Below, in pieces: positions 1-32,778 of a DNA stretch of 32,778 nucleotides (its first letter is position 1; each line of letters starts with the position of its first letter). The notes beneath the pieces were generated by a model. It was not told the DNA's origin. It searched no databases and was given only the letters and a program-made list of their open reading frames with translations. The translations under genes were made by a program, and so were the position numbers. Source of the DNA: a bacterium (lineage in GTDB: Bacteria > Vulcanimicrobiota > Xenobia > Xenobiales > JADMJV01); assembly GCA_030149525.1 (NCBI GenBank), contig JASBRJ010000078.1, positions 1-32,778 on the forward strand. The letters are read 5' to 3'.

Positions 1-613
1 GAACGACAATTTCGTCCGGTTCTCGCTGGGACAAATAGGTGAGGAGAGGCGCCGCCAGATAAAGGGCGTTCTCCCCTTGCCAGGGTCTTGCCGCATGGGC
101 TCGTTTCCCCTGAAAGACAACGTCCAGGTGGAACGAGCCCACGCAACCAACCTGAATTTCTCCGTTGGTAGGCTCTAATACGATGGTGGGCGCCTTGGGC
201 AGTTCGATGCTCTCAAGCAGCGGCTTGAGCCCGTTCTCCACAATGGGCCCTTCCTCGCGATCGTAGAAGATGTAGCCCACCGGTGCATCGGGAAAGTTCT
301 CCAGAACTTCCAACATGACCGCAAGGCCTGCCTTCATGTCGCTGGTACCACAGCCGTAGACCCGTCCATTCTCACGTTTGCGCGTTTGAGCCGAAGAGGG
401 AGGCACGGTGTCTAAGTGTCCGGCCATGAGAAAAGCGGGCTGCTTGTCTTTGGGCACAGCTACCAGACCGTCTCGCCAGCGATGGATCTTAAACTGATCC
501 CACCTGGCCAGTCGGTTCTGAAGATTGTCGGCTAGAGCCTTCTCTTCCCGGGTGACGCTGGGTTGGTCAACGAACCATTCCAGCTTCTCTACCAACCTCT
601 CCAGATTAGACAC
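1..613 (-). CDS. dapE: Succinyl-diaminopimelate desuccinylase (M20 peptidase family), partial
   Basis: The gene runs off the left edge; about 204 N-terminal residues are present. It is a zinc-dependent M20-family amidohydrolase that removes succinate from N-succinyl-LL-diaminopimelate in the lysine and peptidoglycan precursor route. Visible motifs are GHLDTVP (His66 and Asp68, metal ligand and its partner), GCGTSDMKAG with bridging Asp92, and the EEGP pair (Glu120-121, catalytic base and ligand). The LEPT segment followed by VGCVGSF and RAHAARPW begins the dimerisation domain. The start is a GTG inside the end of dapD, giving an 8-base overlap, with GGGAG about ten bases upstream within dapD. 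Translational coupling to dapD is therefore likely. The motif wording resembles the actinobacterial DapE subgroup more than the E. coli type. ArgE-like activity is the main alternative, made unlikely by the dapD neighbour. Confidence 0.9.
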   Translation of the reverse strand, partial: MSNLERLVEKLEWFVDQPSVTREEKALADNLQNRLARWDQFKIHRWRDGLVAVPKDKQPAFLMAGHLDTVPPSSAQTRKRENGRVYGCGTSDMKAGLAVMLEVLENFPDAPVGYIFYDREEGPIVENGLKPLLESIELPKAPTIVLEPTNGEIQVGCVGSFHLDVVFQGKRAHAARPWQGENALYLAAPLLTYLSQREPDEIVV

Positions 614-1421
614 TGAGAGCAAACTCCCGAAGCACGGAGTTGAGTGAGGTTTTTCGGTCGGTGGACTCTTTGCGATACCCGATCAAGAGGGCGCAGGGAG
701 TTCCGAAGGTTCCGGCAGGGAACTCCTTGGGCATGGTGCCGGGAATGACCACGGCTCGGGGAGGCACTTTGCCCTTGCTGATTTTTGGTTCAGAGCCTGT
801 GACATCGACGATGGGTGTGCTGGCGGTGAGAACCACATTGGCTCCCAAAACGGCTTCGGTCCCAACCTGACAGCCCTCAACCACGATGCAACGGGAGCCC
901 ACGAAAGCGCCGTCTTCAATGATCACGGGATTGGCGGAAGGGGGCTCGAGAACGCCACCGATTCCAACACCGCCGGAAAGGTGAACCCCCTCGCCGATCT
1001 GGGCACAGGAGCCCACGGTGGCCCAGGTGTCTACCATACTGTTGGCACCCACGTAGGCTCCGATGTTGACGTAGCCGGGCATAAGAACACATCCGGGCTC
1101 AAGGAAGGAGCCGAATCTGGCCGTTCCGGGCGGAACGACGCGAACTTTCTGGGCCTCGAGATTCTTTTTCAGGGGCACCTTGTCGAAAAATTCGAACGGT
1201 CCCACTTCGATGGTTTCCATCTTCGCCGTGCGGAAAAAGAGTAGGATCGCTTCTTTGATCCAGGCGTTGGTTTTCCACTCGCCGCCGACTTTCTCAGCCA
1301 CTCGAATTTCGCCCCGGTCCAGTTGCTCCAGGGTGGTTTGAATCGCTTCTTTTACATCCGCCTGCTCAAGGTCGGCCTGGCCTTGAAAGGCCTGTCTGAT
1401 AAGCTCTTGTTGATTTGCCAT
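606..1421 (-). CDS. dapD: 2,3,4,5-tetrahydropyridine-2,6-dicarboxylate N-succinyltransferase
   Basis: The 271-residue protein matches the usual length of the proteobacterial-type enzyme (about 274). It transfers succinyl from succinyl-CoA to tetrahydrodipicolinate in the cytoplasm, the step two before DapE. The N-terminal helical part (about 1-95) is followed by a left-handed beta-helix made of hexapeptide repeats (about 100-215). Conserved strings such as DTWATVGSCAQIG, HLSGGVGIGGVLEP and the IIEDGAFVGSRC turn are clear family signatures. The start is an ATG at 1421. It overlaps dapE by 8 bases, so the two form an operon ordered dapD-dapE on the minus strand. Nothing appears broken. Identification is firm. 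Confidence 0.96.
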   Translation of the reverse strand: MANQQELIRQAFQGQADLEQADVKEAIQTTLEQLDRGEIRVAEKVGGEWKTNAWIKEAILLFFRTAKMETIEVGPFEFFDKVPLKKNLEAQKVRVVPPGTARFGSFLEPGCVLMPGYVNIGAYVGANSMVDTWATVGSCAQIGEGVHLSGGVGIGGVLEPPSANPVIIEDGAFVGSRCIVVEGCQVGTEAVLGANVVLTASTPIVDVTGSEPKISKGKVPPRAVVIPGTMPKEFPAGTFGTPCALLIGYRKESTDRKTSLNSVLREFALSV

Positions 1422-1494
1422 GTGCGGGCCGTTCTGGACCCTTATTGCAGGCCCTCTAAGGGGAGTCGGAATTATTCCAAAGGTTCTGATGACC

Positions 1495-1516
1495 CACAGG
1501 AGAACTTGCTCCTGTG
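1495..1516 (+). promoter_or_regulatory. Perfect 8-bp hairpin covering the RBS and GTG start of the transporter gene
   Basis: CACAGGAG (1495-1502) and CTCCTGTG (1509-1516) are exact reverse complements separated by the 6-base loop AACTTG. The left arm contains the Shine-Dalgarno core AGGAG and the right arm ends in the GTG start codon of the 1514 gene. If it folds in the mRNA it would hide both. Pairing is seen directly; a regulatory role (thermosensor, protein or RNA binding) is inference. Confidence 0.6.
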
Positions 1517-2857
1517 ATCTCTATCTTCAAGCCACCGCCCGACGCCCCACCTCTTGAGGGATCCCGTGAGGAGATCCGCGAGACTTATCAGTCCTGGCGC
1601 ACGCGCCAACTGGTCATCACCTTCTGGGCTTACGCCGTCTATTATTTTGTGAGAAAGAACTTCTCGGTGGCCATGCCGTTGCTGGAGCGGGATCTCCATA
1701 TCACCAAGACGGACCTGGGTATTTTTCTAACCGCCCACAGCATTCTCTACGGGATTTCCAAGTTCGCCAACGGTTATTTTGCCGACCGTTCCAACGCGAG
1801 AACCTTCCTGGCCTTTGGATTGATGGCCTCGGCGCTTCTCAACTTCGGCTTTGGATTCGTCAATACGGTGACCTTGATGGGTGTGATGTGGTGTTTGAAC
1901 GGCTGGTTTCAAGGGATGGGGTTTCCCCCTTGCGCGCGCGTTTTGTCTCACTGGTTCGCACCGGCGGAACGGGGCACCAAATGGGGCGTCTGGAACGCCT
2001 CTCACATGGTCGGGGCCGCAGTGATTTTAGCATGGGCCGGTGACCTGGGTAAGAACTACGGCTACAAGGCGATTTTCTTCGCCCCGGCAGGCGTTGCCCT
2101 GTTGATGGCTTTGGTGATCCTGATTTTCATGCGAGACACTCCTGGGTCGGTGGGCCTCCCCGAGGTGGAGGAGTACTTCGGTACCGAGGAAGAGCAGAAA
2201 GCGGCCTCGGAGCCTCGCAAGGAAACTGAAGAGAAGAACGACCCGGAGTTCTCCGACTTTCTGAAGCGACGAGTTTTCGAAAATCCCTACGTCTGGCTGA
2301 TCTGTCTTGCCAATTTTTGCGTCTATGTTGTGAGATACGGCTTTCTGGATTGGGCGCCCACTTTCTTAAGTCAGGTGAAGAATTATCAGCTAGACCATGC
2401 CACCTGGCTCACCGCGGGCTTTGAGATCGCAGGGCTTGTGGGGTCTCTCTTGGCGGGTATTATTACCGACCGATACTTTCCTAAGAAGCGTGCCCCCATT
2501 TGCGTGGCTTACATGCTGGGGACAGCCGTCTCCATCGTCGTTCTGTGGAAGATGCCGCCGGGTTCCTTCATTTACGACGCCATCGTTCTGTTCGCTGTGG
2601 GATTTATGGTGTATGGCCCCCAGTTTCTGGTGGGGGTCATGACCGCCGACATCGTGACCAAACGAGCCGCAGCAACTGCCATCGGGTTAACCGGTTTGTT
2701 TGGATACGGAAGCTCTCTTCTGTACGGTTACGGCCTCGGTGCTATGGTAGATAGGCACGGCTGGGATGCCGGATTCGGCATGCTGGCGGGGATCGCCGTT
2801 TTTGGGGCTGTCTTTTTCGCCCTGTGTTGGAATGCCGGAGCCTCAGACGAAGAGTAA
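1514..2857 (+). CDS. Organophosphate:phosphate antiporter family (GlpT/UhpT/UhpC-like) MFS protein
   Basis: A 447-residue major facilitator protein with about 12 predicted membrane helices and a charged, Glu-rich cytoplasmic loop around residues 215-250 between the halves. The family fingerprint YYFVRKNFSVAMPLL (about 43-57), KFANGYFADRSNAR (about 86-99) and QGMGFPPCARVLSHWF (about 136-151) closely follows GlpT and UhpT. The Arg of VRK corresponds to the phosphate-binding Arg45 region of GlpT. The likely activity is exchange of glycerol-3-phosphate or a sugar phosphate for inorganic phosphate across the inner membrane; substrate cannot be told from sequence, and a UhpC-like sensor role is possible. 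The GTG start is chosen from AGGAG at 1498-1502 and from the N-terminal alignment. This start lies in a hairpin. It overlaps the next gene by about 26 bases. Confidence 0.9.
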   Translation: MISIFKPPPDAPPLEGSREEIRETYQSWRTRQLVITFWAYAVYYFVRKNFSVAMPLLERDLHITKTDLGIFLTAHSILYGISKFANGYFADRSNARTFLAFGLMASALLNFGFGFVNTVTLMGVMWCLNGWFQGMGFPPCARVLSHWFAPAERGTKWGVWNASHMVGAAVILAWAGDLGKNYGYKAIFFAPAGVALLMALVILIFMRDTPGSVGLPEVEEYFGTEEEQKAASEPRKETEEKNDPEFSDFLKRRVFENPYVWLICLANFCVYVVRYGFLDWAPTFLSQVKNYQLDHATWLTAGFEIAGLVGSLLAGIITDRYFPKKRAPICVAYMLGTAVSIVVLWKMPPGSFIYDAIVLFAVGFMVYGPQFLVGVMTADIVTKRAAATAIGLTGLFGYGSSLLYGYGLGAMVDRHGWDAGFGMLAGIAVFGAVFFALCWNAGASDEE

Positions 2858-3791
2858 AATAAAGTCTTACCTACTGAGAGCAGCCGCCCTCGGATTTATC
2901 GGGCTTTGCTGGTTTCTCGGCTTCTTTAACCGCGGACACCAGGCTGTGGGGCCGATTCTCGAGCCGGTGGCCCAGTTCGACTATCCGAAGATGGAAGAAG
3001 TGAGCGGGCTGGTTTGGGGTGACGGCGTTTTGTGGGCCCACAACGACTCCGGTAACGAGCCTCAACTATTCGCCCTCTCGGTGGACGGCAAGGTGCTGAC
3101 TCCGAAAGGGATCAACGTGGAAGGTGCCACTCTCAAAGACTGGGAGGCGGTGGCCCGGTGGGAGAACGGCCTCTATGTCACCGAGTTGGGTAATAATCTT
3201 AACGCCAGTAAGAGTCTCGGCGTTTACAAGTTAGCCGAACCCACCGACCCCGCTCAAGCAGCCTCGGTCAAGCCTGAGGGCTTCTACCCGATCACCTATC
3301 CCGATCAGACCGGCTTTCCACCCACCGACCGCTGGGAATTCGATTGCGAAGCGGCCTTCTGCTGGAACAACAAGCTCTATGTGTTGACCAAGAATCGACC
3401 GGCCTTCCGGATGTTCGTGCAGAGAGACACCTCTAATCTTTACTCCCTCAACCTGGACACCCTGAAAGAGAAAAATGTCCTCACGAGAGTCGATGAGGTG
3501 GCCCATCTCGGTGGATGGGTCACAGGCGCCGACATCAGTTCCGACGGCAACTGGATTGTGGTTCTTTGTGAATCACCGGTTCAGTCTCTCTGGCTTTTCA
3601 AGCGGCCGGAGGAGGGGGAACGCTTTTTTTCCGACAGCCCGGAGGTTCGTCGTTTCATCTTTCAAAAGGGTGGCCAGTTAGAATCGGTGGCGTTTGCTCC
3701 GGTGAACGGCGAAGAGATGCTTGTAATGATCAATGAAGAGAGAGAAGTTTTTCACATCTCTATGGACCGTTTCCAAAAGGTTGAGCGATGA
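2832..3791 (+). CDS. Exported or membrane-anchored beta-propeller-like protein, function unknown
   Basis: About 320 residues from the ATG at 2832. An upstream in-frame ATG at 2766 would lie deep inside the transporter gene and is less likely. Residues about 13-32 form one hydrophobic segment after a basic start, so the protein is secreted or N-terminally anchored. The rest has repeated beta-strand and turn patterns with the motif LWAHNDSG near residue 70, then DWEAVARWENGLYVTELG. These are typical of a widespread uncharacterised propeller group related to SMP-30/phytase-like folds. No lipobox Cys was identified. The stop overlaps the trmK start as ATGA, so the transporter, this gene and trmK probably share a transcript. 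An enzymatic role (lactonase, esterase or phytase-like) cannot be assigned. Confidence 0.75.
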   Translation: MPEPQTKSKIKSYLLRAAALGFIGLCWFLGFFNRGHQAVGPILEPVAQFDYPKMEEVSGLVWGDGVLWAHNDSGNEPQLFALSVDGKVLTPKGINVEGATLKDWEAVARWENGLYVTELGNNLNASKSLGVYKLAEPTDPAQAASVKPEGFYPITYPDQTGFPPTDRWEFDCEAAFCWNNKLYVLTKNRPAFRMFVQRDTSNLYSLNLDTLKEKNVLTRVDEVAHLGGWVTGADISSDGNWIVVLCESPVQSLWLFKRPEEGERFFSDSPEVRRFIFQKGGQLESVAFAPVNGEEMLVMINEEREVFHISMDRFQKVER

Positions 3792-4426
3792 GTTTGGAAG
3801 AGAGATTACTTCTCACGGCAGGCGAAGTGTCCACAGGTTGTCACGGCGATGTGGGAACCGACCACGCGTTGTTGCCCCTTTATCTTTTGAACCACAGGTT
3901 GTGTGAGAAGGTCGTCGCTACCGAGAAGAGCGAGTCGGCCTATCGCGTGGCAAAGCAAGCGCTCTGGGGGCGCCGCGATGCGGAGGTTCGGCTGGGCGAC
4001 GGATTAACACCCTTTGAAGAGGGGGAGCTTCAAAGCGTCAGTCTGTGTGGGATGGGTGGCTCTCTGGTGGAGGAAATTCTGCTGGCTGAGCCCGGAAAAG
4101 TCCCGGATATCGTGATCACTCAGGCCAATAGGGATAATTTCAAGATCAGACGGTGGGCTCGTTCCAACGGTTTCCACCTGGTCAAGGAGCAGATGGCGCA
4201 GGGTCATTGGGTGTACGAAATCCTCACCTTCCATCGGGCTGAAGGGGAGGACCCAGCTTACGACGGGATCTCGGAGGAGCTTGCCCTTTTCCACGGACCG
4301 AGGTTATTGAAGGAGAAGCACCCGCTTCTCATTTCTGATCTGGAGCGACGCCTGGGATACCTACCCGAGCATCCTCGCAACGAGGAGTTGAGGAGAGTCA
4401 AAGAGGCTCTCAAGATTCTTCTCTAG
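3788..4426 (+). CDS. trmK: tRNA (adenine(22)-N1)-methyltransferase family protein
   Basis: The 212-residue protein is a Rossmann-fold SAM-dependent methyltransferase. The motif CHGDVGTDHALLPLYL (about 18-33) is the SAM-binding loop of the TrmK family, followed by RLGDGLTPF (about 66-74) and SLCGMGGSLVEEIL (about 84-97), where the GMGG loop is diagnostic. The known family reaction is N1 methylation of A22 in tRNAs with that base, chiefly Ser and Tyr tRNAs in Firmicutes. Length is close to the family norm of about 230. It is coupled to the propeller gene through an ATGA overlap. Its stop also overlaps the stop of the convergent small gene. The family is secure; the substrate in this organism is inferred. 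Confidence 0.85.
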   Translation: MSLEERLLLTAGEVSTGCHGDVGTDHALLPLYLLNHRLCEKVVATEKSESAYRVAKQALWGRRDAEVRLGDGLTPFEEGELQSVSLCGMGGSLVEEILLAEPGKVPDIVITQANRDNFKIRRWARSNGFHLVKEQMAQGHWVYEILTFHRAEGEDPAYDGISEELALFHGPRLLKEKHPLLISDLERRLGYLPEHPRNEELRRVKEALKILL

Positions 4427-4671
4427 GCGCAAGCGTTGAGTGTGTTCTTTACGCTTTCTTCGTACCATCGAGTGGCTTTGCACTGCGCTTTGAATCGAGT
4501 GGGGCCACAGAACGCGGGGACTCTCGTGCCGTCGGAGTTTTCCTTGGAGGCGCCGGGTTCTACCACCCAGGCTTCCCACCAACCGTCTTGCAGTTGCCGA
4601 CAGATGACAACGGCTCCGTCGTCGAGTTGAAATCCGGTTCTCGTCGTTCCTGGCTCCTGTGTTGTCATCAT
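4423..4671 (-). CDS. Small unknown protein (82 residues)
   Basis: I do not recognise the family. The start is set at the ATG at 4671 (MMTTQEPG) because GGAGG at 4681-4685 lies nine bases upstream; a longer in-frame start at 4698 lacks this. The protein has a compact beta-like core with GFQLDDGAVVICRQL and WWEAWVVEPG, then a basic/aromatic C-terminal helix around TRFKAQCKATRWYEESV. There is no signal peptide or membrane segment, and three Cys are not in a CxxC motif. It is tail-to-tail with trmK and the stops overlap by four bases. The good ribosome site and protein-like composition support a real gene. Confidence 0.65.
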   Translation of the reverse strand: MMTTQEPGTTRTGFQLDDGAVVICRQLQDGWWEAWVVEPGASKENSDGTRVPAFCGPTRFKAQCKATRWYEESVKNTLNACA

Positions 4672-4790
4672 ATTGTCAGTCCTCCGCTTATCAAGCATAT
4701 CAACTTAAGAGATGACGCTTGAACTACCCGTAAGGGTCATTTCTCCCCGTCTGTTCCCGGCGAACCAGTCATGATTCTGGTATCCTTCAT

Positions 4791-5237
4791 ATGGGTAAGA
4801 ACTTTTATACGATGAGACAAGTGGGGTCGCAAAGTCGCTTTTTGTTACAATGTCGTCGGGGAGTGGGAATGCTTCTCGAAGTGGTCATTGGCTTGGGGCT
4901 ATTCTCAGTGGCCGTCCTCCTTGTTTTCGGGGTTTTTGCCTCCAGTCGCCAGGCTGCCGCCCAGTCTCGGAGTTACACTCTGGCCACCCATTTGTGTCGT
5001 GAAAATCTAGAACGAGAAGCGGCTAAGAATTATCCTAGTGTGGTCACAGTGGCTCCCATACCTACGCCGGTCACCTTCACCAGCAACGGTCAACCTATCA
5101 CTCAAGAGTTTTCGGTGGAACTCCTGGTCAATGAGGAAGTGGCCAACCAGCGAAAGGAAGTCAGGTCGCGCGTTTTGTGGCAAGAGGGGCAGATTCAAAG
5201 GCAGGTGGAGTTGAGGACTTACGTTGTTCAGTTTTAA
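4791..5237 (+). CDS. Prepilin-like minor pseudopilin (PilV/GspI-like)
   Basis: The 148-residue protein has a short basic leader then one hydrophobic helix, GMLLEVVIGLGLFSVAVLL, typical of type IV pilins and type II secretion minor pseudopilins. After it comes the helix SRSYTLATHLCRENLEREA, as in GspI/PilV proteins, and a short beta domain. The leader is odd: in CRRGVG before MLLE the conserved Glu falls at +4 or +6 depending on which Gly is the cleavage point, not at +5. The start is uncertain; ATG 4791 is used and ATG 4812 is an alternative. It overlaps or abuts the next prepilin gene. It probably caps or primes pilus assembly at the inner membrane. Confidence 0.75.
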   Translation: MGKNFYTMRQVGSQSRFLLQCRRGVGMLLEVVIGLGLFSVAVLLVFGVFASSRQAAAQSRSYTLATHLCRENLEREAAKNYPSVVTVAPIPTPVTFTSNGQPITQEFSVELLVNEEVANQRKEVRSRVLWQEGQIQRQVELRTYVVQF

Positions 5238-5238
5238 G

Positions 5239-5841
5239 ATGACGCCTTCCAGAAAGTCCGGTTTCACTCTTATAGAAATTCTGGTAGCCTGCAGCCTGCT
5301 CAGCTTTCTTCTTGGAGGAGTCTTTCTCTTGGTTCAGGCCGGACTTCGGTTCTTGCGTCAAGGAGAGGTGCAGCAGACGGTGCACCAACAGGCCCAGGTG
5401 GCCTCACGTCGCCTTACAGACGAACTGTCCAACTCCGATTCTGGGAATATCTATTTCGCTGCCGATGAGGTCATGTTTCTCTCTCCGGAACAGCTTCGTA
5501 ATAGTCCAAATTATCGTCTATACACTTTCTCTACCGGACTCTTGGAGTGGCACAAATGGGTCTGTTACTACCGGACAGCCAATCGCGAGTTGCACCGGGC
5601 CGAGATCGGGATAAGTCCTGTCACGGTACCTCCCAATCCGGCCTTCACACTCACGCGCCCCGATTTCGAAGCGGTAGCGGCGCCCCTCAACAGTGTGGTG
5701 GCAAGAAACATATCCAGACTGGAGATCACAAGCGGTGCCGTCCCCCAGACCTTCCAGGTCACTATCTCGGCCCGAGGTGAGGTCAACTCCGATCAGTTTA
5801 CGGAACTCACTCTCACCAGTACGGTGAAGCTAAATAACTAG
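5239..5841 (+). CDS. Prepilin-like minor pseudopilin (PilW/GspJ-like)
   Basis: About 200 residues from the ATG at 5239, which follows the previous stop by one base; an in-frame ATG at 5224 is possible. It has a canonical prepilin peptidase site, SG then FTLIEILVA, with Glu at +5 and a following hydrophobic helix. The N-terminal helix continues through FLRQGEVQQTVHQQAQVASRRLTDEL, a pattern typical of GspJ/PilW. The C-terminal beta domain is divergent. It forms a module with the preceding GspI-like gene and the convergent GspK/PilX-like gene at 5864. Expected location is the periplasm, anchored in the inner membrane before assembly. Confidence 0.82.
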   Translation: MTPSRKSGFTLIEILVACSLLSFLLGGVFLLVQAGLRFLRQGEVQQTVHQQAQVASRRLTDELSNSDSGNIYFAADEVMFLSPEQLRNSPNYRLYTFSTGLLEWHKWVCYYRTANRELHRAEIGISPVTVPPNPAFTLTRPDFEAVAAPLNSVVARNISRLEITSGAVPQTFQVTISARGEVNSDQFTELTLTSTVKLNN

Positions 5842-5863
5842 CCCGCTCCCGAGCCGACGGCTT

Positions 5864-7036
5864 CTAGAAGCGCTGATAACTCTCCACCAAGACGGTAGTC
5901 GCCCCACCGGGAATGGCTGCGCCACTTGTGGAGGGGTCGAAGTGGACATACGAACCTCCTGTGAGGCTCAACTGATCTCCCACCACTGTGCCGTAAATGT
6001 CGGCTCCGCCGTCAAGATTGACGGGAGAGTCCGGCGCGTAAAGAATGTAGTAGGCTGTTCCCCCTGCCTGCACGGTAACATCCCCTGTCTCCACATAGAA
6101 CTTCAAGTCGGAGGGGTTTTTGGAGGGATTGATGACGCTTGAGACCAGAATATTGACATCGCCTTTCACGTAAATCTCGGTCCCACCGGAAATCTCCATC
6201 TGACCTCCTCCGGTGAGAGTCAATTCATTGAAGACATAGACTCCCGGGGCAAGGATGAGTCGAGAGCCGCCGTCGACAGTGACGTTCCCGAAAGTACCCG
6301 GGGTGAGATTTTGAGTGACTCCTCCGCTGAGGCTTGTGGGGGGGGAGAGGCTAGGGTCGGAGGGGAGGACCACCGGGTCCAAGGGTATGGGCGCGGTCAG
6401 ATTACCTTGGGTCCCACTGATGGAGGAGCCTCCTGTCACCTGGATGGCGCCAGGTGCGGCATCCTTGCCTGCGTTAGCGTTTCCGGCTATGGAGCTTCCT
6501 CCGCTCAAAGCGATGGCAGGGGGAGTTATGGCGTTAGTGGCAATGTTTGATGGGTCGGGGAGGACGGCGTCGGTCACCGGGTCCCGCGAGTCGATGTGGG
6601 AGCCCCCGTCAAGCGTGATACTTTGATCGGCGACCACGGCAAAGTCGAGGCTGCCCGCCCCAGGCGTGACCGTCATTCCAACCTGCCGCCGAAGCCCTCT
6701 TTCACTGATCCCGGTGGCGAGAACGTAGGTCTGACCGGTCGGAACTGTAAGGCCGTGAGGTGTGGTGGAGCCGGAGGCGAAAATATCGACCTGAATCTGT
6801 TCGGGCCCGCTTCCAAAATTCTGCAAAGGGAGTCCGGGCCAGGAAGCGCTGTTGGCAAGTTCCACCAGTGCCAGTTTCCCGGCCGCATCAGCGGCGTAGA
6901 GCGCTTTCTCCGACTGCAAATTCTGAAAACTGGTCTTGAGTGTTCCCGTTCCCATGGTGATCACAGCCGCCGTGATGGTAGCTAAAATACCGATCACCAT
7001 CAGGACGGTAACTAGCGCGACGCCTCTTTTTCTCAT
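5864..7036 (-). CDS. PilX/GspK-like protein with Gly-Gly-rich beta-solenoid passenger
   Basis: 390 residues. The N-terminus RGVALVTVLMVIGILATI is the hydrophobic helix of PilX/GspK-type pilus accessory proteins, followed by a polar helix with LYAADAAGKLALVELA. Residues about 150-390 contain at least nine copies of a short motif of the type (L/V)xGG(S/T/G)x(I/L), such as LDGGSHID, LSGGSSIA, VTGGSSIS, VDGGSRLI, LTGGGQME, ISGGTEIY, LDGGADIY and LTGGSYVH. This suggests a beta-solenoid domain of the kind appended to many environmental PilX proteins (DUF7305-like). The final YVHFDPS matches that domain's usual end. It converges with the two prepilin genes and starts with ATG at 7036. Role: surface-exposed pilus tip or adhesion module, inferred. 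Confidence 0.78.
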   Translation of the reverse strand: MRKRGVALVTVLMVIGILATITAAVITMGTGTLKTSFQNLQSEKALYAADAAGKLALVELANSASWPGLPLQNFGSGPEQIQVDIFASGSTTPHGLTVPTGQTYVLATGISERGLRRQVGMTVTPGAGSLDFAVVADQSITLDGGSHIDSRDPVTDAVLPDPSNIATNAITPPAIALSGGSSIAGNANAGKDAAPGAIQVTGGSSISGTQGNLTAPIPLDPVVLPSDPSLSPPTSLSGGVTQNLTPGTFGNVTVDGGSRLILAPGVYVFNELTLTGGGQMEISGGTEIYVKGDVNILVSSVINPSKNPSDLKFYVETGDVTVQAGGTAYYILYAPDSPVNLDGGADIYGTVVGDQLSLTGGSYVHFDPSTSGAAIPGGATTVLVESYQRF

Positions 7037-7107
7037 GTCGCTAATATAGCAAAAAGTCGTTGGTTTAACATGGAAAGAGTCTAAGGCCTTCCAAGGAAAT
7101 CGGCAAG

Positions 7108-7860
7108 TTGAGCGAAGTCCTGTTCATGAAATGGACACGGGTGGGCCAAGGACCCGTTCTCTGTTGGGTACACGGTCTGGGAGAGTCTTCCAGGTGCTTT
7201 CACGGGATGTCGGAGCGGCTATCAGGTTTTGCTCACCACCTCGTGGATCTGCCCGGCTACGGCCGAGCGGACAGGGTGAAAATTCCCTATTCTCTAGTCC
7301 AGGCCGCAGAACAACTGGCCGCTGCCATCCGGGAGTTTGCGCCCTGTGTGATCGTGGGTCATTCCATGGGAGGCGTAGTGGGTCTCTTTCTGGCCGAACA
7401 GGAACCTCAACTCCTGCGCGGGCTCGTTAATGTGGACGGTAACATTTCTCCGGGAGACTGTGGCTACAGTGGCCCCATAAGTCGACAGACCCGGTCTGAA
7501 TTTCTGGACCGCGGCTATCAAGAGCTCCTGATAAGCTTGCAAGAACGAGGGGCCGAAGACCACGCTCACCGGGGCTACTTCACCAGTATGCGGCTGGCTC
7601 AGCCGGAGGTCGTCTACGCACACTCCCAGGAGCTGGTTGAATGGTCGACGCGAGAACATCTAGCTCGAAGGATGGCAGAACTTAGAGTTCCGTCGGTCTA
7701 TATTGCCGGAACGCCGGGTGGTGCCGCCGTGCGTTCCCTCGAGCTTCTTTTCCAGGCCGGGGTCGAGACCCGGTTGATTGGGCCCAGTGGCCACTGGCCG
7801 TTCATCGACCAACCTGAGCAGTTCACCGAGGAAGTTCGGTCCTGGGTCAGCCGTTTATAG
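7108..7860 (+). CDS. Alpha/beta hydrolase
   Basis: About 250 residues of single-domain alpha/beta hydrolase fold. The oxyanion segment WVHGLGESS (about 19-27), nucleophile elbow IVGHSMGG (Ser about 89) and C-terminal GPSGHWPFIDQPE with the catalytic His are all present. The reading begins at a TTG at 7108 with AAGGAA about eleven bases upstream; an ATG at 7126 gives a version six residues shorter and is equally possible. No signal peptide, so cytoplasmic. The substrate is unknown; the NVDGN segment after strand 6 is typical of small esterases, lactonases and MhpC-like enzymes. It is the lone plus-strand gene here and its stop overlaps that of the FAD oxidoreductase. Confidence 0.85.
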   Translation: MSEVLFMKWTRVGQGPVLCWVHGLGESSRCFHGMSERLSGFAHHLVDLPGYGRADRVKIPYSLVQAAEQLAAAIREFAPCVIVGHSMGGVVGLFLAEQEPQLLRGLVNVDGNISPGDCGYSGPISRQTRSEFLDRGYQELLISLQERGAEDHAHRGYFTSMRLAQPEVVYAHSQELVEWSTREHLARRMAELRVPSVYIAGTPGGAAVRSLELLFQAGVETRLIGPSGHWPFIDQPEQFTEEVRSWVSRL

Positions 7861-8790
7861 CAAGTTGCGAAATCTCTCAATGGAGAGCGCCGTTGGAAGG
7901 CTTTCGTTGCTGCCTTCCAGATAGGCCTCCACAGCTAGGGGGGCGCAGAACGGCAGCCAGAAAAGAGCCCGCCCTCCGAAGCCTGCGAAGACGAAGGCCT
8001 TTTCATCGAGCCACCCGATGATCGGAAAGCGATCAAGAGCGTTGGCGATACGTTCACCCCACCACTGGGAGCACATTTCCACGCCCTCTTTCAGCCACTC
8101 CTCTGCCAGTTGTGTCTCGTCGTTCTTGGCCTCACCCTTCGAGTTGACCCGACCTCCGACGGTGAAGCCCTCCTCGCCGGGATTGCCTCCCAGGTGGAAT
8201 CCTTTGGCGATGACCAGATGCTCCGGTTGTCTTGCCGGGTGCTCACGGCAGCGTGCTCGAACAGTTCGTCCGGGATTGGTGTCCCAGCGAAGGTTCGGAA
8301 GCAGTTCCTCGATACCTAATCCGCTGGCGTAGACGACAGGGCCTGAGAGGTCTCCTATCTCCACCGTCTGCTCCTGAAACTTGTTTCCGAAGCTTTCTCT
8401 CCAAAATTTCGTAAGGTCCTTCGCACGTACGGTAAAGCCTGGCCGGTATGCGAAAAGGTCGTTCCCTTGAGGTTTGGGAGCAAACTCCTCGGGGACATTA
8501 TGGTCGTGGGCGCTTCGCTGAAGGCGGTCTCCGGGTGTGGTCTTTCGCAAAACAGACCATTCTTGAGAGAACTCGGAGCCTCTCCAAAATTCGATGCAGC
8601 TTCTGAAGGCCGTCAATTCCTGTTCGTGCCGGCGAAACGTTCGACCCTGGAACAGGTGGACAAAGGCCACCGGTGGGGTGTTGGTTTTTCCGTTGCCGAA
8701 GCATAGAAAATCGAGCTGCCTTGAATCTAAAAGCCGGGCAAACCAGGTCCCGGCCAGGCCGTCGCCAACGATATGAGCCTTTTCGGTCAC
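7855..8790 (-). CDS. Small FAD-dependent oxidoreductase of the DAO/MnmC C-terminal-domain type
   Basis: 311 residues. The Rossmann dinucleotide loop GDGLAG (9-14) opens the protein, and the C-terminus has DRFPIIGW then FVFAGFGGRALFWLPFCAPLA and a PTALSIERF tail. This is the layout of the D-amino-acid-oxidase fold and of the MnmC C-terminal domain (usual pattern T/D-R-x-P-x-x-G then GxGSRGLxxAP). The acidic residue usually found at the end of strand 2 is not obvious (FLCFGN). The start is GTG at 8790, immediately after the stop of the nuclease-like gene, so the two are co-transcribed. An mnmD-like gene lies 2.2 kb upstream on the same strand, raising the possibility of a split MnmC pair. A general amino-acid or amine oxidase is the alternative. 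Confidence 0.7.
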   Translation of the reverse strand: MTEKAHIVGDGLAGTWFARLLDSRQLDFLCFGNGKTNTPPVAFVHLFQGRTFRRHEQELTAFRSCIEFWRGSEFSQEWSVLRKTTPGDRLQRSAHDHNVPEEFAPKPQGNDLFAYRPGFTVRAKDLTKFWRESFGNKFQEQTVEIGDLSGPVVYASGLGIEELLPNLRWDTNPGRTVRARCREHPARQPEHLVIAKGFHLGGNPGEEGFTVGGRVNSKGEAKNDETQLAEEWLKEGVEMCSQWWGERIANALDRFPIIGWLDEKAFVFAGFGGRALFWLPFCAPLAVEAYLEGSNESLPTALSIERFRNLL

Positions 8791-9624
8791 CTATCCCAGT
8801 TTGTATTCAGCTGTCATCAAGTAATGATCGGAGCCTAAAGCCGCCTTCTCGTGTTCAAACAAACCGGCGTCGATAAGTCTATCGTTCATTTCCGGGCTGC
8901 TCAGAATATAATCGATCCGCTTGTAGCCCCATTTGTCACCCTGATCTTTACGAGGAGAGAAGGAGGCGTGGTCGCTCTTGCCCACGGTGGCCATGGCGTC
9001 TTTGAGACCCCAACCGTTTTGTGGGGTCACCAGAGCCTGGCCGGTGGTGGATTCGGGAGTGTCGTTGGCGTCGCCCATTACAATCACGTTGTGACCCGGG
9101 AATCCGGCCGACTGCTCTCGGACCAATTTTACCGCCTCGGAAGCCTCTGCAGTTCTCACTTTATCTGCTTCTTCGCCACCGAATTTGGACTTGAAATGAA
9201 CGGCGTAGACCCTCACGGGTGGCGCGTTGGGGACCACGACATCCGCGCGCAACAGGTCGCGACGAAATTTCATGTCTTCACCGGTAGAGGGGTTCTTGAA
9301 CACATGCTCTCGATGAGAGGTCACGTCTTTGAGAGGATACTTTGACAGCAGCGCCACATCGCTTCCCCTTTCGTCGTTACCCTCGATGAGGGCGGAGTGG
9401 GGGTAAAGATCCTTGAGGTAGGTGCCTCGGAGATGTTCCAGAGTTTCCGCTTTCTCCACTTCCTGGAGGGCGACAATGTCGGCGTCTGCGGCGCGGAGCA
9501 CATCAGCGACGGCCTGGATTTCCTCCTCGGGCTTGGGGCGGGTCCCCTCGTCTCTTTTACCGGGGTCGTCGATGGCGTCATAAAGATTGAGGACGTTGTA
9601 ACTGGCAACTCTGATAGTGCTCAT
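8791..9624 (-). CDS. Endonuclease/exonuclease/phosphatase (DNase I fold) family protein
   Basis: 277 residues with the complete DNase I-like catalytic set: ASYNVLNL (Asn10), ALQEVE (metal-binding Glu), VYAVHFKSK (His), VMGDANDTP (Asp and Asn) and the final LGSDHYLM (Asp-His). It is a Mg-dependent phosphoesterase; the family includes nucleases, sphingomyelinases and phosphoinositide phosphatases, so the substrate is open. No signal peptide is seen, suggesting a cytoplasmic enzyme. The ATG at 9624 has AAGGAA eight bases upstream. The stop codon is followed directly by the GTG of the FAD oxidoreductase. A short gap upstream (9625-9720) must hold divergent promoters for this gene and the next. 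Confidence 0.87.
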   Translation of the reverse strand: MSTIRVASYNVLNLYDAIDDPGKRDEGTRPKPEEEIQAVADVLRAADADIVALQEVEKAETLEHLRGTYLKDLYPHSALIEGNDERGSDVALLSKYPLKDVTSHREHVFKNPSTGEDMKFRRDLLRADVVVPNAPPVRVYAVHFKSKFGGEEADKVRTAEASEAVKLVREQSAGFPGHNVIVMGDANDTPESTTGQALVTPQNGWGLKDAMATVGKSDHASFSPRKDQGDKWGYKRIDYILSSPEMNDRLIDAGLFEHEKAALGSDHYLMTAEYKLG

Positions 9625-9689
9625 AGCATAGTTTCCTTGAGTGAGTCGTGTGCGGGAGTATCAACTTCCCATTCAAAAATATAGCGAAG

Positions 9690-9711
9690 GTCTTAAAAAA
9701 GTCTTAGAAAA
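9690..9711 (+). repeat. Imperfect tandem 11-base repeat upstream of the GHKL-like gene
   Basis: GTCTTAAAAAA at 9690-9700 is followed directly by GTCTTAGAAAA at 9701-9711, one mismatch in eleven. It sits just before the plus-strand gene starting at 9712 or 9721. An 11-base period puts both copies on about the same face of the helix, so an operator is possible; chance or slippage is just as likely. Confidence 0.35.
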
Positions 9712-9720
9712 GTGGTGCCT

Positions 9721-10998
9721 ATGTCCGTTTCCGAATTTCTGACAGAAGCCACTCTCGAAGGCGAGCTTATTGATGAGGGGCAGTTTACACTTTCCGGACA
9801 CCGTTCACTGGCCAAGCTCGGTGAGTTTGCGTTGCCCTTCGAGGCTGCTTGGGTCTTAAAGGTATTGCAAGCCATCGTTGCCTCAGGCGTCCAATCACCG
9901 GTGGACGTTAAGCTCAAGAGAGACGCAAGCCAAGTTTGGTTTGACCCGGATAGCAGTTGGACCATCTCTCGCCTAGAGGAAGCCTTCTTTGACCTTGGCG
10001 ACAGTGAGGTCCGTTCACTCAACCACCTGAAGCAGGCGTTGTGGGCCCTGGGGCTGGGGGGGCGCAGGGCGATCCGAGTTGCGCTTCCAGGCAGTGACGA
10101 GTGCCTTGTTTGGAACGGAGTGAGGCTGAGACGCTCCACATTAGAAGCAGACGTGAAGAGGGGCTTGATTGAGGCTTCCCCGCTCGGTGTGGGGGCTGTG
10201 AAGTCAACCTGGATCGGACGACAGCTTCTCACCTCTGAGCGCAACGCCGATATTTCGAAAGCTCTCACAGAGTACGCTACCACCTTTCCTCTTCCACTCA
10301 CCCTCGACGGCCGACGGATTGATGGTCTGGAACTCGATTCCAGGCGAGGTTGGGCCAAAACAAGAATCCCGTTCTGCGTGGTGGCTGGAGAGGCCGATCT
10401 TCCCCCTTTTCCCATTCCGCCGGGAACCCGCGAGAGAACGGGGCAAATGAGTAAAGTCGACCAGGAGGGAGAAAAGTCGCTGGCGATTCTTGTCACAGCG
10501 TTCTTGAAGCGGGAGTTGCTCATGACCTTTGGGCCTAAAGAGGTGAAATCTCAACTGGTATGGGTTCAGGACGGGATTGTTTTGAGGCGTGAAGGCATGA
10601 GTTTTCCCCTTTCTGTATGTGCCGTCACGGTCTTCATCTCGGCCGACGGCCTCAAGACGGATCTTACGGGTATGCAGTTGCTGGAGTCGGAAGAACGGAC
10701 GCGGCGTGAAAGAGAAGCCACTCGTGGGGCCCAGGAAAGGATGACGGAAATGGTCCCCTTTCAAACCAGGATGATCGAAGTGAAGCAGACGAGCAAACGC
10801 GAGGGATTGGCGTACTGTCTGTTTGCTATGGGGTCAACCATGCTTTTGACTCATCCCTTTGTCGCTGTCTTCTGGGTAGGACTGGGCTTGAAGACGTTGA
10901 TGGGTTCCGAGGAAGAAAAGAGGGATTTTGGGGACTATTTAGCGGGGTGCTTTGATGAATTGGTCGAGTCTCTACCCGAAGTTGAGGGCTCGGTTTAA
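9721..10998 (+). CDS. Unknown protein, possibly a degenerate GHKL/Hsp90-type ATPase-like domain with C-terminal membrane segment
   Basis: About 425 residues from ATG 9721; two GTG codons at 9712 and 9715 could also start it. The first 140 residues, with RSLAKLGEFALP, AWVLKVLQAIVASG, VWFDP and LNHLKQALWALG, follow the order of helices and strands expected of a GHKL ATPase domain. In that reading the helix that normally carries the Glu and Asn of the N-box has lost both, and no DxGxG loop is present, so ATP binding is doubtful. Residues about 340-365 are charged and helical. A hydrophobic stretch LAYCLFAMGSTMLLTHPFVAVFWVGLGL (two short halves) near residue 365-392 may dip into the membrane. The gene stands alone, divergent from the DNase-fold gene and convergent with the mnmD-like gene (stops overlap). 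Function unknown. Confidence 0.7.
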   Translation: MSVSEFLTEATLEGELIDEGQFTLSGHRSLAKLGEFALPFEAAWVLKVLQAIVASGVQSPVDVKLKRDASQVWFDPDSSWTISRLEEAFFDLGDSEVRSLNHLKQALWALGLGGRRAIRVALPGSDECLVWNGVRLRRSTLEADVKRGLIEASPLGVGAVKSTWIGRQLLTSERNADISKALTEYATTFPLPLTLDGRRIDGLELDSRRGWAKTRIPFCVVAGEADLPPFPIPPGTRERTGQMSKVDQEGEKSLAILVTAFLKRELLMTFGPKEVKSQLVWVQDGIVLRREGMSFPLSVCAVTVFISADGLKTDLTGMQLLESEERTRREREATRGAQERMTEMVPFQTRMIEVKQTSKREGLAYCLFAMGSTMLLTHPFVAVFWVGLGLKTLMGSEEEKRDFGDYLAGCFDELVESLPEVEGSV

Positions 10999-11645
10999 CG
11001 CTTCCAAGACTTGGCAAAGCCAATCGCCCCGGCGCTCGGTGAGGCTACGGTCATCTCTCTCTTGCCGGGTGCCCCGGGGAGAGACCCCACCAGATATCCT
11101 GCTTCTTTCATGGCGCGCCGGGCGGCGCCGGAAGCTCCGAAGGTGGCCAGGACTCCGTCTTTTTCAAGAGCCCTTAGCGACCATTGATAACAAGGGGATT
11201 CCCAGCACTCGGGAGCCTGACCGGGGCCGAACGGATCGTGATAGACGGCCTGAAAGTGGTCGGCTGGAGGTTCGAAATCTTGCCAACGGGCGTTGACAAC
11301 CGTGAGACTTATGGAGCCGATCTGGAACGGTTCGTTCATCTCTAAGCTCTTCCACTCGTCGGGCACAAGCCAGAGTTCAGCCGGCATGGGAGCGGGTTCT
11401 AAAGACATATATTCAAGCTCGACTCCGGCCGCACGGGCGGCTTCTGCCGTCACGCGGAAATTGAGGCCTGTCCCGAAACCAAGTTCCAAAACCTTCCAAG
11501 GGGAAGGGCGCTCTTGCAACCGGGTTCCCTCCAAAAAGGTGTACCTGGACTCCGTCAGGGCTCCGTTGGTGGAACGGTAGGTTGCTCCCACTTCTGTGTT
11601 GCGATAGGTGAAGGACCCATCTTTGGTTTCCAGTTTCTCGTACAC
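10995..11645 (-). CDS. mnmD: MnmD-like tRNA 5-(aminomethyl)uridine methyltransferase
   Basis: 216 residues. The N-terminal segment TKDGSFTYRNTEVGATYRS then NGALTESRYTFLEG is the signature of the MnmC N-terminal/MnmD family, which methylates aminomethyl-uridine at tRNA position 34 to give mnm5U. The SAM loop LELGFGTGLNF (about 53-63) and the catalytic-region YHDPFGPGQAPECW (about 133-146) follow. It lacks the fused FAD domain of E. coli MnmC, so it is the stand-alone form. The start appears to be GTG at 11645 with no strong ribosome site, so the exact N-terminus is uncertain. The stop overlaps the convergent gene by four bases. Confidence in family is high; the precise partner for the cmnm5U pathway may be the FAD enzyme at 7855. 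Confidence 0.85.
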   Translation of the reverse strand: MYEKLETKDGSFTYRNTEVGATYRSTNGALTESRYTFLEGTRLQERPSPWKVLELGFGTGLNFRVTAEAARAAGVELEYMSLEPAPMPAELWLVPDEWKSLEMNEPFQIGSISLTVVNARWQDFEPPADHFQAVYHDPFGPGQAPECWESPCYQWSLRALEKDGVLATFGASGAARRAMKEAGYLVGSLPGAPGKREMTVASPSAGAIGFAKSWKR

Positions 11646-11720
11646 GACCGTGGCTACAAGACAGATGCCGAGTTACCTTTTACGAGTTTTGCCTAGAGCA
11701 ACCTTGGCCAGAATAGGTCT

Positions 11721-12446
11721 ATGGTAGAGACAAAGATCCCCGCAACCGATATCACCACCATCGCATTCGACGCCGACGATACTCTTTGGCACAACGAAAC
11801 CATTTTTCGTCTTACTGAGGAGCGGTTCGCCGAACTCTTGTCGCTGGAGCTGGAGTCGGAAGTTCTCATGGAACGTCTCCTGGAAACGGAGCGGAAGAAT
11901 CTGAAATTCTACGGCTACGGCATCAAGGGTTTCACCTTGAGTATGATCGAAACCGCCCTTGAGGTGACTGAGGGAAGGGTCTCCGCTAGAACCATCGGTG
12001 ACATCCTGGCCGCAGGCCGCGAGATGCTGACTCATCCGGTGGAAACTTTGCCGGGGGTGCGGGAGACGGTGAAGGCTCTGGGGGAGCATTTCCGATTGAT
12101 CGTCATCACCAAAGGCGACCTCTTCGACCAGGAGCGAAAGGTGGCCGAATCGGGTCTGGGGGAACTGTTTCAGGCGGTGGAGATCGTCAGCGAAAAGACC
12201 ACTCAAACCTATTTGGATCTTTTCAACCGGCATGGGACAGGACCGGAGGAGGCGCTAATGGTGGGAAATTCTCTGAAGTCCGACGTCACACCCGCACTGG
12301 AGGCGGGAGCCTGGGGAGTCCACATCCCTTACCACATTACCTGGGCCATGGAGAGGGCTGAAGCACCCGATAAAAAAGCCAGGTTCAGGACGGTAAAGTC
12401 CATCACCGAGCTCTTGGACATCATCGATTTCAACCCGCGGGACTGA
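11721..12446 (+). CDS. HAD-superfamily hydrolase (phosphatase)
   Basis: 241 residues with all four HAD motifs: IAFDADDTLWHNE (nucleophile Asp and acid Asp, about 14-26), LIVITKGD (motif II Thr, about 126-133), the SEKT lysine (motif III, about 157) and MVGNSLKSDVTPALEAG (motif IV, about 180-196). The FDADDTLW variant and the helical cap between residues 30 and 100 resemble YjjG/PynA-type nucleotidases and 2-haloacid dehalogenase-like phosphatases. It is cytoplasmic. The ATG at 11721 has only a weak AGG upstream. Its 3' end overlaps the convergent unknown gene by 17 bases. The substrate cannot be named. Confidence 0.86.
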   Translation: MVETKIPATDITTIAFDADDTLWHNETIFRLTEERFAELLSLELESEVLMERLLETERKNLKFYGYGIKGFTLSMIETALEVTEGRVSARTIGDILAAGREMLTHPVETLPGVRETVKALGEHFRLIVITKGDLFDQERKVAESGLGELFQAVEIVSEKTTQTYLDLFNRHGTGPEEALMVGNSLKSDVTPALEAGAWGVHIPYHITWAMERAEAPDKKARFRTVKSITELLDIIDFNPRD

Positions 12447-12930
12447 GGAACCACTCTTCGTTGAACATGCAATCGTCGTCTTCGGGGTCGGGTCGCAAAA
12501 AGGAAAGCAGACTGATTTCACGCGACTCCACTTCTTGGGGAGTGGAAGACACGACCGCTTCCCTGCCAAGAGTTGGTGAGTCGTCGTCCTGGCTCATCTG
12601 ATCGTAGGTGAGCCAACCAAGAGGCGTATTCTCGCCCACCAGGCTCCCGGCTCTGGCGCGGCTGACCGGACAATCGTCTTCAAGTTCGGGCTTCGATTTT
12701 CGCGTGGTTTTGGTCTTGAGGGTTTTCCAAAGAGAGGAAAGACGACCCGCCAGGGTGCGCTGGGAGACCAGAATATCTTCTTTCTCCCTCGAACTGAGGC
12801 GAACCAGATCAGAATGCATAGCACCCTGTTCTGCCTCCTTGTCGTCCACCTGAGCCACCTCACGAAAGAGGCGAGATTCATAGACTTTCTGAGTGTTTCC
12901 CAGGGACGGAATTTGACCGAGACCAATCAT
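12430..12930 (-). CDS. Unknown acidic protein (166 residues)
   Basis: I do not recognise this family. ATG 12930 is preferred because AGGAG lies at 12945-12949 (spacing 14, rather long); an in-frame ATG at 13017 would add 29 residues. The N-terminal half contains a likely helix rich in Glu and Lys (KVYESRLFREVAQVDDKEAE, then SSREKEDILVSQRTLAGRL). The middle is basic (KTLKTKTTRKSK) and the C-terminal third is acidic and low-complexity, ending in PDPEDDDCMFNEEWFLSPAG. No signal peptide or membrane helix. It is divergent from the kinase gene, about 134 bases away, and could be a kinase substrate or partner, which is speculation. The tail-to-tail overlap with the HAD gene is 17 bases. Confidence 0.55.
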   Translation of the reverse strand: MIGLGQIPSLGNTQKVYESRLFREVAQVDDKEAEQGAMHSDLVRLSSREKEDILVSQRTLAGRLSSLWKTLKTKTTRKSKPELEDDCPVSRARAGSLVGENTPLGWLTYDQMSQDDDSPTLGREAVVSSTPQEVESREISLLSFLRPDPEDDDCMFNEEWFLSPAG

Positions 12931-13064
12931 GACTTTGAATATATCTCCTAACCTTGAAAGAGGCCTGAACTGGGATTCGAGGAAAGATGTGTTAGACTCC
13001 TGGAACCATATCAGCATTTTTTGGTTGTCATGTTTTGTAGTGTTGTGTTGCGGAGGCTGATCAC

Positions 13065-14819
13065 TTGGGGAATGAAAGACGAAATCTCGATGACGGATCC
13101 GGTAAGACCTGTTTGGTCGACGGTTCCATGGTGGGAAAATATCAGGTAGAGCTCCTCGGCGTAGGCGGCATGAGTGTCGTCTACAAAGGCATGCACCGTG
13201 GTCAGTTCTACGTTCTTAAGGAAGTTCAGGATTCCAACACCGTCGATGTCCCCTCACTTCTCTCGGAAAAGTCTCTTCTAGAGCGCCTCGATCACCCTGG
13301 TTTGGTGGATTTCGAAGAGTTGATCCATCAAGACGGCTACTACTACATGGTCGTCGAGTACGTTCCCGGACGGCCTCTCTCCGACTGGCTTAACTCAAAT
13401 CTAGTAGCAAGCTATGAGGAGGTGATGGACTGGGGAATTCAGCTGGCTGAGATTTTCGCCTATCTTCACAGTCAGAATCCACCTATTATCTATCGGGATC
13501 TCAAGCCCGAGAATGTCCTTCTTCAGGGAGACCAGATTCGCTTGATCGATTTTGGAATCGCTCGTATCCATAAAGGAGACAGAGAGCGGGACACCTCCCT
13601 CTTCGGGAGTATCCACACCGCTTCGCCGGAGCACTACGGCAGGGGAGAGACCGACTCTCGTTCTGATATCTACACCCTGGGAATGACCCTTTATCTTCTC
13701 CTCACCGGTGGCAAGGTGGAAAAGGTTGGCACTTTTCAAGTCAAGCCGGTCAGTCAGCTTATACCCGAAGTGCCGGATGAGCTCTGTAAGGTGATTTCTA
13801 AAGCTGTCGAGGTAGAGCCGGAAGACCGTTTCCAAACGGCTGAAGAGTTTCGAAGCGCATTGGTGGCCGCATCCGGTTTGCCGGAAGACGGCTTTATACG
13901 CCAGGAAGCCACCGTGCCTCTCGAACAGCTGGGCCTATCCTCCGCAGATTTTGGAAGCCCGGAGAAGCCAACGGGAAAGAAACGGATCTTGATTGCGGGC
14001 TTAGTTTTGCTAGTGGGGCTTGCCGGTCTCTGGGGGACAGGACAGTTGCCGCCGGTTCCTTCTGAAACTCCGGTCCAGACAGAGCTAGCTCATGATCACG
14101 ACGGCGACGGGAGACCCGATCATTCACCCGGCGAGCATGAGGAAAATCCCTATGGTGGAACGGCGTCAGGCTTGGAACATCTCAACATTCCGGGAGACAT
14201 TTTCAGCTCCGGGAAAGTTGGGGACGACGATGTTTTGCTTTTGGGCGAGGACGTAGGTCTCTTCGGTGTTACCGGGTGGGACAATCTTGACGGAGCGGGG
14301 AGAGCCGAATTGCTGGCCAAGAGACTGAACGGATTTTACCATCAGTTCTGCCCTCTTTGCGGAGGGTCGAAGCTCGAACTGGGGGACATTAAGGTAGGAC
14401 GACATACCAAGACGAAAGATGTTGCTGTCTTTTACGCCCACCAGCACGAGGATGGAAGGGTTGTCTCCGGCCCTCTGCTGCTGGCAACAGTCAACGATCC
14501 TCAAGCCTCGAAAGCCGGCACTACTCCGAGATTTTTGGCCTCATACTGGCGAGACCTTTTGCGAGATACCGTTCAGATTTCAAGGGGACTGGGCAGCCGT
14601 CAAACAGTGTTGGGTGAAGACCTGGAAGAGGCTCTGATCCGGGCCAGAGAAGCCGTCAAGGTGGGAGAAGTGAGCACTGCTAATCTCAAGGAAGTTCTTC
14701 GCAGTGTCACCGGTCAGGAAGCTGTGAGACTCCGAAAAGTGTACCTGGAAGTTCCCGGGAACAGCCCCAGTTCCGACGACTTCAAGGGGATTGCAGACTA
14801 CGAGCCGTTGAAGATCTAG
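13065..14819 (+). CDS. Membrane-anchored Ser/Thr protein kinase with extracytoplasmic domain
   Basis: 584 residues from a TTG start, supported by GGAGG at 13052-13056 eight bases upstream. The N-terminal Hanks-type kinase domain (about 24-270) has the glycine loop GVGGMSVVYKG (32-42), Lys52, Glu68, YRDLKPEN with Asp145 and Asn150, and DFG at 162-164. All catalytic residues are intact, so it should be active. One membrane helix lies near 309-327. Outside is a DHDGDGRPD segment resembling calcium-binding thrombospondin/EF-hand-like loops, then a sensor-like domain of about 190 residues containing CPLCGG and GPLLLATVNDPQA. The ending LATVNDPQ...LASYWRDLLRD is reminiscent of a periplasmic domain common in cyanobacterial-type proteins, tentatively. 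It is convergent with the large operon. Confidence 0.88.
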   Translation: MGNERRNLDDGSGKTCLVDGSMVGKYQVELLGVGGMSVVYKGMHRGQFYVLKEVQDSNTVDVPSLLSEKSLLERLDHPGLVDFEELIHQDGYYYMVVEYVPGRPLSDWLNSNLVASYEEVMDWGIQLAEIFAYLHSQNPPIIYRDLKPENVLLQGDQIRLIDFGIARIHKGDRERDTSLFGSIHTASPEHYGRGETDSRSDIYTLGMTLYLLLTGGKVEKVGTFQVKPVSQLIPEVPDELCKVISKAVEVEPEDRFQTAEEFRSALVAASGLPEDGFIRQEATVPLEQLGLSSADFGSPEKPTGKKRILIAGLVLLVGLAGLWGTGQLPPVPSETPVQTELAHDHDGDGRPDHSPGEHEENPYGGTASGLEHLNIPGDIFSSGKVGDDDVLLLGEDVGLFGVTGWDNLDGAGRAELLAKRLNGFYHQFCPLCGGSKLELGDIKVGRHTKTKDVAVFYAHQHEDGRVVSGPLLLATVNDPQASKAGTTPRFLASYWRDLLRDTVQISRGLGSRQTVLGEDLEEALIRAREAVKVGEVSTANLKEVLRSVTGQEAVRLRKVYLEVPGNSPSSDDFKGIADYEPLKI

Positions 14820-14846
14820 ACCACTAGTTCTCTGTTTGAATGTCGG

Positions 14847-15965
14847 TTAGCCCTCAATCAGTTCGAGATTGGCCCGAGGTAGGGTGAACTTTTCCCCACT
14901 GTCGAGTTCAATCTCCGCTACTCTGACCTTGGCGCCGGAAGGGATCACCTCCGGCTGAACCGGGAGACCCGTGACTTTGCCCAGTTGGCCGAAATGGGGC
15001 TCCCTGATGAGGCGCACGGCGCATCCGATGGCAAGTTCAAGCTCGGGAGCATCTTGAGCGTTCTCCCAATCTCCGTCCAGATCGGTGACGATGATTTCGG
15101 GCCGAATCACACCTGCTCGAATCTGGGTAGCGCCGGACACCGACGCTCTTTTACCGACTCGAGCCTTTAAGAGTTCGAATGTCTTCTGGGCGATTCCCAG
15201 GGGCCCAAAGCCCTCCGTCACCACAACGGTGACCCCCAGCTTCTCATTGCCCGTAATGGCCACTCCGAGGTCGTAGCCCAACAGCTCTCTCACGTCGGAG
15301 TCGTCGATGCCACCGGCCACCACCGCAGAGACCTGATACTGGGCAGCTTTTCGAACCATTTCAGCCGTGACCAGGCGTCCGACCACCAGAACCTTTCCCT
15401 TATGCTCAGGGAGAATAGCCCCCGCCGACAGAGTGTCGTCGGGCTTCTGGCAGGCCAGGCAGATAGGTCCGCCGGTCTCTGAGCCCAGGCCGAAGATACC
15501 TTGAATCAGAGAGCCGAAGGTTTTGACAACGACCCCCTGATTCGGTTCAACTTCCTCCACCACGCCGTCCACGTAAGCTTTGATGTCGATAGGTTGGGGC
15601 TCCCGGCGAAGAATGACCTGACCTGTTGTCTTGGAGACCGACTCCAGTGTGCCGGTGATGGGCGACTTATAGGGTGACTTGAAGAATCCGAAGAAGCCTT
15701 TAGAGTAGGCAAGAATCTCATCTTTTTCGATCTTGTCCCCCTCTTTTTTGAGCAGAATATCCGGTAGTTCGGCCGCTCCTACACCAAGTTTAGAGGCGAG
15801 ATTCACCATCTCCACCCGTCCCGGAAGAAGAGTCCTGGCGACCACCTGGTCCCATTTGACTCGATCTCCTTTCTTGGCCTCAACCTGACCCGCTAACGGC
15901 AGGCGGCGGCTGAAATGGAGCAAGGCTCCGGGAGTGACTTTGAGTCCTGGAGTATAAGCACCCAT
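14847..15965 (-). CDS. Conserved protein of unknown function with sandwich-hybrid-like and KOW-like segments
   Basis: 372 residues, last gene of the block. The first 140 residues include LPLAGQVEAKKGDRVKWDQV and SPITGTLESVSKTTGQVILR, two beta-rich stretches with the spacing of barrel-sandwich hybrid (biotinyl/lipoyl-like, NqrA/RnfC N-terminal-like) domains, although no modified Lys in an MKM motif is seen. A CLAC motif occurs at about 167-172. Residues about 190-270 read as a Rossmann-like domain (GKVLVVGRLVTAEMVRKAAQ, SAVVAGG). The C-terminus (about 325-370) looks like a KOW-type beta-barrel. No signal peptide or membrane helix, so probably cytoplasmic. Its ATG overlaps the GlmL-family stop by one base (TAATG). 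A scaffold or cofactor-carrier role in a membrane complex is inference. Confidence 0.75.
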   Translation of the reverse strand: MGAYTPGLKVTPGALLHFSRRLPLAGQVEAKKGDRVKWDQVVARTLLPGRVEMVNLASKLGVGAAELPDILLKKEGDKIEKDEILAYSKGFFGFFKSPYKSPITGTLESVSKTTGQVILRREPQPIDIKAYVDGVVEEVEPNQGVVVKTFGSLIQGIFGLGSETGGPICLACQKPDDTLSAGAILPEHKGKVLVVGRLVTAEMVRKAAQYQVSAVVAGGIDDSDVRELLGYDLGVAITGNEKLGVTVVVTEGFGPLGIAQKTFELLKARVGKRASVSGATQIRAGVIRPEIIVTDLDGDWENAQDAPELELAIGCAVRLIREPHFGQLGKVTGLPVQPEVIPSGAKVRVAEIELDSGEKFTLPRANLELIEG

Positions 15966-17797
15966 TAGTGACCGGCTCCTTTGAAGTCGGGGTAGAGTTG
16001 CAAAGATTCATTCCATTTGGAGAGGTAGTCCAGACGGTCTTTTTCCGACAGATCAGTAACGGCGTTTTGAAAGCTGAACGGTCGTCGACCTCTACCGTCG
16101 AAGATGACGCCCACGGTACCGCCGTACAGTTCGCATTGGAACGATGTGCCGGGACCGGCGCCCATATCAAGTCCTCTGGCCGGGTGGATGGTGACTTGAG
16201 TGGGCCCGAGGTCTCGCTCCCTCTGCTTGACGATCATTTCACCACCCCGAACGGTCAATTTCTCCCCATCGATCTGAACTTCCATGGCTGTTTCCCCCGG
16301 TTTCACACGACCCACAGGAGCCACACAATCCCCAAGATAGATGAGGCAATCTCGTTCGAAAACTTGAGTGGCCGCGTCAGGATGAACCTCGGCGAGAACA
16401 CCCAGTTGAGGCATCATAAAGATACTGTCCACGGTGAGTGTGGTGACGCCTTCGGGGAGAAAAGAGTCGATGAGCATCATAGCGGTCTGGTGGCGGCGAG
16501 GGGCGTGGGAAAGAACTCCGCCTGAGCCGATGAGCATGTTCACTTTACGCATATCGATGAGAGTGTCGCTCTCCTCGTCGCCTAGACCGAAGAGGGCCGA
16601 GAGATCCGACTTCTTTTGAACACCTTTGAGGCCGGTGACCAGTGATTTGTGCTGATCGAAGGAGAGGCGAAGAGCTTCTCGCGCCATGGCTTGTTCTAAA
16701 ATCAACTCCTCCAGGAGATAGGGGATGGAGGTGGGGCGGATCATCTTGTTTTTGATCCGATTTCGCAACTCGCGCTCGTCCAGGGAAAAGGGGACCCATC
16801 GCATGACCTGCTCGTGGCCTGCTTCCGCGTAAACGTTGGAAAAGGAGTAGCTCATTCCAAAGTTTGCTGAGACGGTTCGGTTGAAGACTCCGTCGAGGAC
16901 GGAGAAGACGTCGGTGGTGGCTCCACCGATATCCACACCCACGATGTTGATCTCATCTCGTTTGGCAATAGTTTCCATAATGGAACCCACCGCTGCCGGG
17001 GTGGGCATGATCTCCTCGTCGGTCATCTTCATGAGATTGGGATAACCGGGTGCGTGAGCCATGACATGTTCGAGGAACTGCTCTTGAATCTTGAGGCGAC
17101 TGGGCTGAAGATTCTCCTTGTCCATGGCCGGGCGGAGGTTGTCTACAACTTCTAAGGCGGTCTTCTTTGCCAGGGTCTCTCGGATGGGCTCCTGGGCATC
17201 TTTGTTACCGGCGAAAATCACCGGAAGCTCGTAGGCGATTCCCAGGCGGGGCTTGGGGTCGGCTGCGCCCACAACCTGAGCCAGTTCCACTACATGCTTC
17301 ACGGTGCCGCCGTCCACTCCGCCTGCTAGAAGCAACATGTCGGGGCGCAGTTGTCGGATCAGTTCGATCTTCTCGTGGGGCAGGCGTCCGTCGTTCACGG
17401 CCAACACATCCATCACAATTGCTCCGGCACCAAGGGCGGCTTTCTCGGCGCTCTTGGCCGTCATCTCACGAACCACACCGCCCACGACCATCTGCAATCC
17501 ACCGCCTGCCGACGAAGTGGAGAGATAGATGTCGATGCCTTGATTTTTCTCTCGGTCGTAGGGTCGTATCAGTTCGCCATTCTCATCCAGAAGAGGTCTG
17601 CCGATCAATTCGGAGACCTCCCGTACCGCATTCAGGACTCCCTGAGTTACATCTTCGGCGGGAGCCTCCACAGTGGTTGGGGCTTCCCCACGGACGGCCA
17701 GACGGTAGCCGTCCTCACCCCATTCAATGAGGATGCATTTCGTGGTGGTACTGCCACAGTCGGTCGCCAGAATAGAACGAATTTTCGGCTCGCTCAT
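15965..17797 (-). CDS. GlmL/MutL-family ASKHA ATPase, not linked to a glutamate mutase
   Basis: 610 residues, longer than classic GlmL (about 460). ASKHA nucleotide-binding motifs are visible: ILATDCGSTTTKCILIEW (9-26, phosphate-1), IVGVDIGGATTDVFSV (about 283-298, phosphate-2) and MLIGSGGVLSHAPRR (about 425-440, adenosine). The family (PF13941) includes GlmL, the companion protein of adenosylcobalamin-dependent glutamate mutase. No GlmE or GlmS gene is in the window. The extra C-terminal ~150 residues contain VAPVGRVKPGETAMEVQIDG and a beta-rich tail. It overlaps the 86-residue gene by four bases upstream. Likely a cytoplasmic ATPase that activates, assembles or remodels the membrane proteins of this operon; this is inference. 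Confidence 0.85.
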   Translation of the reverse strand: MSEPKIRSILATDCGSTTTKCILIEWGEDGYRLAVRGEAPTTVEAPAEDVTQGVLNAVREVSELIGRPLLDENGELIRPYDREKNQGIDIYLSTSSAGGGLQMVVGGVVREMTAKSAEKAALGAGAIVMDVLAVNDGRLPHEKIELIRQLRPDMLLLAGGVDGGTVKHVVELAQVVGAADPKPRLGIAYELPVIFAGNKDAQEPIRETLAKKTALEVVDNLRPAMDKENLQPSRLKIQEQFLEHVMAHAPGYPNLMKMTDEEIMPTPAAVGSIMETIAKRDEINIVGVDIGGATTDVFSVLDGVFNRTVSANFGMSYSFSNVYAEAGHEQVMRWVPFSLDERELRNRIKNKMIRPTSIPYLLEELILEQAMAREALRLSFDQHKSLVTGLKGVQKKSDLSALFGLGDEESDTLIDMRKVNMLIGSGGVLSHAPRRHQTAMMLIDSFLPEGVTTLTVDSIFMMPQLGVLAEVHPDAATQVFERDCLIYLGDCVAPVGRVKPGETAMEVQIDGEKLTVRGGEMIVKQRERDLGPTQVTIHPARGLDMGAGPGTSFQCELYGGTVGVIFDGRGRRPFSFQNAVTDLSEKDRLDYLSKWNESLQLYPDFKGAGH

Positions 17798-18054
17798 CGG
17801 GGCTCGGCCTCCATCAGTCGCTCCATTTCCAGCAAGAGTTCTTCCAGGTTTTCTCGGCTTTCGAAGATCGAGGTAAGGTCTTTATGCCAGGGGGAAAGTC
17901 CGCTCATGGCTGCCAGGGGAGTGGTGGCATAGAGTGTTTGCTGAGCCACCAGAGAGAACGGTTTGAAGGCTTCGATGAAGAAGACGGCAGGTGTTCCCAG
18001 GCCGCGTTGGACGAGCTCTTTGGCAATTCTTTGATGAGGCGCTACGACGTTCAT
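17794..18054 (-). CDS. Small conserved operon protein (86 residues), unknown
   Basis: The protein starts at ATG 18054 inside the end of the PH-like membrane gene (4-base overlap) and ends within the start of the GlmL-family gene (4-base overlap), so it is surely translated as part of the operon. It has an amphipathic N-terminal part (APHQRIAKELVQRGLG, TPAVFFIEAFKPFSLVAQQ), then a C-terminal helical tail rich in Glu and Leu, ENLEELLLEMERLMEAEPR, that could form a coiled coil. No membrane helix is evident; FFIEAFKPFSLVAQQTLYA may touch the membrane. It may be an adaptor between the ATPase and the membrane partners. Function unknown. Confidence 0.7.
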   Translation of the reverse strand: MNVVAPHQRIAKELVQRGLGTPAVFFIEAFKPFSLVAQQTLYATTPLAAMSGLSPWHKDLTSIFESRENLEELLLEMERLMEAEPR

Positions 18055-18458
18055 GCTGCTCTCCTCGTAAGGCCTTGTTGCAGACAGAATTCCGCCACCT
18101 CATTGCGTTGCTCCGGACGGAGCGGCAAGAAGACTCCTCGTTGCCCTTCGGTGGCTCGCTTTTGATGGTAGGGGGAGAGAAAGATTCCGTTTCGGTCTTT
18201 TTGAAATGTTCTGAATCTGTGCCAGGCATACTGTCGAGTGGGTTTGAGGGGGCCTCGAACCAGGATTCCGCTCTCTTCGAATATGTACTGTGTGGGCAAG
18301 AAGAAGTCTCTCAGGGAGAAAACGGAGGCGGTCCACAAGAAGATAGCCACCATGGGGGGGACCCACTGCCACAAGGCCTGGGCCAGGATTCCGAAAGAGA
18401 AGGCCAGCAGCAAGGCGGTTTTCGGTCGATCTTTGGCGGGATGAAATTCGATCATCAA
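18051..18458 (-). CDS. Two-helix membrane protein with bacterial PH-like cytoplasmic domain
   Basis: 135 residues. Two hydrophobic segments, about residues 14-30 (TALLLAFSFGILAQALW) and 34-52 (PPMVAIFLWTASVFSLRDF), form a hairpin in the membrane. The following 80 residues, with LPTQYIFEESGILVRG and QYAWHRFRTFQKDRNGIFLSP, have the strand pattern and the Y-x-F...GI...R...W..F order typical of bacterial PH-like (bPH2/YdbS) domains. It overlaps the 222-residue gene by four bases upstream and the 86-residue gene by four downstream. Probably a structural or regulatory subunit of the membrane complex. The PH-like reading is moderately sure. Confidence 0.72.
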   Translation of the reverse strand: MMIEFHPAKDRPKTALLLAFSFGILAQALWQWVPPMVAIFLWTASVFSLRDFFLPTQYIFEESGILVRGPLKPTRQYAWHRFRTFQKDRNGIFLSPYHQKRATEGQRGVFLPLRPEQRNEVAEFCLQQGLTRRAA

Positions 18459-19123
18459 CCCACCCCCAGAATGGCCTGAATCATGGGCCAGAACTCGTCT
18501 CGAAAGAAGAGCACCCGGCCGATGAGAAGCGAGATTCGAGCCATCACGGTGTAGCCGAAGGACGCCCCTAGGGCGATCATGAGAACCCAGATTCCGATTC
18601 GAGCACCGGTCCCGAAGACCAGGCCCTTGTGTGGCACTGAGAAGTAGAAGTAGATCATGCCGGTGAGCAATCCGAACACCAGAATCCAGTTGACGATAGT
18701 GGTGGCGATGTCTACGCCGCCCGCCGGGTAGAAAGCCACCAGCGGTTTGAACGAGGCCGACACCTGTTCGATGATCATGGAGTCCATGGTGAACACAATC
18801 TGCAGACCGGCGTACATTCCCACCAAGAAGCAGAGGGGCCAGCGGGCCACCCAGGCGGTCTTGGGCGAGAGTTGGAACAAGAGCATGATCCCTAAGATGA
18901 GGGGAATGAGGGCGAGCAGTTTCCCCGCTCGCAGCGGGTCCACGATCTCGGGCTTAATGGTGCCCCAATAGCCAACGCACATCCAGTAGCCCGCAGACAC
19001 TCCCACATAGATATGCTCCGCCAGTTTGTAGAACGGATTGTCGCCAAGTAGGAACGAGAACACGCACAGAGTCAAGAATCCTGAGATCCAGAGCCCCACA
19101 ATCTCGTTGAGTTGGTATTCCAT
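18455..19123 (-). CDS. Multi-pass membrane protein of the DUF6754/GlmL-type operon
   Basis: 222 residues with about six predicted membrane helices, beginning near residues 8-28 and then 38-55, 66-84, 90-112, 130-160 and 175-200. Distinctive parts are the loop NPFYKLAEHIYVGVSAGYWMCVGYW (two halves) and the AFYPAGGVDIATTIVNWILVFGLL segment. No known transporter or enzyme signature is recognised. The ATG is at 19123, one base after the stop of the 278-residue gene, and the end overlaps the PH-like gene by four bases. It is one of the integral subunits of the block; an ion or small-molecule path is possible but nothing shows it. Confidence 0.75.
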   Translation of the reverse strand: MEYQLNEIVGLWISGFLTLCVFSFLLGDNPFYKLAEHIYVGVSAGYWMCVGYWGTIKPEIVDPLRAGKLLALIPLILGIMLLFQLSPKTAWVARWPLCFLVGMYAGLQIVFTMDSMIIEQVSASFKPLVAFYPAGGVDIATTIVNWILVFGLLTGMIYFYFSVPHKGLVFGTGARIGIWVLMIALGASFGYTVMARISLLIGRVLFFRDEFWPMIQAILGVG

Positions 19124-19124
19124 C

Positions 19125-19961
19125 TTAGCCGCGGCCCTTCTTGTTCAAAAATTGAAGAAGAGTGAGGATGTTGGCCAGAATGATGAGTCCGGCAACCGTA
19201 AAGTGAGCAATGGATTGAGCCTCCATACCTCCGGTTGCGGTGCCCTTAAACCCGGCCAGTTTCTCGTACTCGGCCGCTCCTCGGAGACCCCCGATAATTC
19301 CCACAACCTGACCGGAGTCGAAGTAAGGGAAATATTGGGGCGTTTGCACGGCAGTGGTGCCGACGACAAGCGGCATTCCGTACTCCGAGGCGGTAATTCG
19401 AATGTGTTCCAGAGCCCCTGGGAATCCGGCGGAGTAGGTGGCCACCAGGGCAAACTGCTTCAGCTGGGTCACGTCGCGCAACATGGGTATTTCGCTCAGG
19501 GGTTTCCCGCGAGTATCGGTGGGAAATTGACTTCGAAAGTCGAGGCCCATCTTCAGAGGCACGGCTTCGTTGCCTGCCTTGTAGCCGAGGTTAACGTAGT
19601 CCACGCCTTCCTCTTTGTCTTTGTGCAGCTCTTTAATTCGGCTGATGAGTCGATTGGTCAGCGCTTGCCCCTCGGGATAGAGAGCCATGAAAGCCACTTT
19701 TTGTCCGTGATTCATCACCTGGTCACAGGCGGCAAGCGCCATGGGTTCGAGTTCCACCGCCGTAGACGGGCCATAGTCAATGCTCATCAAGACCAGGGCA
19801 CCCTTGGGAAGGTCTTCATAGGCCTTGAAGCTCGCCTCCACCGAGGGAGTGACCTTGATGGGCAGCCCCATCGGGTTCATGAGAGGCAAAACCACGGAAA
19901 GTAGGACGATCAAATAGATATAGCGGCGATCCAGGTGGATCAGTTTGTCAACCCATTTCAC
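19125..19961 (-). CDS. Double membrane-anchored alpha/beta domain protein of the operon
   Basis: 278 residues. A membrane helix near residues 14-30 (YIYLIVLLSVVLPLMNP) and another near 252-272 (AHFTVAGLIILANILTLL) flank a soluble domain of about 220 residues. With one helix at each end, that domain most likely lies outside the cytoplasm. Its strand-helix alternation, LVLMSIDYGPSTAVELEPMA, KVAFMALYPEGQ, VDYVNLGYKAGNEA, FALVATYSAGFPGAL and PLVVGTTAVQTPQ, suggests a Rossmann-like or periplasmic-binding-like fold. No catalytic motif is recognised. It is followed one base later by the 222-residue gene. Possibly a binding subunit that senses or presents a ligand. Confidence 0.75.
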   Translation of the reverse strand: MKWVDKLIHLDRRYIYLIVLLSVVLPLMNPMGLPIKVTPSVEASFKAYEDLPKGALVLMSIDYGPSTAVELEPMALAACDQVMNHGQKVAFMALYPEGQALTNRLISRIKELHKDKEEGVDYVNLGYKAGNEAVPLKMGLDFRSQFPTDTRGKPLSEIPMLRDVTQLKQFALVATYSAGFPGALEHIRITASEYGMPLVVGTTAVQTPQYFPYFDSGQVVGIIGGLRGAAEYEKLAGFKGTATGGMEAQSIAHFTVAGLIILANILTLLQFLNKKGRG

Positions 19962-19963
19962 GG

Positions 19964-20620
19964 TTAGTCTCCTCCCAGATAGGAGCGTTCCACTCCCAAA
20001 ATAATTTTGAGCGACACCGAGATGAGCCCGATAGCCGAGGCGATCTGGATGGCTCGTTGTCCGGCGTTGTTGAATCCGCCCATGATAAAAGTGTCGATAA
20101 AATAGCTGATGGGGAAGTTGTCACCGAAGACTCCGCCCCAAAGAACCTCGCCCAGAGGGACCCGGAACAGCATGACCAAAAAGGCTGAACTCAGTAGCAG
20201 AGTGGATTCCACCGAACGGGCTTTAAAGGCGCGATAGGAAGCCGACGCGATGAAGAAAGCGGTCAGGCTGAACATGGTGGCCGAGAGTGGATTGAAGATG
20301 TAGTCGAACATCCAGTAGAAAGCCGTATTCTCATCGGTGGGCTGGTGACCCGGATAATTGAAGAAAAGGCCGATGATGAGTGTGGCGGTGAGACTGACGA
20401 GGAGAACCAGATTGAAAACCCAGTCTTTAGCTCGATCGCGAATTTTCTTGCCGTTCACTCCATACAAGCTGATAGCCGCCAGAACGTAGGCGAAGGCAGT
20501 GATGGCCTGAAACCAACCGGCCAATTCTTTGCCGATGAAGTTCAGCGGCACGAAGTAGTACTGGGCGATCAGCAAAAGCCCGGACAGAAAAGTGACGAAA
20601 AGCGGTCCCTGGCGTTTCAC
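19964..20620 (-). CDS. Multi-pass membrane protein of the operon (about six helices)
   Basis: 218 residues with about six hydrophobic helices starting at residues 7-27, 33-53, 67-88, 106-125, 140-155 and 190-208. Notable loops are FFNYPGHQPTDENTAF, FDYIFNPLSATMFSLTAF and MGGFNNAGQRAIQIA. None matches a transporter or respiratory-complex signature I know. The start ATG overlaps the stop of the DUF6754 gene by four bases and the stop lies two bases before the next start, so translation is coupled. Together with the 222-residue gene it probably forms the membrane core of the complex. Confidence 0.75.
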   Translation of the reverse strand: MKRQGPLFVTFLSGLLLIAQYYFVPLNFIGKELAGWFQAITAFAYVLAAISLYGVNGKKIRDRAKDWVFNLVLLVSLTATLIIGLFFNYPGHQPTDENTAFYWMFDYIFNPLSATMFSLTAFFIASASYRAFKARSVESTLLLSSAFLVMLFRVPLGEVLWGGVFGDNFPISYFIDTFIMGGFNNAGQRAIQIASAIGLISVSLKIILGVERSYLGGD

Positions 20621-23058
20621 GAGAATTTCACTCCAATAAATTCGTAGAGGTTGTGCAAGAGAGGCGGGCCGCCGGTTATAGACGCATAGGTGACATCGAG
20701 GGAAACCAGTACCAGAGTGATCATCACAATGGCTTTGCCCACGTCTTGACCTCGTAGAGAGCCCACCTGAAGGGGATCTCCCGAGAGGTAGGCCGAGGCG
20801 GCGAAGAGTTCCTCACCGATCAGGGTGTAGTCACAGGCGGCCACGAAGAAGGGGAGTTGATTGGCCTGGGCGGTGCCGGCAATCTGGATGGCTCCGGTGG
20901 CGTAGCCTGTTTCGGCAAAAATGAGGGATTCGGCGTAGAATTTACCCATATAAAAGTTGGCCGCCGGTTCTTCTCGAACCATCAGCCCGTCCACCCCGGC
21001 GGCATAACCGAACTGGTCGTCGGAAATGTAGCGGACCGACTCTAAAGAGAAGGCTTCAGGGCGACCGGCGATCGTGAACGCGTCACGGACCACTTCCTGG
21101 GCGGCCGAGAAGGTCACGGCGCGAGAGGTGGTGGCCAGAATCGAGGTGTCGTATTCGGCTGTTTTTTTCGCCACATGACTGAGGATAGAGAGGGCGGCCA
21201 GAGTCTGGATGTCGTCCACGTCGGCAAGTCCGGTGACGTAAAGAACCGGCTTGCCCATCTCGGTGGCTCGCCCCACGGCTTCATCCAGGGCTTCTAGTCC
21301 GGCGATGCGGCGAATGAAGAGTTTCTTTTTGCCGGCCAAGTAGATGTAAACGATGAGGGCCAGGCAAATGACCACGACCCCAATAAGATTCAGGGTTCGC
21401 TGGCTGTTGAACAGTTCGTTGAGCATCACTTTCTTTTGCAGTTGACCGTTGAGGCCGAAAAGCAAGAGATTCCGAGTGGTGCGATTGGTCGCCACCAGAC
21501 CGAGACTGTTGTCCCATCGAATCATAGCTGGTCTGGAATCGTCGAGGGGGAGGGACTCGGAGGTCCACTGGACTTCACCGGATACGGGGTCAAGAGCAGA
21601 CAGTCTGTTGTCCTCCGTGGTGAAGAGAACGGGTCCGTCTTTGGCCAAAAGAGGCCATTCGTCATCCGGCAGACGCGCTGCTGCGGGAGCTTCTCCTCGA
21701 GGGAGGTCGAGGGTCCAGGCGGGCCTTCCGGTGGAAGCGTTAACCGCATGAATGACGACCTTGGGATAAGGATATCGGTGGTTGAATTCTCTCGACTCAC
21801 CCGGTCGGTTGGGAGGCTCGGTCTGGGTTGCGTAAATGAGTCGGTCTCGGACAATCTGAACCGGGCCCACCAATCTCGAGCGAGGTTCAATGACCACGTT
21901 TTGCCAGGTGTTCATCTGGTTTAGAAGATAGATGGCGTGACCCTTGACCTTGTAGGTACTGTCTTCGCCCGTTTCCAGGTTCTTCACGACGTTGCCGTGA
22001 CGATCCACCATAACTTCGTTGAGAACCGTCTCCGTCACCAAAAAAGTGAGATGGCTGTCTTGGCTGGCCGCAGTCAGAACAGTTTGAATCTCTTCCTTGC
22101 CCAGATTTCCGCCTGAGGTCTCTCCGCTCAGCCGGAATCCCATATTGAAGATGCCCTGATCCTCGTAGGAGAAGAGAGTGTGAAGGATGCCCTGATCTTC
22201 GAAGAAGGATGCGTCGGCCAACTTCATCTTTTCATTGAAGACCACGGGAGAGCGGAACTGCCTGCGACCGCGACCGGGAGTGAGGAACTCAAACCAGAGC
22301 CCGTGATTGAGCACAAATCCACCGTTCTTCAGGCCCAATGCATCTCGGGGGTTGGTGGTGAGCGGTGCCATGGCCGATTCGTCGACCAACAGAAACTCCT
22401 TCGATTTTTTAGACCACAAGAGAAGTCGATCTGCTGAAGGTGTGGCCTGAACATCTTGAGAGGAGAACGGATAGGGCTGAGGCTCCGGAGACTCCAGGCT
22501 TTGTCCCGTGAAGACAACGTAGGTACCGTTCTTTAGGACAAGACAGAGGCGCTGCGAGTCCAGGGCGTAAGGTCCATATATGATGCCGTCGGTGTCGTAG
22601 CCCTCTACCTCACCGGTGGGTGAGACGAGCTTGATGCTGTCGTTTTGCCGAACCACCAGAGCGTCGCCCCAGGGGACCACATCACGAACCGGTTTCTTCT
22701 CTTTTTCGTCAACCTCAAGTTGGGGCCAAAGCGGTGTGGCGGTGTCGTCTTTGACCACCAGAACGAGGTCGGGGGCGACAGCGACAAAGGCGTTTTCCCA
22801 CTTGTCGGTGGGTTGATAGAGCCTCTCATAGATGCGGTTTTTGTCGCCCAGCCCCTCTGGAAGCTTTTTTAGCTGACCCTTCTGATCCAGAAGTAGCAAC
22901 TTGCTCTCATCCAGGAAGAAGCGACCGGCCGAAGTCTGGGCGCCCTGGTGGAGGGGTTGAGACCAGGCGGGCATCAGTAAAAGCATGAAGGCGAGAACGG
23001 TCTTGGAGAGACTCGCTCGGCTTGGGACTCGAAAGCCTATGGTACCAGCCTTGGTCAT
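20617..23058 (-). CDS. Exported beta-propeller fused to a DUF6754 domain
   Basis: 813 residues. A signal peptide or anchor lies at about 17-37 (SLSKTVLAFMLLLMPAWSQ). Residues about 40-545 are beta-rich with recurring WD/PQQ-like strands, for example VNASTGRPAWTLDLPRG and ALDPVSGEVQWTSESLP, forming an extracytoplasmic propeller. A membrane helix at about 552-572 leads into a domain of about 200 residues, GLEALDEAVGRATEMGKPVLY onward, carrying the DUF6754 pattern: DIQTLAALSILSHVAKK, YDTSILATTS, FGYAAGVDGLMVREEPAANF, ETGYATGAIQIAGTAQANQL and ACDYTLIGEELFAASAYL. A last helix at about 776-797 follows. The domain is probably cytoplasmic, though orientation is inferred. Function unknown. First gene of the coupled set, 51 bases after the SDR gene; AAGGAG occurs about 30 bases upstream, too far to be its ribosome site. 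Confidence 0.85.
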   Translation of the reverse strand: MTKAGTIGFRVPSRASLSKTVLAFMLLLMPAWSQPLHQGAQTSAGRFFLDESKLLLLDQKGQLKKLPEGLGDKNRIYERLYQPTDKWENAFVAVAPDLVLVVKDDTATPLWPQLEVDEKEKKPVRDVVPWGDALVVRQNDSIKLVSPTGEVEGYDTDGIIYGPYALDSQRLCLVLKNGTYVVFTGQSLESPEPQPYPFSSQDVQATPSADRLLLWSKKSKEFLLVDESAMAPLTTNPRDALGLKNGGFVLNHGLWFEFLTPGRGRRQFRSPVVFNEKMKLADASFFEDQGILHTLFSYEDQGIFNMGFRLSGETSGGNLGKEEIQTVLTAASQDSHLTFLVTETVLNEVMVDRHGNVVKNLETGEDSTYKVKGHAIYLLNQMNTWQNVVIEPRSRLVGPVQIVRDRLIYATQTEPPNRPGESREFNHRYPYPKVVIHAVNASTGRPAWTLDLPRGEAPAAARLPDDEWPLLAKDGPVLFTTEDNRLSALDPVSGEVQWTSESLPLDDSRPAMIRWDNSLGLVATNRTTRNLLLFGLNGQLQKKVMLNELFNSQRTLNLIGVVVICLALIVYIYLAGKKKLFIRRIAGLEALDEAVGRATEMGKPVLYVTGLADVDDIQTLAALSILSHVAKKTAEYDTSILATTSRAVTFSAAQEVVRDAFTIAGRPEAFSLESVRYISDDQFGYAAGVDGLMVREEPAANFYMGKFYAESLIFAETGYATGAIQIAGTAQANQLPFFVAACDYTLIGEELFAASAYLSGDPLQVGSLRGQDVGKAIVMITLVLVSLDVTYASITGGPPLLHNLYEFIGVKFS

Positions 23059-23109
23059 AACCGGCTGGTTCGAAATTGAAAAATATTCTCCTTTTCGTTT
23101 AAAATTTTT

Positions 23110-23859
23110 TTAGTATTTGATGCTCTCGCCACCGTCGAGGACCAACATCTGCCCTGTCATGAAGTCGGCTCCGGTTGCCAGCAGGGCTACCAACTCGGCC
23201 ACGTCGGCCGGTTGGCAAAGGCGTTTCAGGGGGATCCCGGCCACCAGGCTGTTCTTGAGTTCTTCCCCCGCCTCAACGACCCAGTCTTCTTCCAGAAGAC
23301 CACAGGCGATTGTGTTGCAGCGGACATGCGGGGCCAATTCGTTGGCCATGGACACGGTCATGGAGTGGAGTGCGGCACAAGAGGCTGCCAAAGGGGTGTG
23401 GGCACCCGTGAAAGCGGAAGTGCTGGTGACGTTGATGATCTTTCCGTATCCCAGGGCGTCCATGAGTCGGGCCGAGGCTCGACAAACATGGAAAGACCCC
23501 AGCACGTTGTGGTCGTAGGCTTCTTTGAACTCTTTGTCGGTGAGTTCCAGAAACTTCGCATCCGACCAGTGATGAATGTTGTTGACCAGAACATCCACAT
23601 GGCCAAAGATGTCGAGGGTGGCCGAAAGGGTCATTTCCACCGCTTCCTCGGAAGAGTAATCGAAGGGGAAAGCCAGAATTTTTCCGGGGTAGTCATGGCT
23701 TTGCAGTTCGAAGATTTCATCTTCGGGGCCGTTGATGATCAATTGAAACTCGCAGCCGGCCAGGGCGTGAGCGATCTCTCTGCCGGCCAGGCCGTTCCAA
23801 TCACTTATAAAGGCAACAGGGAAGTCCACGGGGCTCCCCTTCGTTTCCGATGGTGCCAT
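23110..23859 (-). CDS. SDR-family protein lacking the catalytic Tyr and Lys (probable non-catalytic)
   Basis: 249 residues with the overall Rossmann layout of a classical short-chain dehydrogenase: VDVLVNNIHH (NNAG position, 88-97), Asn118 in DHNVLGSFHVCRA, INVTSTSAF with Ser at 146/148, and the ending MTGQMLVLDGGESIKY. However the TGxxxGxG cofactor loop reads SDWNGLAG (19-26), and the YxxxK pair is replaced by Leu157 and Cys161 in PLAASCAAL. This suggests loss of usual redox activity, with a structural or ligand-binding role kept. It resembles FabI/FabG-like enoyl reductase relatives in outline. It lies 51 bases upstream of the DUF6754 gene on the same strand and may be the first gene of that transcript. 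Confidence 0.82.
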   Translation of the reverse strand: MAPSETKGSPVDFPVAFISDWNGLAGREIAHALAGCEFQLIINGPEDEIFELQSHDYPGKILAFPFDYSSEEAVEMTLSATLDIFGHVDVLVNNIHHWSDAKFLELTDKEFKEAYDHNVLGSFHVCRASARLMDALGYGKIINVTSTSAFTGAHTPLAASCAALHSMTVSMANELAPHVRCNTIACGLLEEDWVVEAGEELKNSLVAGIPLKRLCQPADVAELVALLATGADFMTGQMLVLDGGESIKY

Positions 23860-24013
23860 TCTTTCTTGTTTTGCGGTAATAATTGCCTCCTACGAGTGAA
23901 TTTTGCCAGAAGGTCGAATTCTGAAAAGGAATGACTACCGCCTTGGTTAACTCTCCTCTGGGATCGGTCCCGGTCGAAAGTGCTGCGGACGAGGAACGAG
24001 AAAGGATTACACC

Positions 24014-24508
24014 ATGGGAATGCGACGAATGAAAGTGGACAAGTTGGGGATAGATCTCCTGACTCACGACCCTGTCGTTATTCTTAAGGATATGGAAGGC
24101 AAGAGACATCTTCCCATTCTCATCGGTCCTTTTGAAGCTACGGCCATCGCCCTGGCGCTGGAAGGGACTCAAGTCCCCCGGCCTCTCTCCCACGACTTGA
24201 TGAAGTCGATTATCGAGGCTCTGAAAGCCAAGGTTAACAAGATCGTCATTCATGATATTCAGGAGAACACGTTTTTTGCCAAGGTCGTTTTGGAGTCGAG
24301 CTTAGGGCCGCTTGAGATCGATGCTCGTCCATCCGACAGCATTGCGCTGGCCTTGAGAACGAACTCTCCTATCTACGTCACCGACCAGATCATTCTGGAA
24401 GAGTCTGATGAGAAGGGCAAAGAGGCGCAGCTTGAGGTCAATAACTTCAAGAAGTTTATCGACGACCTCAAGCCTTCCGATTTCACCCAACCGGACAAAG
24501 AAGAGTAG
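24014..24508 (+). CDS. Bifunctional nuclease domain (DUF151) protein
   Basis: 164 residues. The core LPILIGPFEATAIALALEG (about 33-51) with RPLSHDLMKSIIEAL and ARPSDSIALALRTNSPIYV (about 103-121) is the signature of the bifunctional nuclease (BFN/DUF151, PF02577) family. Members are reported to have DNase and RNase activity, mostly shown in plants and thermophiles. The C-terminal tail after residue 130 is charged and helical, as usual. The ATG at 24014 has AAAGGA about nine bases upstream; ATGs at 24020 and 24029 are further options. It is divergent from the SDR gene and followed by a clear terminator. Specific substrates are unknown. Confidence 0.9.
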   Translation: MGMRRMKVDKLGIDLLTHDPVVILKDMEGKRHLPILIGPFEATAIALALEGTQVPRPLSHDLMKSIIEALKAKVNKIVIHDIQENTFFAKVVLESSLGPLEIDARPSDSIALALRTNSPIYVTDQIILEESDEKGKEAQLEVNNFKKFIDDLKPSDFTQPDKEE

Positions 24509-24534
24509 CGTCAAAAGGTTATCCCCTCTGAGAG

Positions 24535-24570
24535 CGCACGAGGCTTTCCAGTCTCGTGCGTTTGTCTTTT
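24535..24570 (+). terminator. Rho-independent terminator after the DUF151 gene
   Basis: CGCACGAG (24535-24542) pairs perfectly with CTCGTGCG (24553-24560) around a 10-base loop, followed by a T-rich run TTTGTCTTTT. It begins 27 bases after the stop codon of the DUF151 gene and should end that transcript before the PilZ gene's promoter region. Confidence 0.88.
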
Positions 24571-24596
24571 CGGGAGTTTTGTCTATATTTTCAAGA

Positions 24597-24637
24597 GTTT
24601 ACAAGTTTGTTACATGAGTTAACATACTGTTTACAAG
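24597..24637 (+). promoter_or_regulatory. Possible promoter/operator with two GTTTACAAG direct repeats around an inverted repeat
   Basis: GTTTACAAG occurs at 24597-24605 and again at 24629-24637, 32 bases apart (about three helical turns). Between them TGTTA (24608-24612) and TAACA (24620-24624) form an inverted repeat with a 7-base centre. TTTACA (24598-24603) and TAACAT (24620-24625), 16 bases apart, fit a weak sigma-70-type promoter for the PilZ gene. The repeats are seen; the regulatory role is inference. Confidence 0.45.
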
Positions 24638-24712
24638 AGAGGTGTCCGAACTCCGGCTGATTGGGATTAATGGTATAGGTAAGCAGTTGACTTGCCAGAA
24701 AGCAGGAGTCAA

Positions 24713-25192
24713 ATGTTAGGTCCTAATGACCATTGGAATAAAGAGTGCAAACCTCGCGAACTTCGCCAACTGTGTCACAACAGTTTCTGGTGTGGAGAGG
24801 ACAGAGCCCACGCCATCAATCTAAGCCCCGGCGGAATGTGCTTCAGGATAGCCCGTCGTGCCGAGCCGGGAGAAGTTGTTACCCTTCACCAAGGTCCTAC
24901 CCAGAGCGTCAAAGCCCGTATAGCCTGGACGCGTCGACTGGACAAGTGTACCGAGGTGGGAGTTCAGTTCCTGGATGAAGAGACCAGCATCGAGAACTGG
25001 ATGAAGCTCAACAAAGAGCAGGCTGAAGCCGACAAAGCGGAGCCTATTCTGGCGCTCCCCGCCCCGGGCCATACTTGTCGTCCAAGTTTTAACTATCAGC
25101 CGGCCAACAGCAATTCCTCTCCGCCTATGCGGATCGGTAAGAGCTGGAGAGCAGCTTTTCAGATCATGGGAACCAACCATAACTCCCACTGA
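24713..25192 (+). CDS. PilZ-domain protein
   Basis: About 159 residues from ATG 24713, chosen because AGGAG sits just upstream (24704-24708); an in-frame TTG at 24692 is less likely. Residues about 14-95 follow the PilZ fold: RELRQLC near the N-terminus, AHAINLSPGGMCFRI with the NxSxxG box, PGEVVTLHQGPTQSVKARIAW and CTEVGVQFLDE. The N-terminal RxxxR element is imperfect (PRELRQ), so cyclic-di-GMP binding is likely but not certain. The C-terminal 60 residues are disordered, with Ala/Pro and Asn/Ser-rich stretches. A terminator follows directly. The neighbouring pseudopilin genes and an HD-GYP gene fit a cyclic-di-GMP-controlled surface system. Confidence 0.8.
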   Translation: MLGPNDHWNKECKPRELRQLCHNSFWCGEDRAHAINLSPGGMCFRIARRAEPGEVVTLHQGPTQSVKARIAWTRRLDKCTEVGVQFLDEETSIENWMKLNKEQAEADKAEPILALPAPGHTCRPSFNYQPANSNSSPPMRIGKSWRAAFQIMGTNHNSH

Positions 25193-25217
25193 ACTCACTT
25201 AAGATATTCGTTTATTG

Positions 25218-25252
25218 GAGCCTCGGTTTTCGCTTGCCGGGGCTCTTTTTTT
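25218..25252 (+). terminator. Rho-independent terminator after the PilZ gene
   Basis: GAGCCTCGG (25218-25226) pairs with CCGGGGCTC (25237-25245), with one T:G wobble, around a 10-base loop, followed by seven T (25246-25252). It lies 25 bases past the PilZ stop and separates that gene from the convergent PilX-like gene. Confidence 0.9.
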
Positions 25253-25258
25253 ATTTTG

Positions 25259-27295
25259 CTAAAGTTGGCTGCCTTGGTGGAGCGTGTAGGAGATAAAGCC
25301 GAAGTTGCCGGGAGTAGAAAGTTTGTCCAGGGACATCAGGTACTTAGGGTCGTATCGGAGTTCGGCATAGTGAGCAGAGATCTTGAGATGCCCTTTGTTG
25401 CCGCCGATTCCGCCTGTTCCGGAGCCGGGCGAGTTGTCCACCGGGTCTCCCGGGTCGCCTCCGTAGGCGACCACGGAACCTCGAAATCGTAAGTAGCCGT
25501 TGAGATTATAAAAAGCAGGGTCCACCGGGTCTCCCGGTGGCGGAGCGAGTTTGAAGTTGACGTCGCCCCAGGCATAGACGACCCCTCTCAGAGACATATC
25601 CGCATAACGGCCTCCTGTATGTTTGCCGCCTATCGGTCGATAGGTATTGATAGTGATGTCTCCCTTGGAGTAGAGGCTCAGTCCATCCCCGCCGTCGCTT
25701 ATCTCACTGGCTGAAAGGGCTCCCGCTCCCACCATATTGATATCGCTTTCCGAGACGATGGCTCCCCCGAAGCCATGGACCTGAGAATTGATGTTGACCT
25801 CGCCGGGACAGGTGAACGTCGCCTGGCCTTCGTCCCTGGGAACAAACTGAAACATGATACTTCTAGTGGTGTAGCTTGCGAAGGGCTTGAGGTCTCCCGG
25901 GTGGGGTTCGGTCGCTGAGAGAGGGGGTCCGTCGACAAAGCCTCGAGCGGGAAGAAAGTTAAACTCCGATGTGTTGGCAGTGGGGTTTACGTAAACGTTG
26001 TCTCGAATCAGGAGTTGGGCTTTCAGGGATTTGGCGGCCTTGGGGTTTGAAGCATGATCTGTTTTGTGCAGTCGGATAGCGTTTGAGCGGCTCGCGTCAT
26101 AGTTGTTTCTAACCTGCTTGAGATCCTCATCGAGGACGACTGAGGGAGGGGGATTGGCGCTGTCCTGAGCGGCCACGAGATACTCGTCGAGTCCCATGTC
26201 GAAGTAGCGGATCTGAGGTTCTCCGTTGCCGGCCTCTTCCACCACATAGGTGCCCGCTTTCAGGTTGACGGTATCGGTAGAAAGTGGGTCGGAGGAGCTT
26301 TGATGCACTTCATTCCACTCAAGATTGTAGAACTCTGCCGAGGGCTGTTCGGTGGTGATCGTGGTCGTCGGATTCACCCTGGTCGTTCCACTGACCGTTC
26401 CGCTGGAGGTGTTCAGGAAGCCTTCTTCGGTTGAGAGATTGACCTGAGATGCCTCCGGGCTGTCACTGTCGACGCTGAGAGAGCCCTTGGTTCTCACTCG
26501 AGGCGGAGATTTGCTTCCTTCGGACCAGGCGGATGCGATTTTAAGCTGATTCGGCTCGACCGGGCGAGTCGGGTCCATAGTTCCTAAGGTGCGGCGCAGA
26601 TAAGCGTCGATATTTCCTCCCGCCATGGCAGCGGCATCTAAAGTTTCGGAATAGGTAGCTTCCATCCTGACCTCCGCCATTCGGGAGGTCAATCTCAGCT
26701 TCCCGGGAGCTCGATTGGGAGCCAGGGGGTCGGAATCTCTGAAGGCCGGTCCGGCTCTGCCTTCCACTGCGAGATAGGCCTGGAAAGGTTGGACGAACTC
26801 GTTTCTTTGTGCCAGTGCCCCCGATTGGGTGGCGTAGAGAGCGCGCGGCGAGCCTGTTATGAGGTTGTTCAGAGAGACGACTCCAAGATCCAACTCGTAG
26901 TCGGCTGAGGGATTTTCCATTCCGTCGGCCCCGTCGGGACCGTCCTGGTGATTGAAGCGGATGCGAAATTGACCATACTGACCGGAGTCGAACCGCACCA
27001 ATCCCACCACATTCCCGTGGTCCTCCACAACCACCAAAGAATCGTCAGGTGTCTGCACAACAGTTGTGGGACCGGAGTTCGGAGAGCCCGACCAGGACAT
27101 ATCTTCTTTGAGACGGTTTCGGACATATTCCAAGCCTATGTCCAGAGCCATCATAGCCTGCTGAGTGTCGCTGTAATGGCTCGCTGAAACTAAAGCGGTG
27201 GGAGCGAGACGAATGGCCGCGCCCACGACCATTACCACCACGAGAGTGATGAGGATAGTGGTGATGAGAAGAAATCCCCGACGGTGCACTGGCAT
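25259..27295 (-). CDS. Large PilX/GspK-like pilus accessory protein
   Basis: 678 residues, much longer than typical PilX (about 200) or GspK (about 320). The N-terminus RRGFLLITTILITLVVVMVV is a pilin-like hydrophobic helix after a short basic leader, then a polar helix with DTQQAMMALDIGLEYVRNRL. A middle region rich in Ser/Thr (about 270-330) is a likely linker. The last third, with GEVNINSQVHGFGGAIVSES, INMVGAGALSASEI, YSKGDITIN, GVVYAWGDVNF, GSVVAYGGDPG and AELRYDPKYL, resembles the beta-solenoid end of the 5864 gene (DUF7305-like). It is the last gene of the second pseudopilin module and converges with the PilZ gene. Likely exposed on the cell surface at the tip of a pilus or pseudopilus. 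Confidence 0.78.
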   Translation of the reverse strand: MPVHRRGFLLITTILITLVVVMVVGAAIRLAPTALVSASHYSDTQQAMMALDIGLEYVRNRLKEDMSWSGSPNSGPTTVVQTPDDSLVVVEDHGNVVGLVRFDSGQYGQFRIRFNHQDGPDGADGMENPSADYELDLGVVSLNNLITGSPRALYATQSGALAQRNEFVQPFQAYLAVEGRAGPAFRDSDPLAPNRAPGKLRLTSRMAEVRMEATYSETLDAAAMAGGNIDAYLRRTLGTMDPTRPVEPNQLKIASAWSEGSKSPPRVRTKGSLSVDSDSPEASQVNLSTEEGFLNTSSGTVSGTTRVNPTTTITTEQPSAEFYNLEWNEVHQSSSDPLSTDTVNLKAGTYVVEEAGNGEPQIRYFDMGLDEYLVAAQDSANPPPSVVLDEDLKQVRNNYDASRSNAIRLHKTDHASNPKAAKSLKAQLLIRDNVYVNPTANTSEFNFLPARGFVDGPPLSATEPHPGDLKPFASYTTRSIMFQFVPRDEGQATFTCPGEVNINSQVHGFGGAIVSESDINMVGAGALSASEISDGGDGLSLYSKGDITINTYRPIGGKHTGGRYADMSLRGVVYAWGDVNFKLAPPPGDPVDPAFYNLNGYLRFRGSVVAYGGDPGDPVDNSPGSGTGGIGGNKGHLKISAHYAELRYDPKYLMSLDKLSTPGNFGFISYTLHQGSQL

Positions 27296-27331
27296 GATCT
27301 CAGTGTAACAAGTGAATGTTAAAAAAACACG

Positions 27332-28150
27332 TCAGTTTCTCGCTTTGACATCCACTAGGCTCTGCAGGGTGTAGGGGCTTTCCAGTAGAGATTCGGAAGA
27401 CGTCCTGGCAACCTTCTGCCGGGCGGCCAGGGAGACGGCTCGGATATCGAACTGGTGCCGGGGAGGGCTCGCTTCTTGACGGACTCTAAAGAAAAGAAGT
27501 TGGGAAGCGACAATATTCGCACTGACAACTCCCGGTTCGCTGAGCATGGCTGAGGTGTCGTAGCCGTTGGGGCGACTCAGGTAGGGGTCGATGTTTGTCA
27601 AAAGAGTCTCTTGAGTAGACTCCTCGGTTGGGTTGGCTGCGGCTCCTGCATCGATGACCTTTCGGATGAGGACTTTGTAGGGGCAGCGGTCTTCGTATCC
27701 ATCAGAATTCTTGCCCTCCCCGAGACTCCCGCCGGCCAGACTTTCCACTTGGTTCGGAACAACGCAATAGTAGAGAACCTGGCATTGCCAGAACGGAGTT
27801 CCGTCGCTCAGGAGGTAGGCTTTCCCATCGTTGGGATTGATGTGGCTGAGGAACCAGACGGCGTCACCATCGTAGCCGCCGGACGACAATGATGCCGGTA
27901 CGACGCTGGTTCGTGAATTCTGAAGTCTTGCCATGGGGAAGTCTCTCTCCAGTTGGACGGAGGCTTTTCTCAATCGCTCGGCCGCTTCCAGTTGGCTGGA
28001 GTTCGAAATCCACATAGAACTGCTCTGTTTCAGGGCCATGGCAAGCGCGGCCGATAGAAGCGCGAAAAGACCGGCTGCGATGAGAATCTCTATGACGGTG
28101 AGACCCCCTTCGCGAGTCCGCCGGCTTAGAGTCCTTCGTTGACAAGACAT
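27332..28150 (-). CDS. Prepilin-like minor pseudopilin (PilW/GspJ-like)
   Basis: 272 residues. A basic leader of about 15 residues ends in REGG followed by LTVIEILIAAGLFALLSAALA, a prepilin cleavage site with Glu at +5 and a pilin helix. The helix continues with SQLEAAERLRKASVQLERDF, typical of GspJ/PilW. The globular part is beta-rich with two or three Cys (for example WQCQVLYYCVV and EDRCPYK), which may form a disulfide outside. The first 25 bases overlap the end of the upstream GspI-like gene, so the pair is translationally coupled. It sits between the GspI-like and PilX-like genes of the second module. Confidence 0.84.
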   Translation of the reverse strand: MSCQRRTLSRRTREGGLTVIEILIAAGLFALLSAALAMALKQSSSMWISNSSQLEAAERLRKASVQLERDFPMARLQNSRTSVVPASLSSGGYDGDAVWFLSHINPNDGKAYLLSDGTPFWQCQVLYYCVVPNQVESLAGGSLGEGKNSDGYEDRCPYKVLIRKVIDAGAAANPTEESTQETLLTNIDPYLSRPNGYDTSAMLSEPGVVSANIVASQLLFFRVRQEASPPRHQFDIRAVSLAARQKVARTSSESLLESPYTLQSLVDVKARN

Positions 28151-28593
28151 GTGTCTCGGACGCTCCTTTTTCCGTAGCCGCTTTTTTCGGAGTCGCCGAA
28201 CCAGGTCACTGCGATGTCCATTTTTTTGATACGATTGCCCGTGCCGCTCCCCCCCAGGGTGGCTCCCGTTCGGCGGTCGCTGAGAGTTTGCGAGTAGACC
28301 TCATATTCGAATTCCGTTCGTCCCACCTTCTCTTTGCCTGAAGCATAAGGCGTGGTGGTATGGTCGGCTGTCCAGAAAGTTGGGTCGGTGGAGGCCTGAC
28401 TGGCTAAACGGTCGAGGAGTCTCCTGGCAACCTGAGCGGCATCCACTGAGTGGGTCGACTTGTTGGCTGCTTTGGCCGAATATAGGGAGAGGGCGATGAG
28501 GGTGAGGATTGTCGTGGCAAGAAGAGCAAAGGCCAGCAAAACCTCAGACAGTGTGAAGCCCTGCGACCTTTGCATGCGACGCTCTAAGTCCAT
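28126..28593 (-). CDS. Prepilin-like minor pseudopilin (PilV/GspI-like)
   Basis: 155 residues, first gene of the second pseudopilin module. The leader MDLERRMQRSQG ends at a canonical prepilin peptidase site before FTLSEVLLAFALLATTILTL, with Glu at +5. The helix then runs into ANKSTHSVDAAQVARRLLDRLA, a pattern found in GspI/PilV. The remaining 90 residues form a small beta domain, ending in MDIAVTWF and a polar tail with one Cys. It overlaps the next gene by 25 bases. The start ATG at 28593 could also be the internal ATG seven codons later. Role: inner-membrane pseudopilin that nucleates or caps the fibre. Confidence 0.84.
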   Translation of the reverse strand: MDLERRMQRSQGFTLSEVLLAFALLATTILTLIALSLYSAKAANKSTHSVDAAQVARRLLDRLASQASTDPTFWTADHTTTPYASGKEKVGRTEFEYEVYSQTLSDRRTGATLGGSGTGNRIKKMDIAVTWFGDSEKSGYGKRSVRDTCLVNEGL

Positions 28594-28632
28594 TCTTGTT
28601 AGTTTAGCATGAGATTGGAGCCTATCCTCAGG

Positions 28633-29130
28633 CTATGCTAGAGCGGTGGATATCTGTTGGGAAATCGCTTCCACGGCCTGAAGCGGATCTTCGTCGCAAC
28701 TTTCGGCGATCTGGTTGCCGTTACCATCGACTAGGACCAGGCGAGCCTGATTGTCCTTCCAGGCGGATAGGGCGTCTTTGGAACACTTTCCGTCGATATC
28801 GAAGACCACATGAATTCGGTCTTTCAGACCCGCCGGAACCGGAAGCCCGTCTTTTTCGAACTTCTTTACCGCGGAGTCACGAGCTTTGGCCTGACCCGCC
28901 TTGAGCAGCGCGCCGGCCAGTCCCTTGAACATACTCGGGACTTTCACCGCGGTGGCGATCTGAAACTTCTCGTTGTCCATAAATTTTTTCCCCAGGGCGC
29001 TGCCGACTTTCGCAGACAGATCCTGGCTTTTTTGGTCGGTGAAAGAGATCACCGTGATTTTTCCGCTGAAATTGTCTTCGTTCCAGGCTTCGCCGCTAAG
29101 GCTTTGCAGAGTTTGGAAGTGCTTGTCCAA
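28633..29130 (-). CDS. Thioredoxin-fold-like protein without CxxC
   Basis: About 165 residues. The start is set at TTG 29130 (LDKHFQTLQSLSG) because AGGAG at 29139-29143 is eight bases upstream; a GTG at 29160 would add ten residues but has no ribosome site. KITVISFTDQKSQDLSAKVG gives a first strand and helix, RIHVVFDIDGKCSKDALSAW and ARLVLVDGNGNQIAESC the later strands, as in thioredoxin-like or YtfJ/redoxin-like proteins. The usual CxxC is replaced by TDQKSQ, so it is not a classical reductase. Two Cys (in GKCSK and ESCDED) are apart. No signal peptide, so cytoplasmic. It is divergent from the HD-GYP gene. Function unknown. Confidence 0.65.
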   Translation of the reverse strand: MDKHFQTLQSLSGEAWNEDNFSGKITVISFTDQKSQDLSAKVGSALGKKFMDNEKFQIATAVKVPSMFKGLAGALLKAGQAKARDSAVKKFEKDGLPVPAGLKDRIHVVFDIDGKCSKDALSAWKDNQARLVLVDGNGNQIAESCDEDPLQAVEAISQQISTALA

Positions 29131-29192
29131 GTTTTTGTCTCCTGTTAATTGTCCGCACACTGGCGATCATCGTCGGCTGTACGGCTTGTCTA

Positions 29193-31316
29193 TTGGAATT
29201 CTTGCGTGATAACATCACTAACGTGAGCGATCCCTTCATCCGTTCTAAGTCGACTCGCCAAAACCTCGGTTCAACTCGCTTTGCAAGCGGAAAACAGGCT
29301 GCGGCCAAATCTGGAACTCCCACAGATGTCCAGGTGGCGGAAGCCTACCTAAAATCCAGTGGCCCCGGGGGGACGAGAGAGAAGCTTAACAATTTCCTCT
29401 CCAAGCTGGAGACGACCTGGAAGCTCTTCAATCGAAGCTCCACCGATTCTCCCGACGGAGAATTGCCCAAGGACGGGAGCCTCGCTCTTTTGAGCGAAGG
29501 GGAGACTCCCACACCCGAGACCCTCAAGCTCCTGCGGCAGCGATTCAAACAGTCGGCTCAGAAGCCTCAGAAAGGCGGTGCGGAGTCCCTTTATAAAAAC
29601 GCTACTCCGGAGAGAAAGGAGAGCTTTCAAAAGAAGGCCTCCAAGGGGCCGGAGCAAGGGCCGAAGCCTTCCCCGAACTCAGACCGAAATACGCCCAAGC
29701 CTCCTACCCAACGAGCCAAGCCTCCAGCGCCTCAGCCACGTGCGCAGAAGCTTCCACCAAAGCCCGCCCCTCAACCATCTTCAAAGCCTCCCGCATCTAA
29801 GCCGTCGGCAGAGCAATCTCAATCTAAGCATCAGGCCGAGTCTAAGAACGAGTCCAAGGCTCGAACTTCTCAGCGGTTCGAGGGGCCCATGGTAGAGCGT
29901 AGGCCTTTACCGGAGATGCCCGCTAAGGGCCAGAACTCCGGCAAAAAGTCGGTGCTCGGGCGTCGACCCGGCAGCACCTCTAATTCAGCGCCTAAGAGCA
30001 AAGCCTCCGGAAATGCGCCCTCTGAGTCCAGGCAGCCTCAAGACTCCCATATGACGCGAAAGGCGCCCAGCCAAAGAGCCGGTCAGGCGCCGCGCCAACC
30101 GCAACTTCTGCGCCGGCCTGGAGCCCGAGGACCGGCGGGTGCCCCCACCTCTCGAAGCTTTCTCGGCACCACTTCGTCCAGCGCGCAGTTGAGGAACTCC
30201 GATGCCTCCGGTCGCCCCGGCACCGCCAGTCAGTCCACTCCGGCCCGCCAGGCCGTTTACAGTCAGTCGGTGGCCCAGGTTCATCCTCGGCTAAAGAAAC
30301 GACAAGTTTCTTCTCAGATGCCTGTGCACAATAGTTTTCTGGACGAGTGCCATGAGGAGAGTGCACAATCCGGACCGATTCGTCTCTCCTGGCAAGGGGG
30401 AAAGAAAACGGCCCGTACACCTGCCCAAAGGCTCTTTGCCCATCGTCGAAGACTTCAACTCTCCCGTCGAGGTTCCGGTTACGGAACAGGACAGAGTATG
30501 GGTCCTCCCCTCTCTTTAAAGATGGGAGCACACGCGCTTGCCGCGGCCCGAACGGATGTGAGTTCCAGAATAGCCGGAGCGGCCATTGGGAGCCTGTTGG
30601 AGGATCTCTACGAAGAAGAAGATGTTGAAAATTTGGACGAGGAAACGGCTGTCACTTCCTTAGGCTTGATTCTAAGGCTGGGCGGGGAGTTCACTTACGA
30701 GCATTCCACTCGAGTTTTGGATCTCGCGTTGGAGTTGGCCGACGAGGTCGGTATCCGAGACAAGCAAACCCGCAAAGAAATTAAGTTCGGCACAATGTTG
30801 CGAGACGTGGGAGAGTTCGATCTTTTGCTCCAGGGTAGCCCGGATGCTGCCGACCGAATGAAGGAGTTTTCCGGTTTCCTGGCCGGACAGGACATGCTTC
30901 GAGCGGGTCTGCTCCACGATATCGGGAAAGTGCAGATCCCCCCCGAGATTCTCTATAAACCGGGCAAGCTGACTCCGGAAGAATATGAGATCATGAAGAT
31001 GCACCCGATCTATGGCGAAGAGATCGTCAAGCCGATAGCTTCCTTGCGGTATCTCTGTCCCACTATCCGGGGGCATCATGAGCGATGGGACGGGAAAGGC
31101 TACCCCGACGGACTCACCGGCGACAGCATTCCTCTGGCCGCAAGAATCATCAGCGTGGCCGACGTCTTCGATGCTCTGGCTGCCGAACGCCCCTACAAGA
31201 GGGGAATGGAGGTGGGTAAGGTCAAGGCGATCCTGGCCGAGGGGCGAGGGAGTCACTTCGATCCGTTTCTGGTCGATGCGTTTCTCGAGGTGCTCGGGCG
31301 ACGGTATCCTACCTGA
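29193..31316 (+). CDS. HD-GYP-domain phosphodiesterase with long disordered N-terminus
   Basis: 707 residues from a TTG at 29193; TTG 29202 or GTG 29223 are alternatives, with no clear ribosome site for any. Residues about 30-450 are low-complexity, rich in Pro, Ser, Lys, Gln and Arg, and probably disordered. The HD-GYP domain (about 495-705) has His504, HDIGK at 575-579, HHERWDGKGYPDG from 628 and the ARIISVADVFDAL helix. All metal ligands expected for cyclic-di-GMP hydrolysis seem present. Between the first His and the HD pair are 71 residues, about 40 more than usual; this part contains RDVGEFDLL (537-545), which looks like a degenerate copy of HDIGKVQIP. No membrane helix or receiver domain is seen. 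Confidence 0.85.
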   Translation: MEFLRDNITNVSDPFIRSKSTRQNLGSTRFASGKQAAAKSGTPTDVQVAEAYLKSSGPGGTREKLNNFLSKLETTWKLFNRSSTDSPDGELPKDGSLALLSEGETPTPETLKLLRQRFKQSAQKPQKGGAESLYKNATPERKESFQKKASKGPEQGPKPSPNSDRNTPKPPTQRAKPPAPQPRAQKLPPKPAPQPSSKPPASKPSAEQSQSKHQAESKNESKARTSQRFEGPMVERRPLPEMPAKGQNSGKKSVLGRRPGSTSNSAPKSKASGNAPSESRQPQDSHMTRKAPSQRAGQAPRQPQLLRRPGARGPAGAPTSRSFLGTTSSSAQLRNSDASGRPGTASQSTPARQAVYSQSVAQVHPRLKKRQVSSQMPVHNSFLDECHEESAQSGPIRLSWQGGKKTARTPAQRLFAHRRRLQLSRRGSGYGTGQSMGPPLSLKMGAHALAAARTDVSSRIAGAAIGSLLEDLYEEEDVENLDEETAVTSLGLILRLGGEFTYEHSTRVLDLALELADEVGIRDKQTRKEIKFGTMLRDVGEFDLLLQGSPDAADRMKEFSGFLAGQDMLRAGLLHDIGKVQIPPEILYKPGKLTPEEYEIMKMHPIYGEEIVKPIASLRYLCPTIRGHHERWDGKGYPDGLTGDSIPLAARIISVADVFDALAAERPYKRGMEVGKVKAILAEGRGSHFDPFLVDAFLEVLGRRYPT

Positions 31317-31341
31317 AAAGTCCGGCTGCGACCTTGCTCAG

Positions 31342-32184
31342 TCAACAAACACGAACTGCGGCAGCAAAAAAACGTGCAAGTCGATCTCCGACGTCTTGGG
31401 AGTGGAGAATTCGATGGTGGCCTAGGCCGTGAGTCTCATGATAGGCCGCTTCCAGTTCCTGGGCTAATCGGCGCGCTCTTTCCACGGGGACATCGCGATC
31501 TTCGGCGTCGTGGACCACGAGCGTTTTGAGGGTAAGGCTTTTGAGGTATTTGACTGTGCAGTGCGCTTCCAACGGTTCCCCGGAGAGCTTCTCAATTCGT
31601 CCCTCCAGTTTGCGCATGATGTGTTGAGGGGCGTCGAGCATTTCACCGGCGTAGTTGAGAATGAACTCCAGTCGGTCAGGGGCGCCGATGAGCGCTACCG
31701 CCTTCAGGTCGGGAAGCTTTGAGGCCGTGTAAGCCGAGGTGAAAGCTCCGAAGGAGTGCCCCAGCAGGCCTTGGACCTGCCCGATTTCTCGGCAGACGGT
31801 GCGAATGGCCGAGGAATACTCCAGCATGTTGGTCCGTTGGCCCCTCTTGGCGTGGCCGGGAGCATCGAAGCTCACAATGGAAAAACCGGCTTTCAGCAGA
31901 GGCTCTATGAGATCTCCGAAGACATGCGCTCGTCCGCCCCATCCGTGAACGGCCAGCAAGGTTGGGTGGTCGGTGGCGCCCCACCTGTAGCAGCGCAACT
32001 TATGTCGACCGAACTCTACCTGGAATGGGAGGGCCTGGGACAACATCTCACCTTGGCTGTGAGTGGGACGAGAAGCCACCAAGGGCGTGCAGAATACTCT
32101 CCAGGTGAAGTTGGCTGCGAGGGAGGGGGCAACCGCTGCAGCGAGTCGGAGAGCAAACTTCACGAGACCTTGGGGGCTGAACAT
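31342..32184 (-). CDS. Alpha/beta hydrolase
   Basis: 280 residues. The fold is shown by LLAVHGWGGRAHVF (oxyanion region, about 76-89), FDAPGHAKR, GLLGHSFGAFTS (nucleophile Ser about 143), LVVHDAEDRDVP (acid Asp) and HGLGHHRIL (catalytic His). The N-terminal 35 residues contain FALRLAAAVAPSLAANFTW, which could be a weak signal or membrane-associated helix. ATG 32184 is the start. It is convergent with the HD-GYP gene (25 bases) and divergent from alaS. Such proteins are often carboxylesterases of unknown substrate. Confidence 0.87.
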   Translation of the reverse strand: MFSPQGLVKFALRLAAAVAPSLAANFTWRVFCTPLVASRPTHSQGEMLSQALPFQVEFGRHKLRCYRWGATDHPTLLAVHGWGGRAHVFGDLIEPLLKAGFSIVSFDAPGHAKRGQRTNMLEYSSAIRTVCREIGQVQGLLGHSFGAFTSAYTASKLPDLKAVALIGAPDRLEFILNYAGEMLDAPQHIMRKLEGRIEKLSGEPLEAHCTVKYLKSLTLKTLVVHDAEDRDVPVERARRLAQELEAAYHETHGLGHHRILHSQDVGDRLARFFAAAVRVC

Positions 32185-32290
32185 ACCTCTTATAAAACAC
32201 CAGGCGGACCGGACTACGCTTGTAAAAAGTGGCTAAAACCGCCATGGGTAAAGTTGTAGGAGAAGCCACCTGCCAGGAGAACTTCGGGGC

Positions 32291-32778
32291 ATGAAAGCAG
32301 CCGAAATACGCCAATCCTTCTTTGATTTTTTCGCTTCAAAGGAGCACAAGATAGTCCCCAGCGCACCGGTGGTCCCGTTAGATGACCCCACCTTGCTCTT
32401 TACCAATGCGGGTATGAACCAGTTCAAACCCTACTTTCTGGGATTGGCCAAGCCGTCGTCAACGAGAATCGCCGACACCCAGAAATGCATTCGCGTGTCG
32501 GGTAAGCATAACGACCTGGAAGAGACCGGTCACGACACCTATCACCACACCTTCTTCGAAATGTTAGGGAACTGGTCGTTCGGAGACTACTACAAGAAAG
32601 AGGCCATCGAGTGGGCCTGGGAACTCCTCACCAAAGTATGGGGCCTTCCCAAAGAACGTCTCTACGCCACCGTCTTCGGAGGCGACGATCAGGTGCCCGC
32701 CGACGAAGAGGCCGAGCAACTCTGGAAAGACTGTACCGATATCGACCCCTCTCATATCATCCGTTGCGACCGAAAAGA
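32291..32778 (+). CDS. alaS: Alanyl-tRNA synthetase, N-terminal part
   Basis: The gene continues past the right edge; about 162 of roughly 870 residues are present. The start [19 protein letters not shown] and the class II segments [13 protein letters not shown] and [16 protein letters not shown], followed by [21 protein letters not shown], are unmistakable for AlaRS. It charges tRNA-Ala in the cytoplasm. The ATG at 32291 has AGGAG at 32275-32279, eleven bases upstream. The 106-base gap before it holds no obvious T-box or other leader structure. Confidence 0.97.

Follow-up and report, generated by a model that had tools for sequence, protein, structure and literature searches.

GlmL and Or-4, members of the MutL family (PF13941), share full-length homology and the ASKHA ATPase motifs with protein B of the locus described here, but B is about 150 amino acids longer and its partners are protein A and a membrane module rather than a B12 mutase. 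A second comparison is with Na+-NQR and Rnf, as homologues of A match, below cut-off, NQRA_N and, weakly, RnfC_N, and A would, like NqrA and RnfC, be a cytoplasmic protein tied to an inner-membrane complex. Unlike those complexes, however, the present system has an ATPase in place of the dehydrogenase, no redox cofactor motifs were found in it, and no relation of E, F and G to the Na+-NQR/Rnf membrane subunits could be detected (no Pfam match over cut-off and no PDB relative). ECF transporters possess a shared energising module of the ABC type. Here the likeness is by analogy only, in that one ATP module would serve several membrane modules; there is no sequence relation, and B is of the ASKHA rather than the ABC type. 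The DUF6754 family (PF20539), of which protein H is a clear member, is listed in Pfam without a function. In the open-licence PMC literature we found no paper naming the DUF6754 family and none on PF13941, and nothing found there on GlmL had a bearing on the system.

The window, by which we mean the entire 32,778 nt stretch of DNA that was analysed, carries eight minus-strand open reading frames at 14847-23058 (Table 1), which are lettered H, G, F, E, D, C, B and A in the order of their transcription and whose coordinates agree with those of the original prediction. The start of H in the window is uncertain. Every junction was confirmed: B/C, C/D, D/E and G/H overlap by 4 bases and A/B by 1 base, and gaps of 1 and 2 bases separate E from F and F from G, respectively. 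This packing is more than chance because the same genes recur in the same order across phyla. Only H and B among the eight proteins score above a Pfam cut-off; the other six (A, C, D, E, F and G) match no family over a curated cut-off. The expectation of membrane subunits was borne out; as D, too, has two predicted membrane helices, their number is five of the eight. In the window 51 bases separate H from the short-chain dehydrogenase gene upstream of it, and in four related genomes (loci L031, L032, L033 and L094) this gene is again directly upstream of H; in the group to which the window belongs the operon may begin with it. A Ser/Thr kinase gene adjoins the operon, and no Rfam RNA was found in the window.

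Table 1. Genes of the operon in transcription order, the gene upstream of it, and the predicted parts of protein H (nucleotide positions for genes, residues for parts of H).
Feature	Position	Strand	Remarks
Short-chain dehydrogenase	23110-23859	-	probable ninth gene; degenerate, without the Tyr-Lys catalytic pair (alignment)
H	20617-23058	-	813 aa
G	19964-20620	-	GTG start, 218 aa
F	19125-19961	-	GTG start, 278 aa
E	18455-19123	-	222 aa
D	18051-18458	-	TTG start, 135 aa
C	17794-18054	-	86 aa, small conserved protein
B	15965-17797	-	610 aa
A	14847-15965	-	372 aa
H, signal-like helix
H, periplasmic beta-propeller	~36-545
H, first membrane helix	552-577
H, cytoplasmic alpha/beta DUF6754
H, second membrane helix	762-795

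A DUF6754 alignment scan of named genome contigs gave at least 576 confirmed relatives, and the loci were searched with models of all eight proteins. Open reading frames in the fetched contigs were called mechanically, so that some of their starts are wrong, and the taxonomic labels were taken over from the depositors. Among the best 79 loci of these 576 or more relatives the labels include Zixibacteria, Cloacimonadota, WOR-3, Fermentibacterota, Armatimonadota, Acidobacteriota and Planctomycetota, together with Riflebacteria, Latescibacterota, Neomarinimicrobiota, Gemmatimonadota, Muiribacteriota, Methylomirabilis and Deltaproteobacteria. The order H-G-F-E is fixed in at least 89 cassettes from more than 10 named lineages among the matches listed. 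D-C-B-A precedes this cassette in some loci, with complete D-C-B-A-H-G-F-E runs numbering at least 12, and follows it in others, as in the window; its presence on either side indicates two modules that have been rearranged yet kept together. B and A are fused into a single protein at L096 and L107 of Neomarinimicrobiota, and again in a second set from Cloacimonadota (L143, L153). DUF6754 is encoded by 80/80 Zixibacteria genomes (mean 4.6 copies), 57/59 Cloacimonadota, 25/99 Planctomycetota and 3/99 Acidobacteriota, with complete Planctomycetota genomes among the carriers, and by none of 14 reference genomes. The set would have been only a local string of genes had its homologues not been neighbours elsewhere; since the order is conserved across phyla, the eight genes are one conserved system. 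The original prediction of a widespread system is thereby supported: in other lineages too, MutL-like genes lie beside DUF6754 genes or occur in the same genomes.

The same association is apparent when whole genomes are compared. In the phylum of the window, where 18 of 149 genomes have DUF6754 over the cut-off, 17 of these 18 have a strong match to MutL, as against 5 of the 131 others (Fisher p 5e-17), the sole exception being a genome that is 67% complete. Protein F occurs in 17 of the 18 and in 0/131 of the others, including genomes in which F and H are on different contigs; in five further genomes of the family to which the window belongs, H, F and B had no strong match. Among 99 sampled Planctomycetota, B is found in 21 of the 25 genomes with H versus 6 of the 74 others (p 2e-12), and in other phyla all 29 DUF6754 genomes have a MutL match, 28 of them over the cut-off. 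No B was found in viral contigs. Genomes contain from 1 to 7 DUF6754 genes and usually 1-2 complete B genes. In multi-cassette loci H, G, F and E have concordant distance matrices (r 0.80-0.88) only if the partners come from one cassette; reassigning the partners among cassettes within a locus reduces r to ~0.15, and 0/500 shuffles reach the observed value. In six three-cassette loci, mostly labelled Zixibacteria, 18/18 H genes are closest to the H gene at the same position in another genome, which implies three distinct paralogues kept in order. Taken together, cassette co-evolution and the copy numbers support the view that H-G-F-E is a tight unit and that the B-A module is shared.

Protein B belongs over its full length to the MutL family (E 2e-124) and shows 68% mean column identity across phyla. 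In 22 homologues the ASKHA phosphate motifs are retained, DCGSTTTK at 90% or more and DIGGATTD invariantly, and we infer from these intact motifs that B is an ATPase that hydrolyses ATP. Its earlier designation as a GlmL-type ATPase has to be given up: B scores 232 bits against an NCBIfam cut-off of 475 for GlmL and 219 against 600 for Or-4, which excludes it as GlmL, and the genes adjoining it are those of A and C, or gcvPB, and not those of B12-dependent mutase subunits. Protein A, which has 63% mean column identity in an alignment of 27 sequences, appears by eye to have an SH3/KOW-like C-terminus. A B-A fusion homologue matches Biotin_lipoyl (E 5e-8), and below cut-off NQRA_N (E 4e-4) and RnfC_N (E 0.004). 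A had been described as carrier-like; however, none of the 27 sequences reveals an invariant or nearly invariant lysine, so a lipoylated or biotinylated carrier is rejected, and the nearest profiles include the barrel-sandwich domains of NqrA and RnfC. Neither A nor B gave a convincing match in the PDB by single-sequence or profile search. The small protein C is conserved in a 24-sequence alignment and is retained beside B across phyla. D combines its two predicted helices with a PH-like domain (20-sequence alignment and topology analysis), and a homologue from Planctomycetota matches bPH_6 below cut-off (E 0.0035).

The named MutL-family relatives of B are accessory proteins of B12 enzymes, and by analogy with ASKHA reactivases of the EutA and DdrA type B-A(-C-D) might act as an assembly or repair factor, using ATP to load, repair or reset an H-G-F-E unit that is itself powered otherwise. 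One or two complete B genes would then serve up to seven cassettes, and B is often located away from H in Cloacimonadota and WOR-3. On the other hand, H-G-F-E shows no sign of a cofactor or of an enzyme prone to inactivation, and A lacks a lysine conserved as a carrier site. We regard this as the main rival to a machine driven by B-A, albeit an unlikely one; a single B for many cassettes fits both equally.

In the membrane module, residues 548-786 of H match DUF6754 with an E value of 3e-108 (361 bits against a gathering cut-off of 27), and residues 436-502 match the BamB/PQQ propeller (PQQ_2, E 1e-6). The structure model has pLDDT values of mostly 85-98 in the DUF6754 region, and its propeller is poorly modelled; the significant Foldseek matches of H are to propellers (BamB and others) and to other beta structures. 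The "DUF6754 propeller" of the original prediction therefore conflates two parts of the protein, as DUF6754 is a separate C-terminal alpha/beta domain. The mean number of Lys and Arg residues in 55-60 homologues is 1.0 before the first helix flanking DUF6754 and 4.4 after it, from which this domain is predicted to face the cytoplasm; its invariant residues resemble a binding or active site. Searching the PDB with DUF6754, as a single sequence or a profile, gave nothing convincing.

The charge bias in F is the reverse (falling from 3.6 to 1.0 across the first helix, again means of 55-60 homologues), and its six-strand alpha/beta domain, flanked by two membrane helices and modelled with a mean pLDDT of 96.6, is predicted to sit in the periplasm. 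Foldseek detected no structure in the PDB at E<=1e-3 for F, only weak generic Rossmann/GT-B matches. The models of F and DUF6754 have the same order of elements: two membrane helices enclose one helix and, after it, six strands in alternation with helices. Homology between them is unsupported, as profile comparison gave a probability of 3% and the soluble domains on their own did not outscore block-shuffled columns (135/150 and 36/150); accordingly the likeness is a parallel of fold. G has six predicted helices with both termini inside (hydropathy and Lys plus Arg counts, mean of 30 homologues). E has about six, with an ambiguous charge signal for orientation, and contains the invariant residues D28, N29, E36 and R196 in a 31-sequence alignment. 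The proposal that G and E are inverted homologues was unsupported, the topology of E being ambiguous besides. E, F and G have no sequence relative in the PDB by single-sequence or profile search; the propeller of H is the only part of the system for which a solved relative was found. G, E, F and DUF6754 show no similarity to a known transporter or to a channel-like family.

These features suggest that the eight proteins build a two-module machine in the inner membrane. H-G-F-E, the membrane module, would comprise about 16 membrane helices with DUF6754 on the cytoplasmic side and the F domain and the lineage-variable N-terminus of H in the periplasm. The second would consist of the cytoplasmic ASKHA-type ATPase B bound to the barrel-sandwich adaptor A, accompanied by the small protein C and the membrane-bound PH-like protein D. 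From the cytoplasmic side B-A may dock on the membrane module, using ATP to impose a conformational cycle on H-G-F-E; more speculatively, this cycle might move or extract an envelope substrate chosen by F and the outer part of H, and paralogous cassettes could perhaps serve different substrates with one shared energiser. We give an even chance to a two-module, ATP-linked trans-envelope machine of this kind, with transport as a tentative role. Supporting it are the fixed gene order, the modules that are rearranged but kept, co-occurrence, co-evolution, the B-A fusions, the copy numbers, the phosphate motifs, the topology of H and F, and nearby ExbB/ExbD and TonB-receptor genes. Counting against it are the lack of transporter likeness in G, E, F and DUF6754, the diverging neighbours, and a shared B that would equally fit a maturation factor. 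The earlier notion of one machine with a membrane core, external modules, a PH-like subunit and a cytoplasmic ATPase is consistent with the positive-inside analysis and with Pfam, except that the propeller is only lineage-specific.

A more specific proposal, which we put forward tentatively and consider somewhat doubtful, is that of a new class of trans-envelope machine. In it a membrane unit of four proteins, bearing alpha/beta domains with the same order of elements on opposite sides of the membrane, would be driven by an ASKHA ATPase and its barrel-sandwich adaptor, and paralogous units would share one motor, the three in Zixibacteria being an ancient ordered set. We know of no described transporter with ASKHA-powered energy coupling, and such a membrane machine would represent an energy-coupling design new among transporters. 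We rate the system as categorically new by its composition, its function being predicted. Its prevalence in Zixibacteria and Cloacimonadota, together with the identity of B across phyla, makes a part in the core biology of those groups likely, and the co-occurring genes and natural fusions provide concrete complexes to model and purify.

Most neighbours of the loci vary, the strongest recurrent one being the glycine cleavage operon. Among the matches listed, gcvPB is the gene immediately before D or C in Fermentibacterota, WOR-3, Latescibacterota and two further lineages, L139 has gcvT-H-PA-PB-D-C-B-A-H-G-F-E-lplA in a single run, and lipoate/biotin ligase genes are near L140 and L116. With the biotin/lipoyl-type fold signal of A, this arrangement would fit a system tied to glycine cleavage and lipoyl metabolism, for example through a lipoyl- or folate-linked product at the membrane. 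The link is nevertheless absent from the window, from Planctomycetota, Zixibacteria and Cloacimonadota loci, and from most of the remaining ones; the gene order may have been inherited once; and the presence of GcvH in 38/38 carriers is uninformative, as it is near universal. This role is less likely, indeed quite improbable, and for the cofactor-dependent chemistry originally envisaged there is no direct evidence. In raw neighbour tallies some loci of WOR-3, Fermentibacterota, Zixibacteria and Planctomycetota have ExbB/ExbD genes close by, and in Fermentibacterota the gene after E encodes a TonB-dependent receptor. The neighbours point several ways, to glycine cleavage, lipoate ligase, acyl-AMP ligase and ExbBD.

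The N-terminus of H also differs between lineages, being a propeller in the window and in L020, with weak fn3-like signals in several phyla and, in Cloacimonadota, regions of 700 residues that belong to no clear family; it is long or short according to lineage. Such a variable periplasmic part beside a constant cytoplasmic domain might read a signal that DUF6754 and B-A relay inward, and DUF4388 and roadblock-like genes after E in five WOR-3/Stahlbacteria loci, as well as the kinase gene beside the window operon, would be in keeping with envelope sensing. No output domain was found, however, G and E are large and conserved beyond the needs of a relay, and the invariant residues of DUF6754 look more like a binding or active site; sensing is therefore also among the less likely readings, with little probability in our estimation. 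The C-terminus of H can vary as well, one Zixibacterium H carrying an S49-peptidase extension.

Cloacimonadota genomes that encode a second, divergent fusion of B (MutL-family ATPase) and A (barrel-sandwich protein) also carry a cassette with an H (DUF6754 protein) of about 1000 residues (L156-L160), which means that there is a second version of the system. In L143, tldD-like genes lie near the B-A fusion. In locus L139 the new system stands between the glycine cleavage operon and a lipoate ligase gene.

Within the window's phylum, E (a multi-pass membrane protein, like G) is followed in some genomes by a second gene for F, a periplasmic domain between two helices (L022, L026); in WOR-3/Stahlbacteria loci E is followed by DUF4388 and roadblock-like genes and then by ExbB/ExbD genes. 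DUF6754 is also found outside standard cassettes: neither the peptidase fusion nor the lone genes adjoin G, F or E, and the genomes with lone genes have F and B at other sites. The short-chain dehydrogenase upstream of H lacks the catalytic Tyr-x3-Lys and has an altered glycine motif; it may be a partner protein with an NAD(P) fold but no enzymatic role.

Features around the operon (bare coordinates, window) and in other genomes (L-numbered loci); D, two helices and PH-like domain; C, small protein
Feature	Coordinates	Remarks
Ser/Thr protein kinase-like gene	13065-14819	+ strand; converges on operon's end
Degenerate short-chain dehydrogenase	23110-23859	directly upstream of H; position kept in related genomes
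Second F gene	L022:757-1584; L026:4187-5134	3' of E
DUF4388 protein and roadblock-like proteins	L043:9174-10031; L045:10060-10917	directly 3' of E; WOR-3/Stahlbacteria
DUF6754-S49 (SppA-like) peptidase fusion	L082:9485-11872	Zixibacterium
Lone DUF6754 genes	L035:11180-11941; L036:10517-11284	
gcvT-gcvH-gcvPA-gcvPB-D-C-B-A-H-G-F-E-lplA	L139:2612-14762	single run
Second, divergent B-A fusion protein	L143:5957-8863; L153:6047-8953	Cloacimonadota
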